This document shows positions 1 through 64,000 of a DNA stretch of 64,000 nucleotides, one piece after another. Numbering within the stretch: the stretch's first letter is position 1; the number at the start of each line of letters is the position of its first letter. Below the pieces are notes generated by a model. That model was not told the DNA's origin and did not search any database. It was given only the letters and a program-made list of their open reading frames with translations. Where the stretch lies: the NCBI RefSeq assembly GCF_020667835.1, contig NZ_JAFMPR010000001.1:248001-312000 (forward strand), read 5' to 3'. This DNA comes from Roseibaca sp. Y0-43. Its GTDB lineage: Bacteria > Pseudomonadota > Alphaproteobacteria > Rhodobacterales > Rhodobacteraceae. The translations under genes and the position numbers were made by a program.

Positions 1-30
1 CAGCGCCATGCACCCTCGCTTGCGGGCCGG

Positions 31-1302
31 TCAGTCTGCCAGCCATGAGGGCAATGTATCGCGTGCAAGGATTTCGTCAAAGCTTGGACGTGCCCGGATG
101 ACCGCGAATTGATCGCCATCGACCAGAACTTCGGGGATCAGGGGGCGGGTGTTGTATTCGGAGGACATGACCGCGCCATATGCGCCCGCCGAGCGGAACG
201 CGACCAGCGCGCCCGCATCCAGCGGCGGCATGGGCCGCGCCTTGGCGAATGTGTCACCCGATTCGCAGACGGGGCCGACAATATCGACCGGGCGCTGGTC
301 GATGGCAGTGGCGGGTTCCAGCACCGGCACGATGTCATGATGCGCGCCATACATGGCCGGGCGCACAAGGTCGTTCATCGCGGCATCGAGGATCAGGAAA
401 TCCCGCCCCTCTCCCGCCTTGGTATAGATGACAGAGGCCACGAGAATGCCCGCATTGCCCGCGATCAACCTGCCCGGTTCAATCTCGATCTCGACATCCA
501 GATCGTCAAGGACGCGCCGGATCATCGCGCCGTAATCGCTGGGCAAAGGCGGTGTTTCGTTCGACCGCGTATAGGGAATGCCCAAGCCGCCGCCCAGGTC
601 CAGCCGGGTGATGTTGTGACCATCCGCGCGCAATTCGCGCGTGAGGTCAGCAATCTTGGTGAACGCCATTTCAAAGGGCGCAAGGTCGGTCAACTGGCTG
701 CCGATATGCACATCGACGCCCACGACCTGAATGCCGGGAAGCGTGGCCGCTTCGGCGTAAATCTCTCGCGCGCGGGAAATCGGCACGCCGAATTTGTCTT
801 CTTTCCGGCCCGTGGCGATTTTCTCATGCGTTTTTGCGTCCACATCCGGGTTCACGCGCAGCGCGATGGGCGCGGTTGCCCCGAGAGAGGCCGCGACCTC
901 GGACAGAACCCGCAACTCTTCCAGAGATTCGACATTGATCTGGCGCACGCCGCCCGTCAGCACCAGCGCCATCTCCTCGCGGGTTTTGCCGACACCGGAA
1001 AAGACGATCCGCTCTCCCGGCACGCCCGCCGCCTTTGCCCGCCGGTATTCGCCGCCCGACACCACGTCCATGCCCGCGCCCAGCCGCGCCAGCACGCGCA
1101 GCACGGCCACGTTCGACAGCGCCTTGACCGCGAAACAGACCAAATGATCGGTGCCCGCCAGCGCCTCTTGGAACAGGCGGAAGTGGCGTGTCAGCGTGGC
1201 GGTGGAATAGACGTAGAACGGCGTGCCGACCGCTTGCGCAATATCGGTCAAGGCCACGTCTTCGGCGTGCAACACACCGTCACGATACAGGAAATGGTCC
1301 AT
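31..1302 (-). CDS. lysA: Diaminopimelate decarboxylase LysA
   Basis: Decarboxylates meso-diaminopimelate to L-lysine, the last step of lysine synthesis, in the cytoplasm with PLP. The 423-residue protein has the usual length and the fold-type III layout: an N-terminal PLP barrel with FAVKA near residue 60 (Lys60 is the expected Schiff-base lysine), HIGSQ and a DLGGGLG phosphate-binding stretch in the middle, and the C-terminal GPVCESGD motif whose Cys completes the dimer active site. The ATG at 1302 fits the family N-terminus. It is the last gene of a leftward set after argH, a tiny lipoprotein gene and a DUF2834 gene, with an 81-base gap before it. Function is certain from the motifs; co-transcription is inferred. 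Confidence 0.97.
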   Translation of the reverse strand: MDHFLYRDGVLHAEDVALTDIAQAVGTPFYVYSTATLTRHFRLFQEALAGTDHLVCFAVKALSNVAVLRVLARLGAGMDVVSGGEYRRAKAAGVPGERIVFSGVGKTREEMALVLTGGVRQINVESLEELRVLSEVAASLGATAPIALRVNPDVDAKTHEKIATGRKEDKFGVPISRAREIYAEAATLPGIQVVGVDVHIGSQLTDLAPFEMAFTKIADLTRELRADGHNITRLDLGGGLGIPYTRSNETPPLPSDYGAMIRRVLDDLDVEIEIEPGRLIAGNAGILVASVIYTKAGEGRDFLILDAAMNDLVRPAMYGAHHDIVPVLEPATAIDQRPVDIVGPVCESGDTFAKARPMPPLDAGALVAFRSAGAYGAVMSSEYNTRPLIPEVLVDGDQFAVIRARPSFDEILARDTLPSWLAD

Positions 1303-1383
1303 GGGTCGGGCTTTCAGTCTGGCGCGGGCGCGTCTGGCGATTGGCCGACGCCTCGGGCAGGAGAATTTCGGAAGATAAGCGGC

Positions 1384-1698
1384 TTAGTCGGGTTTCGAAC
1401 GCAGGAACAGGTAAAGCGGCAACCCGCAAGAGACCCCGATGCAGAAGGTCGCGGGGATGGCGATCAAGCCGATATAGCGTTTTCGCGCGACACACTCTGC
1501 AATCACGAAGATCGTCAGCGCCACGGCGGCGATGGTCAGATCCCAGACAAGGCCAGAGGTCGCGGCATTGACATGCCACGCATCGACCATGGCCATGATC
1601 GACCAGCCGTTTTCCTGAAACCAGGTCACGAACCAATACATGGGATGGATCGCGCCCCAGATGGCCAGCGCAAGAAAGATCAGGCGAAGCGGCGTCAT
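1384..1698 (-). CDS. DUF2834 family small membrane protein
   Basis: A 104-residue hydrophobic protein that starts [10 protein letters not shown]. It has about three predicted membrane segments (roughly residues 4-24, 48-70 and 78-98) and ends LFLRSKPD. The aromatic PMYWFVTWFQENGW stretch after the first helix and the overall size fit the DUF2834 family, whose function is unknown. Its ATG overlaps the stop of the preceding lipoprotein gene by four bases (ATGA), so translation is probably coupled. It sits between the lipoprotein gene and lysA. A longer in-frame reading from further upstream would run through argH and the lipoprotein gene, so I reject it. Confidence 0.75.
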   Translation of the reverse strand: MTPLRLIFLALAIWGAIHPMYWFVTWFQENGWSIMAMVDAWHVNAATSGLVWDLTIAAVALTIFVIAECVARKRYIGLIAIPATFCIGVSCGLPLYLFLRSKPD

Positions 1699-1832
1699 AG
1701 CTCCGTTTGCACCCCGATGATGACCTCTCCCGACACATCCAGCCCCGGCGTCGACCGCTCGGATGCCGTGGGCAGGCCGTCCGCGCCGCATGCGGCCAAT
1801 ATCAGCGCGAAAGCCAAGGCTGCGTATTTCAT
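1695..1832 (-). CDS. 45-residue lipoprotein (LPAM/LptM-like candidate)
   Basis: A tiny gene encoding [19 protein letters not shown] followed by a 26-residue polar tail. The N-terminus is a classic lipoprotein signal: a short positive start, a hydrophobic core, lipobox LAAC with Cys15 as the lipidation site, then Gly. A mature protein of about 30 residues would be anchored in the envelope. The ATG overlaps the argH stop (ATGA) and its own TGA overlaps the DUF2834 start in the same way. Small lipoproteins with a CG-x-x-G motif beside lysA are known in proteobacteria; gammaproteobacterial LptM (YifL), which aids LptD maturation, is the best-studied case. Membership of that family is an inference from position and the CGADG motif. 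Confidence 0.8.
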
Positions 1833-3220
1833 CCCAGCACCTCTTTCCAGCGGGCGATTTGCGCGCGCACATTATCGGGAGCGGTGCCGCCGTAGCTGGT
1901 GCGGCTGGCAACCGAGTTGTGCACGCCCAGCACAGAATAGACCGCGTCGGTGATTTCGCCATGCACTTTCTGCATCTCGTCCAAACTTAGGTCCGGCAGG
2001 TCGCAGCCCTTGTCCTCGGCCAGTTTGACCAGGCTGCCGGTTACATGATGCGCATCGCGGAAGGGCAGGTTTAATTCACGCACCAGCCAGTCGGCCAGAT
2101 CGGTCGCGGTGGAAAAGCCCGAGGATGCGGCGGCCTCAAGCGCGGGGCGGTTGGCGGTCAGGTCGCTGACCATGCCTTCCATCGCGGCCAGACCCAGTGC
2201 CAAATTGTCAGCCGCGTCAAAGACCTGTTCCTTGTCTTCCTGCATGTCCTTTGAGTAGGTCAGCGGCAGCCCCTTCATGATGGTGAACAAGGCCACCGTC
2301 GCCCCCATGATCCGCCCCAGTTTCGCGCGCAGAAGCTCTGCCGCGTCGGGGTTGCGCTTTTGCGGCATGATGCTGGACCCGGTCGAAAAGCGGTCCGACA
2401 TGCGCACGAAACGGAACTGGGCCGAGGACCAGATCACCAGCTCTTCGGCAAAGCGCGACAGGTGCATGGCGCATATGCTGGCCGCCGACAGGTATTCCAG
2501 CGCGAAATCACGGTCCGACACACTGTCGAGCGAGTTGGCCGTGGGCCGATCGAAGCCCAGCGCCTTGGCCGTCATATGACGGTCGATCGGGAAGGACGTG
2601 CCCGCCAGCGCGGCTGCGCCCAAGGGGCATTCGTTCATGCGCGCGCGGGCGTCGGCAAAGCGCGACTTGTCGCGGGCGAACATCTCGACATAGGCCAGCA
2701 TATGGTGGCCCCATGTCACCGGCTGCGCGGTTTGCAGATGGGTGAAACCGGGCATGATCCAATCCGCCCCGGCTTCGGCCTGCGCCAGAAAGGCGCGCAT
2801 CAGCGCATCCAGCCCCGCAATGGCGACATCGCATTGCGCGCGCACCCACATGCGGAAATCGACCGCCACCTGGTCGTTGCGCGAGCGCGCGGTGTGCAGG
2901 CGCCCGGCAGCCGGGCCGATGATGTCGCGCAGGCGCGCTTCGACATTCATGTGAATATCTTCCAGCGCGGTCGAGAAGGCGAAATTTCCCGCCTCGATCT
3001 CTGCCAGAACCTGCGTCAGGCCTTGATCGATGGCGCTAGCGTCCTCTTCGGTCAGGATACCGCTGGCGGCCAGCATGGCGGCATGGGCGCGAGAGCCTGC
3101 AATATCCTGCGGCGCAAGGCGTTTGTCATAGCCGATAGAGGCGTTGATCGCCTCCATGATCGCATCCGGGCCGGCGGAAAAACGCCCGCCCCACATGGCG
3201 TTTGCAGATTTTTCAGACAT
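1829..3220 (-). CDS. argH: Argininosuccinate lyase ArgH
   Basis: Splits argininosuccinate into arginine and fumarate, the last step of arginine synthesis. The 463-residue protein belongs to the fumarase/aspartase superfamily: MWGGRF at the N-terminus, the T-x-x-S-x-N-D region ([10 protein letters not shown]), and the family signature [12 protein letters not shown] in the middle that carries the mobile catalytic loop. I start it at the ATG at 3220 ([12 protein letters not shown]) because a GAAAGG ribosome-binding site lies about nine bases upstream. A further in-frame start at 3250 adds ten residues with no family match. It heads the leftward cluster with the lipoprotein, DUF2834 and lysA genes and overlaps the lipoprotein start by four bases. 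Confidence 0.97.
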
Positions 3221-3405
3221 GCGCGCGGCCCTTTCGAAAACAGCATCCAAGCGCCCCGGCTATAGCCAAGCCGGGCGCGCTTGGCAATCAAGCCGCGCCG
3301 AGTGCGATTGCACGAAAAATGCAGAAACTTTTAGCGAACATTGCGGATTTAACGCACGATTAAGGGCTATCGGCAACAACAGGGGGGAACTTGCCGGAGA
3401 TGCAG

Positions 3406-4230
3406 ATGCAATTCGATGACACGCCCCTGAAAAGCTCGCCGCTGAGCATAGCCGCCGAGGAAACGACACGCGACGCGATCCTTCTGGTGCGCGATGCGTT
3501 GCAGGACCGTCGTGCCATGCTGGCCTTTCAACCGGTGGTGCAGGCCCGAATGCCCAAACGTGCGGCCTTTTACGAAGGGCTGATCCGCATCATGGACCCG
3601 ACCGGCCGGGTCATTCCGGCGCGCGATTTCATCCATGCCATCGAAGCGCGCGAACTGGGGCGGCGGATCGACTGTCTTGCCTTGGAGATGGGGCTGGCCA
3701 CGCTGGCAGCGGAACCCGGTATCAGGTTGTCGATCAACATGTCGGCGCGGTCCATCGGCTATCCGGAATGGCTGACAACGCTGGAGCGCGGGCTGCGGGG
3801 CGACCCGACCATCGGTGAACGGCTGATCCTTGAAATCACCGAATCCTCGGCGATCGAGATGCCGGATCTGGTGGTCGACTTCATGGCCGATATGCAGGAG
3901 CGCGGCATTTGTTTCGCGCTGGACGATTTCGGCGCGGGCTACACCGCATTTCGCTACCTGAAGGATTTCTATTTCGACATCATCAAGATAGATGGTGAGT
4001 TTATCCGAGGGATCAGCCAGAACCCCGACAACCAGGTACTGACACAGGCGCTTGTCTCGATCGCGCAGCATTTCGACATGTTCACGGTCGCGGAATCCGT
4101 CGAAACGGCGGAAGACGCGCGGCTGCTGGTCGAGATGGGGGTTGATTGCCTGCAAGGTTATTTCTTTGGTGCGCCCTCGGTGGCAGAGCCTTGGAACATG
4201 TCCCAACTGAAATCGCGCCATGCCGGGTAG
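3406..4230 (+). CDS. EAL-domain cyclic-di-GMP phosphodiesterase (EGL variant)
   Basis: A single-domain cytoplasmic EAL protein of about 274 residues, predicted to hydrolyse cyclic-di-GMP to linear pGpG. The catalytic set is present: E57 in an EGL version of the EAL motif (FYEGLIRI), the Asn of LSINMSAR, the Glu of LEITES, the DDFG-A-GY metal site, the Lys of IIKIDG, the Glu of AESVET and the Gln of LQGYFFG. No GGDEF, PAS or membrane segment is attached, so control must come through partners or expression. The start is uncertain: ATG 3406 has GGAG six bases upstream, while ATG 3400 and TTG 3391 in the same frame sit downstream of an AGGGGGG run. It is divergent from argH and precedes the stress protein gene. 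Confidence 0.88.
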   Translation: MQFDDTPLKSSPLSIAAEETTRDAILLVRDALQDRRAMLAFQPVVQARMPKRAAFYEGLIRIMDPTGRVIPARDFIHAIEARELGRRIDCLALEMGLATLAAEPGIRLSINMSARSIGYPEWLTTLERGLRGDPTIGERLILEITESSAIEMPDLVVDFMADMQERGICFALDDFGAGYTAFRYLKDFYFDIIKIDGEFIRGISQNPDNQVLTQALVSIAQHFDMFTVAESVETAEDARLLVEMGVDCLQGYFFGAPSVAEPWNMSQLKSRHAG

Positions 4231-4405
4231 ACGGGGCTCCACGTTACGCCGTCAAGGTCGCATCGCGGGTGGGAGTTGCGGCGCATCAACAATGCCTGAC
4301 GCACCGCTCGCGCCCGCGCGTAACCGGGCCGGGCGACAAATGCCTTGAAATCCAGCACCCGAACGTGTCCAACTATGGGAACCCCCGTGACAAGAGGACA
4401 AACCC

Positions 4406-4831
4406 ATGGCGATCAAGATCCTGCTGCCCATCGACCTTTCGTCGCCGGCGTCTTGGGTGAAACCCATGGCAGAGGCCCAGAAAATGCTTCAGGGCGGCGG
4501 CGAGTTGCATGTCGTCAGCGTGCTGCCCGATTTTGGCATGTCCATGGTCGGAACGTTTTTCAAGGCCGGGTTCGAGCAAACCGCGCTGCACCAGTTCGGC
4601 GAGGCGTTGCGCAAATGGGTCAAGCAGAACGTGCCCGGCAGCATAGAGGTGCACCCGCATGTTCTGCACGGCAATGTCTATGACGAAATCCTGCGCGCCG
4701 CCGACAAGCTGGAGGTGGATGTCATCATCATGGCCGCCCACCGCCCCGAAGCCCGCGACTACCTGCTGGGGCCGAATGTGGCGCGCGTGGTGCGCCATGC
4801 CAAGCAATCGGTCTATGTGGTGCGCGACTAG
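4406..4831 (+). CDS. Universal stress protein, UspA family
   Basis: A 141-residue single Usp domain. It opens with the first beta strand and loop KILLPIDLS, has VDVIIMAAHRP in the penultimate strand region and ends GPNVARVV-RHAKQSVYVVR. This resembles the G-2x-G-9x-S ATP-binding motif of ATP-type Usp proteins but lacks its first glycine, so nucleotide binding is uncertain. Such proteins accumulate under starvation or stress and have varied, mostly undefined roles. GAGGAC lies upstream of the ATG. It is monocistronic in appearance, 175 bases after the EAL gene and convergent with the glycosyltransferase gene six bases downstream. Another EAL/Usp functional link is not evident. Confidence 0.9.
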   Translation: MAIKILLPIDLSSPASWVKPMAEAQKMLQGGGELHVVSVLPDFGMSMVGTFFKAGFEQTALHQFGEALRKWVKQNVPGSIEVHPHVLHGNVYDEILRAADKLEVDVIIMAAHRPEARDYLLGPNVARVVRHAKQSVYVVRD

Positions 4832-4837
4832 GGACGG

Positions 4838-5797
4838 TTATTTATACTCTATCAGCCGCCGACGGCGCCCGCGCAGCCGCGCGGCCCAGTAGCTGGCCAT
4901 CCCCGCCGCTTCGGCGAATTTGCTGAGCATCAACAGCCCCGCCGCCTGCGCCGCGCGCTTCGCGCCAAGGCCTTCGGCGCGGAAGCGCTGCCACTGCCGC
5001 CCGAGCGAGGCAAGATAGAGCATCGCCACCACGACCGCCAAGGGCCACCACAGCACCAGCCCCGCCAGCGCGACGAGCGGCAGCGCCACGCCCCACAGCC
5101 CGGCGCGCCGCCGCTGCCCCGCCGCCGCGCCGTGCAACACGCCAAGCTCGGCATAGCTGTGCCCCGCGCGCAAGCTGCGCCGCCACCACGGGCCAAGCGA
5201 CAAGAGCCGTGCGTCATGTTCGGTCATCAGCGCGTCGATGCACCATGTCTGCCAGCCCGCCGCCTGCATCCGCAGGCACATGTCGTCATCTTCGCCCGCG
5301 ATCAGCGCCTCGTTATAGCCCCCGATCCCGCGCAACGCGTCCGCGCGCACCATCAGGCAGCCCGCGCAATATGTGGCGGGGCCAAGCGGCTTGTTCCATT
5401 CCCAATCGGTCATCCAGTTATAGGCAGAGGCATCGGGTGCCGCTTCATACTGGCGGCCAAAGACCAGCCCGGCTTGCGGGTGGGCGCGCAGATGCGCCAA
5501 GGCCTGCGCGGGCCAGCCGGGGTCCAAGATGCAATCGCCGTCGACAAGCTGCACGAATTCCGCATCGGGCAGCGCGGCCAGCCCGGTATTGCGCCCGCGC
5601 GCGGCGGTGAAGGGGCGGTCCGGGTCCAGTTCCATGACCGTCACCCCCAGATCGCGCGCCGCCTGTGCCGACCCGTCGGTCGAGCCGCTATCGACATAGA
5701 CCACCCGCCGGGCCACCGCTTGCGCCGCTTTCAGGGCGCGCAACAGCCGCGCGCCTTCGTTGCGGCCAATCACCACCGCGTCGAACCCATCTTCCAT
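4838..5797 (-). CDS. Family 2 glycosyltransferase, membrane-associated
   Basis: A 319-residue GT-A fold transferase. The nucleotide-sugar part is clear: AVVIGRNEG at the N-terminus, VVYVDSGSTDGS, then LVDGDCILDPGW, where DGD supplies the metal-binding DxD motif. EDDDMCLRMQAAGW follows in the position of the ED catalytic motif of GT2 enzymes. A hydrophobic hairpin at about residues 235-265 suggests membrane association. The donor, acceptor and polymer are not identifiable: no other polysaccharide genes sit beside it. The gene is extremely GC-rich, like its neighbours, and lies between two rightward genes, so it probably has its own promoter in the short space upstream of 5797. Confidence 0.9.
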   Translation of the reverse strand: MEDGFDAVVIGRNEGARLLRALKAAQAVARRVVYVDSGSTDGSAQAARDLGVTVMELDPDRPFTAARGRNTGLAALPDAEFVQLVDGDCILDPGWPAQALAHLRAHPQAGLVFGRQYEAAPDASAYNWMTDWEWNKPLGPATYCAGCLMVRADALRGIGGYNEALIAGEDDDMCLRMQAAGWQTWCIDALMTEHDARLLSLGPWWRRSLRAGHSYAELGVLHGAAAGQRRRAGLWGVALPLVALAGLVLWWPLAVVVAMLYLASLGRQWQRFRAEGLGAKRAAQAAGLLMLSKFAEAAGMASYWAARLRGRRRRLIEYK

Positions 5798-5962
5798 GCA
5801 AGCGCCTTCGCTGCGTCACTGCCAGTGCACCAGCCATAGCAGAAATCGCGATCCCTGCCAGCGTCGCGCTGCGGGGATTGCGCGCTTTCGCGGATCAGCC
5901 CGACTTGACGCCCCCGCGGCTTGGGGCTAGCGACTTGGCCAGCAACATCAGAGGAGACGCCC

Positions 5963-7069
5963 ATGACCACCCCTTCCCTGCTTATCCTGCCCGGCGACGG
6001 CATCGGCCCAGAGGTCATGGCGGAAGTGCGCAAGATCATCGACTGGATGGGCGCGAAGCGCGGGCTGGTCTTTGACGTGTCCGAAGACCTTGTCGGCGGC
6101 GCGGCCTATGACAAGCACGGCACCCCCCTGCATGACGACACGATGGCCAAGGCGCAGGAGGTGGACGCGGTCCTTCTGGGCGCGGTGGGCGGCCCGAAAT
6201 ACGACGTGCTGGATTTCAGCGTAAAGCCCGAGCGCGGCTTGCTGCGCCTGCGCAAGGAAATGGACCTCTATGCCAACCTGCGCCCGGCGCAGTGTTTCGA
6301 CGCGCTGTCGGATTTCAGCAGCCTGAAGAAAGAGGTCGTGGCCGGTCTGGACATCATGATTATCCGCGAGCTGACAAGCGGCGTGTATTTCGGCGAGCCG
6401 CGCGGCATCAAGAAAGAAGGCAATGAGCGCGTGGGCATCAACACCCAGCGTTACACGGAGTCCGAGATCGCCCGCGTGGCGCGCTCGGCCTTCGAGATGG
6501 CGCGCAAGCGTGGCAACAAGGTCTGCTCGATGGAGAAGGCCAATGTCATGGAATCGGGCATTCTTTGGCGCGACGTAGTGCAGGAAATTCACGATGCGGA
6601 ATACCCCGATGTCGAGCTGAGTCACATGTATGCCGATGCAGGCGCGATGCAACTGACCCGCTGGCCCAAGCAGTTCGATGTCATCGTGACCGACAACCTG
6701 TTCGGCGATCTGCTGTCCGATCTGGCCGCCATGCTGACCGGCAGCCTTGGCATGTTGCCCTCGGCCAGCCTTGGCGCGCCGATGGCGAACGGTCGCCCCA
6801 AGGCGCTGTACGAGCCGGTGCATGGCTCTGCCCCCGACATTGCCGGACAGGGCAAGGCAAACCCGATTGCCTGCATCCTCAGTTTCGCGATGGCGCTGCG
6901 CTACAGCTTCGACATGGGCGAGGAAGCGGATCGTGTGGAAAAGGCCGTTGAAAAAGTGCTGGCCGATGGCGTGCGCACGGCGGACCTGATGGGGCCGGAG
7001 GGCGGCGTGCCGGTCTCGACCTCTGGCATGGGCGACGCGATCGTGGCGGCGCTGGACGCAAGCCTGTAA
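5963..7069 (+). CDS. leuB: 3-Isopropylmalate dehydrogenase LeuB
   Basis: Oxidatively decarboxylates 3-isopropylmalate to 2-ketoisocaproate with NAD in leucine synthesis. The 368-residue protein carries the family marks in order: PGDGIGPEV near the N-terminus, AVGGPKYD, the substrate loop [30 protein letters not shown], and the metal and NAD region [27 protein letters not shown] followed by [12 protein letters not shown]. The ATG at 5963 is chosen because GAGGAGACGCCC precedes it and the next residues match the family start; an upstream in-frame start at 5921 lacks both. No leuA, leuC or leuD is in the window after it; it ends in an intrinsic terminator. Single-gene transcription is therefore likely here. 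Confidence 0.97.
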
Positions 7070-7087
7070 GCGCCGCTGACGGCGAGG

Positions 7088-7106
7088 CCCCGGATCACGT
7101 CCGGGG
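7088..7106. repeat. CCCCGGA-5-TCCGGGG palindrome
   Basis: Perfect 7-base inverted repeat with a 5-base loop just after the leuB stop. The same arms occur at 17324-17342 between choX and choW, and a related CTCCGGA/TCCGGAG stem forms the terminator at 7131. It probably folds in RNA or acts as a small dispersed palindrome; there is no T-run right after it. Confidence 0.6.
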
Positions 7107-7130
7107 CGCGACATCCCTAGTCAAAACCAC

Positions 7131-7159
7131 AGGCTCCGGACCCGATCCGGAGCCTTTTT
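7131..7159 (+). terminator. Intrinsic terminator after leuB
   Basis: A perfect 10-bp stem (AGGCTCCGGA / TCCGGAGCCT) with a 5-base CCCGA loop is followed by TTTTT. It lies 62 bases after the leuB stop and before the icd promoter region, so it should end leuB transcription. Confidence 0.88.
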
Positions 7160-7279
7160 GCTGCGCCGCCGAAAATTCACCCATGCAGCGCAGAAAAAGC
7201 TACGGTATACCATTGTGCACTGTTTACCTCGGCGTGGAAAGCGCCTATGGTGCGGCCAAATTCTTGAAAGGGGTTGACC

Positions 7280-9487
<2,208 letters not shown>

Positions 9488-9510
9488 TCGTGTCTGACCA
9501 AACGGAAAAA

Positions 9511-9535
9511 AGGCGGCCTTGGGGCCGCCTTTTTG
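9511..9535 (+). terminator. Intrinsic terminator after icd
   Basis: An 8-bp GC-rich stem (AGGCGGCC / GGCCGCCT) with a TTGG loop is followed by a T-run and preceded by an A-run. It lies 23 bases after the icd stop. The flanking A-run means it may also work for leftward transcripts. Confidence 0.9.
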
Positions 9536-9554
9536 CGTGATGCTGGGGGTTTTT

Positions 9555-9618
9555 AGGGGCTTTGCCCCTCTGGTCCCTGCGGGACCATTCACCCGAGGAT
9601 ATTTGGGCAAGGATGAAA
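9555..9618 (-). repeat. Dispersed Rhodobacterales-type repeat, copy A
   Basis: Read on the minus strand this begins TTTCATCCTTG, then an AAATATCCTC-GGGTGAAT block, a GGTCCCGCAGGGACC palindrome and an AGGGGC/GCCCCT hairpin. The same order of blocks (TTCATCCTTG, AAATATCCT, then two small palindromes) recurs at 42788-42849 and 56295-56367. This copy lies just past the permease stop at 9621, in the space it shares with the end of icd. Confidence 0.75.
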
Positions 9619-9620
9619 GC

Positions 9621-10388
9621 CTAGCCGGGGCTACGTTCGGCCCAACCGGCGAAGATTTTTTCGAGCGCGACCACGATGTAGTAGAGTACGATCCCGAGGA
9701 AGGCCAAGGCGATGAGCACCGCGAACATGAGCGGGAAATCGGAATTGGTGCGCCCTGAGTCGAAGAGTGCGCCCAAGCCACGCCCATGGGGGCTGACGAT
9801 TTCCATCAGGTTTGTGCCGATGAAGGCAAGCGTGACCGCGACTTTCAGCGCGCCGAAGAATTCGGGCAGGGTTTTCGGCAGGGCGATTTTCCAGAAGATC
9901 GTGGCCTGCGATGCGCCCAGAGAGCGCAGGATGTCGCGGTATTCGGGCTCTAGCGTGGACAGCCCGATGCTGACGGACACGGCAATCGGGAAGAATGAGA
10001 TCATGAAGGCCAGAAGCACCGTGTTGAAATCGTGCTGGCCCACGAACATGAGCGCAACGATGGGCACGACGGTTGCCTTGGGGATGGCGTTGAAGCCCAC
10101 GAGGAGGGGGTAGAGCGCATCGCGCATGATGCGTGAAAAGCCCATGATCATGCCCAGAAGCGTGCCGAAAATGACCGCCAGCAAAAGCCCGAGGATGGTG
10201 CGCCACAGGGTTTGCCAGCCCATTGTTAGGAACAGATCCCAGTGGCGGGCATAGGCCGGCGGCAGGTCGGAGGGCGCGGCCATCTTGAAGGTGGGCCAGC
10301 CATTGACCCAGACGAGCCATTCCCAAAAGGCCAGGAAGATCGCGACCGCGATCAGCGGCACTGCGATGGATTGCACATGTTTGTTCAT
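9621..10388 (-). CDS. ABC transporter permease (SsuC/TauC type)
   Basis: A 255-residue inner-membrane permease of the nitrate/sulfonate/taurine class with about six membrane helices. The EAA-like coupling loop RSLGASQATIFWKIALPKTLPEFF (around residues 160-185) contacts the ATPase. The N-terminus MNKHVQSIAVPLIAV begins the first helix directly. Its ATG overlaps the ATPase gene stop by four bases, so the two are translated together. It is the last gene of the leftward substrate-binding protein, ATPase, permease trio, which lies after betA. The imported substrate cannot be read from the sequence; pyrimidine, riboflavin-like or sulfonate solutes are all carried by relatives. Confidence 0.92.
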   Translation of the reverse strand: MNKHVQSIAVPLIAVAIFLAFWEWLVWVNGWPTFKMAAPSDLPPAYARHWDLFLTMGWQTLWRTILGLLLAVIFGTLLGMIMGFSRIMRDALYPLLVGFNAIPKATVVPIVALMFVGQHDFNTVLLAFMISFFPIAVSVSIGLSTLEPEYRDILRSLGASQATIFWKIALPKTLPEFFGALKVAVTLAFIGTNLMEIVSPHGRGLGALFDSGRTNSDFPLMFAVLIALAFLGIVLYYIVVALEKIFAGWAERSPG

Positions 10389-11176
10389 GCGGCATCCTCC
10401 GTCGTGCGGCCTTGGGCGACCTGGATCTGGTGGCGCAGGATGTTCAACTGTTCTGCCGCTTCGGGAGTATAGAGGTCGTCGAGCGTGGGCGTGCGGGTCC
10501 GCGGCACGTTCAGCACATATTGCGTTTTCGCGGGGCGGCCCGACAGCACCACGACCTGATCGGCCAGGAAGATCGATTCGCGCAGGTCATGGGTAATCAA
10601 AACGCCGGTGAAGGGTTCGCGTTCTTTCACCTTGTGCATGGTCTGCCACAGGTCTTCGCGGGTGAAAGCATCGAGCGCGCCGAATGGTTCATCAAGGATC
10701 AGCACTTCGGGCTGGTGAATGAGCGCGCGGCAGAGGCTGGCGCGTTGGCGCATCCCGCCGGACAGCTCGGACGGGCGTTTATCCTCGAACCCTTCAAGGC
10801 CCACCAGCGACAGCAGGAAGCGGGCGCGGTCCTCGGCCTCTTTCTTGGAGAGTTTCGAGGGCACGATTTCGAGCGGCAAAAGCACGTTTTTCAGGATAGA
10901 GCGCCATTCCAGCAGCACAGGGTTCTGAAACGCCATCCCCACGGTCGAGCGCGGTCCCTTCACGCGTTCGCCGTGCAGCCACACTTCGCCATGGTCCGGT
11001 TTCATCAGCCCCGCGATCAGGCGGGTCAGGGTGGATTTGCCGCAGCCAGAGGGACCGACCACGGCGACGAAGCCGCCTTCGGGCACCGCGATTTCCAGCC
11101 CGTCCAGCACCGGCAAAGGCCCGGCATCGGTTTTATAGGCGTGCCGCACGCCCTTGATTTCGATCAGGTTTTCCAT
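10385..11176 (-). CDS. ABC transporter ATP-binding protein (SsuB/TauB type)
   Basis: A 263-residue ATPase that powers the neighbouring permease. Motifs in order: Walker A GPSGCGKST, Q-loop in MAFQNPVLLEW, signature LSGGMRQR, Walker B VLILDEPFGALD and the switch His in LITHDL. All catalytic positions are intact. It belongs to the nitrate/sulfonate/taurine importer class by its length and the LRESIFLADQV segment after the H-loop. A hairpin at 11197-11219 separates it from the binding-protein gene upstream. It probably forms a homodimer on two copies of the permease. Substrate not known. Confidence 0.94.
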   Translation of the reverse strand: MENLIEIKGVRHAYKTDAGPLPVLDGLEIAVPEGGFVAVVGPSGCGKSTLTRLIAGLMKPDHGEVWLHGERVKGPRSTVGMAFQNPVLLEWRSILKNVLLPLEIVPSKLSKKEAEDRARFLLSLVGLEGFEDKRPSELSGGMRQRASLCRALIHQPEVLILDEPFGALDAFTREDLWQTMHKVKEREPFTGVLITHDLRESIFLADQVVVLSGRPAKTQYVLNVPRTRTPTLDDLYTPEAAEQLNILRHQIQVAQGRTTEDAA

Positions 11177-11196
11177 GACGCCGTCCTTGCGAGAAA

Positions 11197-11219
11197 GGCC
11201 GGCGCGTGTGGCGCCGGCC
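11197..11219 (-). terminator. Hairpin between binding-protein and ATPase genes
   Basis: A perfect 9-bp stem (GGCCGGCGC / GCGCCGGCC) with a 5-base loop, followed in the leftward transcript by a short TTT. It lies ten bases after the stop of the substrate-binding protein gene and before the ATPase gene. It could act as a partial terminator or as an mRNA 3' stabiliser that raises binding-protein yield. Confidence 0.7.
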
Positions 11220-11229
11220 CTTATGTGTC

Positions 11230-12234
11230 TTAGTCCAGTTTGAACCCGCCTTCGGGCAGGTAGGCATCTGTGAAATACAGGCTCGCATCAGGCGTTGTCT
11301 GGTATTCATAGGTCAGCGCGATCTGCTCCAGCGCATTGGCGAAGCGCGCGTCGTCGATCACGCCCATGCCATTGGCTTTCACTGCATCCGTCACGATATT
11401 GGCCTCTAGTGCCAGTTCCAGACGGCGCAGTTCCAGTTCCGCGTCCATCGCCGGGTTGCGGCTGACAAGGCTTTCGATGGCCGCAGCCGGGTCGGCGATG
11501 GTGTCGACCATGCCCTTGGCGACTGCGTCGAGGAAGCCGCTGACGGCATCGGGGTTCGCGGCGGCGAAATCGGTGTTCACGATGATCGCGTTGCCATAGA
11601 GGTCCACGCCATGATCGGCCATCAAGATAACCGACACGTCATCCTCGGGCACGCCAAGGCGCACGGTGTTCAGGAAGGACGTGAAGCTGAAGCCCGTGAC
11701 CGCCGCAACGGTGCCTTCGGCCAGCGACGGCTCGCGCGTGGGGAAGCCCACGGGTTCGACCGTGACGGTGCTGGCGTCGATACCGGTTTCGGCCACGAAG
11801 ATCGGCCATTGCGCCCATGCGCCATCGGGGGGCGGCGCGCCCAGAACCTTGCCTTCCAGGTCGGACGGGGTTTCCACCCCCAGGGATTTGCGGCCCACGA
11901 TGGCGAAGGGCGGCTTGTCATAGACCATCATCACGCCGATGACGGGTGCGCCGGGGTTCTGGTCCAGGAACTTGATAAGGCTGTTCATATCGGCAAAGCC
12001 CACCGGGAAGGCGCCGGTGGCGACCTTCGGGATCGCGTCCAAGCTGCCTTGGCCCGCGGCGATTTCAACGTCCAGACCGGCTTCGGCGAAATAGCCTTTG
12101 TCGATGGCCACGAAATAGGGGGCAGACGGGCCTTCAAAACGCCAATCCAGCGCGAAGGGCATTGAGGTTTGCGCCTGCGCGGCGGCAGCCAACAGGCTCA
12201 GGCCGAACGCGGCGGACATAGATTTGTAGAACAT
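11230..12234 (-). CDS. NMT1/THI5-type periplasmic substrate-binding protein
   Basis: A 334-residue secreted binding protein for the adjacent ABC importer. The start at 12234 (MFYKSMSAAFG) is supported by AGGAGA six to seven bases upstream and gives a standard signal peptide ending AAAQAQ. The mature part begins with LDWRFEGPSAPYFVAIDKGYF, typical of NMT1/THI5-like proteins, followed by VATGAFPVGFADMNSL. Relatives bind thiamine pyrimidine precursors, riboflavin or small sulfonates; the Cys-rich CCCFC motif of yeast THI5 is absent. The gene lies 128 bases after betA on the same strand, so it might be transcribed from the bet promoter. The ligand is unknown. Confidence 0.9.
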   Translation of the reverse strand: MFYKSMSAAFGLSLLAAAAQAQTSMPFALDWRFEGPSAPYFVAIDKGYFAEAGLDVEIAAGQGSLDAIPKVATGAFPVGFADMNSLIKFLDQNPGAPVIGVMMVYDKPPFAIVGRKSLGVETPSDLEGKVLGAPPPDGAWAQWPIFVAETGIDASTVTVEPVGFPTREPSLAEGTVAAVTGFSFTSFLNTVRLGVPEDDVSVILMADHGVDLYGNAIIVNTDFAAANPDAVSGFLDAVAKGMVDTIADPAAAIESLVSRNPAMDAELELRRLELALEANIVTDAVKANGMGVIDDARFANALEQIALTYEYQTTPDASLYFTDAYLPEGGFKLD

Positions 12235-12362
12235 GGACACTCTCCTGTCGGGAATTCGATAGTGCAAAGACGCACGGGCGGCGGGGCTTCGCAAGTCTGA
12301 TGCCTGCGCTTGGCCCTTTCGTGCCTAATCCTTGGGCAACCGCCCATTCTTTGCAAGAAAAT

Positions 12363-14000
12363 TCAGCGTTGCGCCATCCGCCAATGCGGATGCACCCATG
12401 GCTCTGCATTCAGTGGCGGCAAGCGGCGGCCCAAAATGTGATCGGCGATCTTTTCGCCCACCATGATAGAAGGCGCGTTCAGGTTGCCGTTGGGAATGCG
12501 CGGAAAGATCGAGCTGTCGGCCACGCGCAACCCATCCACCCCGATAACCCGGCCTTCCGGGTCCACCACCGCCAGAGGGTCATCGCGCCGCCCCATCCGC
12601 GCCGTGCCGCAGGGGTGATAGGCACTTTCGACATGATCGCGGATGAAATCGTCCAGCGCGGCATCGTCCTGCACCTGCGGACCGGGCTGGATTTCGTGCT
12701 TGAGGTAAGAGGCGAAGGCCGCTTGCCCCATGATCTCTCGGGTCAGGCGGATACAGGTGCGGAAATCTTCCCAATCCTGCGGGTCGCTCATGTAATTGAA
12801 ACAGATTTTCGGCGCATCCCGCGGGTCGGGACTGGCCAGCTTCACCCAACCCCGGCTGGCAGAGCGCATGGGGCCGACATGGGTCTGGAACCCATGCCCC
12901 TCGGCCACGGCCTTGCCGTCGTAGCGCACGGCAATCGGCAGGAAATGATACTGGATGTCGGGATATTCCACGCCCGCGCGCGAGCGGATGAAGGCACAGG
13001 CCTCAAACTGGTTCGACGCGCCGGGACCACGCCGCGCGAGCAGCCATTGCGCGCCCACCCATGCCTTGCCCGGCAGGTTCCAATACTTGAACAGCGTGAT
13101 CGGCTGGCGCGCGGCATATTGCAGATAAAGCTCTAGATGGTCTTGCAGGTTTTGCCCCACGCCAGCGCGATCAGCGCGGGCGGCAATGCCATGCGCGGCC
13201 AAATGGGCGGCGGGGCCGATGCCCGACAACATCAATAGCTTCGGCGTGTTGATACTGCTTGCCGCCAGAACCACCTCGGCACGCGCATGGGCCATGCGCC
13301 CATCGTGCATGACAACACCCGTGGCGCGGTTCTGCGCGTCAAACGCGACCCGCGCGGCCAGGCCCCGCAGCACGCGCACCCGCCCCGTAGCGATGGCCGG
13401 GCGCAAATAGGCGCGCGCGGCGGACCAGCGTTGCCCGCGATGGATCGTCGCTTCCATCGCGCCGAACCCCTCTTGCTGCGCGCCGTTATAGTCGTCGGTC
13501 ACAGGGTAGCCCGCCTGTTGGCCGGCTTGGATAAAGGCGTCGAATAACGGGTTCTCGCGCGTGCCGCGGCTGACATGCACCGGCCCACCCTGCCCGCGCC
13601 AATCCGAAACACCGGCCTGCCAATTCTCCATCCGGCGGAAATAGGGGGCGACATCGGTGAAGCGCCAACCATCCGCCCCCTGATCGGCCCAATGGTCGAA
13701 ATCGCGCGCGTGGCCGCGCACATAGACCATGCCATTTATGCTGCTCGACCCGCCCAGCACGCGCCCGCGCGGGCAGGCCAGACGCCGACCGCCCAAATGC
13801 GGCTCGGGTTCGGTCCGGTAGCCCCAGTCATAACGCGCCATGTTCATCGGGTAGGACAATGCGCCGGGCATCTGGATGATGGGGCCGGCATCCGACCCGC
13901 CCGCTTCCACCACGATCACCGAATGGCCCGCTTCGGCCAGACGATAGGCAACCGCGCACCCGCCCGATCCCGCGCCCACAACGACATAATCCGCCTGCAT
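12363..14000 (-). CDS. betA: Choline dehydrogenase BetA
   Basis: Oxidises choline to betaine aldehyde at the inner membrane with FAD, the first step of glycine betaine synthesis. The 545-residue GMC oxidoreductase has the FAD Rossmann motif [15 protein letters not shown], the first GMC signature [18 protein letters not shown], the second signature [14 protein letters not shown], and near the C-terminus [11 protein letters not shown], where the His and a later NGNLNAPS region carry the catalytic His/Asn pair. AGGAG lies ten bases upstream of the ATG at 14000. It is the third gene of the leftward betI-betB-betA set, separated from betB by a 260-base spacer full of inverted repeats. Some GMC alcohol dehydrogenases look alike, but the context settles choline. 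Confidence 0.95.
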
Positions 14001-14019
14001 CTCTCATAGGCTCCTGAAA

Positions 14020-14096
14020 GCTGTCCGGGCCGGGTCAAGGATCGCGCAAGCGACCGCGCGGCACGCGCGGCTTGTCCTTGACGCGGACCGGACAGC
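14020..14096. repeat. Nested inverted repeat in the betB-betA spacer
   Basis: Three nested arm pairs share one centre: GCTGTCCGG/CCGGACAGC (14020-14028 and 14088-14096), GTCAAGGA/TCCTTGAC (14034-14041 and 14075-14082) and CCGCGC/GCGCGG (14054-14059 and 14065-14070). In the leftward transcript this gives a long interrupted stem just before the betA ribosome-binding site. It may insulate, stabilise or attenuate; the sequence does not decide which. Confidence 0.7.
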
Positions 14097-14191
14097 GTTA
14101 CACTCGATCTGGCGCGTTCAGGGCAAACCTGCCCCTGAACCGCCTCTCAGCAAAATCACGCCAACCGCCCAACACCACGGCAGGGCTGGAT

Positions 14192-14209
14192 GCCCGCCGG
14201 CAGGCGGGC
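14192..14209. repeat. GCCCGCC-GGCA-GGCGGGC hairpin
   Basis: A perfect 7-bp inverted repeat with a 4-base loop in the betB-betA spacer, about 50 bases after the betB stop. No T-run follows in either direction. Together with the larger structure at 14020-14096 it accounts for most of this 260-base spacer, in which I see no gene. Confidence 0.6.
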
Positions 14210-14260
14210 CAGCGTCACATCTCTTCGCGCCGCAAGGCGCGGCAATTTGGTTGAAACCGC

Positions 14261-15706
14261 TCAATAGGGCGCATCGACATCGCCCATTCCGACATAGACG
14301 GACTTCACCCGCGTATAGTGCTCAAGCGCCGCATGGCCGTTTTCCCGCCCCACGCCGCTGGACTTCACCCCGCCGAAAGGCATTTCCACGGGCGTCAGGT
14401 TATAGGCGTTGATCCAGCATGTGCCCGCCTGCAAGCGCCCCACGATACGGTGCGCGCGCGTCAGGTCTCGCGTGAATACACCTGCCGCCAACCCGTAGTC
14501 CGTAGCATTGGCCCGCGTGATCACCTCGTCCTCGTCGTCAAAGGCAAGCACAGACATAACCGGCCCGAAAATCTCTTCGCGGGCGATGGTCATGTCGTCG
14601 GTCACGTCAGTGAAAACGGTGGGTTCCACGAAGCACCCGCTTGGCGATTTGCCGCCGCAGACCAGCCGCGCGCCCTCGGCCACTCCGCGCGCGATATAGC
14701 CCAGCACACGCTCGGCCTGCACGGCGCTGACCAGCGGCCCCATCTGCGTGGCCTCGTCCAGCGGGTCGCCCATGACGATGCGCTTGGTGCGGGCGACCAG
14801 CTTTTCCAGGAACGCGTTCAAAACCTTGCGCGACACGAAGACCCGCGTGCCATTGGTGCAGATTTGCCCCGAGGAATAGAAATTCCCCAGCATCGCCGCG
14901 CCCACGGCATTGTCCAGATCGGCATCCTCGAACACGATCAGGGGCGATTTGCCGCCCAACTCCATCGTCACCGCGCGAATACCCTCGGCGGCTTGGGCAT
15001 AAACCTTGCGGCCTGTCGGCACCGACCCGGTCAGCGACACTTTCGCCACGCGCGGGTCACTGACCAGCGCAGCGCCAACCTCGCCCGCGCCTTGCACCAC
15101 GTTGAACAGCCCCGCAGGCAGGCCCGCTTCCGTCAGAATCTCCGCCAAGGCCAGCGCTGAAAGCGGCGTCACCTCGGACGGTTTGAACACCAGCGCATTG
15201 CCGAAGGCCAGCGCGGGCGCGGCTTTCCATGCCGCGATCTGGATCGGGTAGTTCCACGCGCCAATCCCCGCGCAGACGCCCATGGGTTCGCGCAAGGTAT
15301 AGGCCATGTCGCGTCCAAGCGGGATGGTCTGGCCCGTCACGGTCGGCGCGAAGCCTGCGAAATATTCCAAGGCATCCGCGCCAGAAGCGGCATCGGCCAC
15401 CAGTGTTTCTTGCAGGGGCTTGCCGGTATCCAGCGTTTCCAGCACGGATAATTCGCGGTTACGCGCGCGCATGATCTGCGCCGCGCGGTGCAGGATGCGC
15501 CCACGCTCCACCGGCGGACGGGCGGCCCAGTCGGCCTGCGCGTCAGCCGCCGCAGCCAAAGCCTGCTCGACAATCGCAGGCGTGGCAGAATGTAGCCGGG
15601 CAATCACCTCTCCCGTCGCGGGATAGAGGCTTTCGAACGCCGTGCCTTGGTCATCCTCGACATACCTGCCGCCGATGAAATGGCTGGCTTTGGGCTGTGC
15701 TCTCAT
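14261..15706 (-). CDS. betB: Betaine aldehyde dehydrogenase BetB
   Basis: Oxidises betaine aldehyde to glycine betaine with NAD(P). The 481-residue aldehyde dehydrogenase shows [13 protein letters not shown] in the cofactor region, [13 protein letters not shown], the general base Glu in MELGGKSP, the catalytic Cys in [12 protein letters not shown] and the C-terminal [17 protein letters not shown] use the ATG at 15706, which overlaps the betI stop by four bases (ATGA); an in-frame start 51 bases upstream adds an Arg-rich stretch without family match and would overlap betI more. The gene order betI-betB-betA is the classic one. Betaine serves as an osmoprotectant and, in this group, also as a carbon or nitrogen source. 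Confidence 0.96.
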
Positions 15707-16287
15707 GCGGGGGTTCCTTCCATCGCGGCGTCCAGCCACCCCTGCACGCGCGCGCAAGCCCGCGCGCCGTCCGGCTCTGCCACGCCCAAGGCCTCATGCA
15801 GATAGGTGCCGTCGATCATCGCCGCCGCACCGTCGGCCAGTTCGCGCGCACGCGCGCCCACCAGCGAGCGCAGCGCATGGCGCAGGTTCGACCGCAGCCG
15901 CGCCTGGTAGACCCGCAGCAGCCGCGCGGCATCGTCCTGCCGCTGCGCCAGAACGTAGAAATTCAGCCATGCCGCCACCACGTCGCGCCGGAAATTCGTG
16001 CCGGTGAAGGACACCCGCACCAACGCGCGCAGCCGGTCGCGCGGGGTGTCGCAAGCCACAAGCGCGCCGCGGATTTCAGCGCCGTAGACCGACAGCACAT
16101 GCCGCATGGCTGCCAGAAACATCGCTTCTTTCGACCCGAAATAATGATGCGCCAAGGCCGAGGACATGCCCGCGCGCTTGGCGATCCGGCTGACGGTCAC
16201 GTCCAGCGATCCCGCTTGCCCGATCTCGACAATAGCGGCTTTGATAAGCGCGTCGCGCCTGATAGGTTCCATTCCAAGCTTCGGCAT
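15703..16287 (-). CDS. betI: Choline-responsive repressor BetI (TetR family)
   Basis: A 194-residue TetR-type repressor. The N-terminal helix-turn-helix reads [28 protein letters not shown], with the HYFGSKE end typical of BetI, and the C-terminal three-quarters form the ligand and dimer domain with [12 protein letters not shown]. BetI homologues repress the bet genes and release DNA when choline is present. The gene is first in the leftward betIBA set and faces choX across a 97-base space that holds a perfect inverted repeat of the kind BetI binds. The start at 16287 keeps [15 protein letters not shown]; Met6 is an alternative. Autoregulation is inferred. Confidence 0.94.
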
Positions 16288-16341
16288 ATCTGCCTGCCCT
16301 TTTTCGATATTTGGGTTGCAGGTTTGCTAGCCGATTGTTTA

Positions 16342-16357
16342 TTGATTGGTCAATCAA
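16342..16357. promoter_or_regulatory. Putative BetI operator in the betI-choX divergent promoter
   Basis: A perfect 7-2-7 inverted repeat, TTGATTG-GT-CAATCAA, sits 28 bases before the choX start and 55 bases before the betI start. The TTGATTGG half-site resembles the operator described for enteric BetI as I recall it. Its place between the two divergent choline transcription units suggests one repressor site controlling both. Confidence 0.75.
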
Positions 16358-16384
16358 GAAAAACGCAACACGGGAGATACATCA

Positions 16385-17308
16385 ATGACCCTTCGCCTGA
16401 CGACGCTGGCCGCCGCCGCCCTTGCCGCTGGCCCGGCCTTTGCCGACTGCTCTTCTGTCACCTTCTCGGATGTGGGCTGGACCGACATCACCGCCACCAC
16501 CGCCGTGGCCACGACCATTCTGGACGCGTTGGGCTACCAGACGAACACGCTGGTGCTGTCGGTGCCCGTGACCTACACCTCCATGGCGAATGGCGATGTG
16601 GACGTGTTCCTTGGCAACTGGATGCCCACGATGGAAGCCGACATCGCCCCTTACCGCGAGGCTGGCACGGTCGAGACGGTGCGCCGCAATCTAGCGGGCG
16701 CGAAATATACACTGGCCACCAATGCGGCAGGTGCAGCCCTTGGCATTACCGATTTCGCCAGCATCGCCGCGCAGGCAGAGGCGCTGGAGGGCAAGATCTA
16801 CGGCATTGAGCCGGGCAATGACGGCAACCGCCTGATCCTTGACATGATAGCTGCGGATGCATTTGGCCTGTCGGGCTTCGAGGTCGTCGAAAGTTCCGAG
16901 CAAGGGATGCTGTCCCAAGTCGCCCGCGCCGACCGCCGCGATGAGCCAGTTGTGTTCTTGGGGTGGGAACCGCACCCGATGAACGCGGCTTATGAGATGA
17001 CCTATCTGGCCGGTGGCGACGACTGGTTCGGCCCCGATTTCGGCGGCGCAGAGGTCTATACCAACACCCGCGCGGGCTTTGTTGCCGAATGCCCCAATGT
17101 CGGTGCGTTCCTGAACAATCTGGAATTCACGCTGGCCATGGAAAACGAGATCATGGGCGCGATCCTGAACGATGGCACCGCCCCAGAGGCCGCGGCCAGC
17201 GCATGGCTGTCGGCCAACCGCGGCGCCATTGCGCCGTGGCTGGAAGGTGTGACCACCATGGATGGCGGCGACGCGATGGCGGCTGTCACCGCTGCGCTCG
17301 ACGGCTGA
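16385..17308 (+). CDS. choX: Choline ABC transporter substrate-binding protein ChoX
   Basis: A 307-residue periplasmic choline-binding protein of the OpuAC/ProX class. A signal peptide MTLRLTTLAAAALAAGPAFA is followed by the mature protein starting DCSSVTFSDVGWTDITATT. VFLGNWMPTMEADI and LGWEPHPMN contain Trp residues in positions expected for the aromatic box that holds the quaternary ammonium group. ATG 16385 has GGGAG about eight bases upstream. It is first of the rightward choXWV genes and faces betI across the shared operator region. A hairpin follows before choW. It should deliver choline, perhaps also acetylcholine, to ChoW/ChoV for oxidation by BetA and BetB. Confidence 0.95.
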   Translation: MTLRLTTLAAAALAAGPAFADCSSVTFSDVGWTDITATTAVATTILDALGYQTNTLVLSVPVTYTSMANGDVDVFLGNWMPTMEADIAPYREAGTVETVRRNLAGAKYTLATNAAGAALGITDFASIAAQAEALEGKIYGIEPGNDGNRLILDMIAADAFGLSGFEVVESSEQGMLSQVARADRRDEPVVFLGWEPHPMNAAYEMTYLAGGDDWFGPDFGGAEVYTNTRAGFVAECPNVGAFLNNLEFTLAMENEIMGAILNDGTAPEAAASAWLSANRGAIAPWLEGVTTMDGGDAMAAVTAALDG

Positions 17309-17323
17309 CACAAGCGGCACGCG

Positions 17324-17342
17324 CCCCGGACCTGATCCGGGG
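17324..17342 (+). repeat. CCCCGGA-5-TCCGGGG hairpin between choX and choW
   Basis: A perfect 7-bp stem with CCTGA loop, 15 bases after the choX stop and 23 bases before the choW start. The arms are identical to those of the palindrome at 7088-7106. No T-run follows, so it more likely stabilises choX mRNA or lowers read-through than fully terminates. Confidence 0.65.
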
Positions 17343-17365
17343 CCTTGCCGTTTCTTGGTTGCGCC

Positions 17366-18217
17366 ATGTCCGACCCGCTCGTCACCCCCATAACAGACGC
17401 GAAGATCCCCGTGGGCCGGGTTGTGGCCTCGGGGTTCGACTGGGTGCAAGACACCTTCATCACCGCCTTTGACACGCTGGAGCTGACCCTGCGCAGCATG
17501 ATCGGCGGGTTGGAAGCGGCGCTGACCGGGCCGCATCCGTTCCTCGTCATAGCCGCCTTCGGGGCGCTGACATGGCTTTTGCAACGCAAATGGGTCTCGG
17601 TGCTGGTGGTGGTGCTCTGCGCCCTGTTCGCACTGAACCAAGGCTATTGGGAATTGACCATGCAGACATTGACGCTGGTTCTGGCGTCTTGCGTGGTGTG
17701 CATGGGCGTGGGCGTGCCCTTGGGCATATACGCCGCGCATCACCCGAAATTCTACCGCGCGCTGACACCCATTCTGGACCTGATGCAAACGCTGCCGGTA
17801 TTCGTCTACCTGATCCCGGTTCTGGTGTTGTTCGGGCTGGGCATGGTTCCGGGCTTGGTCGCCACGGTGATTTTCGCCATGCCCGCGGCGATCCGGCTGA
17901 CGGAGCTTGGCATCCGCTCGACCCCGCGCGCCTTGTCCGAAGCCGCGACCGCCTTCGGCGCGACCACCGCCCAGCGCATCTGGAAGGTGGAATTGCCCTA
18001 TGCCTTTCCACAGATCATGGCGGGCTTGAACCAGACGATCATGCTGTCGCTGTCGATGGTCGTGATCGCGGGTCTGGTGGGCGCGCCGGGCTTGGGCGTG
18101 TCCATCGTGCGCGCGCTTAACACGGTGAACGCGGCCTTGGGGTTTGAGGCTGGCGCGGTCATCGTGGCCGTGGCCATCATGCTGGACCGTATGCTGCGGG
18201 TGGAGGCGAAGCGATGA
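17366..18217 (+). CDS. choW: Choline ABC transporter permease ChoW
   Basis: A 283-residue inner-membrane permease of the ProW/OpuAB class. Five to six hydrophobic segments are visible after a roughly 50-residue amphipathic start, and LSEAATAFGATTAQRIWKVELPYAFPQIMAG (about residues 187-217) is the coupling loop to the ATPase. PVFVYLIPVLVLFGLG is typical of quaternary-amine permeases. The ATG at 17366 lacks a clear ribosome-binding site; a TTG 21 bases upstream is in frame but lies within the hairpin region, so I prefer the ATG. The stop overlaps the choV start by four bases. Confidence 0.95.
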   Translation: MSDPLVTPITDAKIPVGRVVASGFDWVQDTFITAFDTLELTLRSMIGGLEAALTGPHPFLVIAAFGALTWLLQRKWVSVLVVVLCALFALNQGYWELTMQTLTLVLASCVVCMGVGVPLGIYAAHHPKFYRALTPILDLMQTLPVFVYLIPVLVLFGLGMVPGLVATVIFAMPAAIRLTELGIRSTPRALSEAATAFGATTAQRIWKVELPYAFPQIMAGLNQTIMLSLSMVVIAGLVGAPGLGVSIVRALNTVNAALGFEAGAVIVAVAIMLDRMLRVEAKR

Positions 18218-19266
18218 CTGATCCTGCCGTGCGTTTCCGCAACGTCTCTATCGTGTTCGGGTCGAACCCCTACAAGGCGATCCCGTTGATGGAAACGGGC
18301 CAGACCCGCGACGCCATCAAGGAAAAAACGGGCCAAGTTCTGGGCGTCCATGATTGCTCGCTTGACGTAGCGCCGGGCGAAATTGTCGTGCTGATGGGGC
18401 TGTCTGGGTCGGGCAAATCCACGCTGTTGCGGGCCGTGAACGGGCTGAACAAGATCGTGCAGGGCGATGTGCTGGTCAATGACGGAACCGAATTGGTCAG
18501 TGTGCCTAATGCCAGCAGTGCGCAGTTGCGCGCCCTGCGCACCAAAACGGTTGCGATGGTGTTCCAGCAATTCGGCCTGCTTCCATGGCGGTCGGTGCGC
18601 GAGAATGTTGGCCTTGGGCTGGAACTGGCCGGCATGGCCAAACGCGCGCGCCGCGAGAAGATCGACACGCAGCTTGAACTGGTGGGCCTGACACAATGGG
18701 CGGACCAGCCAGTAAGCGCGCTTTCCGGCGGCATGCAGCAGCGCGTCGGGTTGGCGCGGGCCTTTGCCACAGATGCGCCGGTCTTGCTGATGGACGAGCC
18801 CTTCTCGGCGCTTGACCCGCTGATCCGCGCGCGGCTGCAAGACGAATTGCTGGAATTGCAGGCACGGCTGAAGCGCACGATCATCTTCGTCAGCCACGAT
18901 CTGGACGAGGCGTTCAAGCTGGGCAACCGCATCGCCATTCTGGAAGGCGGACGGATGATCCAATGCGGCACGCCCTCGCAGATTTTCCAGACCCCGGCCA
19001 ACCAATACGTGGCCGATTTCGTCGCCAATATGAACCCGCTTGGCGTTTTGTGCGCGCGTGACGCGCTTGTGCCGGGCGCGATCACCGGGGCGGACACCCG
19101 CAGCGTGGCGCAGGACACCCCCATCCGCGAGGTCATGGCCCGGTTCGACGCCCATCACGACATGCTGCGCGTGACCGATGGCGATCAGGTGCTGGGCTGC
19201 GTGACCCGCGCCTCTGTCATGGATGCGCTGACCGCCATGCGTGGCACGGCCCCCACCGCCCCATAG
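18214..19266 (+). CDS. choV: Choline ABC transporter ATP-binding protein ChoV
   Basis: A 350-residue ATPase of the ProV/OpuAA class that drives ChoW. It has the long family N-terminus, Walker A GLSGSGKST, Q-loop VFQQFGLLPW, signature LSGGMQQR, Walker B VLLMDEPFSALDPL and switch His in FVSHDLDEAF. The last 80 residues form a CBS-like tail shorter than in ProV; LRVTDGDQVLGCVTRASVMDAL is its clearest part. In relatives this tail senses ionic strength. ATG overlaps the choW stop (ATGA). A small inverted repeat (GGCAGCG/CGCTGCC) covers the stop codon and may act at the 3' end. Confidence 0.95.
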   Translation: MTDPAVRFRNVSIVFGSNPYKAIPLMETGQTRDAIKEKTGQVLGVHDCSLDVAPGEIVVLMGLSGSGKSTLLRAVNGLNKIVQGDVLVNDGTELVSVPNASSAQLRALRTKTVAMVFQQFGLLPWRSVRENVGLGLELAGMAKRARREKIDTQLELVGLTQWADQPVSALSGGMQQRVGLARAFATDAPVLLMDEPFSALDPLIRARLQDELLELQARLKRTIIFVSHDLDEAFKLGNRIAILEGGRMIQCGTPSQIFQTPANQYVADFVANMNPLGVLCARDALVPGAITGADTRSVAQDTPIREVMARFDAHHDMLRVTDGDQVLGCVTRASVMDALTAMRGTAPTAP

Positions 19267-19401
19267 GCAGCGCACGCTGCCCTGACCGCGACTTAACGGC
19301 TTTGGACTATCCCTTGTTCCATCCGGCCGAGGCACCTTGTCCCATCCCCGATGGGCACGTCTTCGGCCCTGTGCTCTGGAACAATCAAAAGGATCGTCCG
19401 C

Positions 19402-21690
19402 ATGAACATGGCCGTCACCCAAGGGCTGAACCTGATGCCCCCGCCGTTTTCCGCCGGTCTGGACACCTGGTCGCAAACGACGGGCCGACCGGGCACGCCC
19501 ACCTATGACAGCGCGGCTTTCGCGGCCTTCGTGCCGTCGGACCCGGATTTCGACGGCTGCCTTGAAGTGCAGAAAATCTCTGCCACCACGCGGCTGCGCT
19601 GGATGACGGAACTGCCGGTCATTCCGGGCTGCTATTACCGGGTGCGCGCCTTGGTGAAGGGCATGGCGGGCGTCCTGCCGGATGTCGCGGTCGGCGCATG
19701 GGTGGGCAATCAGGGCGGCGCAGAGCTGACGGCCCTGCCCAATTCCGGCCCTGTCACCAGCCTGACCAGCTATGGCGAGATCGTCGAGATCTCTGCCATC
19801 ATCGGCACGGGCGCACGCACGGGCGTCGACATGGTCTGGAGCCTGGATGCCAAGCGCGCCCATTTCGGGCTGGACCTGACGGGGCCGACAGGTGGCGTAA
19901 TCCGCATTGACGACATCATCATCGAAGATGTGACCAATGCGTTTTCGTCCGACCTGCTGGGCGTGGTGGACGTGGTCGATTTCGGCGCTGCGGGCGATGG
20001 CACGACCGATGACCACGCTGCCTTTCTGGCCGCCATCTCGGCGGCGGGCAAGCGCCGCCTGCTGGTGCCCGAGGGCGTGTTCCATATTGGGTCCGACCTG
20101 ACCATCCCTGGCCCTGTCACCTTCCGTGGCACGCTGGACATGTCCGACCAGACGCTGCTGATCCTGCATGACGATTTCAGCCTGCCCGCCTATGAAGCCG
20201 CACTTGGCAATGACGTGGCGGCGCTGCGCAAGGGGTTGCAGGCGCTGTTCCATACCAACCAGCATGTCGCCTTTGACATGAAGGGCGGGCGGGTCAACCT
20301 GACCGCGCCGATCGACCTGCGCGCGCTGGTGGGGTTCGACAACGCGAATGTGCATCTTGTGCTGCAAAACGGCCAGTTGCGGGCCGCTGACGTGGGCGAT
20401 TGGGACACGGTCACTGTCACCCGCACCGCGACCTATTCGCCATCCAACCCGCTGACCCTGACGGGCGTCAGCAATGTCGCCGGGGTTCCGGTCGGCGCAC
20501 GGGTGTCGGGTGTCGGTGTGGGGCGCGAGGTCTATGTGCGCGCGCGCAACACCGCCGCGGGCACGCTGACCCTGTCGCAACCGCTGCATGGCGGGGCGGG
20601 CACGCAAAGCTTCACCTTCCACCGTTATCAATACCTGCTGGATTGCTCGGGCTTCTCGAACCTGTCGAATTTCGAATGCCGCCATATCGAATTCCTGTGC
20701 CGGGGCCGCGCCAGCGCCGTCATGTTGCCCGAGGATGGCAGCATCATGCGCTTTACCGATTGCGATTTCGACCGCCCCAAGGATCGCGGCATCACCTCTA
20801 TCGGGAAGGGGTGCCAAGGCCTGACGGTGGATCGCTGCCAGTTCGCCAGCGCGGAAATGACCCTGCGCTCGCAGGACCGCACCGTGATCGCCTTTAACAC
20901 CAACAACAACGACGCCAAAATCCGCAACAATCGCGCGGTGCTTTGGGCGCATTTCGGGGTCATGGGCGGCACGGGACATATCATCACCGGCAACCATTTC
21001 TTCGCCGGCGATGACGAGCCGCAGGGCGTGCGCCAAGCCGGGATCGTGCTGACCGACGTGAACCTGAAAACCACGATCACGGGCAATTACATCGACAATT
21101 GCTTTATCGAGCTTTCGAACGAATACGCGCCCGAGCCGAATTTCACCGGAGGCTTTTCTTTTGGCGGACTGACCGTGACCGGCAATATCTTCATCGCCAG
21201 CGGGGTCGCGCCCTGGTTCAATTGGATCGTGGTGCGGCCCCTGGGGTCGGGGCAGCATCTTCAGGGGCTGCATGTATCGGGCAATGTGTTCCGCACGGTC
21301 GGCAACCGCATTGACCGTGTCGATGCGGTGGACACGACCTTTGGCACGCTGGACTATACCCGCTTTCGCAACGTGATCTTCGACAACAACGCCTATAACG
21401 GGGTCGATTTCCCGACTGAAAGCCCCTGTGTCGTGCTGCATGACCAGAACACCAACGCTTCGACCTGGGTGGTCGATACGGGCGGCAAACTGCCCTTTGG
21501 CGGCTGGGCGCGCACGGTGTCGTCGGTCGTGATGGAGGGGCGCGCGCAAGATGGCAGCAACGCGACCCGCTACGAGATGCCCTATACCGAGATCCAGCAG
21601 GGGCCGAATAACGACCGCATCAACCTGCGGTGGCCCGCCGCGACGCGGGGCCGCGCGGTCGTCACGGTCCGGGTGGACCGCCCGCTGTGA
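19402..21690 (+). CDS. Large right-handed beta-helix protein, GH28-related
   Basis: A 762-residue protein with no signal peptide or membrane segment. After a start MNMAVTQGLNLMPPPFSAG comes a beta-sandwich-like domain (about residues 30-190). VVDFGAAGDGTTDDHAAFLAAI follows near residue 200, the conserved first turn of pectate-lyase-3/GH28-related helices. Residues 200-650 have the Asn-rich turns of a parallel beta helix (for example NTNNNDAKIRNNRAV and ITGNHFF). It could be a spike or tail-fibre protein or a polysaccharide lyase; catalytic acids of true polygalacturonases are not evident. AAAAGGA precedes ATG 19402. As I recall, similar proteins are common in Rhodobacterales, and gene-transfer-agent head spikes are one possibility. 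It stands alone, between a promoter-like space and a hairpin. Confidence 0.82.
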   Translation: MNMAVTQGLNLMPPPFSAGLDTWSQTTGRPGTPTYDSAAFAAFVPSDPDFDGCLEVQKISATTRLRWMTELPVIPGCYYRVRALVKGMAGVLPDVAVGAWVGNQGGAELTALPNSGPVTSLTSYGEIVEISAIIGTGARTGVDMVWSLDAKRAHFGLDLTGPTGGVIRIDDIIIEDVTNAFSSDLLGVVDVVDFGAAGDGTTDDHAAFLAAISAAGKRRLLVPEGVFHIGSDLTIPGPVTFRGTLDMSDQTLLILHDDFSLPAYEAALGNDVAALRKGLQALFHTNQHVAFDMKGGRVNLTAPIDLRALVGFDNANVHLVLQNGQLRAADVGDWDTVTVTRTATYSPSNPLTLTGVSNVAGVPVGARVSGVGVGREVYVRARNTAAGTLTLSQPLHGGAGTQSFTFHRYQYLLDCSGFSNLSNFECRHIEFLCRGRASAVMLPEDGSIMRFTDCDFDRPKDRGITSIGKGCQGLTVDRCQFASAEMTLRSQDRTVIAFNTNNNDAKIRNNRAVLWAHFGVMGGTGHIITGNHFFAGDDEPQGVRQAGIVLTDVNLKTTITGNYIDNCFIELSNEYAPEPNFTGGFSFGGLTVTGNIFIASGVAPWFNWIVVRPLGSGQHLQGLHVSGNVFRTVGNRIDRVDAVDTTFGTLDYTRFRNVIFDNNAYNGVDFPTESPCVVLHDQNTNASTWVVDTGGKLPFGGWARTVSSVVMEGRAQDGSNATRYEMPYTEIQQGPNNDRINLRWPAATRGRAVVTVRVDRPL

Positions 21691-21733
21691 CGGGTATTTC
21701 ATCCTTGGGGATTTCGTAATCCCGTGACCGTTC

Positions 21734-21759
21734 GGGCGGGCCGAGAGATCGGCCCGCCC
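21734..21759 (+). terminator. Hairpin after the beta-helix gene
   Basis: A perfect 11-bp stem (GGGCGGGCCGA / TCGGCCCGCCC) closed by a GAGA tetraloop, 43 bases after the stop. No T-run follows, so termination would be weak or Rho-aided, but the stem is very stable. Confidence 0.65.
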
Positions 21760-22028
21760 TAGTGCTATCACCCCCAAGCCGAATCGCCCGAATCAGTTTG
21801 CTGCGCACAGCGCGGTCGCCGCTTTACGATTCTTTCGCGGCGCCCGAAGCCACGCTCCCATGCCTGAAGCCCGCTTTCTGCTAGCGCAACCAGCTTTGCG
21901 CACCCGCTTGGCGCTGCCTTGAAAATGCCTTGTTTTCCGGGCGTCTCTGCACTGCAGCGCAAAATAGTTTTCAGTCTTGACGCGCTATGTGTGAATATTT
22001 TTACAAAAAAATCGTTATTCCTAAAAAG

Positions 22029-22058
22029 TTTACCACTTCGTTGACGAATGCGTTATAA
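22029..22058 (+). promoter_or_regulatory. Possible sigma70-type promoter for acs
   Basis: The spacer 21760-22163 (about 400 bases) has no convincing gene. Its right part (21985-22060) is markedly AT-rich against the local background, as expected for a promoter. TTTACC at 22029 and TTATAA at 22053 are separated by 18 bases and fit a weak -35/-10 pair about 105 bases before the acs start. No second operator-like repeat was recognised. This is a suggestion only. Confidence 0.3.
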
Positions 22059-22163
22059 CCGCCTCGGGGACCGGTGTCGGGCGATGGAGCGCTGCGGCAC
22101 CATGACAAGGGGGGCGGTCGCGTGGTTTTGCGCAGTCTTGCTCCCGCGACTGGAGGAGCATTC

Positions 22164-24110
22164 ATGTCACAGACCTATCCGGCATCCGACGATTTCATCG
22201 CCAAGGCGCATGTGAACGCGGCGCAATACGATGAAATGTATGCCGCATCCGTGGCCGACCCCGACGCGTTCTGGGGTGAGCACGGCAAGCGCATCGACTG
22301 GATCAAGCCTTATACCAAGGTGAAGAACACCAGCTTCGAATTCGGCAAGGTCGACATCAAGTGGTTCGAGGACGGCACGCTGAACGTGGCCGCCAATTGC
22401 ATTGACCGCCATGTTGCCACCCGTGGCGACCAGACCGCGATCATCTGGGAACCCGATGACCCCAAGACGCCCGCGAAACATATCACCTATGCGCAATTGA
22501 AAGACGAAGTCAGCCGCATGGCCAATGTGCTGAAGGCACAGGGCATCGGCAAGGGCGACCGGGTCGTGATCTACCTGCCGATGATCCCCGAAGCCGCCTA
22601 TGCCATGCTGGCCTGCGCGCGTATTGGGGCGATTCATTCCATCGTGTTTGCAGGCTTTTCGCCCGACGCGCTGGCCAACCGCATCAACGATTGCGGCGCG
22701 AAGGCCGTTATCACTGCCGACACCGCCCCGCGCGGTGGCCGCCGCACCGCGCTGAAATCGAACACCGACAAGGCGCTGTTCGACTGCTCGGACAAGGTGA
22801 AGTGCTTTGTCGTCAAGCATACCGGCGACCAGACAACATGGGTTGATGGCCGTGATCTGGACCTGAAAGCCATGATGGCCGAGGCCAGCACCGATTGCCC
22901 GCCCGAGGAAATGGGCGCGGAAGACCCGCTGTTCATCCTCTACACCTCTGGCTCGACCGGCCGCCCTAAGGGTGTTGTGCACACCTCTGGCGGCTACCTG
23001 GTCTATGCCGCGATGACGCAGCAGCTGACCTTTGATTACCATGATGGCGACATCTTCTGGTGCACCGCCGATGTGGGTTGGGTCACGGGCCACAGCTACA
23101 TCGTCTATGGCCCGCTGGCCAATGGCGCGACCACGATCATGTTCGAAGGCGTGCCGACCTACCCCGATGCGGGCCGTTTCTGGGAAGTCTGCGCCAAGCA
23201 CAAGGTCAACCAGTTCTACACCGCCCCCACCGCGATCCGCGCGCTGATGGGCCAAGGCACCGAATGGGTCGAAAAGCACGATTTGTCGTCGCTGAAGCTG
23301 CTGGGGTCCGTGGGTGAACCCATCAACCCCGAAGCGTGGAACTGGTATAACACCCATGTCGGCAAGGGCCGTTGCCCCATCGTCGATACATTCTGGCAGA
23401 CAGAAACCGGCGGGCACATGATTACCGCCCTGCCGGGTGCGACCGCCGCCAAGCCCGGCGCCGCAACGAAACCCTTCTTCGGCGTGCAGCCAGAGGTTCT
23501 GGACCCGGCGACCGCCGAAATCCAGACCGAGACCGCTACCGAAGGCGTTCTGTGCATCAAGGATAGCTGGCCGGGTCAGATGCGCACTGTCTGGGGCGAC
23601 CATGAGCGTTTCATGGACACCTATTTCAGCCAGTATAAGGGCTACTATTTCACCGGCGACGGCTGCCGCCGCGATGCTGATGGCGATTACTGGATCACGG
23701 GCCGCGTCGATGACGTGATCAACGTGTCCGGCCACCGCATGGGCACCGCCGAGGTGGAATCCGCCCTTGTCGCGCATGAAACCGTGGCAGAGGCCGCCGT
23801 GGTGGGCTACCCGCATGACATCAAGGGTCAAGGCATCTACGCCTATGTCACCCTGATGAACGGGATCGAGCCCAGCGAAGAGCTGCGCAAGGAACTGGTG
23901 AAATGGGTCCGCACCGAAATCGGCCCGATCGCCAGCCCGGACCTGATCCAATGGGCACCGGGCCTGCCGAAAACCCGCTCTGGCAAGATCATGCGCCGTA
24001 TCCTGCGCAAGATTGCAGAGAATGACTACGGCGCTTTGGGCGACACCTCGACCTTGGCCGACCCGTCGGTGGTCGATGACCTGATCGACAACCGGATGAA
24101 CCGGGGCTGA
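22164..24110 (+). CDS. acs: Acetyl-coenzyme A synthetase (AMP-forming)
   Basis: Activates acetate with ATP and CoA to acetyl-CoA, AMP and pyrophosphate. The 648-residue protein is full length and has the adenylation motifs in order: [22 protein letters not shown] (A3 loop), [10 protein letters not shown], the [12 protein letters not shown] acetate-pocket region, [18 protein letters not shown] and the C-terminal TRSGKIMRR, whose Lys is the catalytic and acetylation-controlled residue in homologues. ATG 22164 has TGGAGGAG seven to eight bases upstream. It leads a long rightward gene block; adk follows after 13 bases, which suits recycling of the AMP product. The AT-rich region upstream probably carries the promoter. 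Confidence 0.97.
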
Positions 24111-24123
24111 GGAGATGGACGCC

Positions 24124-24792
24124 ATGACCAAAACAACCGTTCTGATCCTGCTTGGCCCTCCGGGGGCCGGCAAGGGCACCCAAGCCCGGATGCTGGAGCA
24201 GAAATTCGGGCTGGTGCAATTGTCCACCGGCGATCTGCTGCGCGCGGCTGTGGCTGCGGGCACGGAAGCAGGCTTGCAGGCGAAAGCGGTGATGGAAGCG
24301 GGTGGGCTTGTCAGCGACGAGATCGTGCTGGCCATCCTGCGCGACCGCATGAACGAGCCGGACACCGCCAAGGGCGTCATCCTTGACGGCTTCCCGCGCA
24401 CCGCTGGCCAAGCCGCCGCCCTCGACACCCTGCTGGAGGAGCAGGGCATGTCGCTGGGCGCGGCCATCTCGCTAGAGGTGGACGACGCCGCGATGGTCGA
24501 GCGTGTGTCGGGCCGCTACACCTGCGCCAAATGCGGCGAAGGCTACCATGACAGCTTCAAGACGCCTGCCGTGGCGGGTGTCTGCGATGCTTGCGGCAGC
24601 ACCGAATTCAAGCGCCGTGCCGATGACAATGCCGAAACCGTCGGCGCCCGCCTGAGCGCCTATCACGACCAAACCGCGCCGCTGATTGCCTATTACGACG
24701 GCAAAGGCGCGCTGAAACGCGTGGACGCCATGGGCGAGATCGACCGCATCGCGGCCGATCTGGGCGCGATCGTGACCGAGGTCACGGCCTAA
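24124..24792 (+). CDS. adk: Adenylate kinase, zinc-finger LID type
   Basis: Interconverts AMP + ATP and 2 ADP. The 222-residue protein has the P-loop LGPPGAGKGTQA, the AMP-site STGDLLRA, LDGFPRT and a long LID with two CxxC pairs (CAKCGEGYHD... and ...CDACG) that should bind Zn. I choose ATG 24124 over the in-frame ATG at 24115 because GAGGAG (24109-24114) is nine bases before the former but touches the latter. Adenylate kinase of this order is usually encoded among ribosomal-protein genes, so this copy, 13 bases after acs, may be a second one dedicated to AMP made by acetate activation. That is inferred; the rest of the genome is not visible. Confidence 0.95.
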   Translation: MTKTTVLILLGPPGAGKGTQARMLEQKFGLVQLSTGDLLRAAVAAGTEAGLQAKAVMEAGGLVSDEIVLAILRDRMNEPDTAKGVILDGFPRTAGQAAALDTLLEEQGMSLGAAISLEVDDAAMVERVSGRYTCAKCGEGYHDSFKTPAVAGVCDACGSTEFKRRADDNAETVGARLSAYHDQTAPLIAYYDGKGALKRVDAMGEIDRIAADLGAIVTEVTA

Positions 24793-24956
24793 GAGATCCG
24801 GGCAACCGGGGCTGGCGCATCCGTGCGCCGGCATTTGCGGGAACAGCGCTTGCGCCAAACCCGTGCCCGTTCCGCGCCAACGCGCGCGGCTACCGGGGGA
24901 GAGAGGAAGCCTGCCTCATGCCGGGGCAGGCGCAGGAGGAAACTGGGAGACGTCAC

Positions 24957-25211
24957 ATGTCAGACAAGTCACGCGGCGCCTATTGGGCCGCCAATATCCG
25001 GATCATTACCATTTCGATGGTGATCTGGGCGTTGGTGTCCTTCGGGTTTGCCATCATTCTACGCCCGCTTCTGTCGGGTATTCCGGTCGGGGGCACCGAT
25101 CTTGGGTTCTGGTTCGCGCAACAAGGCTCGATCCTGACCTTCATCGTGCTCATTTTCTATTACACCTCTTACATGAACAAACTCGACAAAGAGTTTGACG
25201 TGGAAGAATAA
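24957..25211 (+). CDS. DUF4212 small subunit of sodium:solute symporter
   Basis: An 84-residue membrane protein with two hydrophobic helices (about residues 14-38 and 52-70) and an acidic end KLDKEFDVEE. DUF4212 proteins are found directly before VC_2705-type symporters, as YjcH-like DUF485 proteins are before ActP, and probably form a small subunit. It lies 164 bases after adk and 15 bases before the symporter gene. GGGAG precedes the ATG. The 164-base spacer holds a GCCTGCC/GGCAGGC hairpin and no gene. The exact role in transport is not established. Confidence 0.9.
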   Translation: MSDKSRGAYWAANIRIITISMVIWALVSFGFAIILRPLLSGIPVGGTDLGFWFAQQGSILTFIVLIFYYTSYMNKLDKEFDVEE

Positions 25212-25226
25212 GGGATACCCGAGATC

Positions 25227-26993
25227 ATGGATCAGTTTGTAATCAACCTTATCTTCGTGGGGGCGTCCTTCGCGCTCTACGTCGGTATCGCGATCTGGGC
25301 ACGCGCCGGGTCGACCTCTGACTTCTATGCCGCATCGCGCGGCGTGAACCCCATCGTCAACGGTGCTGCCACGGCGGCCGACTGGATGTCTGCGGCATCC
25401 TTCATCTCGATGGCGGGCCTGATCGCCTTCGTGGGCTATGGCAACTCGACCTTCCTGATGGGCTGGACCGGCGGCTACGTGCTTTTGGCAATGCTTCTGG
25501 CACCCTACCTGCGCAAATTCGGCCGTTTCACGGTTCCGGATTTCATCGGCGACCGCTTCTACAGCCAGACCGCGCGCCTTGTGGCCGTTATCTCGCTACT
25601 GGTGATCTCGATCACCTATGTGATCGGGCAGATGACCGGTGCAGGCGTGGCCTTCTCGCGCTTCCTGGAAGTGTCGAACACCACCGGTCTGTTCATCGCA
25701 TCGGCTGTTGTGTTCGTCTACGCCGTTCTGGGCGGGATGAAGGGCATCACCTACACGCAGCTTGCACAATACGTCGTGCTGATTATCGCCTATACCATTC
25801 CGGCGGTCTTCATCTCGCTGCAACTGACCGGCAACCCGCTGCCCCAGCTTGGCCTGTTCAGCACCCATACCGGGTCTGGCCAGCCGCTGCTGACCACCCT
25901 GAACGAAATTCTGGTGGATCTGGGCTTCAACGACTACACCGGCAACCACGGCTCGACCTTCAACATGGTGCTGTTCACCCTGTCGCTGATGGTCGGCACC
26001 GCCGGTCTGCCCCACGTCATCATCCGCTTCTTTACCGTTCCGAAAGTGTCGGATGCGCGTAAATCGGCAGGTTGGGCGCTGGTCTTCATCGCGCTGCTTT
26101 ACACCGTTGCTCCGGCAGTGGGTGCAATGGCACGCCTGAACATCATCACCACCATCTTCCCGAACGGCCTGACCGAAACGCCGCTGGCCTATGCGGACAA
26201 GCCCGACTGGATGCTGAACTGGGAAAACACCGGCCTGCTGGCGTTCGAAGACAAGAACGGCGACGGTTTCATCCAGTACTACAACGACGCAAACCCGCCT
26301 GCGATTGCAGAGGAACTGGGCTGGGCCGGCAACGAAATGGTCACCTTCAACCGTGACATCCTCGTGCTTGCAAACCCGGAAATCGCACAGCTTCCGGGCT
26401 GGGTGATCGGTCTGATCGCGGCTGGTGGTCTGGCAGCGGCATTGTCGACGGCGGCAGGTCTGCTTCTGGCGATCTCGTCGGCAGTTAGCCACGACCTGAT
26501 CAAGTCGATGATCAACCCCAACATCTCGGAAAAGGGCGAGCTGTTGGCCGCGCGTATCTCGATGGGCTTCGCGATTGCCTTGGCAACCTATCTGGGCCTG
26601 AACCCTCCGGGGTTTGCCGCGCAGGTGGTGGCACTGGCCTTCGGTCTGGCCGCAAGCTCGCTGTTCCCGGCGATCATGATGGGCATCTTCTCGAAGAAGA
26701 TGAACTCGGCTGGTGCAATCACCGGTATGATCGTGGGTCTGGGTTCGACCGTGCTCTACATCTTCACCTATCTGGGTTGGTTCTTCATCCCCGGCACCAA
26801 CATGCTGGCAAACACCCCGGATAACTGGATCCTCGGCATCTCGCCGCTGAGCTTCGGCGCAGTGGGTGCGGTTCTGAACTTTGCTGCGGCTTACGTCGTC
26901 TACAAGATGACGGGCGATGCTCCGGCAGAAATCCAGGAACTGGTGGAATCGATCCGCGTGCCGAAAGGCGCTGGCGCGGCTGTCGATCACTGA
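25227..26993 (+). CDS. Sodium:solute symporter, VC_2705 subfamily (probable acetate/short carboxylate uptake)
   Basis: A 588-residue SSS-family transporter with about 13 membrane helices. It starts MDQFVINLIFVGASFALYVG and has the family region GAATAADWMSAASFISMAGLI with its conserved sodium-site helix, GMKGITYTQLAQYVVL, and a C-terminal pair of helices. A long external loop at about residues 325-385 sets the VC_2705 subfamily apart; within it DKNGDGFIQYYN (342-353) looks like an EF-hand-type calcium loop. Neighbours (acs, DUF4212) point to acetate, but no direct evidence of substrate is visible. Codons are less GC-biased here (many GCA, TCG), as in highly expressed genes of this group. A 13-bp hairpin follows. 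Confidence 0.92.
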   Translation: MDQFVINLIFVGASFALYVGIAIWARAGSTSDFYAASRGVNPIVNGAATAADWMSAASFISMAGLIAFVGYGNSTFLMGWTGGYVLLAMLLAPYLRKFGRFTVPDFIGDRFYSQTARLVAVISLLVISITYVIGQMTGAGVAFSRFLEVSNTTGLFIASAVVFVYAVLGGMKGITYTQLAQYVVLIIAYTIPAVFISLQLTGNPLPQLGLFSTHTGSGQPLLTTLNEILVDLGFNDYTGNHGSTFNMVLFTLSLMVGTAGLPHVIIRFFTVPKVSDARKSAGWALVFIALLYTVAPAVGAMARLNIITTIFPNGLTETPLAYADKPDWMLNWENTGLLAFEDKNGDGFIQYYNDANPPAIAEELGWAGNEMVTFNRDILVLANPEIAQLPGWVIGLIAAGGLAAALSTAAGLLLAISSAVSHDLIKSMINPNISEKGELLAARISMGFAIALATYLGLNPPGFAAQVVALAFGLAASSLFPAIMMGIFSKKMNSAGAITGMIVGLGSTVLYIFTYLGWFFIPGTNMLANTPDNWILGISPLSFGAVGAVLNFAAAYVVYKMTGDAPAEIQELVESIRVPKGAGAAVDH

Positions 26994-27011
26994 TCTGACG
27001 CAAAGACACAA

Positions 27012-27043
27012 GGCCTGCCCCCCTGTTATTAGGGGGGCAGGCC
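27012..27043 (+). terminator. Strong hairpin after the symporter gene
   Basis: A perfect 13-bp stem (GGCCTGCCCCCCT / AGGGGGGCAGGCC) with a GTTATT loop lies 18 bases after the stop. There is no T-run. A second small palindrome GGCCAG-C-CTGGCC follows at 27049-27061. It may stop or attenuate transcripts before the downstream signalling genes. Confidence 0.7.
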
Positions 27044-27082
27044 ACCCCGGCCAGCCTGGCCACCCTACCCCGGAAACATGTC

Positions 27083-28912
27083 ATGCCCGATGTCAGCCCC
27101 AAGGTTCTGGAATTCCTGCAATCGGTGCACCCGTATGACACGCTGCCGCTTGACGAATTGACGCGCGTCGCCAATTCCTTCTGCCGCAACGAATTTGCCG
27201 CAGGCACCGTAATTTATACCGAAGGCGAGCCTATCGGCGGCGTCTGGCTGGTGAAATCCGGCACGGTCGAGGTGACGGACACCCATGGCGCGCTGGTGTC
27301 CATCCTGAACCCGCGCAACTCTTTCGGCGAGCGTGGGCTGCTGCGCGACGGGCGCGCGGCAACGACCGCGACCACCACATCCGACGCTGTCCTGCTGCAA
27401 TTGCCGGGGGGCGAGTTGCGCCACCTGATCGCCAATTTCCCGGCCTTCGAGCGGTTTTTCAGCCGGGGCCAAGGCCAGAACAAGCTGGGCCGCCAGAATG
27501 ATCTGGCCACGCTGAAAGTGGCCGATCTGATGGTGCGCAATCCGCTCAGCGCGACGCCCAGCACCACCGCACAAGAGGCCGCCCGCACCCTGCGCGAGCA
27601 CCGCATTTCCTGTGTGCCCGTGGTCGAGGGCGAAACGCTGGTCGGCATTGTCACCACGCGCGACCTATCTGGCAAGGTGCTGGCCGAGGGGCGTAGCCCC
27701 GACACGCCGCTGGCAGAGTTTATGACCCGTGATCCGCTGTCGCTGGACCCCAGCGCGCTGGGGTCTGACATTTTGCACATGATGCTGGAACACCGCATCG
27801 GCCACGTGCCCGTCACACGCGGCGGCAAACTGGTCGGCATGATTACACAAACCGACCTGACGCGGTTCCAGGCCATCAGTTCTGCCCAGCTTGTGCGCGA
27901 CGCCGCGAATGCCGCGACCATTGATGAGTTAGCCGAGGTGACAGCCCGCATTCCGCAATTGTTGATGCAGCTTGTCGGCGCGCATAACGCGCATGACGTG
28001 GTCACGCGTCTGATTACCGACATTGCCGACACTGTCACCCGGCGTTTGTTGCGCATGGCAGAGGACGAATTCGGCCCCGCGCCCGTGCCCTATCTGTGGG
28101 CGGCCTGCGGCAGCCAAGGGCGGCAAGAACAAACCGGCGTCAGCGATCAGGACAATTGCCTGATTATCGACGACAGCGCGACGCCCGATGACATGGGCTA
28201 TTTCACCCGGCTGGCCCGTTTCGTCAGCGATGGGCTGGATGCGGCGGGCTATTTCTATTGCCCCGGCGACATGATGGCCACGAACCCGCGCTGGTGTCAG
28301 CCTGTCTCGGTCTGGCGGCGCTATTTCTCCGGCTGGATCAACACCCCTTCGACAGAAGCGCAGATGCTGGCCTCTGTGATGTTCGACCTGCGCCCCATTG
28401 GCGGGCAAGTCAGCCTGTTCCGCGATTTGCAGGCCGAAACGCTTGAAGCGGCCAGCAAGAACTCGATCTTCGTGGCGCATATGGTGTCGAATTCCATCAA
28501 GCACGCGCCGCCCTTGGGGCTGCTGCGCGGCTTTGCCACCATCCGCTCGGGCGAGCACAAGAACCATGTCGACATGAAACATGGCGGCGTGGTGCCGATC
28601 ACCGATCTGGCGCGCGTCTATGCGCTGCGCGGCCGCATTCCGGCGGCCAATACCCGCGCGCGGCTGCTGGCGGCGGAAGAGGCGGGGATCATCTCTGTCT
28701 CGGGCGCGCGCGACCTGATCGAAGCCTATGACCTGATCGCCAACCTGCGGCTGGAAAACCAAGCGACGCTGGTGCGCATGGGCCGCAAACCCGACAATTT
28801 CCTTGCGCCGTCGGACCTGTCCGATTTCGAGCGCAGCCACCTGCGTGACGCCTTCGTCGTCGTGCGCACCATGCAATCCGCCGTGGGGCAGATTGCAGGC
28901 ACCTTGGGCTGA
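27083..28912 (+). CDS. cNMP-binding / CBS pair / DUF294 nucleotidyltransferase protein
   Basis: A 609-residue soluble protein. Domains: cyclic-nucleotide-binding-like fold at about 15-125 (GTVIYTEGEPIGGVWLVKSG, NSFGERGLL), two CBS motifs at about 145-265 (VADLMVRNP, LAEFMTRDP) and a GlnD-like nucleotidyltransferase domain at about 295-430. That last domain has the active-site signature CGSQGRQEQTGVSDQDN (Gly343-Ser344, Asp355, Asp357 as metal ligands), followed by a DUF294 C-terminal region to about 600. The catalytic residues look intact, so it may transfer a nucleotide to an unknown target under control of adenine-nucleotide ligands. It lies between the symporter hairpin and the signalling genes; the next gene begins 13 bases on. 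Function is inferred from domains only. Confidence 0.88.
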   Translation: MPDVSPKVLEFLQSVHPYDTLPLDELTRVANSFCRNEFAAGTVIYTEGEPIGGVWLVKSGTVEVTDTHGALVSILNPRNSFGERGLLRDGRAATTATTTSDAVLLQLPGGELRHLIANFPAFERFFSRGQGQNKLGRQNDLATLKVADLMVRNPLSATPSTTAQEAARTLREHRISCVPVVEGETLVGIVTTRDLSGKVLAEGRSPDTPLAEFMTRDPLSLDPSALGSDILHMMLEHRIGHVPVTRGGKLVGMITQTDLTRFQAISSAQLVRDAANAATIDELAEVTARIPQLLMQLVGAHNAHDVVTRLITDIADTVTRRLLRMAEDEFGPAPVPYLWAACGSQGRQEQTGVSDQDNCLIIDDSATPDDMGYFTRLARFVSDGLDAAGYFYCPGDMMATNPRWCQPVSVWRRYFSGWINTPSTEAQMLASVMFDLRPIGGQVSLFRDLQAETLEAASKNSIFVAHMVSNSIKHAPPLGLLRGFATIRSGEHKNHVDMKHGGVVPITDLARVYALRGRIPAANTRARLLAAEEAGIISVSGARDLIEAYDLIANLRLENQATLVRMGRKPDNFLAPSDLSDFERSHLRDAFVVVRTMQSAVGQIAGTLG

Positions 28913-28925
28913 AAGGGCGCAAATC

Positions 28926-29477
28926 ATGCTGATCGAATTTATCGCAGTTGTCGTTGCCGGTGTGACAGGCTTCGGCCTTGCGCTGATCGCGCATCGCCTG
29001 ACCCTGCGCCGCCTGCCCGACTGGACCGCCCCCTTTGGCGCGGCCTTGGGCATGGTGTTGATGGTCATCTACCTGGAATACAGTTGGGCCGGCCGCTTCG
29101 AGGCGGGCCTTCCAGAAGATGTGACCGTCGTCAGTCGCAACGAGCACCGCGTCTGGTATCGGCCATGGACCTATGTGGTGCCGCTGACAACACGCATCAT
29201 CGCCGTCGATAACCGTATTCGCCAAACCAACGAAAACAATCCCGATCTGGTTTTGACCGGGGTGATCCTGAAAGAAAGATGGGCGCTGACCTTCGGGTTC
29301 AAATCCATCTTCGATTGTGCGGCAGGGCGCCGCGCGGACCTGTCCGAAGGCACGACGCTGGATGAAGAGGGCATCTTGCAGAATGTGGACTGGTTCCAGC
29401 TTGCGCCCGATGACCCGTTCCTGACGACCGCTTGTGGAGGAGGAGAGGACAATGGAGGACCAAGCGCGCAAGGCTGA
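28926..29477 (+). CDS. Conserved membrane-anchored protein of unknown function
   Basis: A 183-residue protein I do not recognise. Two membrane helices (about residues 3-23 and 36-53) are followed by a soluble domain of about 130 residues with RVWYRPWTYVVPLTTRI, VLTGVILKERW and FDCAAGRRADL; the end is Gly-rich. The ATG has AAAGGG nine bases upstream and the gene lies 13 bases after the nucleotidyltransferase gene. Its 3' end overlaps the response-regulator start by 26 bases in another frame, so it belongs to the same transcript. The second helix plus a conserved extracytoplasmic or cytoplasmic domain suggests a transporter-associated or sensor accessory role, not proven. Confidence 0.78.
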   Translation: MLIEFIAVVVAGVTGFGLALIAHRLTLRRLPDWTAPFGAALGMVLMVIYLEYSWAGRFEAGLPEDVTVVSRNEHRVWYRPWTYVVPLTTRIIAVDNRIRQTNENNPDLVLTGVILKERWALTFGFKSIFDCAAGRRADLSEGTTLDEEGILQNVDWFQLAPDDPFLTTACGGGEDNGGPSAQG

Positions 29478-29871
29478 GATTCTGGTCATCGAGGACGAGG
29501 ACAATATCGCCATTGCCCTTGACTACCTGCTGACCCGCGAGGGCTATGCCCAAACCCGCCTTGCCACCGGCGCGGGCGCGGTCGACATGATCTGCACGCG
29601 CAAGCCGGATCTGGTGCTGCTGGATGTCATGCTGCCCGAAGTGTCGGGCTACGAGATTTGCCAAAGCGTGCGCGCGAACCACGATTGCGACAGCGTGCGC
29701 ATCCTGATGATGACCGCGCGCGGCTCTGCGATGGAGCGGCGCAAGGGGCTGGCCATGGGCGCGGATGGCTTCATCTCGAAACCGTTCGAGCTGAAAGAGC
29801 TGCGCACGGAAGTGCGCCGGATGCTCGCGGCAGAGCGCAACCCCGCGCCCGAGGGCGCGCGCAATGCTTGA
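29452..29871 (+). CDS. Single-domain response regulator (CheY-like)
   Basis: A 139-residue receiver domain with no output domain. The phosphorylation set is complete: Asp15/Glu16 in ILVIEDEDN, phosphoacceptor Asp58 in LVLLDVMLPEVSGYE, Thr88 in ILMMTARGS and Lys110 in FISKPFE. The ATG at 29452 follows GGAGGAGAGG; an in-frame GTG 18 bases upstream is less well placed. It overlaps the previous gene by 26 bases and the next by 8, so it is co-translated with the sensor-exonuclease fusion. Because that partner has lost the usual kinase residues, the phosphate donor is unknown. Confidence 0.93.
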   Translation: MEDQARKAEILVIEDEDNIAIALDYLLTREGYAQTRLATGAGAVDMICTRKPDLVLLDVMLPEVSGYEICQSVRANHDCDSVRILMMTARGSAMERRKGLAMGADGFISKPFELKELRTEVRRMLAAERNPAPEGARNA

Positions 29872-31960
29872 CCGTCTGTCGCTACGCCTGCGTGTCCTTC
29901 TGTTTTTTGCGCTGATCGCGGTGGGCGCGGGTTTGGCGATCGCCGCCGGGGTCTGGCTGACCCTGTCGCGCAGTCCGCAGCCGGGGCTGGAAGCGCCCAT
30001 GCTGCAAGCGGGCCTGATCGCGGGCTTCCTGATCCTGTTTCTGGTCACGGGCATCTGGTACCTGTTTGACGCGAATGTCGCCCGCGCCATTGACGGGCTG
30101 TCGAACGCCATCCGCAGCCGCGCCCATGCCGATGTGGGCGGCTCGCTTTCGCGAGAAGCGGAACAGGCCCGCTACCTTGGCGATCTGGCCCCAGCCGCGC
30201 AGGCGATCACGGCGTCGCTGGAACAGACCCGTTCGGCGCTGGCGGAATCGGTCGCGCGCGAAACCGCGCGCCTCTCGGCTGAAAAATCGCGGCTGGAAAA
30301 GCTGCTCGCGGATGTGCCCGTCGCGGTTCTGCTGTGCAACGCCGATTTCCAGCTGGCGTTTTACAACGGGCAGGCCGTGACCATTCTGGAAGCGGGCAAT
30401 GCGCCGGGCCTCGACCGCAACTTGCTGGATTACCTGCGCGAAGGGCCGGTGCGCCACGCTTATGACCGTCTGCACCAGTTGGGCGACCCAGATGCCGTGT
30501 CGGACCTGATGTGCGCGACCACCGCGAGCGGGCGGCTATTGTCGGGCCGAATGCGCGTGTTGCGCCGCACCGACAATACCCGCCGCCCCGGTTTCGTGCT
30601 GACCCTGCGCGACGTGACCGCCGATCTGGCCGCCCATGCCGCGCGCGAATCGTTGCTGCAAGAAGTGTTCGACCGCGTCCGTCGCCCTGCCGCGAACCTG
30701 CAAACGGTCATCGGCGTGCTGGCCGAAAGCCCCGATATGGCACGCGAAACCGACCTGACGCAGGCCATGCAGGCCGAGGTACACGCGCTGGCAAGTGCGA
30801 TCACCGAACTGGGCGCGCGCCATGACGCCACGCGCGGCGAATGGCTGCCGCAGACCCGCACCCGCTCGCGCGATCTGCTGGACGGGATAGAGGCACAGTT
30901 CACCGCCGACGGGCTGTTTCTGGAAACCGAAGGCCCGGAACTGGTGCTCACCTGCGACGGGTTCGAACTGGCCATGTTCTTCCGCTGGCTGGGCGGCAAG
31001 CTGGCGGAAACCAAGCGCGCCAAGACCTTCCGCCTTGTGCTGAGCGAAGAGGACGGCCCCGGCGCGATCCTTGACCTTATCTGGCAAGGCCCGCCCCTGC
31101 CCGTGGGCGAATTCGACGGCTGGCTGACCGACAGCATCGACCCCGACCTGCCCGATGTGACCGCGCGCTCTGTCCTGTCGGCGCACATGACCGAAGCCTG
31201 GACAGAAACGCGCCGTAACGGCCATGCCTGCGTGCGCCTGCCCATCCCGCAAGCGCGCCGCGCCACCCGGCGCCCCGCGCCCATAGAGCGGGACGTGGTC
31301 TATGATTTCGACCTGCTTTCGAAAGAGCGCAACGCGGGTGTGCTGGAAAGCCGGCTGGAAGACCTGACCTATGTGGTTTTTGACACGGAAACCACGGGGC
31401 TGACGCCCTCGGTCGACGAGATCGTGCAGATCGCCGCCGTGCGCGTGGTCAATGGCCGCCGCGTGCGGCGCGAGGTGTTCGACACGCTGGTCGACCCGAA
31501 ACGGCCCATCCCGCAAAGCTCGACCGATGTGCATGGCATTACCGATGAAATGGTCATCGGTGCCCCAACGATTGCAGAGGCAGGCAAACGCTTCCACGAT
31601 TTCGCGCGCGGGGCGGTGCTGATCGCGCATAACGCGCCTTTCGACATGGAATTCCTGCGCCGGCACGAGGCAGAGATCGGCGTGCAATTCGACCACCCGG
31701 TTCTGGATACAGTGCTTCTGTCGGCGGTTGTCTATGGCCAGTTGGACCAGCACTCGCTGGATGCGCTGACCGCGCGTCTGGGCATCACGATCCCTGAAGA
31801 GGCGCGCCATACCGCCATTGGCGACACGGTGGCGACGGCGGATGCGTTCCTGAAACTACTGCCCATGTTGCAGGCCAAGGGATTGAACACCTTCGGCGAT
31901 GTGCTGGCAGAGGTGCGCCAGCATGGGCGGTTGCTGAAGGATCTGAACACGCGGATGTAG
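29864..31960 (+). CDS. Degenerate sensor-kinase body fused to DnaQ-like 3'-5' exonuclease
   Basis: A 698-residue fusion. Two membrane helices (about 10-34 and 46-68) flank a short periplasmic loop. Then come a HAMP-like linker and coiled coil (about 68-148), a PAS domain (about 148-252) and a helical pair that resembles the dimerisation domain. Here the usual H-E-L-R-T-P box reads DRVRRP, with Asp270 where the phosphoacceptor His should be. The following ATPase-like region (330-465) lacks recognisable N and G boxes. From about 500 to 695 lies a DEDDh exonuclease with all motifs: VFDTETTG (Asp507, Glu509), AHNAPFD (Asp594) and HTAIGD (His649, Asp654). It overlaps the response-regulator gene by 8 bases. 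The substrate could be DNA, RNA or a small nucleotide signal. Confidence 0.9.
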   Translation: MLDRLSLRLRVLLFFALIAVGAGLAIAAGVWLTLSRSPQPGLEAPMLQAGLIAGFLILFLVTGIWYLFDANVARAIDGLSNAIRSRAHADVGGSLSREAEQARYLGDLAPAAQAITASLEQTRSALAESVARETARLSAEKSRLEKLLADVPVAVLLCNADFQLAFYNGQAVTILEAGNAPGLDRNLLDYLREGPVRHAYDRLHQLGDPDAVSDLMCATTASGRLLSGRMRVLRRTDNTRRPGFVLTLRDVTADLAAHAARESLLQEVFDRVRRPAANLQTVIGVLAESPDMARETDLTQAMQAEVHALASAITELGARHDATRGEWLPQTRTRSRDLLDGIEAQFTADGLFLETEGPELVLTCDGFELAMFFRWLGGKLAETKRAKTFRLVLSEEDGPGAILDLIWQGPPLPVGEFDGWLTDSIDPDLPDVTARSVLSAHMTEAWTETRRNGHACVRLPIPQARRATRRPAPIERDVVYDFDLLSKERNAGVLESRLEDLTYVVFDTETTGLTPSVDEIVQIAAVRVVNGRRVRREVFDTLVDPKRPIPQSSTDVHGITDEMVIGAPTIAEAGKRFHDFARGAVLIAHNAPFDMEFLRRHEAEIGVQFDHPVLDTVLLSAVVYGQLDQHSLDALTARLGITIPEEARHTAIGDTVATADAFLKLLPMLQAKGLNTFGDVLAEVRQHGRLLKDLNTRM

Positions 31961-32017
31961 GGCACGCGGTATCAGTGGGCTACGCCCTTGTCCCGCGTCT
32001 TGGGATGAAGAAATGAA

Positions 32018-32045
32018 AAAGGGCGCCCTGTGACGGGCGCCCTTT
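32018..32045. terminator. Bidirectional terminator between the exonuclease fusion and etfA
   Basis: A perfect 11-bp stem (AAAGGGCGCCC / GGGCGCCCTTT) with a 6-base loop, flanked by an A-run on the left and T on the right. It lies between two convergent genes and can serve both strands. Confidence 0.85.
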
Positions 32046-32064
32046 GATGTTCCATGTGAAGCTC

Positions 32065-32991
32065 TTACAGCTTCTCGGTCAGTTCCGGCACGATGGTGAA
32101 CAGATCGCCCACCAGCCCGTAATCGGCGACCTGGAAGATCGGGGCTTCCTCGTCCTTGTTGATGGCGACGATGACCTTCGAGTCCTTCATCCCCGCCAAG
32201 TGCTGGATCGCACCGGAGATACCAACCGCGATATACAGGTCCGGGGCGACGACCTTGCCGGTCTGGCCCACCTGCCAATCGTTCGGCGCATAGCCCGAAT
32301 CGACTGCCGCGCGCGATGCGCCCACTGCCGCACCCAACTTGTCGGCCAGCCCTTCGATGATCTTGAAATCATCTTCAGAGCCGACGCCGCGCCCGCCGGA
32401 CACAACCACCTTGGCGCTGGTCAGTTCGGGACGGTCGGATTCGGCGACCTTGTCCTCGACCCATTCCGACAGGCCGGGGTTTTCAGCGGCACCGATGGTT
32501 TCCACCGGGGCGGAACCGCCCTGCCCCGCCGCGTCGAAGGTCGAGGTGCGGATGGTCATCACCTTGGTCGCGTCCGACGACTTGACGGTCTGGATGGCAT
32601 TGCCCGCGTAGATCGGGCGCTCGAACGTGTCGGCATCGACAATGCCGGTCACATCCGACAGCACCATCACATCCAACAACGCGGCAACGCGCGGCAGGAT
32701 GTTCTTGGCGTCGGTGGTCGAGGGCGCGACGATATGGCTGTAGCCGCCCGCAAGCGAGACGATCAGCGCCGCCGTGGGTTCGGCCAGACGGTGGCCAAGG
32801 CTTACATCCTCGGCGCACAGAACCTTGGACACGCCGTCGATACTCGCGGCTTGCGCGGCGGCATCGGCGGCTTTGGCACCGGCGCAAAGCACTGTCACAT
32901 CGCCCAGTTTCTTGGCGGCGGTCGCGGCCTTGGACGTGGCGTCCATGTTCAACGCGCCATCAGTGATTTCGGCAAGAAGTAGAACAGCCAT
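32065..32991 (-). CDS. etfA: Electron transfer flavoprotein alpha subunit
   Basis: With EtfB it carries electrons from acyl-CoA and other dehydrogenases to ETF-ubiquinone oxidoreductase. The 308-residue protein has the N-terminal [12 protein letters not shown], the FAD domain at the C-terminus with [11 protein letters not shown], and the family signature region [42 protein letters not shown], which contacts the FAD. The ATG shares one base with the etfB stop (TGATG), so expression is tied to etfB. Its 3' end faces a bidirectional terminator. Confidence 0.97.
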
Positions 32992-33752
32992 CAGATAACC
33001 CCCGCTTCATCCTTGAGTTTCGCCATCAGCTCATCGACAGAGCCGACCTTGACACCGGCGGCACGCGCGGCCGGTTCAGACGTCTTGATCACGCTCAGGC
33101 GCGGGCTGACATCGACGCCGTAATCGGCGGCGGTCTTTTCATCGAGCGGCTTTTTCTTGGCCTTCATAATATTCGGCAGCGACGCATAGCGCGGCTCGTT
33201 CAGGCGCAGATCGACGCTGACGATCGCGGGCAGCTTGACCTTGATGGTCTGCAAGCCGCCATCCACCTCGCGGGTGACGGTGGCGGTGTCGCCATCGACA
33301 TTGACCTCGGACGCGAAAGTCGCCTGCGCCCAGCCGGTCAGCGCGCCCAGCATCTGGCCGGTTGCGTTCATGTCATTGTCAATCGCCTGCTTGCCGCACA
33401 GAACCATGCCCGGCTGCTCTTCGTCGATGACGGCTTTCAGAAGCTTCGCCACGGCCAGCGGTTCGATGTCGGTATGCACATCATCCGCTGCAACAATCAG
33501 GATCGCGCGGTCCGCCCCCATGGCCAGCGCGGTGCGCAGCGTTTCCTGCGCCTGCTTCACCCCGATGGACACGGCGACCACTTCGGTCACGACGCCTTTT
33601 TCCTTCAGGCGAATCGCCTCTTCGACGGCAATCTCGTCGAACGGGTTCATCGACATCTTCACATTCGCCAGATCGACACCGCTGCCATCCGCCTTCACGC
33701 GGACTTTCACGTTGTAGTCAATCACGCGCTTGACAGGCACAAGAACCTTCAT
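32991..33752 (-). CDS. etfB: Electron transfer flavoprotein beta subunit
   Basis: The 253-residue AMP-binding partner of EtfA. It begins [16 protein letters not shown] and shows [26 protein letters not shown], then [23 protein letters not shown], the typical EtfB signature around residue 120. It is first in the etfBA pair, upstream of etfA by one-base overlap. AGGGAGAG lies before the start in the leftward sense. In this window the pair is followed upstream by an enoyl-CoA hydratase gene on the same strand (105 bases away), consistent with a fatty-acid or amino-acid oxidation context, though this is weak. Confidence 0.97.
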
Positions 33753-33857
33753 AGGCGTATCTCTCCCTCACATAATCAGCTGTGTTTTAGCCGCATGACG
33801 GCGTCAGACATAGTGTAAAATCGACGCATCCCCAACCAGTGACGCCGCGTCGTGCCC

Positions 33858-34646
33858 TTACGCCCAGTCTGGCGCGCGTTTTTCAAGGAAGGCATTGATG
33901 CCCTCATCGGTGTCGCGCAAGAGCATGTTCTCGGCCATCACGCGGCCGGTATGGGCATAGGCATCGGCAAGGGTCATCTGCGCCTGGTCATAGAAAGCGC
34001 GCTTGCCGATGCGCACCGCTGCCGACAGTTTCGCGGCGATGGTCTGGGCCAGTTGGCGTGTCTCTGCTTGCAGCGCGTCATGCGGCACGGCGCGATTTAT
34101 CAACCCCAATTCGGTGGCGCGCGCGGCGTCGATGAATTGGCCCGTGGTCAGCAATTCGAACGCCGCCTTGCGCCCGATATTGCGGGTCAGCGCGACCATG
34201 GGCGTGGAACAAAACAGCCCGATATTCACGCCATTCACGCCGAAGCGCGTGCCCTCTGCCGCAACCGCCAGGTCACAGGTGGCGACCAGCTGGCAGCCTG
34301 CGGCGGTGGCGATGCCGTGCACCTCGGCGATCACGGGCTGCGGCAGGGTCGGGATAAGCTGCATCAGCGCCCCGCAGCGCGCGAACAGGTCGTTGAAATA
34401 AGCAGCCCCGCCATCGGGCGCGGACCGGCCCGCCTGCATTTCGGCCAGATCGTGACCCGCACAAAACGCCTTGCCAGCCCCTGCGAGGATGATGACCCGC
34501 ACATCCGGGTCAGCGCCAAGGGCAGTCAGACGCTCGGTCAGGGCGGCAAGCATCGCGTCGGAAAGCGCATTCAGCTTGGCGGGGCGGTTCATGACCAGCC
34601 GCGCGATCCCGTCCGTTACGTCAACCTTCAGGATTTCGTCTTCCAT
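33858..34646 (-). CDS. Enoyl-CoA hydratase/isomerase family protein
   Basis: A 262-residue crotonase-fold enzyme that probably hydrates a 2-enoyl-CoA. It has NRPAKLNALSDAM, the oxyanion-hole loop GKAFCAGHDLAEM and the second oxyanion stretch VHGIATAAGCQLVATCDLAVAAE. However, both catalytic Glu positions of classical enoyl-CoA hydratase seem replaced (A-A-G-C region and FGVNGVNIGLF), as in many ECHDC3-like members, so the reaction may be an isomerisation or be lost. I start at ATG 34646 (MEDEILKVDV), with AAGGGGGG upstream; an in-frame start 54 bases earlier adds a non-homologous stretch. The neighbour on the other strand is a thioesterase gene. Confidence 0.88.
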   Translation of the reverse strand: MEDEILKVDVTDGIARLVMNRPAKLNALSDAMLAALTERLTALGADPDVRVIILAGAGKAFCAGHDLAEMQAGRSAPDGGAAYFNDLFARCGALMQLIPTLPQPVIAEVHGIATAAGCQLVATCDLAVAAEGTRFGVNGVNIGLFCSTPMVALTRNIGRKAAFELLTTGQFIDAARATELGLINRAVPHDALQAETRQLAQTIAAKLSAAVRIGKRAFYDQAQMTLADAYAHTGRVMAENMLLRDTDEGINAFLEKRAPDWA

Positions 34647-34715
34647 CCTGCCCCCCTTTGGCGTGAAACTGCCCTTTCGGGTAGCACAAGGCGGACCCAT
34701 GGCAAAGGAGTTGCG

Positions 34716-35132
34716 ATGAAAATGGACAAGGCCGCGCTGGCCGCCTTTCTGGACAGCGATTTCCCGCAGGTCAAAGACATGTTCACGGTCGAAGCAGTCG
34801 GCACGGATACGCTGACCCTGCGCATGACAAGCAGCCCCGAATTGCTGCGCCCCGGAGGCACCGTGTCCGGCCCGGCCATGTTCGCGCTGGCCGATGTCGC
34901 GGTCTATCTGACCATCCTCAGCCAGATCGGTCCCAAGGCGCTGACCGTGACCACCAATGCGAGCATGGATTTCATGCGCAAGCCCGCAGCCGGGGTAGAC
35001 CTGCTGTGCGAGACGCGGCTTCTGAAGCTTGGCCGCGCGCTGGCTGTGGCGGATGCGCTGATCTTCAGCGAGGGCGACGCGCGCCCCGTGGCGCGCGCCT
35101 CGCTGACCTATTCGATCCCGCCGAAGGGCTAG
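34716..35132 (+). CDS. PaaI/YbgC-type hotdog-fold thioesterase
   Basis: A 138-residue hotdog protein, likely an acyl-CoA thioesterase. LLRPGGTVSGPAMFALADVAVYL gives the central helix with the catalytic Asp/Ala region of PaaI-type enzymes, and ALTVTTNASMDFMRKP is the following strand pair. AGGAG lies six bases before the ATG at 34716. It is divergent from the enoyl-CoA hydratase gene (69 bases) and convergent with the VOC gene, three bases apart. Natural acyl-CoA substrate unknown. Confidence 0.9.
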   Translation: MKMDKAALAAFLDSDFPQVKDMFTVEAVGTDTLTLRMTSSPELLRPGGTVSGPAMFALADVAVYLTILSQIGPKALTVTTNASMDFMRKPAAGVDLLCETRLLKLGRALAVADALIFSEGDARPVARASLTYSIPPKG

Positions 35133-35135
35133 CGG

Positions 35136-35615
35136 CTAGCCCGCCTCTGCCAGAAGCGCGCGCAGATCAAACGCGGCATTGCCCATTTTCAGGCTGCCAT
35201 CGGCCCCGCGCGGCCAGTCCTGTTCCGGCTTGTCCCAGTAGATCTCTATCCCGTTGCCGTCCGGGTCTTCGAAATAGACCGCAAGCGACACGCCGTGATC
35301 GGCATAACCCTGCAATTGCACGCCCGCATCCAGCGCGCGCTTGGTGGCCACGGCCAGAGCCTGCCGCGTGGGGTAGAGAAGCGCGACATGGTAAAGCCCG
35401 GTATGATGGGGCGCGGGCGGCGTGCCGCCTTTGCTATGCCATGTATTCAGCCCGATATGGTGGTGATAGCCGCCCCAAGACAGAAACGCGGCCTGATCGC
35501 CGTAGCGCTGCACAAGGTCCATGCCCATCACGTCGCGCCAAAAGGCGATGGCGCGGTCTAGATCGGCGACTTTCAGGTGGGTATGCCCGATGCAGGGTTT
35601 GGTCATCATGTCCAT
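35136..35615 (-). CDS. VOC-family (glyoxalase/dioxygenase-like) metalloprotein
   Basis: A 159-residue vicinal-oxygen-chelate protein. Likely metal ligands: His in GHTHLKVADLD near the N-terminus, the His cluster in WGGYHHHIGLNTW, His in GLYHVALLYP and Glu in PDGNGIEIYWDKP. It most resembles the single-unit CatE-like extradiol-dioxygenase or glyoxalase-related proteins. ATG 35615 follows AGAGGCC and gives MDMMTKPCIGH; an earlier in-frame start would add 25 residues without match. It is the last gene of the leftward tctC-tctA-tctB-dehydrogenase set, 90 bases after the dehydrogenase. Substrate unknown. Confidence 0.88.
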   Translation of the reverse strand: MDMMTKPCIGHTHLKVADLDRAIAFWRDVMGMDLVQRYGDQAAFLSWGGYHHHIGLNTWHSKGGTPPAPHHTGLYHVALLYPTRQALAVATKRALDAGVQLQGYADHGVSLAVYFEDPDGNGIEIYWDKPEQDWPRGADGSLKMGNAAFDLRALLAEAG

Positions 35616-35705
35616 GGCTGGCCTCTGGTCTGGTTGCCACCAACACATGACGCCACCCGCACCCTTACGCAATTGGGGACGCGCGCACATCGGCTGTGCA
35701 ACCGG

Positions 35706-36629
35706 CTACCCGGTCAGCGCCCCATCGACATTTCGCGCGGTGATCCAGCTGATGCGGGTGTTCGATTCGACCGTCACACCGGCGATATGCGGGGTCGCGA
35801 TCAGGTTCGGCGCTGTCGCAAGCGCGCTGCCTGCGCCCAACGGCTCTGCCGCGAAAACATCCACCGCGGCACCGGCCAGATGGCCCGATTGCAGCGCTTG
35901 GGCCAAGGCCGCTTCGTCCACGATATGCCCGCGCGCGGTATTTATTAGCACCGCCCCCGGTTTCATCCGCGCCAAGCGGTCAGCCCCGAACAACCCGCGC
36001 GTGGCGTCGGTCAGCGGCACATGCAGGCTGAGCGCGTCGGCATGGGCGACCAGCGCATCCAGATCGTCGAACCGTGCGACCCCGTCCCAAGCGGGCGCGT
36101 CAGCAGGCAGGTAGGGGTCATAGGTGGCAATCGTCATGCCCAAGGCCCGCGCGCGCATCGCGGTGGCCTGTGCAATCGCGCCAAAGCCCACAAGGCCAAG
36201 GGTCGCGCCCTCGACCTCGAGCCCCATCATGCGCTGGCGCGGCCATGCGCCCGACAGCACATCGGCGCTGCCCAGCCACGCGCCCCGGCGCAGCACCATG
36301 ACAGCCGTAATGACGTATTCCGCGACAGAAGTGACATTGCCGCCCGTGGCCGGAAAAACCGCCACCCCGCGCGCCTTGGCGGTTTCGGTGTCGATATTGT
36401 CCAAGCCCACGCCCAAGCGGCCAATGGCGCGCAGGCCGGGGGCGGCCTCCATCAGCGCGGCATCCACCTGCGTGCGGTTGCGCACGATCAAGGCACCCGC
36501 ATCGGCGCAGGCGCTGCGCAGGCGGGCCGGGTCATCGACCAGCGAGGGGTCGTATGTCACCTCGTGGCGCGCGGCCAGCCAGTCGACCGCCGGTTCGTCC
36601 ATGAATTCGGAAATGACAACGCGGGCCAT
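35706..36629 (-). CDS. NAD-dependent D-2-hydroxyacid dehydrogenase
   Basis: A 307-residue enzyme of the SerA/phosphoglycerate dehydrogenase class. It has the NAD-binding LGLVGFGAIAQATAMRARALGM (Gly-x-Gly-x-x-Ala), and the catalytic triad Arg in NTARGHIVDE, Glu in DVFAAEPLG and His in TPHIAGVT. ATG 36629 follows AAGGAAC. It lies 20 bases after tctB on the same strand, so it is likely expressed with the tricarboxylate transporter and may process the imported acid. Homologues in similar positions include (S)-sulfolactate dehydrogenase SlcC in other bacteria, an idea only. No sulfolactate lyase genes are visible here. Confidence 0.92.
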   Translation of the reverse strand: MARVVISEFMDEPAVDWLAARHEVTYDPSLVDDPARLRSACADAGALIVRNRTQVDAALMEAAPGLRAIGRLGVGLDNIDTETAKARGVAVFPATGGNVTSVAEYVITAVMVLRRGAWLGSADVLSGAWPRQRMMGLEVEGATLGLVGFGAIAQATAMRARALGMTIATYDPYLPADAPAWDGVARFDDLDALVAHADALSLHVPLTDATRGLFGADRLARMKPGAVLINTARGHIVDEAALAQALQSGHLAGAAVDVFAAEPLGAGSALATAPNLIATPHIAGVTVESNTRISWITARNVDGALTG

Positions 36630-36649
36630 CGGGGTTCCTTCGGGTCTTG

Positions 36650-37102
36650 TTACAGCCAGGGCGCGCGGAAGGGCCGGATACCTAGCACTTCGGAAAACAC
36701 CCAGAAAAAGCCGCCGACCACGACCAGCGCCACCGCGACCGCGATCAGGTAGTCCTTCGACGCAAGCGGGCCTGCGCGGCGTTTCATGGCCAGCGCCAGC
36801 GCGGCGAACAAGGGCACAGAGGTGGTGACGAACCCCACGTAGCGGATACCCACCCACCACAGCACCATCACCCCGATGCCGATCAACACCGACCCGCCCC
36901 CTTCCAAATTAAGGGTCGAAGGCTCTCCGGCCAGCAGCCCGCGCGCGACAAGGGCCACCGAGATCACTGTCAGGATGACCAGCACGGTATTGGGAAAGAC
37001 CGCGCTCAGAAAGCCGACCTGCCCCCGGTTCAGGAAGAACAGTGCCGCGAGCGCAAGGCCGAAGAGGCCGCTCAGCAATTCGGTGTTCAGCCGGATGCGC
37101 AT
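36650..37102 (-). CDS. tctB: Tripartite tricarboxylate transporter small subunit TctB
   Basis: A 150-residue inner-membrane protein with four hydrophobic helices (about 10-25, 38-56, 72-90, 118-140), as expected for TctB. It lies three bases after tctA and 20 before the dehydrogenase gene. The TctB subunit has no known catalytic role but is needed for transport. The name refers to the family; actual substrate may be any small carboxylate. Confidence 0.88.
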   Translation of the reverse strand: MRIRLNTELLSGLFGLALAALFFLNRGQVGFLSAVFPNTVLVILTVISVALVARGLLAGEPSTLNLEGGGSVLIGIGVMVLWWVGIRYVGFVTTSVPLFAALALAMKRRAGPLASKDYLIAVAVALVVVGGFFWVFSEVLGIRPFRAPWL

Positions 37103-37105
37103 GGT

Positions 37106-38605
37106 CTACTCCCGTTTCCGTGTGCGTTTGGGCCATGCTGTCCAGCCGATGACCGCCACGGTCAGCACGATCAGGATCTGGCTGAGCGTGTTTTCCAATA
37201 GCCGCAATTGCGGAATATCCATCGCCATGCCGCCCAGAATGGTCTGCACATAGCCTTGTTCGGCAATCGTGCCCAGGATCAGGCCCAGCACGATGGGCGC
37301 GGCATCCAGCCCCAGCCCGCGAATGACAAACCCCACCATGCCAAGACCCAGCATCAGCGCCACATCGACAAGGTTGTTGCGCAGCGCGTAGGTGCCAAGC
37401 ATGGTGATGACCAGAATGGTCGGCACCAAAAAGTAATGCGGCGTGCGCTTGATGACCTGGTAGATCAGCCGCCCGCCCAGCAAGCCCACCGGGATCAGCA
37501 TCAGCGCGGCAAGGCCCATCGATATGATGAAGCCATTGGCCAGAACCCCCGTTTCGGCAAACAGGTCCAGACCGGGCCGCAGACCGTGCAGCAGCATCAC
37601 GCCAAGGATGACCGCATCGGGCGGCGCACCGGGAATGCCCAGCGTCAGCAGCGGCACCATAGACCCCGCGACCATCACGTTATTGCTGGATTCGGACGCG
37701 ACCAGCCCTTCCGGGTTGCCCTTGCCGAAACTGTCGGGGTCGTCGGACCCGCGCTTGGCCTCGTTATAGGCCACGAGCGAGGTGATGGACCCGCCCGCGC
37801 CCGGAATGATCGCGATGATCTGGCCGATCAGGCAGGACCGGATCAGATTCACGGGCTTGCTCAGCACGGTGGTCATTGCCGCGCCAAAACGAAAGCCGCT
37901 ATTGCCCAGCCCGGTGTCGGCATCCAGCGCGGCGCGGCCTTGGCGCATCATGTTAAGAAGTTCGGGGATCACGAACAGCCCGATCAGCGCGACAATCAGC
38001 GAGATCCCGGCCTGCAATGGTGGCCAGCCGAAAGTGAAGCGCGATTCGCCGCCGATGGGCGAAATGCCGATCGTGCCGATCAGCAACCCGATTGCGCCGC
38101 CCAATAGCCCTTTCAGCACCGATCCTGTCCCCAAAGACCCGATCAGCGTCAGGCCAAGGATGGCGACCCAGAACATCTCTGACGGGCCGAATTTCAGCGC
38201 CAGTTGCGCCAGCGGCGGCGCGGCCACCAGCAAGAACAGAACGCCCACAACACCGCCAATGACCGAGGCAATCGTTGCGATGCTGATCGCCTCCAGCGCG
38301 CGGCCCTGCTTGGCCATCGGATGGCCGTCGAAGGTCGTGGCAATCGAGGACGGCGTGCCGGGCGTGTTTATCAAGATCGCGGTGAATGCCCCGCCATAGA
38401 TGGTGCCCATGTAGACGGCGCCAAGGGCAACCAGCCCTTCGAGCGCGTCCATGGTGAAGGTGAAGGGCAGCATGAGCGCCAGCGCCATCGTGGCCGTCAG
38501 CCCCGGCAGCGCGCCGACAAACAGCCCCGCCGTGACCCCCAGCAGCACGATCAGCAGCATATGCGGTTGCAACACGGCCAAGGCCGCCGCGATCAGGACA
38601 TCCAT
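37106..38605 (-). CDS. tctA: Tripartite tricarboxylate transporter large subunit TctA
   Basis: A 499-residue inner-membrane protein with about 11-12 helices. Family marks: GALPGLTATMALALMLPFTF near residue 30-50, YGGAFTAILINTPGTPSS, the matching second-repeat IIPGAGGSITSLVAYNEAKR and LTLGIPGAPPDAV. These duplicated PG-containing loops line the transport path. The gene starts at 38605 and follows tctC after a 67-base spacer with a hairpin. It works with TctB and the periplasmic TctC using the sodium or proton gradient. Confidence 0.95.
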   Translation of the reverse strand: MDVLIAAALAVLQPHMLLIVLLGVTAGLFVGALPGLTATMALALMLPFTFTMDALEGLVALGAVYMGTIYGGAFTAILINTPGTPSSIATTFDGHPMAKQGRALEAISIATIASVIGGVVGVLFLLVAAPPLAQLALKFGPSEMFWVAILGLTLIGSLGTGSVLKGLLGGAIGLLIGTIGISPIGGESRFTFGWPPLQAGISLIVALIGLFVIPELLNMMRQGRAALDADTGLGNSGFRFGAAMTTVLSKPVNLIRSCLIGQIIAIIPGAGGSITSLVAYNEAKRGSDDPDSFGKGNPEGLVASESSNNVMVAGSMVPLLTLGIPGAPPDAVILGVMLLHGLRPGLDLFAETGVLANGFIISMGLAALMLIPVGLLGGRLIYQVIKRTPHYFLVPTILVITMLGTYALRNNLVDVALMLGLGMVGFVIRGLGLDAAPIVLGLILGTIAEQGYVQTILGGMAMDIPQLRLLENTLSQILIVLTVAVIGWTAWPKRTRKRE

Positions 38606-38638
38606 GATCGTTCCCTACGGGTTGAAGTTCCGACAGAC

Positions 38639-38663
38639 CCCCGGCGGGCTGAACCCACCGGGG
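38639..38663 (-). repeat. Hairpin between tctC and tctA
   Basis: CCCCGG-C-GGG / CCC-A-CCGGGG, a 10-bp stem with one mismatch and a 5-base loop, ten bases after the tctC stop. It has no T-run. It stands in the same place as the hairpins after the binding-protein genes at 11197 and 17324. Confidence 0.6.
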
Positions 38664-38672
38664 ACAAGGCGA

Positions 38673-39623
38673 TTATTGCGTCAGGAAATCACCATACTGG
38701 TCGCGCAGGCGCGCCAGCAGGTCGATGGCGGCCTGACCGCGAATATCGGTCATCTGGAAGCCCATCGGCACCTGCCGCTCTGCCATGGTGGTGTTCATTT
38801 CGGTGAACAGGTTGGCCAGCATCTCGATCCGCTCGGGCGGGGTGCCCTTGGGCGCTGCCACACCGCGATAGGTGCCGCCGACAATATCATAGCCCAGCTC
38901 GCGGAAGGTGGGCGTGTCCGGCAGCACGTCCAGACGTTCCTCGGATGCCACGGCCAGCACGCGCACATCGTCGCCCATCTGCACGCCGAGCGTAGAGTTC
39001 GAGATCACCGCGCCCACATGACCACCCAGAATGGCGGCGGGCAACGGCCCGGTGCCGGTAAAGGGAATATAGGTCACATCCGCTTCGGTCAGCTGCTCCA
39101 TCCGCAGCGTTTCCAGGTGGTTGCCAGAGAAGGTGCCAGACCCGCCCACGGTCAGCGATTGCGGGTTTTCCTTGGCGAAGTTGACAAGGTCGTCAAGCGA
39201 CTGGAAGGGGCTGTCGGCACGCACTACCAGCACATGCGGGGTGAAGTGGAACCACGTGATGATATCGAACCCTTCGGTCGTATAGCCCGCGTCCGTGCGC
39301 TGGATGGGCTGGCCGACGATATGCGGCAGGTTGATGCCGATAATCTCATGCCCGTCGGGTTCGGCATTGCCTTGGAATTCGGCCCAAGCGACCGCGCCGC
39401 CACCACCCGGCTGGTGGCGCACATTGACGGACACGCCCAGCGCTTCTTCCATCATGGGTTCCTGCATCCGCGCGGTGATGTCGGATTCGCCGCCCGGATT
39501 GAACGGAATGATGTATTCGATCGCCCGGCTTGGAAAATCCTGCGCGACTGCGGGCACGGCAAGGGCCAAGCCGGCAACAGCGCCCAAAAGGCTGGCAAAA
39601 GGTGTCAGTTTGGTCTTTGTCAT
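38673..39623 (-). CDS. tctC: Tripartite tricarboxylate transporter substrate-binding protein TctC
   Basis: A 316-residue periplasmic binding protein (Bug family). Signal peptide MTKTKLTPFASLLGAVAGLA ends at VPAVAQ, then the mature start DFPSRAIEYIIPFNPGGESD, where the PGG loop forms the carboxylate-binding site, and NVRHQPGGGGAVAW. AGGGAGG lies seven bases before the ATG. It is first of the tctC-tctA-tctB-dehydrogenase-VOC set. The upstream region has an ATGTATA/TATACAT inverted repeat that may be an operator. Bug proteins bind a wide range of carboxylates; the ligand here is unknown. Confidence 0.94.
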   Translation of the reverse strand: MTKTKLTPFASLLGAVAGLALAVPAVAQDFPSRAIEYIIPFNPGGESDITARMQEPMMEEALGVSVNVRHQPGGGGAVAWAEFQGNAEPDGHEIIGINLPHIVGQPIQRTDAGYTTEGFDIITWFHFTPHVLVVRADSPFQSLDDLVNFAKENPQSLTVGGSGTFSGNHLETLRMEQLTEADVTYIPFTGTGPLPAAILGGHVGAVISNSTLGVQMGDDVRVLAVASEERLDVLPDTPTFRELGYDIVGGTYRGVAAPKGTPPERIEMLANLFTEMNTTMAERQVPMGFQMTDIRGQAAIDLLARLRDQYGDFLTQ

Positions 39624-39673
39624 TGTCCATCCTCCCTAGTGATGTGGGCAAAGCCTAACAGGGCAAATTACAC

Positions 39674-39697
39674 ATGTATACTATAAAGTTTATACAT
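39674..39697. promoter_or_regulatory. Putative operator/promoter upstream of tctC
   Basis: A perfect inverted repeat ATGTATA-N10-TATACAT in an AT-rich patch, 51 bases before the tctC start and 51 bases before the helicase start on the other strand. The element stands out in a GC-rich region. It could bind a GntR-type or other dimeric regulator controlling tctC; no regulator gene is adjacent. Confidence 0.55.
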
Positions 39698-39747
39698 TGC
39701 GCCCCGCGCTTCCCCTGCCCGGCACGTGCCCTATCTCGCGGCAGGAT

Positions 39748-42168
39748 ATGACGCAGACACTTCCCACCGTCCTGACCGATTGGTTTCACGCGCAAGGCTG
39801 GCAGCCCCACCGCCACCAGCTGGAGATGCTGCGCGCCCCCGGCCATGCGCTGCTGATCGCACCCACCGGCGGCGGCAAGACATTGGCGGGCTTCCTGCCC
39901 ACCTTGGCCGATGCCTGCACCGGCACGATGGGCGACGGGATGCACACGCTCTACGTCTCGCCGCTGAAGGCGCTGACGCATGACATTGCGCGCAATCTGT
40001 CGCGGCCCGTGGCCGAGCTGGGGCTAAAGCTACGCATAGAGGACCGCACGGGCGATACCGCAGCCGCCCGCCGCGCCCGCCAACGCGTAGACCCGCCGCA
40101 TGTGCTGCTGACCACACCCGAAAGCCTTGCGCTGATGCTATCCTACCCCGAAGCGCCGCGAATCTTTGCAGGGCTAAAGCGCGTGGTGATCGACGAGATC
40201 CACGCACTGGCCGAATCCAAACGCGGCGACCAACTGGCGTTGGGGCTGTCGCGGCTTATGACCCTTGCGCCGGGGCTGCGCATGGCGGGCCTGTCGGCCA
40301 CGGTCGAAAACCCGGCGGCGCTGGCGCAATTCATGGGCGGGGCAGAGGTGGTTCTGGCCGATCCCGGCCCGCCCCCCGATATTGCCATGCTGCCCACCAC
40401 CGCCACGCCCCCATGGTCGGGCGCAGGTGGTGCCTATGCCGCGCGCGATGTGCTGGCCGCGATCCGCGATGCCCGCCTGACGCTGGTTTTCATCAACACC
40501 CGTGCGCAGGCAGAGGTGTTTTTTCAGGCGCTCTGGGCCGTGAATGACGAGAACCTGCCCATTGGCCTGCACCATGGCAGCCTGTCGCGCGACGCCCGCC
40601 ACAAGGTCGAGGCCGCGATGGCACAAGGCGCGCTGCGCGCCGTGGTGGCGACCGGATCGCTTGATCTGGGGCTGGACTGGGGCGATGTCGATCTGGTCAT
40701 CCAGATCGGCGCGCCCAAGAACATCAAGCGGCTGGTCCAGCGCATCGGCCGCGCGAACCATCGGTTCGACGCGCCGTCACGCGCCCGCATCGTGCCCGCG
40801 AACCGCTTTGAGGTGCTGGAATGCGTGGCCGCGCTGCAAGCGGTGCAGGCAGGAGAGCTTGACGGCGATGGCCTACCCCCGGTCGGCGGCTTGGATGTGC
40901 TGTGCCAACACATCCTGACGCTGGCTTGCGCCGGACCGTTCAAGGCCGAAACGCTGTTCCATGAAATCCGCCGCGCGGGCCCCTATGCGGGCCTGAGCCG
41001 CGCGCAATTCGACGATTGTCTGGATTTCGTCGCAACCGGCGGCTACGCGCTGCGCGCCTATGACCGCTGGCAACGGCTGATGGAACGGGGTGGCCAATGG
41101 CAGCTCCGTGACCCGCGCGCGGCGCGCGACATCCGCATGAATATCGGCACCATCGTCGCGCCCGAACTTCTGTCGGTCCGCCGTGGCCCGCGCGGCGGCG
41201 CGCCGTTGGGAGAGATCGAGGAAAGCTTCGCCGCCAGCCTGTCGCCCGGCGACACCTTCCTGATCGGCGGGCAAACCGTGCGCTATGACCGCCTGCGCGA
41301 CATGGTGGTCGAGGTTACACCCCAGCCCACCCGAGAGCCAAAGATCGCCGTGTTCAACGGGTTGAAAATGGCCACCTCGACCGAACTTTCGGCCCGTGTG
41401 CTGGACCTGATCGGCGACCGCGCCGCTTGGGACACTCTGCCCGCGCATACCGCCGAATGGCTGGCCCTTCAGGCAGAGGTCGCAACTCTGCCCACCCCCG
41501 GCACCATGACCTGCGAGACCTTCCTGCGCGGCGGGCGGTGGTATTTCGCGCTCTATTCATTCGCCGGGCGCAATGCCAACCAGACACTGGGGCTGTTGCT
41601 GACACACCGCATGGAACAGGCGGGCCTCGCCCCCTTGGGCTTTGTCGCCACCGATTACGCGCTCCTCATCTGGTCGCTCGAGCCGGTGCGCGACCCCGCG
41701 CCGCTTCTGGACCCAGACGGCCTGCGTGACGGGATGGAAACGTGGCTTGCCGAGAATGCCGTGATGAAACGCACCTTCCGCGCGGTCGCGACCATCTCCG
41801 GCCTGCTGCAACGTAACCTGCCGGGACAACGCAAATCCGGCAAACAAGCCACGTTTTCCAGCGATATCCTCTATGACACGCTGCGCAAATTCGACCCCGA
41901 CCACCTGCTCTTGCGCATCACCAGGCAGGAATCCCTGCGCGGGCTGGCCGATTTCGGCCGGATAGAGGAAATGCTGCGCGCGCGGCCCCATATCGTGCAT
42001 TCCCTGCCGCCGCATGTCACACCTTTTGCAGCCCCCCTCATGCTGGAAGCGGGCCGCATTCCCATACGCGGGGCAGGCTCCGAGCGCCTGCTCGACGAGG
42101 AAGCCGCCCGCATGATGGCAGAGGCGGGCTTGCAGATGGATGACGATCGCGCCAAAACCGGCGCATGA
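39748..42168 (+). CDS. Ligase-associated DEXH-box DNA helicase (Lhr-type)
   Basis: An 806-residue superfamily 2 helicase of the Lhr core type. Motif I APTGGGKT, motif II VIDEIHAL (DEIH), motif III GLSATV, then FINTRAQAEVFF, motif V ATGSLDLGLDWGDVDLV and motif VI QRIGRANHR. The C-terminal half is the winged-helix and beta-barrel part of Lhr. It lacks the long extension of full-length Lhr (about 1500 residues), as ligase-associated forms do. ATG 39748 is preceded by GCAGGA only two bases away, so the start is not secure. pdeM overlaps its stop by four bases. Predicted partners are the ligase and nuclease encoded to the right. Confidence 0.93.
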   Translation: MTQTLPTVLTDWFHAQGWQPHRHQLEMLRAPGHALLIAPTGGGKTLAGFLPTLADACTGTMGDGMHTLYVSPLKALTHDIARNLSRPVAELGLKLRIEDRTGDTAAARRARQRVDPPHVLLTTPESLALMLSYPEAPRIFAGLKRVVIDEIHALAESKRGDQLALGLSRLMTLAPGLRMAGLSATVENPAALAQFMGGAEVVLADPGPPPDIAMLPTTATPPWSGAGGAYAARDVLAAIRDARLTLVFINTRAQAEVFFQALWAVNDENLPIGLHHGSLSRDARHKVEAAMAQGALRAVVATGSLDLGLDWGDVDLVIQIGAPKNIKRLVQRIGRANHRFDAPSRARIVPANRFEVLECVAALQAVQAGELDGDGLPPVGGLDVLCQHILTLACAGPFKAETLFHEIRRAGPYAGLSRAQFDDCLDFVATGGYALRAYDRWQRLMERGGQWQLRDPRAARDIRMNIGTIVAPELLSVRRGPRGGAPLGEIEESFAASLSPGDTFLIGGQTVRYDRLRDMVVEVTPQPTREPKIAVFNGLKMATSTELSARVLDLIGDRAAWDTLPAHTAEWLALQAEVATLPTPGTMTCETFLRGGRWYFALYSFAGRNANQTLGLLLTHRMEQAGLAPLGFVATDYALLIWSLEPVRDPAPLLDPDGLRDGMETWLAENAVMKRTFRAVATISGLLQRNLPGQRKSGKQATFSSDILYDTLRKFDPDHLLLRITRQESLRGLADFGRIEEMLRARPHIVHSLPPHVTPFAAPLMLEAGRIPIRGAGSERLLDEEAARMMAEAGLQMDDDRAKTGA

Positions 42169-42854
42169 CCGCGTTCACCTTCCACGGCCATGCTTTCACC
42201 GCGCTACCCTCGGGCGCGCTGCATTGGCCTGCGCAAGACGCGCTTCTCGTGGCCGACCTGCATCTAGGCAAATCCGAACGCACGGCCCGGCGCGGCGGCC
42301 CCCTGCTGCCACCTTACGAGGTTCAGGCAACACTCACCCGCTTGACTGACGACCTGCGCGCCACCGGGGCGCGCTGCCTGATCGCGCTGGGTGACAGTTT
42401 CGACGATGACGCCGCGCAAACCGCGCTGCCGCCTGCCGCGCAAACCCTTCTGGACCAGATCGCGGCGCGGCAGGAAACGCTCTGGATCAGCGGCAACCAT
42501 GACCCGAAATCGCAAGCCGTGGCAGAGATCACGCTGCATGGCCTGACCCTGCGCCATATCGCGGCCCCGCCCGGCCCCGACATATCGGGCCACTACCACC
42601 CCAAACTCACGCTGGCGGGCCGCCGCCTGCCTGCCTTCCTGGTCGGCGCGCAACATCTGATCCTGCCGGCCTACGGCGCGTATACCGGCGGGCTCGATGC
42701 CGGTCATCCGGCGCTGGCCACCCTTATCCCCGATGGCTGCGCCATTCTCACTGGCAAACGCACGCGCATGGTGCCACTGCCGCGTGGTTCATCCTTGCAT
42801 AAATATCCTGGGGGGCGAGCGCGGCAGCGCTCGGGGGGCAACGCCCCCCAATAA
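42165..42854 (+). CDS. pdeM: Ligase-associated DNA damage response endonuclease PdeM
   Basis: A 229-residue calcineurin-like metallophosphoesterase. The metal motifs are ADLHLGKS, ALGDSFDD, SGNHDP and SGHYHPK. It overlaps the helicase gene by four bases (ATGA) and is convergent with the ligase gene 39 bases away. The last about 20 residues (SSLHKYPGGRARQRSGG and after) are encoded by a dispersed repeat (42788-42849) and carry no family match, so the native protein probably ended near residue 208 before the repeat arrived. Enzyme activity is known for the family; its DNA substrate in the pathway is not settled. Confidence 0.92.
   Translation: MTAFTFHGHAFTALPSGALHWPAQDALLVADLHLGKSERTARRGGPLLPPYEVQATLTRLTDDLRATGARCLIALGDSFDDDAAQTALPPAAQTLLDQIAARQETLWISGNHDPKSQAVAEITLHGLTLRHIAAPPGPDISGHYHPKLTLAGRRLPAFLVGAQHLILPAYGAYTGGLDAGHPALATLIPDGCAILTGKRTRMVPLPRGSSLHKYPGGRARQRSGGNAPQ
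42788..42849 (+). repeat. Dispersed Rhodobacterales-type repeat, copy B
   Basis: TTCATCCTTG, then AAATATCCTG, a GAGCGCGGCAGCGCTC palindrome and a GGGGGGC/GCCCCCC hairpin: the same order of blocks as copies A (9555-9618, minus) and C (56295-56367). Here it lies inside the 3' end of pdeM and supplies its final codons. Confidence 0.8.
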
Positions 42855-42893
42855 CAAAAATTGCCGTGCGCGCGGAACGCGCGCTCCGCTGAA

Positions 42894-44459
42894 TCACTCA
42901 GGCAGGAACGCGCGCAAACTCGCAAGCGTGTCGGCCTCGGACGCTGGCTTGTCGAACCTGATGCGCGAGATGCGCGGGAACCGCATCGCGACGCCCGACT
43001 TGTGGCGCGGTGACAGGTTCAACCCCTCAAAAGCCACCTCTACCACCATATTGGGTGCCACCGCACGCACCGGTCCGAACCGCTCGATCGTGTTGCCGCG
43101 CACGAACCGGGCCAGCTCTTTCAATTCGGCATCGGTAAAGCCGAAATAGGCCTTGCCCACCGGCACCAGCGCATCGCCGTCCCAGACGCCGAAGGTGAAA
43201 TCGCTGTAATAGCCAGAGCGTTTGCCATGCCCGCGTTGGGCGTAAAGCAGCACGGCATCGACCAGCATAGGGTCGCGCTTCCACTTGAACCAATGCCCCT
43301 TGATGCGCCCGCCCAAATAGGGGCTGTCGCGGTGCTTTATCATCACCCCCTCGATCACCGCCTCGGGCGGGTCGGCGCGCAGGCGGGCCAGATCGTCCCA
43401 TGTCGTGAAAGCTAGCAGCGCAGAGATGTCCACCCGCACCGGGTCCAGAACCGCCACAGCCTGCTCCAAGGCCGCGCGGCGGGTGTCAAATGGCTGGCTG
43501 CGCAAATCCTGCCCCTGCCACAGAAGCAAGTCATAGGCGCGCAGCGCCGCCGGGTGGCTGGCTTGCAGCTTGGCGCTGGGGGCTTTGCGGCCAAGCCGGG
43601 TTTGCAGATCGTTGAAAGGCGCGACGTGATCGCCCCGGCGCACCAGCAATTCGCCGTCGATCACCCCGTCGAAATCAAGCGCGGCCAACAGGTCGGGGAA
43701 TGCGCCAGAAATATCGTCGCCCGTGCGGGAATACAGCCGCCTCGTGCCATGGTCCGAAACGGCTTGCACGCGAATGCCGTCCCATTTCCATTCGGCGATG
43801 AACTGCGCGGGGTCCAGATCGGCGAGGGCCGTTGCATCGGTGGGCGTGGACAGCATCACCGGTCGGAACGGCGCGCGCGCGGCAGAGACGGGTTTCGCGC
43901 CCCCTTCGGCCCAAGCAAAGAGGTCGGCATAGGGCGGTTTCAGCCCGTGCCAGAGCTCCTCGACCTCTGCCAGCGCCAGCCCGCCGAAATCGGCCACCGC
44001 CTGCCGCGCCAAGCGGGCCGACACGCCCACCCGCAGGCCGCCCGTGGCCAGCTTCAGATAGGCATAGCGTTGCGACGGGCCAAGCGCATCCAGCCGTGCC
44101 GCGATCGCCTGTGGCAGCCGGGTTTTCGGCGTCTCGCGCAGTTCCGCCACCAGCTCAGACAAGGCCACCTCTGGCCCCGGCACCGCATCGGGCCAGGCCA
44201 GCGCGATGGTTTCGGCCAGATCGCCCACGAAATCGTAGCTGATCGCGAAAAGTTCCGGGTCCAGCCGGTCACTCGCCAGCCCGCGCAGCATAGACGGCGT
44301 GACCGCCCTGAGCCCCAGATCGTCCGTCAGCGCCGCCAGCGCCAGCCCGCGCTCGGGATCGGGTTGGGCGGCGAAGAACTGGCGCAAATGGTCCAGCTTG
44401 CGCAAGCGCTGGGGGGTGAAGGCCAACCGCTCGAGCAAGTCCGCAAACGCGCCGATCAT
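42894..44459 (-). CDS. ATP-dependent DNA ligase (bacterial LigC/cisplatin-type family)
   Basis: A 521-residue ligase that joins DNA nicks using ATP. An N-terminal helical domain of about 200 residues precedes the adenylation domain, where motif I is EWKWDGIRVQ with Lys225 as the AMP-binding residue. Motif III/IIIa lies in SGAFPDLLAALDFDGVIDGELL, motif IV in AVIEGVMIKHRDSPY and motif V in WFKWKRD. The C-terminal OB domain ends near FPRISRIRFDKP. The gene start overlaps the exonuclease stop by four bases, so the two are co-translated. It belongs to the ligase-associated four-gene module. Confidence 0.94.
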   Translation of the reverse strand: MIGAFADLLERLAFTPQRLRKLDHLRQFFAAQPDPERGLALAALTDDLGLRAVTPSMLRGLASDRLDPELFAISYDFVGDLAETIALAWPDAVPGPEVALSELVAELRETPKTRLPQAIAARLDALGPSQRYAYLKLATGGLRVGVSARLARQAVADFGGLALAEVEELWHGLKPPYADLFAWAEGGAKPVSAARAPFRPVMLSTPTDATALADLDPAQFIAEWKWDGIRVQAVSDHGTRRLYSRTGDDISGAFPDLLAALDFDGVIDGELLVRRGDHVAPFNDLQTRLGRKAPSAKLQASHPAALRAYDLLLWQGQDLRSQPFDTRRAALEQAVAVLDPVRVDISALLAFTTWDDLARLRADPPEAVIEGVMIKHRDSPYLGGRIKGHWFKWKRDPMLVDAVLLYAQRGHGKRSGYYSDFTFGVWDGDALVPVGKAYFGFTDAELKELARFVRGNTIERFGPVRAVAPNMVVEVAFEGLNLSPRHKSGVAMRFPRISRIRFDKPASEADTLASLRAFLPE

Positions 44460-45457
44460 TCCGGTTCATCCTCGTATCCGACCAGCCGCAAGGGCTTTGC
44501 GGCCCGCCCCTGCATGGCGCACCAGCGCAAGATCGCATCCTCGCGGCCATGCGTGACCCATGTCTCTGCCGGGTTCAACTCGGTGATGGTCGCGGTCAGT
44601 TCCGGCCAATCGACATGGTCCGATATGACCAGCGGCAGTTCCACCCCCCGCTGCCGCGCCCGCGCGCGCACCATCATCCAGCCGCTGGCGAAACAGATAA
44701 CCGGGTCGGGGAAGCGTTGTGCCCATGTCGCGGCAAAGGCCGATGGCGGCGCGATGATGATCGTGCCCGCGAAATCGCCCTTATTGCCGCGCGCCACCGT
44801 GGCCGGGCGCAACTCGCCCAAGGGCACCCCTTGTGACAAGTGATAGTCGCAGAGCTTTTGCAACGCGCCGTGAATATAGATCGGCGCGTCATAGCCTGCT
44901 TGGCGCAACAGCATGATAACGCGTTGTGCCTTGCCCAGCGCATAAGCGCCCACCAAATGCGCGCGATCGGGGAAGGCCGCGACAGATGCCAGCAATTTGC
45001 CGATTTCCAACGCCGGGTCGGGGTGGCGAAAGACCGGCAGGGCAAAGGTCGCCTCTGTCACGAAGATGTCGCAGGGCACAGCTTCCCAAGGCGCGCAGGC
45101 AGGGTTCGGCGTGCGGGCATAGTCGCCCGTCACCACCACGCTTGGCCCTGCACTTTTCACCTTGATCTGGGCAGAGCCAAGCACATGCCCCGCCGGGTGA
45201 AAGCTGACAGTCGAATCTCCGATTCGCATCCGCCCCTCGGCGACCTGCCTTGTTTGGCAAAACCCCTCGCCATAGCGCAGCGCCATGATGTCGAGCGTCT
45301 GCGCCGTGGCCAGCACCGCGCCATGGCCCGCGCGCGCATGATCGGCATGGCCATGCGTGACAAGCGCCCGCGCGACGGGGCGCAGCGGGTCGATGTAGAA
45401 ATCCCCCGCCGGGCAATACAAGCCCTCGGGCCGGGTGATGAGCGGTGTGTCGGCCAT
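44456..45457 (-). CDS. Ligase-associated DNA exonuclease, metallo-beta-lactamase fold
   Basis: A 333-residue MBL/beta-CASP-like nuclease. The metal motif is THGHADHARAGH, followed by FHPAGHVLGSAQI, VVTGDYARTPNP and a late ISDHVDWPEL His. It is similar to the mRNA-processing-factor/SNM1-related nucleases and to the family named as ligase-associated exonuclease. The ATG at 45457 is chosen by homology (MADTPLITRPEG) with CAGGGGG upstream; an open frame runs 192 bases further but has no family content. It is first of the leftward pair with the ligase. Confidence 0.93.
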   Translation of the reverse strand: MADTPLITRPEGLYCPAGDFYIDPLRPVARALVTHGHADHARAGHGAVLATAQTLDIMALRYGEGFCQTRQVAEGRMRIGDSTVSFHPAGHVLGSAQIKVKSAGPSVVVTGDYARTPNPACAPWEAVPCDIFVTEATFALPVFRHPDPALEIGKLLASVAAFPDRAHLVGAYALGKAQRVIMLLRQAGYDAPIYIHGALQKLCDYHLSQGVPLGELRPATVARGNKGDFAGTIIIAPPSAFAATWAQRFPDPVICFASGWMMVRARARQRGVELPLVISDHVDWPELTATITELNPAETWVTHGREDAILRWCAMQGRAAKPLRLVGYEDEPE

Positions 45458-45732
45458 GGCCCCCTGCACCTGACTTGGGTTCTGATGAAGAGAGTAGCAC
45501 GCAAGTCCGCCACGCCCAGATATTGTGCGAATGTGGCCTTCGCACCACCACCACGGGCGTTTGTGCAGCAACGCAACAGGCAGGGTGCAGGGCAAGGCAT
45601 GGAAAATCCTGAGTCTTTCCAACACCCTGCACGGGGCCATGGGCGTCAAGCGAAAATAGCTTCACGGAACCGTAATTTTTCCGTTGACGCGCCCCGCCGA
45701 AATACGTCAGTTTGTGTGCAGTCAGCACGGTG

Positions 45733-45748
45733 CCCACTACATCTAGTA
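45733..45748 (+). promoter_or_regulatory. Possible NrdR box upstream of nrdJ
   Basis: CCACTACATCTAGTAA with the palindromic ACTA-CATC-TAGT core resembles the 16-base NrdR boxes found before ribonucleotide reductase genes. It lies about 172 bases before the nrdJ start. A second box at the usual 31-base spacing was not found. The rest of the 45458-45920 spacer shows no gene, and no cobalamin-riboswitch core was seen. Confidence 0.4.
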
Positions 45749-45920
45749 AGCGACGCGAAGCGCAGATGGGTATCGGGACAGGGATCGAACATCACGGAAA
45801 CCAGCCTGTGCGACCGCGCGGGATGCCTGCATTCAGCAGCCGATGGCGCGTGCCCTGTTCAGCCGACATTCGACCGCGCCCCACGGGCGCAAGATTAACG
45901 CAGTCAGGGGCGACAGGCAC

Positions 45921-48900
45921 ATGAAGATCGAACGGCATTTCACCACGGCATCGGCGGACGCATACGCGGCGCTGGAATTTACCACGACCGTCTCGGAAAT
46001 TCGCAACCCCGACGGCACGGTCGTCTTCCGCAATGACGCGGTCGAAGTGCCCAAGGGCTGGAGCCAGGTCGCCAGCGACGTGATCGCGCAGAAATACTTC
46101 CGCAAGGCGGGTGTGCCCGCCCGCCTGAAGCCCGTCGCCGAAGATGGCGTGCCGCAGTTCCTGTGGCGGTCCGAGGCCGACACCGACGCGCTGGCAGAGT
46201 TGCCCGAGGACGAGCGCTATGTCGGCGAATCAAGCGCGAAGCAGGTGTTCGATCGCTTGGCCGGCGCATGGTGCTACTGGGGCTGGAAAGGCGGCTATTT
46301 CGCCACCGAAGAAGACGCCCGCGCCTATTTCGACGAGATGCGCTTCATGCTAGCCGCGCAAATGGCCGCGCCCAACAGCCCTCAGTGGTTCAACACCGGG
46401 CTGCATTGGGCGTATGGCATCGACGGCCCGAGCCAAGGTCACTTCTATGTCGACCCGTTCACCCACAAGCTGGTGAAATCGAAATCCAGCTATGAACATC
46501 CGCAGCCTCATGCCTGCTTCATCCAGTCTGTCTCGGATGATCTGGTCAATGACGGCGGCATCATGGATCTTTGGGTGCGCGAGGCGCGCCTGTTCAAGTA
46601 TGGCTCCGGCACCGGGACCAATTTCAGCTCACTGCGTGGTGAAGGTGAGAAACTGTCGGGCGGCGGTAAATCCTCCGGGTTGATGGGCTTCCTGAAAATC
46701 GGGGATCGTGCCGCTGGCGCGATCAAGTCGGGCGGGACCACGCGCCGCGCGGCAAAGATGGTCATTTGCGATATGGACCATCCCGATATCGAGGAATTCA
46801 TCAACTGGAAGGTGATCGAAGAACAAAAGGTCGCCTCTCTTGTTGCCGGCTCCAAACTGCACGAAGCGCGCCTGAACGATATTTTCGGCGCGATCCGGGC
46901 ATGGGATGGCAGCACGGAGGATGCCGTCGACCCGGCAAAGAACCCCAGCCTGAAAGCCGCGATCAAGGCCGCGAAGAAAGCCATGATCCCGGAAACCTAT
47001 ACCGCGCGCGTTCTGCAATATGCGCGCCAAGGCTATGACAGCATCGAATTCCCGACCTATGACACCGACTGGGATTCGGAAGCCTATGTCACCGTGTCGG
47101 GCCAGAACTCGAACAACTCGGTGCGCGTGACCGACGCTTTCTTGCAGGCGGTCAAGGATGATGCCGATTGGGAATTGCTGCGCCGCACCGATGGCAAGGT
47201 CGCCAAGACCGTCAAGGCGCGCGAGCTGTGGGACCAGGTTGGTCATGCCGCATGGGCCTGCGCCGATCCCGGCATCCAGTTCCATGACACGGTGAATGCG
47301 TGGCACACCTGCCCCGCCGATGGTGCGATCCGCGGTTCGAACCCCTGCTCGGAATACATGTTCCTCGATGACACGGCCTGCAACCTTGCGTCGATGAACC
47401 TGCTGAAATTCTACGACGGCACGCGCTTCGACGCAGAGGCGTATATGCACGCCTCGCGCCTGTGGACGATCACGCTGGAGATCAGCGTCATGATGGCCCA
47501 ATTCCCGTCGAAAGAGATCGCGCAGCGGTCCTATGAGTTCCGCACGCTGGGTCTGGGCTATGCCAATATCGGCGGTCTGCTGATGAATATGGGCTATGGC
47601 TATGACAGCCGCGAGGGCCGCGCGCTGACCGGCGCGCTGACCGCTATCATGACCGGCGTCAGCTATGCGACCTCGGCCGAGATGGCGGCAGAACTGGGCG
47701 CTTTCCCCGGCTACAAGAAAAACGCCGACCACATGCTGCGCGTGATCCGCAACCATCGCCGCGCGGCGCATGGGGCAACCGATTATGAGGGCGTGAACGT
47801 CGCCCCCGTGGCACTCGACGCAGAGGGCTGCCCCGACGCGCGTCTGGTCGATCTGGCCCGCGCGGCTTGGGACGAGGCGCTGTCCTTGGGCGAGGAGCAC
47901 GGCTACCGTAACGCCCAAGCCACCGTCATCGCGCCCACCGGCACCATCGGTCTGGTCATGGATTGCGACACCACCGGCATCGAGCCCGACTTCGCGCTGG
48001 TGAAGTTCAAGAAACTGGCCGGGGGTGGTTATTTCAAGATCATCAACCAGTCGGTGCCCGCTGGTCTGCGCAAGCTGGACTACAAGGAATCGGAAATTGC
48101 CGAGATCATCGCCTATGCCGTCGGCCATGGCAGCCTTGGCCAAGCACCCGGCATCAACCACACCAGCCTGATCGGCCACGGATTTGGTGAGGCAGAGATC
48201 AAGAAGATCGAAGCCGCCCTCCCCTCGGCCTTCGACATTCGCTTCGTGTTCAACCAGTGGACGCTGGGCGAGGAATTCTGCCGCGAGACGCTGGGCATTC
48301 CGGCGGCAGAACTGAACGATCCCAGCTTCGACCTGCTGCGCCATCTGGGCTTTACCAAGGCACAGATCGAGGCCGCCAATGACCATGTCTGCGGCACGAT
48401 GACGGTGGAAGGTGCCCCGCATCTGAAACCCGAGCATCTGGGCGTGTTCGATTGCGCCAACCCCTGCGGTAAAAAGGGCAAGCGTTTCTTGTCGGTGGAC
48501 AGCCATATCCACATGATGGCAGCGGCGCAGAGCTTCATCTCGGGCGCGATTTCCAAGACGATCAACATGCCGAACTCGGCCACGATCGAGGAAACGCTGG
48601 CGGCCTACGAACTGTCTTGGTCGCTGGGCATCAAGGCGAACGCGCTTTACCGCGACGGGTCGAAACTGTCGCAGCCTCTGGCCGCTGCGCTGATCGAGGA
48701 TGACGAGGAAGCGGAAGAAATCCTTGAAAGCGGCTCGACGCAGGAAAAGGCCAAGGTTCTGGCCGAGAAGATCGTCGAGAAGGTCATCATCAAGGAAATC
48801 GTCCGCTCGAACCGCGAGAAGCTGCCGGAACGCCGCAAGGGCTACACCCAGAAGGCGGTTGTCGGTGGGCACAAGGTCTATCTGCGCACGGGCGAATACG

Positions 48901-49562
48901 AAGACGGCAAGCTGGGCGAGATCTTCATCGACATGCACAAGGAAGGCGCTGGCTTCCGTGCGATGATGAACAACTTCGCCATCGCGGTCTCGGTCGGCCT
49001 GCAATACGGTGTGCCGCTGGAAGAGTTCGTCGATGCCTTCACCTTCACCCGGTTTGAACCAGCGGGCATGGTGCAGGGCAATGACAGCATCAAGAACGCG
49101 ACGTCCATTCTGGACTACATCTTCCGCGAACTGGCGGTCAGCTACCTGGACCGCACCGATCTGGCGCATGTGAAGCCCTCGGGCACCGCGTTCGACGATC
49201 TGGGCGCGGGCGAGAATGAAGGGCGCAACATTGCCGAGCCGTCGGATGACGCGGCCTCGCGGTCGTTGGAAGTGCTGCGCCAGATCTCGTCCACCGGGTA
49301 TCTGCGCAAGCGCCTGCCGCAGGAACTGACGGTGCTGCAAGGCGGTCAAGCGACGGGGTTTGCTTCCGATGGGTCGGCTGCCGTGGCCTACCAGACCCGC
49401 GAGGTCGAAAGCGTGACCGTCACCTCGATGGACGCCCGCACCAAGGCCAAGATGCAGGGCTACGAGGGCGACCCGTGCGGCGAATGCGGCAACTACACGC
49501 TGGTGCGCAATGGGACTTGCATGAAGTGCAACACCTGCGGCGGGACGAGCGGGTGTAGCTAA
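45921..49562 (+). CDS. nrdJ: Vitamin B12-dependent (class II) ribonucleoside-diphosphate reductase NrdJ
   Basis: A 1213-residue adenosylcobalamin-dependent reductase that makes deoxynucleotides with or without oxygen. Marks: [14 protein letters not shown], the first active-site Cys region [28 protein letters not shown], the [21 protein letters not shown] stretch with the radical and redox Cys, and late [10 protein letters not shown]. The C-terminal end carries a Cys-rich tail, [23 protein letters not shown], typical of the long NrdJ form and used for Zn binding or reactivation. The start at 45921 (MKIERHFTT) has AGG four bases upstream; an in-frame extension of 26 codons to the left is not family-like. 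A terminator follows at 49585. Confidence 0.96.
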
Positions 49563-49584
49563 GCGACCTCCAAGTCAAACTTGA

Positions 49585-49613
49585 AAACCCGGCCGTCTTG
49601 GCCGGGTTTTTCT
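49585..49613 (+). terminator. Intrinsic terminator after nrdJ
   Basis: A 10-bp stem (AAACCCGGCC / GGCCGGGTTT) with a GTCTT loop and a T-rich tail, 22 bases past the nrdJ stop. Confidence 0.9.
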
Positions 49614-49668
49614 TTGCGTGCAGCCTTTGGAAAGCGTCAACCCGCGTCCGACCGAGGGGGGCGTGGGG

Positions 49669-49722
49669 AACCCGCGCCCGCCTAGGGGCGGGCGGTCGCG
49701 GGTTGTCGCGCTTAGGCGCGAC
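49669..49722. repeat. Two adjacent GC-rich hairpins between nrdJ and usg
   Basis: The first pairs AACCCGCG-CCCGCC with GGGCGG-T-CGCGGGTT (one bulged T) over 49669-49704. The second pairs GTCGCGC with GCGCGAC around a TTAG loop (49705-49722). Both genes are convergent here, so the hairpins lie at the 3' ends of both transcripts; no T-run is present. Confidence 0.6.
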
Positions 49723-49731
49723 TATGGCGCA

Positions 49732-50037
49732 TTACTGCAACCGCAACCGCAAATCCCGCGCGCGGCGGCCGCCGATTTCGAACTCTCCCACCACATGCCG
49801 CCACTCGCCCGCCGCCAGCCGCTTGCGGTGCGAGAACCGCACCGAATGCAGCGGGCCGTCGATCTTTTCGTGCCAGAATTCGATGAACTGGAACAGGCGC
49901 GGATAGTCGGGGGCCAGATCATACTCCTGCCACAGAAACGTGTTCAGCACATGGGTATGGTCGGGCATTCGGTAGATCATTTCCGCCGTGGTCAGCCCGT
50001 AGCCTTTCAGCATCAGTTCGGTGGGGGATGCGGTCAT
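49732..50037 (-). CDS. Usg-family protein
   Basis: A 101-residue conserved protein of unknown function. It begins MTASPTELMLKGYGLTTAEMIYRMPDH and has FLWQEYDLAPDYPRLFQFIEFWHEKIDG, which match the Usg family of alphaproteobacteria. It has no membrane segment or signal. It is convergent with nrdJ and divergent from gyrA, so it is probably a single-gene unit. The 160-base spacer upstream is AT-rich near 50060-50105 and probably holds its promoter. Confidence 0.9.
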   Translation of the reverse strand: MTASPTELMLKGYGLTTAEMIYRMPDHTHVLNTFLWQEYDLAPDYPRLFQFIEFWHEKIDGPLHSVRFSHRKRLAAGEWRHVVGEFEIGGRRARDLRLRLQ

Positions 50038-50229
50038 TGTCAGCCTCTTGCAATCACTGATGAAAAAATGATGCCAAAGGAAATATAATTTTCAATGAAA
50101 ACATATTGTTAGCCACCTGCGCCCGTGACTGCCAAAATGGCCGGGCGCGGGCCATTGCACCCCATATCGTGCATCTGATACTGTGCCCCCAACCAGATAT
50201 TGATTGCCCGAACAGATAAAGAGGGTCCA

Positions 50230-52962
50230 GTGAGCGACACGCCCGAAACCCCTGAAAACACTGACGAAATGCCGCCTGCGGCCCCCAGCGGCCCGACCAT
50301 CTCGATCGAGCAGGAGATGCGCACGTCGTATCTTGACTACGCGATGAGCGTGATTGTCAGCCGCGCGATCCCCGATCTGCGCGACGGGTTAAAACCTGTG
50401 CATCGGCGCATTCTTTACGCAATGCACGAATCCGGCAACAGCCATGACAAGCCCTATCGCAAATCCGCCCGCCCGGTGGGCGACGTGATGGGCAAGTATC
50501 ACCCGCATGGCGACAGCGCGATCTATGACGCGCTGGTGCGCATGGCGCAGCCGTTTTCCATGTCGCTGAAGCTGCTGGATGGGCAAGGCAATTTCGGCTC
50601 CATGGATGGCGATAACCCGGCGGCCATGCGCTACACCGAAGTGCGCATGGACAAGGCTGCGCAATCGCTTCTGGCCGATATCGACAAGGACACGGTCAAT
50701 TTTCAGGACAATTACGACGGGCGCGACCGTGAACCGACCGTTCTGCCCGCGCGCTTCCCGAACATGCTGGTCAATGGCGCGGGCGGGATTGCCGTGGGTA
50801 TGGCCACGAATATTCCGCCGCACAATTTGGGCGAAGTGGTCGATGCCACTCTGGCCCTGATCGAGAACCCCGACCTGACCAGTTCCGACCTGATGGAGTA
50901 TGTCCCCGCCCCCGATTTCCCGACGGGCGCGCTGATCCTCGGTCGCTCCGGCGCGCGCAAGGCGTATCTGGAAGGGCGCGGGTCGGTCATCATCCGCGCG
51001 AAAACCCATGTCGAGGAAATCCGCAAGGACCGCTACGCCATCATCGTGGATGAGATCCCCTACCAGGTGAACAAATCGACCATGGTTGAGAAGATCGCCG
51101 AGGCTGTGCGCGACAAGCGGATCGAAGGGATTTCGGGTGTCGCCGACGAATCCGACCGCGTGGGTGTGCGCGTCGTGATCGAGCTGAAGCGCGACGCCAC
51201 GCCCGAAGTGGTCCTGAACCAGCTCTTCCGTTTCACGCCCATGCAGACCAGTTTCGGCTGCAACATGCTGGCGCTGAACGGGGGCCGCCCCGAGCAGTTG
51301 ACGCTGCGTGATTTCCTGACCGCCTTCATCACCTTCCGCGAAGAGGTCGTCACCCGCCGCACCGCGTTCGAGTTGAACAAGGCGCGCGAGCGCAGCCATA
51401 TCCTGTGCGGTCTGGCCGTGGCCGTGTCGAATGTGGACGAGGTTGTCGCCACCATCCGCGCTTCGGCCGACCCGGCGGAAGCGCGCGAGAAGCTGATGAC
51501 GCGGCGCTGGCCTGCGGGCGATATCGCCCAGTATATCCGGCTGATCGACGACCCCAGCCACACCATGAATGACGATGGCACCTATAACCTGTCCGAAACG
51601 CAGGCCCGCGCCATTCTGGAATTGCGCCTGCAACGCCTGACCGCGATGGGCGTGAAGGAAGTGACGGACGAGCTGGAAGCCCTCGCCGCCAAGATCAAGG
51701 ACTATCTCGACATCCTGCGGTCGCGCGCGCGGGTGATGAGCATCATCTCGGACGAGTTGACCGAAGTGCGCGAGGCTTTCGCCGTGCCGCGCCGCACCGA
51801 GATCGTCGACTGGTCCGGCGATATGGACGACGAAGACCTGATCGAGCGCGAGGATATGGTCGTGACCATCACCTCTGGCGGCTATATCAAGCGCACGCCC
51901 TTGGCCGATTTCCGCGCCCAGCGCCGGGGCGGCAAGGGGCTGTCGGGCATGGCGACCAAGGATGATGATGTTGTCACAACGCTGTTCGTGGCCAATACCC
52001 ACACGCAGCTTCTGTTCTTCACCACCGATGGCATGGTCTACAAGCTGAAGACATGGCGCCTGCCCTTGGCGGGCCGCAATGCGCGCGGCAAGGCGATGGT
52101 CAATATCCTGCCCATTGCCAATGGTGTCAGCATTGCCGCCATTCTGCCGGTCGACCGCCCGGAAGAGGAATGGGAAGATTTGCAAATCGTCTTCGCGACC
52201 TCGGCGGGCGATGTGCGGCGCAACGCGCTGTCGGATTTCACCAATGTCATGCGCAATGGCAAAATCGCCATGAAGCTGCCCGAGGGCGTGACGCTGGTGA
52301 ATGCGCGCATCTGCGACGAGAATGACGACGTGATGCTTGTCACCTCTTCCGGGCGCGCCATCCGCTTCCCGACCACCGATGTGCGTGTCTTCAAAGGGCG
52401 CGATTCCACGGGCGTGCGCGGCGTGAAACTGGGCGAGGAGGACAGCGTCGTCTCCATGGCCGTGATCCGCCATTTCGAGACGACACCCGAGGAGCGCGAG
52501 GCGTTCATCCGCCAGCGCCGCCTGATCGCGGGCGTGACCGAGGATGACACGGACGAGCCAGATGAAACCGTTGAAGCGGGCCAGCTTTCGACCGAACGTT
52601 ATGCTGAAATGTCCGCTGCCGAAGACCTGCTGCTGACGATCACAGCGAATGGCTTGGGCAAGCTGACCTCCAGCCACGACTACCGCATCACCACGCGCGG
52701 CGGGCAAGGTGTGGGCGCAACCGACAAGGCCATGCGCGGCGGCGCGCTGGTCGCGCTCTTCCCGGTCGAGATGTCGGATCAGGTCATTCTGGCCACGTCC
52801 AAGGGCCAGTCCATCCGCGTGCCCGTCGAAGGTATCCGCTTCCTGCGCCGCACCGGCGGGGGGGTGAAGGTCTTCAACACCGGCGCGGGCGAACAGGTCG
52901 TGTCAGTCGCGCGCATTGTCGAGGCCGAAGAGGACGACACCCCAGAGGCCGGGGAAAGCTGA
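50230..52962 (+). CDS. gyrA: DNA gyrase subunit A
   Basis: The breakage-reunion subunit of gyrase, 910 residues. The catalytic Tyr135 is in [11 protein letters not shown], preceded by the quinolone-resistance region [21 protein letters not shown], where Ser96 and Asp100 correspond to the wild-type Ser83 and Asp87 of the enteric enzyme, so no target resistance substitution is seen. The C-terminal beta-pinwheel includes the gyrase-specific box QRRGGKG, which separates it from ParC. The start is GTG 50230 (VSDTPETPE) with GAGG five to six bases before it; a TTG 30 bases upstream is less likely. Its stop shares a base with the next ATG. Confidence 0.97.
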
Positions 52963-53393
52963 TGCCCCCGGCCGACAGCGGCATAGCCGTCCGCTTGGCC
53001 GAACGGTTCGACGCGCCACTGTCGCTGGCGGCGCGGGTGCTGATGGCGGTGCTGTTCCTGTTGGCGGGGCTGTCGAATGCGGGCGATGTGCGCGGCTTTG
53101 CCGAAACGCTCGCCGCGGACGGGGTGCCCATCGTGCTGGGCGGGCTGGTGTTCTGGTTCCTGATCCTGTCGGGCCTGTTCCTGATCCTTGGCGTTTTGAC
53201 CCGCCCCACGGCACTGGCCATGGCGGGCTTCAGCCTGCTGTCGGGGCTGTTGGCCTATAGCGATCTGGCGCAACCCACCGACATGGTCATGCTGCTGAAG
53301 AACATCGCGCTGACCGGCGGGTATCTGATGCTGGCGCTGCACGGCCCCGGCCGCTGGTCCATAGACGCGTGGCGCACCAAGTTCGACACATGA
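52962..53393 (+). CDS. DoxX family membrane protein
   Basis: A 143-residue protein with about four membrane helices (about 22-42, 60-78, 80-98, 105-125), matching DoxX. ARVLMAVLFLLAGLSNAGD is the family's first helix and motif. The ATG overlaps the gyrA stop by one base (TGATG) and its own stop overlaps the next ATG by four bases. Function in the family is not well defined; some members act in thiosulfate or quinone redox or membrane stress. Its link to gyrA may be only transcriptional. Confidence 0.88.
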   Translation: MPPADSGIAVRLAERFDAPLSLAARVLMAVLFLLAGLSNAGDVRGFAETLAADGVPIVLGGLVFWFLILSGLFLILGVLTRPTALAMAGFSLLSGLLAYSDLAQPTDMVMLLKNIALTGGYLMLALHGPGRWSIDAWRTKFDT

Positions 53394-53707
53394 TCCCCAA
53401 GCTGGAAGAGGCACTTGCCACGCTGGCCAAGGATCGCTGCACAACGACCTATGGCGCCTTGGCAGCACAGCTTGGGCTGATAGGGCCGGGTCGCATCGCG
53501 CGGCTGACCAGCGCGCTGGAAGGGCTGATGGAGCAGGACAGCGCCAAGGGCCAAGCGCTGCGCGCGGCCTTGGTCACTGGGCGCGCCAGCAACGGCCTGC
53601 CCGCACGCGGCTTTTTCGACAAGGCGCGCGCGCTGGGTCACGATGTCGATGACCCGGCCGCGTTCCATCACCGCCAGATCGCCGCGCTTTTCGACAGCAC
53701 ATCCTAG
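53390..53707 (+). CDS. Small conserved protein of unknown function
   Basis: A 105-residue soluble protein I do not recognise. It starts MIPKLEEALATLAKDRCTTTYGALAAQLG, where TTYGALA recalls the DNA-binding helix of alkyltransferase-like proteins, but the active Cys/PCHR motif of those is not present. The remaining part is helical (ALEGLMEQDSAKGQALRAAL and LPARGFFDKARALG). It starts four bases before the DoxX stop and ends overlapping the convergent GntR gene by four bases, so the three-gene order gyrA-DoxX-this is tightly packed. Function unknown. Confidence 0.8.
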   Translation: MIPKLEEALATLAKDRCTTTYGALAAQLGLIGPGRIARLTSALEGLMEQDSAKGQALRAALVTGRASNGLPARGFFDKARALGHDVDDPAAFHHRQIAALFDSTS

Positions 53708-54372
53708 TTTTGCAGATGCTTCAGCCCTTGCGTCACATCGGTGCGAATGGCCAGCCGCAAGGCCGCGTCATCGCCCGCGCGCAGCGCTTCCAGAATATGC
53801 CTGTGATAGGGCGGCGGCGTCGTGCGGCGCAGCCGGGTATACAGCACGCGCATCGTCGGCCCCAATTGCAGCCAGACCGTTTCCAGCAGCCCAAGGATCG
53901 CAGGGCTTTGCGCGCGCAGGTACAGCGTGCGGTGAAATTCCAGGTTGGTGCGAATGTAGTTCACCGGGTCGTGCAGGTTGACCGCGCGCGCGTTCGACTC
54001 GTTGATCGCCTCCATGCGGTCGATCAGCGCCAGATGCGCGCGCCGCAAGGCACGGCTGCCCAGTTCCGGCTCCAGCAGGGCGCGGATTTGCGCCAGTTCC
54101 TCGATCCGGTCATTGCTCAGTTCCGGCGTGGTCACGCGTCCAGAGGCCGACAGCGTCAGCGCCCCTTCGGCCGACAAGCGCCGCACCGCTTCGCGCGCGG
54201 GTGTCATGCTGACCTCGAACGCCTTGCCGATGCCACGCAGCGTCAGCGCATGCCCCGGCGGCAATTCGCCATGCATGATCTGCTGGCGCAGCCCCCGATA
54301 CACCCGGTCATGCGCCGCCTGAACCGGGGCGTCGGGCTGGGCAGAGGGCAATCGGGTCAGCGTATCGGGCAT
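53704..54372 (-). CDS. GntR-family transcriptional regulator (FadR/FCD type)
   Basis: A 222-residue regulator. The N-terminal winged helix has RQQIMHGELPPGHALTLRGIGKAFEVSMTPAREAVRRLSAEGALTLSASGRVTTPEL and is followed by an all-helical FCD ligand domain (LEFHRTLYLRAQ, PYHRHILEALRAGDD), where the His residues (the HR pairs) would bind a metal with the effector carboxylate. It is divergent from the coxG-like gene across a 164-base space with tandem 15-base repeats, so it could control coxG-like and lldD-like genes. FCD regulators often sense lactate or other small acids; the effector here is not known. Confidence 0.92.
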   Translation of the reverse strand: MPDTLTRLPSAQPDAPVQAAHDRVYRGLRQQIMHGELPPGHALTLRGIGKAFEVSMTPAREAVRRLSAEGALTLSASGRVTTPELSNDRIEELAQIRALLEPELGSRALRRAHLALIDRMEAINESNARAVNLHDPVNYIRTNLEFHRTLYLRAQSPAILGLLETVWLQLGPTMRVLYTRLRRTTPPPYHRHILEALRAGDDAALRLAIRTDVTQGLKHLQN

Positions 54373-54421
54373 GACGCACTGTGATCACATTTGCCCGAAC
54401 CAGTCAATCGACCCTGTAGCG

Positions 54422-54466
54422 CTCGGCCCCATCGCACTTGGCCCCATGACACCTTGGTCCATGCGA
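54422..54466. repeat. Three imperfect 15-base tandem repeats
   Basis: CTCGGCCCCATCGCA, CTTGGCCCCATGACA and CCTTGGTCCATGCGA follow each other in the space between the divergent GntR-type and coxG-like genes. They share a TTGG-CCAT core. They may be regulator sites, but may be just a decayed repeat; nothing else was recognised in this spacer. Confidence 0.45.
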
Positions 54467-54536
54467 CGAAAGCCTCGGTCGCACCCGCGCCGCCGATCGC
54501 CTAAGCTGCACCACATATCCGAAGGGGAGGCAGATC

Positions 54537-55061
54537 ATGGAACTGACCGAAGACCGCATCATCGACGCGCCGCGCGACACTGTCTGGGCCGCCCTGTTCG
54601 ACCCGGAGGTGCTGAAAGCCTGCGTGCCCGGCTGCCAGGAATTGACGGGCTCTGCCGAGGAGGGGTTCGACGCCGTGGTCGTGCAAAAGGTCGGCCCGGT
54701 CAAGGCGACCTTCAAGGGCAGCGTCAGCATGACCGATGTGATCGCGGGCGAAAGCTGCACGCTTGTGGGCGAAGGCAAGGGCGGGGCCGCGGGCTTTGCC
54801 AAGGGCGAGGCGCGGGTGTCACTGGCCGATGGCGATGGCGGCACCACCAAGCTAAGCTACGTGGTCGAGGCCAAGGTCGGCGGCAAACTGGCCCAGCTTG
54901 GCAGCCGCATTGTCGATGGCTTCGCGCGCAAGATGGCGCAGGATTTCTTTACCCGGTTTCAGGAACAGGTGGAACCGCCCAAACCCGAGGACGACACCGC
55001 CGACGCCGCGCCCGAAGACGCGCCCAAGAAGGGCTGGCTGAAGCGGACCTTCTCGTCCTGA
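54537..55061 (+). CDS. CoxG-like SRPBCC protein
   Basis: A 174-residue START/SRPBCC-fold protein similar to carbon monoxide dehydrogenase subunit G: MELTEDRIIDAPRDTVWAALFDPEVLKACVPGC is the typical CoxG start. The C-terminal end (about 145-174, EPPKPEDDTADAAPEDAPKKGW) is an acidic tail, followed by basic KRTFSS, which could touch the membrane. CoxG anchors carbon monoxide dehydrogenase to the membrane in CO-oxidisers and may bind a quinone or lipid. No coxL, coxM or coxS genes are in the window, so this copy has another or unknown task. AAGGGGAGG precedes the ATG. The lldD-like gene follows after 63 bases. Confidence 0.9.
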   Translation: MELTEDRIIDAPRDTVWAALFDPEVLKACVPGCQELTGSAEEGFDAVVVQKVGPVKATFKGSVSMTDVIAGESCTLVGEGKGGAAGFAKGEARVSLADGDGGTTKLSYVVEAKVGGKLAQLGSRIVDGFARKMAQDFFTRFQEQVEPPKPEDDTADAAPEDAPKKGWLKRTFSS

Positions 55062-55124
55062 CGCCAGACTTGCCTGACAGCCCGCTTATCGGTAAAGATT
55101 TCTTACCAATCAGCGGAGGCCGCC

Positions 55125-56294
55125 ATGCCCGTCATCACCAATATCGAAGATCTGCGCCGCATTTATGAACGCCGCACGCCGCGCATGTTCTACGATTACG
55201 CGGAATCGGGCAGCTGGACCGAACAGACCTTTCGCGAAAATACCTCCGACTTTCGCCATATCCGGCTGAAGCAGCGCGTCGCGGTCGATATGGACAACCG
55301 CTCGACCAAAACACAGATGATCGGCGAAGACGTGTCCATGCCGGTGGCGCTGGCACCCGTGGGCCTGACAGGGATGCAATCGGCGGATGGCGAGATCAAG
55401 GCCGCCCGCGCCGCCGAGAAATTCGGCGTGCCCTTTACCCTCTCGACCATGTCCATCTGCTCTATCGAGGATGTGGCCGAAAACACGACCAAACCCTTCT
55501 GGTTCCAGGTCTACACGCTGAAAGACGACGATTTCATGCGTCGCCTGTTCGACCGCGCCCGCGCGGCGAATTGTTCGGCCATCGTGGTGACGGTCGACCT
55601 GCAAGTGCTGGGCCAGCGGCATAAAGACCTGAAAAACGGTCTGTCCGCCCCGCCCAAGCTGACGGTGAAATCCGTGGCCAACATGATGACCAAGGTGCAA
55701 TGGGGCCTCGGGATGCTGGGCACCAAGCGGCGGTTTTTCGGCAATATCGTGGGCCATGCCAAAGGGGTGAGCGATCCGTCGTCGCTGGCCACCTGGACGG
55801 CAGAGGCTTTTGATGTCTCGCTCGATTGGGACCGCATCGCCGAGTTCAAGAAATGGTGGGGCGGCAAGCTGATCGTCAAGGGCATCATGGATGCCGAGGA
55901 TGCCCGCCGCGCGGCTGACATCGGGGCCGACGCGATCATCGTCTCGAACCACGGGGGCCGCCAGCTGGACGGCGCGGTCAGCTCTATCCGCGCGCTGCCC
56001 GCGATCATCGACGCCGTGGGCGACCGGATGGAAGTGCATTTCGACAGCGGTATCCGGTCGGGGCAGGACGTGCTCAAGGCCGTCGCGCTTGGGGCGAAGG
56101 GCACCTATATCGGTCGCGCCTTCACCTATGGCTTGGGCGCGATGGGCGAAGCGGGCGTGACCCGCGCGCTCGAAGTCATCCACAAGGAACTGGACGTGAC
56201 CATGGCGCTGTGCGGCGAAACCGATATCCGCAATGTCGGCCCGCATATGCTCTATGTGCCGCAGGGCTTCGGCGACCCGACCGTGCCGCTTTGA
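55125..56294 (+). CDS. lldD: FMN-dependent alpha-hydroxy acid dehydrogenase (LldD-like)
   Basis: A 389-residue FMN enzyme that oxidises an L-2-hydroxy acid, most likely L-lactate to pyruvate, passing electrons to the respiratory chain. It has MFYDYAESGSWTEQT near the N-terminus, the FMN region VALAPVGLTGMQSADGE, LIVKGIMDAEDA (Lys), and SNHGGRQLDG with catalytic His276, followed by VHFDSGIRSGQDVLKA. Glycolate or mandelate relatives look similar. It follows the coxG-like gene by 63 bases on the same strand. The upstream FCD-type GntR may regulate both, but no proof is in the sequence. Confidence 0.9.
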   Translation: MPVITNIEDLRRIYERRTPRMFYDYAESGSWTEQTFRENTSDFRHIRLKQRVAVDMDNRSTKTQMIGEDVSMPVALAPVGLTGMQSADGEIKAARAAEKFGVPFTLSTMSICSIEDVAENTTKPFWFQVYTLKDDDFMRRLFDRARAANCSAIVVTVDLQVLGQRHKDLKNGLSAPPKLTVKSVANMMTKVQWGLGMLGTKRRFFGNIVGHAKGVSDPSSLATWTAEAFDVSLDWDRIAEFKKWWGGKLIVKGIMDAEDARRAADIGADAIIVSNHGGRQLDGAVSSIRALPAIIDAVGDRMEVHFDSGIRSGQDVLKAVALGAKGTYIGRAFTYGLGAMGEAGVTRALEVIHKELDVTMALCGETDIRNVGPHMLYVPQGFGDPTVPL

Positions 56295-56367
56295 TTTCAT
56301 CCTTGTAAAAATATCCTCCGGGGGTGAATTGCGCCGAAGGCGCAAGAGGGGGCTGGACAAGCCCCCT
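56295..56367 (+). repeat. Dispersed Rhodobacterales-type repeat, copy C
   Basis: TTTCATCCTTG, AAAATATCCTCC-GGGGGTGAATT, a GCGCCGAAGGCGC palindrome and an AGGGGGC/GCCCCCT hairpin, directly after the lldD-like stop. Same block order as copies A and B. Confidence 0.8.
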
Positions 56368-56406
56368 TCCCTTCCCCCCGAATCTGCCCTATAGCGAACC
56401 CACTCG

Positions 56407-56432
56407 CGGCCCGCACCCTTGGAGGCGGGCCG
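56407..56432 (+). promoter_or_regulatory. Leader hairpin upstream of rplY
   Basis: A perfect 8-bp stem (CGGCCCGC / GCGGGCCG) with a 10-base loop ACCCTTGGAG, followed by TTTCATATG, 28 bases before the rplY start. The arrangement may be a small ribosomal-protein leader or an RNA hairpin controlling translation of L25. Specific protein binding is not known. Confidence 0.5.
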
Positions 56433-56459
56433 TTTCATATGTCATAAGGAACCACAGCA

Positions 56460-57080
56460 ATGGCAAAAGAGATCCCGGATCTTGTAGCCGAGGCACGCGC
56501 GGGGACAGGCAAGGGGGCCGCCCGCCAAGCTCGTCGTGAGCATAAAGTGCCCGGTATCGTTTACGGCGGCGGCATCGACCCGCAGCCGATCAACTTCAAC
56601 TACCACTACCTGATCGCCAAGCTGAAAGCCGGGCGTTTCCTGTCCACGCTCTTCAACCTGAAGGTCGAAGGTCAGGAAGATGTGCGCGTAATCTGCCGTG
56701 GCGTGCAGCGCGACGTGGTCAAGGGTCTGCCGACCCATGTCGACCTGATGCGCCTGCGTCGCACCAGCCGCATCAACCTGTTCATCCATGTCGACTTCAT
56801 CAACGCCGAAAAATGCGTTGGCCTGAAGCGCGGCGGCACGCTGACCATCGTGCGCCCCGAGGTGGAACTGAACGTGCTGGCGGGCGAGATCCCCGAGCAG
56901 CTGGTCATCGACCTGACCAACTTCAAGATCGGCGACACGATCACCATTTCCGACGTCACGCTGCCCGAAGGCACGAAGCCGACGATCGACCGCGACTTCG
57001 TGATCGCGAATATCGCGGCACCGCGTGCCCTGGCCGCGGCTGACGACGAAGAAGAAACCGAAGCAGCTGCCGAAGAATAA
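56460..57080 (+). CDS. rplY: 50S ribosomal protein L25 (CTC/general stress type)
   Basis: A 206-residue L25 of the long CTC type. The N-terminal half is the L25 5S rRNA-binding domain ([27 protein letters not shown]), and the C-terminal half is the TL5-type beta domain with [25 protein letters not shown]. It ends in an acidic Ala/Glu tail ([13 protein letters not shown]). TAAGGAACCAC precedes the ATG. It is preceded by a hairpin leader and is followed by a terminator; pth follows on the same strand after 498 bases, and the monooxygenase-like gene lies between on the opposite strand. Confidence 0.96.
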
Positions 57081-57104
57081 TCGGCACGCGTTTCAGGCTT
57101 TGCG

Positions 57105-57132
57105 CGGGGCGCCCCTGTCGGGCGCCCCGTTT
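57105..57132. terminator. Terminator between rplY and the ABM-domain gene
   Basis: A perfect 10-bp stem (CGGGGCGCCC / GGGCGCCCCG) with a CTGTC loop and TTT at the right. It lies between convergent genes and could end both transcripts. Confidence 0.85.
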
Positions 57133-57137
57133 GCGTG

Positions 57138-57458
57138 TCAGCCCTCGGCCCGGATGCATTGGACCGAGTCGTAGAATTCCAGCTCTGGCGGCCCAAGATA
57201 AATGCTCCCGTGGTCGCGCACGCCCTTGTGCGAGCCGCGGAAATTCTGCGACCGCGCCCAGCCCTCGAACGCCGCCTTGTCGCGCCACAGCGTATGGGAC
57301 AGGTAGATCGTGGCCTCGTCCGTGCTTGCCCCCTTGAACAGGTGGAATTCCACGAAGCCGTCCATCTCTGGCAGCTTGCTTTCGCGGTTCTGCCAGATTG
57401 CCTCGAACGCCTCTTCCTGTCCGGGTGCGACCTTGAAACGGTTGATTGTCAGATACAT
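57138..57458 (-). CDS. Antibiotic biosynthesis monooxygenase (ABM)-domain protein
   Basis: A 106-residue ferredoxin-like-fold protein. MYLTINRFKVAPGQEEAFEAIWQNRESKL and FVEFHLFKG match the ABM/HmoA-like domain found in heme-degrading or quinone monooxygenases. The motif LWRDKAAFEGWARSQNFRGSHKG is characteristic; the conserved Asn and His residues of heme oxygenase homologues may be represented by these positions. Function here is unknown; heme degradation is one possibility. It is convergent with rplY and divergent from pth across about 120 bases. Confidence 0.85.
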   Translation of the reverse strand: MYLTINRFKVAPGQEEAFEAIWQNRESKLPEMDGFVEFHLFKGASTDEATIYLSHTLWRDKAAFEGWARSQNFRGSHKGVRDHGSIYLGPPELEFYDSVQCIRAEG

Positions 57459-57578
57459 GCGCTGGTCCTTTCGCTTTGCGCATAGGTAAGACCGGCGGCG
57501 CGCCGCCTCAAGCGCGGCTTGCGCTTTTCACGCCCGGCGCGGGCGATTATGCTGCGTGGGCAAACAAGGTGAACAGGC

Positions 57579-58268
57579 ATGAAACTCTTTGCGGGTCTTG
57601 GCAATCCGGGCGCGAAATACGCGGGCAACCGCCACAATATCGGCTTCATGGCGCTCGATTCGATTGCCGATGCGCATGGCTTCGCGCCGTGGCGCAGCAA
57701 GTTTCAGGGAGAGGTCAGCGAAGGGCGGCTGGGGTCAGAAAAGATCATCCTGCTGAAGCCCCATACCTTCATGAACCTCTCGGGCCAATCGGTCGCCGAA
57801 GCGCTGCGCTTTTACAAACTGGACCTTGCTGATCTGGTCGTCTTTCACGACGAGTTGGACCTTGCCCCCGGCAAGTTGCGCCTGAAACAGGGGGGCGGTC
57901 ATGCCGGGCATAACGGGCTGCGCTCGATCCACGGGCATTTGGGGCCGGATTACGCGCGGGTGCGGTTGGGCATCGGGCACCCGGGCCACAAGGATCGCGT
58001 TGCCGCCTATGTGCTGTCAGATTTCGCCAAGGCCGACCAAGATTGGCTGGACGACCTGATGCGCGGCATTGCCGATGGCGCGCCCGCGCTGGCCAAGGGC
58101 GACGGCGCTGCATTCTCGAATGCGGTCGGCCTGCGCATGTCGCCGCCCAAGCCAAAGACCGAGAAACCGGCATCGCACCCTTCCGCCATGCCTGATACCA
58201 AGGCCGCGACGGCCGAAGAAAACGACACCCGCAGCCCGCTGCAAAAACTGGTGGACCGCTTCAAATGA
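57579..58268 (+). CDS. pth: Peptidyl-tRNA hydrolase
   Basis: Frees tRNAs from prematurely released peptides in the cytoplasm. The 229-residue protein has [26 protein letters not shown] (the Asn/His pair at the active site), [29 protein letters not shown] with the conserved Asp. It then has an extended 40-residue C-terminal tail rich in Pro, Lys and Ala, longer than in enteric Pth and common in alphaproteobacteria. Its stop overlaps the next gene's start by four bases. Confidence 0.97.
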
Positions 58269-59317
58269 GCTTTCGTGACCATGCCCGCGCGCAGGCCGCC
58301 GCTTGCGAGGAATTGGGGTCTGCCTATACTGCGCGGATTCTGCGGCTGGTGGCCGACCATCTGCGCCCCGGCCATGCCGTGGCCGACCGGCTGCTGGGCT
58401 GGCCCGGCGAGCGGCTGGACAACGACGCCGTGGCACTGCGGCTGGCGGGCGCGTTGCACTACCTGGTGCTGACCCGGCAGGCCGCGATCCTGGCGCGCTT
58501 TTATGGCCGCAGCGACATTGATGACCCCCAGCTTTGGCGCAGTCTGGACGCAGTTCTGCGTTTGAAGGCGGCGGCTATTATGCCCGTGCTGGAGAATGCC
58601 CCCCAGACCAATGAAGTGGCCCGCAGCGCCGTGTTCATCGCCGCCGGTCATTGGCTGACCGCCGCGTTCGGCCTGCCGCTTGTGTTGTCGGAACTGGGCT
58701 GTGCGGCGGGGTTGAACCTGATCTGGGACCATTATGCACTGCAAATCGGCGACCAGCGCCTGGGGCCGGAGGATGCGACACTCACGCTGTCGCCGGATTG
58801 GCGCGGGGCTGTGCCGCCCGTGGCTGCCCCGGTGATCCGCGCGCGCGCGGGCGTGGACCGCAACCCGCTGGACCCGGTTGCGGACCGCGACAGGTTGCAA
58901 AGCTACATCTGGGTCGACCAGCCCGCGCGGCTGGCGCGGCAGGCCACGGCACTTGATCTTGCGGCGGAACTCCAGCCCCCGGTCCGCGAAGGCTGCGCCG
59001 TCGCGTGGCTGTCCGACCGCCTGTCACGCCCACAACCGCAAGCCTGCCACATGGTCTATCACAGCCTGTTCTGGCAATACCTGACCGATGCGCAGCAGCG
59101 CGAGATCATCGACACCATGGCCCGCACGCGCCTGCAACCGAACGAGCCGCTGGCGCATGTCGCGATGGAGGATGACGGCGAAGGCCCCGGCGCGCGGCTG
59201 ACGCTGACACTATGGCCCCAAGGCACCGAGATCGCTCTGGGGCGGGCCGATTTCCATGGCGCGTGGGTCGATTGGCAAGCCCCGGACCCGCAGGCATGGA
59301 CAGCGCGGCGCGGCTGA
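58265..59317 (+). CDS. DUF2332 family protein
   Basis: A 350-residue soluble protein of unknown function. [30 protein letters not shown] at the start and [20 protein letters not shown], similar to an S-adenosylmethionine-binding type of motif, are conserved in the DUF2332 family. The later part has [28 protein letters not shown] and ends [17 protein letters not shown]. Its ATG overlaps the pth stop by four bases (ATGA), so it is translated with pth, but no functional connection is known. It might be a methyltransferase-like enzyme; this is a guess. Confidence 0.88.
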
Positions 59318-59351
59318 CTACCTATTGGGAAACCAAACGGGGACCGTTTCC

Positions 59352-59735
59352 ATGGCCATTGTCAAACTGCCTTCTGTGAACGTGCTGGGCGGCACGCTGG
59401 AACCGTGTTCGACCACGCCGCTGACGGGCTTTTTCCGCAACGGGTCGTGCGACACCTGCGCAGAGGATCACGGCAGCCACACGGTCTGTGCCGTGATGAC
59501 GGCGGAATTTCTGGCGCATTCGAAATATCTGGGCAATGACCTGTCCACCCCGCGCCCGGAACTCGCCTTTCCGGGCCTGAAACCCGGCGACAAATGGTGC
59601 CTGTGCGCCGCGCGCTTCCTGCAAGCACATCACGAGGGCGTGGCCCCGCGGATATCGTTGCGCGCGACGCATGAGCGGGCCTTGCAGGTCGTGCCGCTGG
59701 ACATTTTGCGCCTGTATGCGACCGACGCGCCCTAG
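59352..59735 (+). CDS. DUF2237 family protein
   Basis: A 127-residue protein. The N-terminal NVLGGTLEPCSTTPLTGFFRNGSC-DTCAEDHGSHTVCAVMT has four Cys residues in a conserved pattern, and the middle has LKPGDKWCLCAARFLQAHHEGVAPRI-SLRATHERAL. These are the DUF2237 features. The Cys residues could bind metal; the function is unknown. ATG 59352 has GGGGA about eight bases upstream. It follows DUF2332 by 34 bases and its stop overlaps the convergent LuxR-type gene by four bases. Confidence 0.88.
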   Translation: MAIVKLPSVNVLGGTLEPCSTTPLTGFFRNGSCDTCAEDHGSHTVCAVMTAEFLAHSKYLGNDLSTPRPELAFPGLKPGDKWCLCAARFLQAHHEGVAPRISLRATHERALQVVPLDILRLYATDAP

Positions 59736-60241
59736 CCTGTGTCTTTTTCCGAACAGGGCGGCGAATCGGCGATCAGGTCGTCGATGAACAGGCTCAGAAG
59801 CTGGCCCCGGCCATTGACACCGGCCTTGCGGTAAATCGCATTCGTCTGCGCCTTGACCGTGCCTTCGGAGGTGTTGCGAAAGCCCGCGATTTCCTGCGTG
59901 GAGAACCCTTTCAGCACGAAGAACGCCACGTCGCGCTCTGCCGGGGTCAGACCCCATTGGGTGAAATTCTGGTCCATGACGTCCATGAAGGCGGCTGACG
60001 CGCGCTGAAGCTGCGCCTCTGCCCGGCCAAGGCGGCGCTGCGACTGGATCAGCAACGCCCCCGACAGCACCAACCCGATCAAGAGCGCCACAGCCGCGCC
60101 GATTTCCAGCATCTCGCGGGTTTGCCAGTCGATGGGTTGGCGCGGAATGCCCAGCACGGTCATGGCAATATCGCCAATGAAGAACAGCGCACCCACGGCC
60201 TGCACCAGCACCATCAACAGGATCAGATAATTAAGCCGCAT
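59732..60241 (-). CDS. Membrane-anchored LuxR-type transcriptional regulator
   Basis: A 169-residue protein with two membrane helices (about 3-30 and 48-70), a short basic coiled-coil linker and a C-terminal LuxR-type helix-turn-helix: WGLTPAERDVAFFVLKGFSTQEIAGFRNTSEGTVKAQTNAIYRKAGV. No receiver or PAS domain is present. The DNA-binding domain would face the cytoplasm while attached to the membrane. ATG 60241 has AAAGGGCGG five bases before it. The next gene upstream on the same strand is a PepSY protein gene, 66 bases away. Signal and targets are unknown. Confidence 0.88.
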   Translation of the reverse strand: MRLNYLILLMVLVQAVGALFFIGDIAMTVLGIPRQPIDWQTREMLEIGAAVALLIGLVLSGALLIQSQRRLGRAEAQLQRASAAFMDVMDQNFTQWGLTPAERDVAFFVLKGFSTQEIAGFRNTSEGTVKAQTNAIYRKAGVNGRGQLLSLFIDDLIADSPPCSEKDTG

Positions 60242-60307
60242 ATCCGCCCTTTCGTGCAAAGGCGTGCCAAAAGGCGGTGCGCGGGTCGGGAAAAGTCATT
60301 CAGGGTC

Positions 60308-60655
60308 TCAATTCTGCTGTGTCAAAAGGTCCGGGTTTTCCAAAAGATCGCCGCCGCGCGGCATATCGCCGGGGTCGGGGTTTGGCATCTCGCCGGGCGA
60401 GAATTCGACGGCGTAATCGCGCAGGATTTGACCGGTCGACGCATCTAGCACGATTTCCCGCCAGATCCCCCCCATCGAGGCCACAACCCGCACGCGCCCC
60501 AGCAAGGTGCGCGTGACGGATTCGACCGTGTAGCCCTGCCCTTCCAGCGCCTGGCTGACCATTTCGGGGGTAATGCGATCACTGGCCAAAGCCGATTGCG
60601 CGGCTAACAGCAGCGCAAACACGGCGAGTGCCAGGGATTTGACCAAACCATTCAT
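60308..60655 (-). CDS. Secreted PepSY-domain protein
   Basis: A 115-residue protein with a signal peptide (MNGLVKSLALAVFALLLAAQ then SALA-S) and a PepSY-like domain: MVSQALEGQGYTVESVTRTLLGRVRVVASMGGIWREIVLDASTGQILRD. PepSY domains usually inhibit or bind partners in the periplasm. An acidic, Pro-rich end follows (PGEMPNPDPGDMPRGGDLL). The ATG at 60655 is chosen because it begins the signal peptide; an in-frame longer start at 60715 does not. It lies upstream of the LuxR-type gene. Role unknown. Confidence 0.85.
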   Translation of the reverse strand: MNGLVKSLALAVFALLLAAQSALASDRITPEMVSQALEGQGYTVESVTRTLLGRVRVVASMGGIWREIVLDASTGQILRDYAVEFSPGEMPNPDPGDMPRGGDLLENPDLLTQQN

Positions 60656-60895
60656 CGCACGATTCCAGCCTGACAGCGCAAGGCGCTGCCAAAGGAAAAC
60701 CGCATCCCGATCCAAGAACGGAATGCGGCCCTAAGCATAGCACTCTTTACAGACACTGGCACTCGGGCACAGGTCCATCTCTGCGCGGCACATACACCAC
60801 TGGCATTGTGGCGGGCACCGATACTTTGGTTACACACGAAACCGCCACGGAAAACAGCGCAGAGGGCGCACCCTTGAACACCTAGAACAACGAGC

Positions 60896-60920
60896 GTTCG
60901 CACATGAAAAACGTGCGAAC
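60896..60920. repeat. GTTCGCAC-N9-GTGCGAAC palindrome
   Basis: A perfect 8-base inverted repeat with a 9-base spacer containing ATGAAAAAC. It lies in the 338-base space 60656-60993 between the trpB 3' end and the PepSY gene, in which I see no gene. It may be a regulator site for the leftward PepSY gene or part of a transcript end; there is no T-run. Confidence 0.5.
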
Positions 60921-60993
60921 CCCTTTGCTATAGCCCGTGGGTGCGAGCGCAATCTATCGAGCAGAGGTTTATTTTTTGCCTATAAACCAGAGT

Positions 60994-62220
60994 TTAGGCA
61001 CCCATTTCAAAGCCCAGATGCTTGGCAACGGTGAAGATGTCCTTGTCGCCCCGGCCACACATATTCATCACCAGCAGGTGGTCGGCGGGCAGCTTGGGAG
61101 CAATTTTCAGCACATGCGCCAGCGCATGGCTGGGTTCAAGCGCCGGGATGATGCCTTCTTGCGCACAGCACACCTGGAACGCGGCCAAAGCCTCGTCATC
61201 GGTGATGTTGACGTATTCCGCGCGGCCCACATCCTTCAGCCAAGCATGTTCCGGGCCGATACCCGGATAATCAAGCCCCGCGCTGATGGAATGACCTTCA
61301 AGGATTTGCCCATCCTCGTCCTGCAACAGGTAAGTGCGGTTCCCGTGAAGCACACCGGGGCGCCCGCCGGTCAGGGACGCGCAATGCTCCATCCGGTCAT
61401 CGACGCCGTGGCCGCCAGCCTCGACCCCGATGATAGCGACATCCTTGTCATCGAGGAACGGGTAAAACAGGCCCATCGCGTTCGACCCGCCACCGATGGC
61501 GGCGACCAGCGTGTCGGGCAGTCGGCCTTCGCGCTCCATGATCTGTTCGCGGGTTTCCTTGCCGATGATCGACTGGAAATCGCGCACCATGGCCGGGTAA
61601 GGGTGGGGCCCGGCCACCGTGCCAATGCAGTAAAACGTGTCGCGCACATTCGTGACCCAGTCACGCAGCGCGTCGTTCATGGCGTCTTTCAGCGTGCCGC
61701 GGCCAGAGCGGACGGGCACCACTTCGGCCCCCAGCAGACGCATCCGGAACACGTTCGGCGCTTGGCGTTCGACATCATGCGCGCCCATATAGACCACGCA
61801 TTTCAACCCGAAGCGCGCGCAGACGGTGGCGGTCGCCACCCCGTGCTGGCCCGCGCCCGTTTCGGCGATGATCCGAGTTTTACCCATGCGCCGCGCCAGC
61901 AGGATCTGGCCCAGCACGTTGTTGATCTTGTGCGCGCCGGTATGGTTCAGCTCGTCGCGCTTCAGGTAAATCTTTGCGCCACCGCAATACTCGGTCAGGC
62001 GCTCGGCGAAATACAAGGGCGAGGGGCGGCCCACGTAGTGCTTCCACAGATCGTCCATCTCTGCCCAGAAGCTGGGGTCGGTCTTGGCGCGCTCATATTC
62101 CGCTTCCAGCGACAGGATCAGCGGCATCAGCGTTTCCGACACGAAGCGCCCGCCATAGATGCCGAAGCGCCCTTGGTCGTCGGGGCCGGTCATGTAGGAA
62201 TTCATCAGATCATCGGGCAT
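60994..62220 (-). CDS. trpB: Tryptophan synthase beta chain
   Basis: Makes tryptophan from indole and serine with PLP. The 408-residue protein has the PLP region [16 protein letters not shown] (Lys98), [18 protein letters not shown], the phosphate-binding GGGSNAMG and the C-terminal SHALAHV. I start at ATG 62220 because AAGGA lies nine bases upstream; Met at 62250 would add ten residues. No trpA or other trp genes are next to it in the window; the gene order here (retropepsin-like gene upstream) is common only locally. In the family TrpA channels indole to TrpB. Confidence 0.96.
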
Positions 62221-62292
62221 GGCGCTTGGTCCTTTCTCGGGCTTGCCCATGTCCTAGCGCTGCAACCCAATGCAGACAAGCCCGAAGGCCTG

Positions 62293-62874
62293 TCAGCGTT
62301 GCAAGATCAGCCGGTCGCCTTCGATGGAGATACGGGCATAGCGCGAGAGATACCCCATGCCCAGAAGCGACACGTCCAGCGCGCCCTCATTGACGAAGGC
62401 GGGCACGTTGGTGTCGCGAAATTCCAGACCGCCTTCGGCCAGCACCACCTCGGTCAGTTCCACCCGCGCCAGCCCGACCGTGCCGTTCGCAGTGCGGGCT
62501 TGGCCCAGATAGGGCAGGCTGTCGGGGTCAAAGCCCACGCGCGCGGCATCTTCTTGCGACAACACGATGTCGGATGCCCCGGTGTCGAGTATGAATTCGA
62601 CCGGGCTGCCATTGACCTGCAATTCCAGCTTGAAATGGCGGTCGCCACCCGCGCGGAGCACGATTTCGCCATCGCCGGTGACGGTGGGGCGGCGATGGGT
62701 CAGGTTGTCCCACAGCCCATAGGCGGCGGCGACCCCCACGAAGATCAGCCCCCACAGCGCCGCGTGGCGCAGCGTGGTGCCCCAGTTGGTCGCGCGCGAC
62801 ACCAGCAGGTAGCCCACCAGCACGGCCCCCCAGATGCCCAGATAGACAAGCTGCATCGCGTCATCGGTGCTCAT
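62293..62874 (-). CDS. TIGR02281-type retropepsin-like aspartic protease
   Basis: A 193-residue protein with two N-terminal membrane helices (about 7-25 and 36-55) and a C-terminal single-lobe aspartic protease domain with FILDTGASDIVLS (the active Asp), and the flap-like LTEVVLAEGGLEF. It ends with LLGMGYLSRYARISIEGDRLILQR. Such proteins act as dimers and are membrane-anchored; their substrates are unknown. The start overlaps the stop of the monooxygenase gene by four bases, and trpB lies 72 bases further on the same strand. Confidence 0.88.
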   Translation of the reverse strand: MSTDDAMQLVYLGIWGAVLVGYLLVSRATNWGTTLRHAALWGLIFVGVAAAYGLWDNLTHRRPTVTGDGEIVLRAGGDRHFKLELQVNGSPVEFILDTGASDIVLSQEDAARVGFDPDSLPYLGQARTANGTVGLARVELTEVVLAEGGLEFRDTNVPAFVNEGALDVSLLGMGYLSRYARISIEGDRLILQR

Positions 62875-64000
62875 GGTTTGGCCCCTTGGGTGACGTCATG
62901 GTCATAGATCCAGCCGAACTGGCGCAAGGGCGCATTCGGCACCACGCGCTGCGACAGGCGCAGCGCCATATGCGCCAAAGGCGCGAGGGGCGCGCGCAGA
63001 TGGTAGTTGCGCGCATTGCGATTCGCGGCCTCGACCACGCGTACCACACGGTTGCGGCGCGCGGCCTGATAGGCGGCAAGGCCCGTGGGCAGGTCCGGCG
63101 CGTGGTCCAGTTCGCGCGCAAGGGTATAGGCATCCTCCAGCGCCATATTCGCCCCTTGCGCCATGAAGGGCAGCGTGGGATGGGCCGCGTCGCCCAGAAG
63201 CACCGCGCGCCCGCCATGCCACTGCGCCGCGACCTTGTGGCGAAACAGCCCCCACAGATAGACCTTGTCCACCTGCGCAAGCCAGTCGGGCACAGGCCCG
63301 CCAAAGCCCGCGAAGGCGCGGCGCAGGTTCTCGGGGCTGTCGGGGTGGTTCCAGCCCTCCTCGGCCCATGCCTTGCGCTCTTCCACGGCGACGATGTTGC
63401 GCAGCGCACCGCCGCGCAGCGGGTAGCTGACCAGATGCCGCCCCGGCCCCATGAACACCTGCGCTTCAGCTGCGTCATCGGGCCTGCCGGGGATCAGCGC
63501 GCGCCACGCAACCTGGCCGGTGAAAAACGGCTTCGCCGCGCCATTCAGGGCCGGGCGCAGGACAGAGTGCAACCCATCTGCGCCCACGACCAGATCGGCC
63601 TCAAGCGTGCTGCCATGGGCCAAGGTGACTTGGGCATTCTGCACATCCACCGCCACGACCTGCGCGTTGAAGCGGGTCTCAACACCCTCTGCCCGCGCGG
63701 CCAAGGCGGCCACGCAATCGGCGCGGTGCACCAGATGGAACCCCGCGCCCGTGTTCGGCAGCGCCATGTGCAATACACGCGTGCCGGCGGCGTTGCGCAA
63801 GCTCACGCCTTGGGCGCGCTGACCTATCTGCGCCGGATCAATACCTAAGGCCTGCACCACTCGCGCACCATTCGGGCTGATCTGGATTCCCGCGCCCACC
63901 TCGCGGAACGCACCGGCCTGCTCCAGCACGGTCACATCGGCGCCGCGCGCGCGCAGCGCGACCGCGGCAGCCAGACCGCCAATGCCGCCGCCGACGACCA
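62871..64000 (-). CDS. FAD-dependent monooxygenase, 5' end beyond the window
   Basis: The 3' 1130 bases of a flavin monooxygenase of the salicylate/3-hydroxybenzoate hydroxylase class. The frame enters at the right edge inside the FAD-binding motif VVGGGIGGLAAAVALRARG-ADVTVLEQAG, continues to DLVVGADGLHSVLR and GDAAHPTLPFMAQGANMALEDAY, then ends EPLY-like at the 62871 stop. The start lies past 64000, by probably fewer than ten codons. The substrate is an aromatic or hydroxylated compound; unknown. Its stop overlaps the retropepsin-like gene start. Confidence 0.9.
   Translation of the reverse strand, partial: VVGGGIGGLAAAVALRARGADVTVLEQAGAFREVGAGIQISPNGARVVQALGIDPAQIGQRAQGVSLRNAAGTRVLHMALPNTGAGFHLVHRADCVAALAARAEGVETRFNAQVVAVDVQNAQVTLAHGSTLEADLVVGADGLHSVLRPALNGAAKPFFTGQVAWRALIPGRPDDAAEAQVFMGPGRHLVSYPLRGGALRNIVAVEERKAWAEEGWNHPDSPENLRRAFAGFGGPVPDWLAQVDKVYLWGLFRHKVAAQWHGGRAVLLGDAAHPTLPFMAQGANMALEDAYTLARELDHAPDLPTGLAAYQAARRNRVVRVVEAANRNARNYHLRAPLAPLAHMALRLSQRVVPNAPLRQFGWIYDHDVTQGAKP

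Follow-up and report, generated by a model that had tools for sequence, protein, structure and literature searches.

Histidine kinases that have been repurposed as readers of response regulator (RR) phosphorylation are, to our knowledge, limited to a few cases, and a two-component pathway with a nuclease as its last step is not known to us. In one of the closest known systems, that of Caulobacter, DivK is a receiver-only RR and the pseudokinase DivL signals to another kinase. The sensor kinases of the SLC5/STAC type, such as CrbS, CbrA, and RpuS, work together with RRs that bind DNA. DnaQ/PolC-type exonuclease domains, RNase T, and ExoX serve as proofreaders or as trimmers of RNA or DNA, and are not known to be anchored behind a sensor.

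DivL has been described as possessing neither kinase nor phosphatase activity and as binding DivK~P via the canonical RR dock, a case in which the kinase-like protein receives information from its RR (PMC4211667). CrbS, CbrA, and RpuS have been tied to the use of acetate or pyruvate (PMC9100948). In P. putida, the RNase_T gene pp_0353 shares an operon with the CBS-domain gene pp_0354, and homologues in P. aeruginosa PAO1 adjoin actP (PMC9927547); exonuclease genes beside acetate-permease genes, to which the preliminary description of the locus studied here had pointed, are therefore on record in print. Deletion of pp_0353 is reported to slow growth on pyruvate, but not on acetate or succinate, and a pp_0354 deletion to leave growth on pyruvate without a defect; the authors speculate on mRNA degradation by pp_0353, a gene tied, with its CBS-domain partner, to acetate transporter genes and MxtR/ErdR, and call the role of exonuclease genes beside acetate-transporter genes unclear (PMC9927547). 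By our own reading pp_0354 contains DUF294, where the source speaks of a CBS domain.

The locus considered here lies in a window of 64,000 nt from Roseibaca sp. Y0-43 (NZ_JAFMPR010000001.1, positions 248,001-312,000, forward strand). An ORF at window positions 29864-31960 (+) encodes a protein of 698 aa, coordinates and length being those given in the preliminary description, and the combined evidence from Pfam, AlphaFold2, Foldseek, and residue conservation identifies it as a fusion of a pseudo-histidine-kinase with a DEDDh exonuclease. Two membrane helices and a HAMP-like/coiled-coil linker (residues 1-144; 29864-30295, +; recognized from the model and family-profile matches) are followed by a PAS domain (residues 145-253; 30296-30622, +; weak PAS_4 match, relatives, and model), by a pseudo-DHp two-helix segment that we propose as an RR dock (residues 254-327; 30623-30844, +; profile, model, conservation, and co-occurrence), and by a pseudo-ATPase (CA) domain (residues 330-466; 30851-31261, +; profile, model, and conservation). 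The C-terminal part is formed by a DEDDh (DnaQ-like) exonuclease domain (residues 502-671; 31367-31876, +; Pfam, family library, Foldseek, and conservation).

In the AlphaFold2 model (mean pLDDT 81.5; pTM 0.52, which makes the placement of the domains unsure), long N-terminal helices at residues 7-36 and 43-88 lead into the PAS-like region, after which come the DHp helices (251-288 and 296-327), an alpha/beta domain (332-466), and the exonuclease (502-671). As read from the model and the sequence, merely 6-10 residues or so separate the two N-terminal helices, and a periplasmic sensor domain is therefore presumably absent. Foldseek aligns the N-terminal part with good E-values to sensor kinases (the WalK model 9a5d, 4i5s, and ThkA 3a0r); since the rmsd of these long alignments amounts to 14-23 Å, they back the content and order of the domains rather than one rigid fold. 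Pfam detects in this single sequence a PAS_4 domain below the cut-off (residues 150-253, E 0.02) and neither HisKA nor HATPase_c; among 27 relatives searched singly, it finds PAS_4 in 20, HisKA in four, HATPase_c in one (E up to 0.1), and HAMP in one. A profile of residues 1-500 built from the 27 relatives matches the VicK-like 4i5s across PAS, DHp, and ATPase (E 1.2e-16), DivL 4q20 (E 2.6e-8), and chemoreceptor and HAMP chains. The membrane helices, HAMP-like linker, PAS domain, and DHp-like helix pair that had been read from the sequence are thus borne out, and both DHp and ATPase domains of a histidine-kinase fold are present, stripped of the kinase residues.

These domains have been kept although the kinase boxes are gone. 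Asp270 occupies the position of the phosphoacceptor His, as had been recognized at the outset, and a His is found there in none of 110 aligned long forms of the protein; the column holds Asp in 90, Glu in 15, Ala in three, Ser in one, and Thr in one. The loss of the N and G boxes was likewise seen correctly: in the profile alignment to 4i5s, the N-box Asn pair faces a Glu and a gap, and a Trp (Trp407) stands in place of the G1-box Asp in 109 of the 110 long forms. With the His, the N-box Asn, and the G1 Asp all missing from its sequence, the fusion almost certainly cannot autophosphorylate. The frequency of an acidic residue, Asp or Glu, in place of the His (105/110) could be taken as a sign of a true kinase that uses this or another residue together with a divergent ATP site, a reading that we consider extremely improbable in the face of the N-box and G1 substitutions and the missing HisKA and HATPase_c matches in this protein. 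Judged by its sequence, the protein holds an inactive kinase core with a retained DHp, as in the DivL-type pseudokinase, with which it shares a kinase fold devoid of kinase activity and a PAS domain upstream of it; unlike DivL, it ends in a nuclease and is encoded in an acetate operon. A pseudogene or decaying gene was ruled out, as non-kinase and exonuclease residues are conserved across families; the long forms keep Arg273 (109/110), Gly409 (110/110), His441 (109/110), and Trp446 (109/110).

The exonuclease domain is recognized by Pfam as RNase_T (residues 504-662, E 6e-37). The catalytic set Asp507, Glu509, Asp594, His649, and Asp654, listed in the preliminary description exactly as we find it, is present in 156-157 of the 157 rows, with a gap in the remainder. 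With a TMt of up to 0.86, Foldseek matches the domain to the exonuclease domains of Pol III epsilon and PolC, that of T. maritima PolC being 37% identical, and its score for TIGR00573, the epsilon subunit family at the domain level, is 113.7 bits against a cut-off of 71.5, while the full-length cut-offs for the PolC-type (153.8 vs. 873 bits) and dnaQ_proteo families (103 vs. 222.7 bits) are missed. The D-E-D-H-D set and the DEDDh fold, which it shares with DnaQ/PolC-type domains, RNase T, and ExoX, hence appear to be intact, and the domain is a predicted exonuclease. As the enzyme is membrane-bound, a short RNA or a nucleotide adduct would be a likelier substrate than chromosomal DNA. Like pp_0353, it has a CBS-domain partner gene and is tied to acetate transporter genes; it is set apart by its membrane, PAS, and kinase parts, which the partial account of pp_0353 on which we draw leaves unmentioned (PMC9927547).

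The pseudokinase-exonuclease fusion is a conserved family and not a one-off, as a survey of this architecture with 110 aligned long forms reveals. In a sample of 149 genomes from the bacterial family of the source organism, each representing another genus, 73 match residues 1-479 of the fusion (E 1e-5). Leaving out G144 and G067, these comprise 28 full long forms (including G022, where the protein is split over two frames), the divergent long form of G130, four proteins in which the DHp is shortened and the pseudo-ATPase retained, and 38 short forms in which TM-HAMP-PAS is kept and the PAS domain runs straight into the linker and the exonuclease. Seven further families of the class contain long forms as well. 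A further 21 exonuclease loci (L041-L061) were collected, with wider flanks for four of them; in two proteins from other families (L043, 324 aa; L044, 310 aa), what appears to be a membrane N-terminal segment is joined almost directly to the exonuclease. Two relatives, with 54% (L116) and 70% identity (L073), come from records named Alkalisalibacterium limincola and Caenispirillum salinarum, which we take to lie outside the Rhodobacteraceae, and may be the result of horizontal transfer.

Immediately upstream of the fusion gene, and overlapping its start by 8 bases, is a gene for a receiver-only RR (29452-29871, +). It had been overlooked in the preliminary description and is key to the interpretation of the locus. 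The residues for phosphorylation are preserved in this RR group (Asp in 110/110 readable rows, Lys in 111/111, and Thr in 108/111), and the distance from domain start to stop is 110-149 aa in 109 of 111 proteins, the other two being shorter. Devoid of an output domain, and in this respect unlike the DNA-binding RRs of CrbS, CbrA, and RpuS, the RR must act by binding.

The presence of this RR follows that of the pseudo-DHp. Within the family sample, a phosphorylatable receiver is encoded no more than 22 bases upstream in 28/28 genomes with a full pseudo-DHp and in 0/42 others, that is, in 0/4 with a shortened DHp and 0/38 with a short form (for L180, 479 bases upstream were available). A search of whole genomes for the RR yielded scores of at least 127 bits in 28 genomes and of at most 104 bits in all others; the upper group contains 26 full long-form genomes (26/28) and none of the 42 genomes in which the DHp is missing or shortened. 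In G125 and G117, the adjacent RR is divergent (profile scores of 130 and 124 bits), and G131 and G111 possess a close RR orthologue without the fusion, which in G131 directly follows acs and an adenylate kinase-like gene (L255; G111 is L256).

When all collected proteins are considered and a nearby RR is defined as one on the same strand at -200 to 1500 bases, 107 proteins have such a neighbor, and their DHp always measures 64-74 aa. A nearby RR is missing for 50 proteins, among them 43 without a kinase core, four in which a pseudo-ATPase of 113-148 aa is kept with a DHp of just 23-45 aa (L028, L029, L173, and L177), and three with a full DHp (L034, L116, and L121). Of these three, L121 starts at a contig end, and in the wider stretch around L034 (G227; L244) an RR that matches the same profile with 163 bits is found on the other strand beside DUF294 and a candidate kinase; L116, from the Alkalisalibacterium record, has no RR within 10 kb upstream and over that distance counts as a genuine exception. 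A possible further exception outside the 107/50 count is L259 (G130), where a full-length degenerate DHp occurs and an RR is absent in 14 kb. This count leaves out L192 (no N-terminal match), 14 duplicates, and L021, L078, L106, and L123, whose reading frame does not continue into an exonuclease; L257 and L259 were obtained after it had been made. The named loci, the best 80 of 490, account for a large share of the 107 proteins, and 78 of them have the RR (L116 lacks it and L121 lies at a contig end); having been picked for their similarity to long forms, these are biased with respect to RR presence, and the family sample is unbiased.

A single deletion that removed the RR gene and the DHp together was ruled out, as TM-HAMP-PAS sits between them and is kept in the short forms. 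Their joint loss therefore needs two events, which are most simply explained by selection for a function that both serve. In the best tree of 85 rows, a quick one (37 with DHp and RR, 46 with neither, two with the DHp only, and none with the RR only), at least six DHp changes and at least eight RR changes are required; only two independent pairs fall on starred branches, and the sign test is therefore without power (p 0.5). It should be noted that the DHp was scored in this tree by a PAS-exonuclease gap of at least 225 aa, except for L177, set negative by eye (segment measured at 42 aa), and that L021 and L180 were left out and six hand-picked named loci included. Coevolution was dropped as support for an RR-DHp interface: mutual information with APC between RR and fusion (107 pairs, Neff 53) gives scattered top pairs, none of the top 100 joining the DHp with receiver alpha1 or beta5-alpha5 (about two expected from a background of 1330/57526). 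The whole DHp takes part in 18 of these 100 pairs (1.5x), and PAS (1.7x) and linker (2.5x) are enriched as much or more.

The RR-DHp co-occurrence suggests a signaling pathway that steers a nuclease, and since the RR tracks the full pseudo-DHp, phospho-signaling most likely reaches the nuclease via the RR. The notion of the preliminary description that the membrane signal acts on the nuclease instead of phosphorylation is not supported by this pattern. We assign a probability of roughly 0.64 to a two-component pathway with nuclease output, in which a kinase would phosphorylate the RR, and RR~P would act through the pseudo-DHp on the membrane-tethered exonuclease. Alternatively, membrane helices and PAS domain could control the exonuclease directly, in which case the kinase core would serve, without activity of its own, as a spacer or as a scaffold for dimerisation and the RR would be an operon bystander, an arrangement suggested by the 38 short relatives, compared with 28 full long forms in the family sample, in which TM-HAMP-PAS is kept, and by the RR genes without a fusion in G131 and G111. 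We consider it unlikely, as no dependence on DHp length would be expected of a bystander RR, yet the RR is absent in the four shortened-DHp rows that retain the pseudo-ATPase, and as the conservation of Trp407, Gly409, His441, and Trp446 in 109-110 of 110 long forms is unlike that of an inert spacer. The earlier proposal of control from membrane and PAS domain to nuclease survives in part: the 38 short forms look built for it, whereas the long forms most likely add the RR input. With short relatives of the TM-HAMP-PAS-exonuclease type at hand, both inputs may exist.

The two RR orthologues without a fusion also indicate that the RR may have other partners, and would fit a pseudo-kinase that acts on the RR as a phosphate sink, as a phosphatase, or by localising it, with a separate constitutive nuclease that happens to share the polypeptide. 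Such an independence of the two halves is quite improbable given that the exonuclease residues are kept throughout and that, among the best candidates considered per genome (at most seven), all 12 matches of at least 95 bits in a pseudo-kinase profile search carry the exonuclease.

In the two-component pathway that we favor, and for which we infer RR docking, gating, phosphodonor, and substrate, the RR with its retained phosphorylation residues would be phosphorylated by a separate sensor kinase or by acetyl phosphate. The pseudo-DHp would be the docking platform for the upstream-encoded RR, as their co-occurrence implies, and RR docking, together with the state of PAS and HAMP, would switch the C-terminal exonuclease. 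The direction of information flow from RR to kinase-like protein would be that of DivL (PMC4211667). PAS and HAMP would provide a second input, on which the short forms would have to rely alone. Acetyl phosphate is a possible phosphodonor, and the source genome contains an acetate kinase gene.

The sensor kinase may, with less assurance, be a protein with a symporter-like N-terminus that neighbors RR and fusion in other bacteria. This candidate, a protein of some 900-940 aa in which both HisKA and HATPase_c are intact, is encoded directly downstream of the fusion in seven of 11 distant long-form loci for which wider stretches were taken (L235-L239, L241, and L245), five of them chosen for a second kinase match near the fusion. 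It is convergent in L244, where an RR stands beside it, and was not seen in the wider stretches of L240 and L242, that of L185 being too short to tell. Pfam reports SSF for its N-terminus in one of four proteins and below the cut-off, so that the label symporter-like stems partly from recall; CrbS, CbrA, and RpuS are possible relatives. In the source genome, the candidate is unlinked to the fusion (G000:C11:154484-157150) and adjoins a second receiver-only RR of the same profile that is about 40% identical to that of the window. This pair occupies positions 4485-7798 of L254 (G000:C11:150000-163000), and similar pairs occur in L247-L253 and L258; in L246 and L257, the RR beside the candidate kinase is that of the fusion, and L257 (G023) unites acs, symporter, DUF294, candidate kinase, RR, and fusion in one row. 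A tracking of the pseudo-DHp by the candidate kinase within the family was ruled out, as it occurs in 134 of the 149 genomes irrespective of form, with or without the RR.

The genes upstream of RR and fusion relate the locus to acetate. Acetyl-CoA synthetase (acs; 22164-24110, +; library match, start codon chosen by hand) is followed by a small membrane protein of 84 aa, presumably DUF4212 (24957-25211, +; a syntenic reading frame), a VC_2705-family sodium/solute symporter (25227-26993, +; TIGR03648, 816.8 bits), a cNMP-CBS-DUF294 putative nucleotidyltransferase (27083-28912, +; library match, syntenic in the family), and a conserved, by eye probably membrane-bound hypothetical protein without a match in Pfam or NCBIfam (28926-29477, +; syntenic), which is kept between DUF294 and RR or exonuclease in long and short forms alike. 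An adenylate kinase-like gene, seen by eye at 24115-24792 between acs and the transporter, could serve to recycle AMP from acetyl-CoA synthetase. As far as the contigs extend, the order acs, small membrane protein, symporter, DUF294, hypothetical protein, RR, and fusion recurs in nearly all named loci (the best 80 of 490); acs is absent within 8.9 kb in L073 and on the other strand in L116. Short forms have the same neighbors minus the RR, as far as the stretches reach.

The DUF294 gene lies near the exonuclease in 4/4 short distant loci fetched (L190-L193) and is strong in only 5/11 distant long-form loci (L240-L242, L244, and L245), a linkage that makes a writer/eraser pair conceivable. DUF294_C has been grouped with the C-terminal domains of the GlnD/GlnE type (PMC3710099). 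The linked, GlnD-like DUF294 protein might add nucleotides to a protein or RNA target in acetate metabolism, which the phosphorelay-gated exonuclease would then remove; this is a tentative idea that is more probably wrong than right. If true, it would give two-component systems an output class of a new kind, a phosphorelay-controlled nucleotide eraser.

A literature search whose reach excluded most subscription papers found no description of a pseudokinase-exonuclease fusion. That a pseudokinase reads an RR is already known; what would be new here is a nuclease as the output, together with this genetic co-occurrence. That RR and DHp are gained and lost together serves as a genetic experiment performed by nature, and singles out a specific interface that can be mutated. 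By analogy with P. putida pp_0353, the proposed pathway probably tunes the use of acetate or pyruvate, and the finding offers a handle on why exonuclease genes adjoin acetate-transporter genes in distant proteobacteria.
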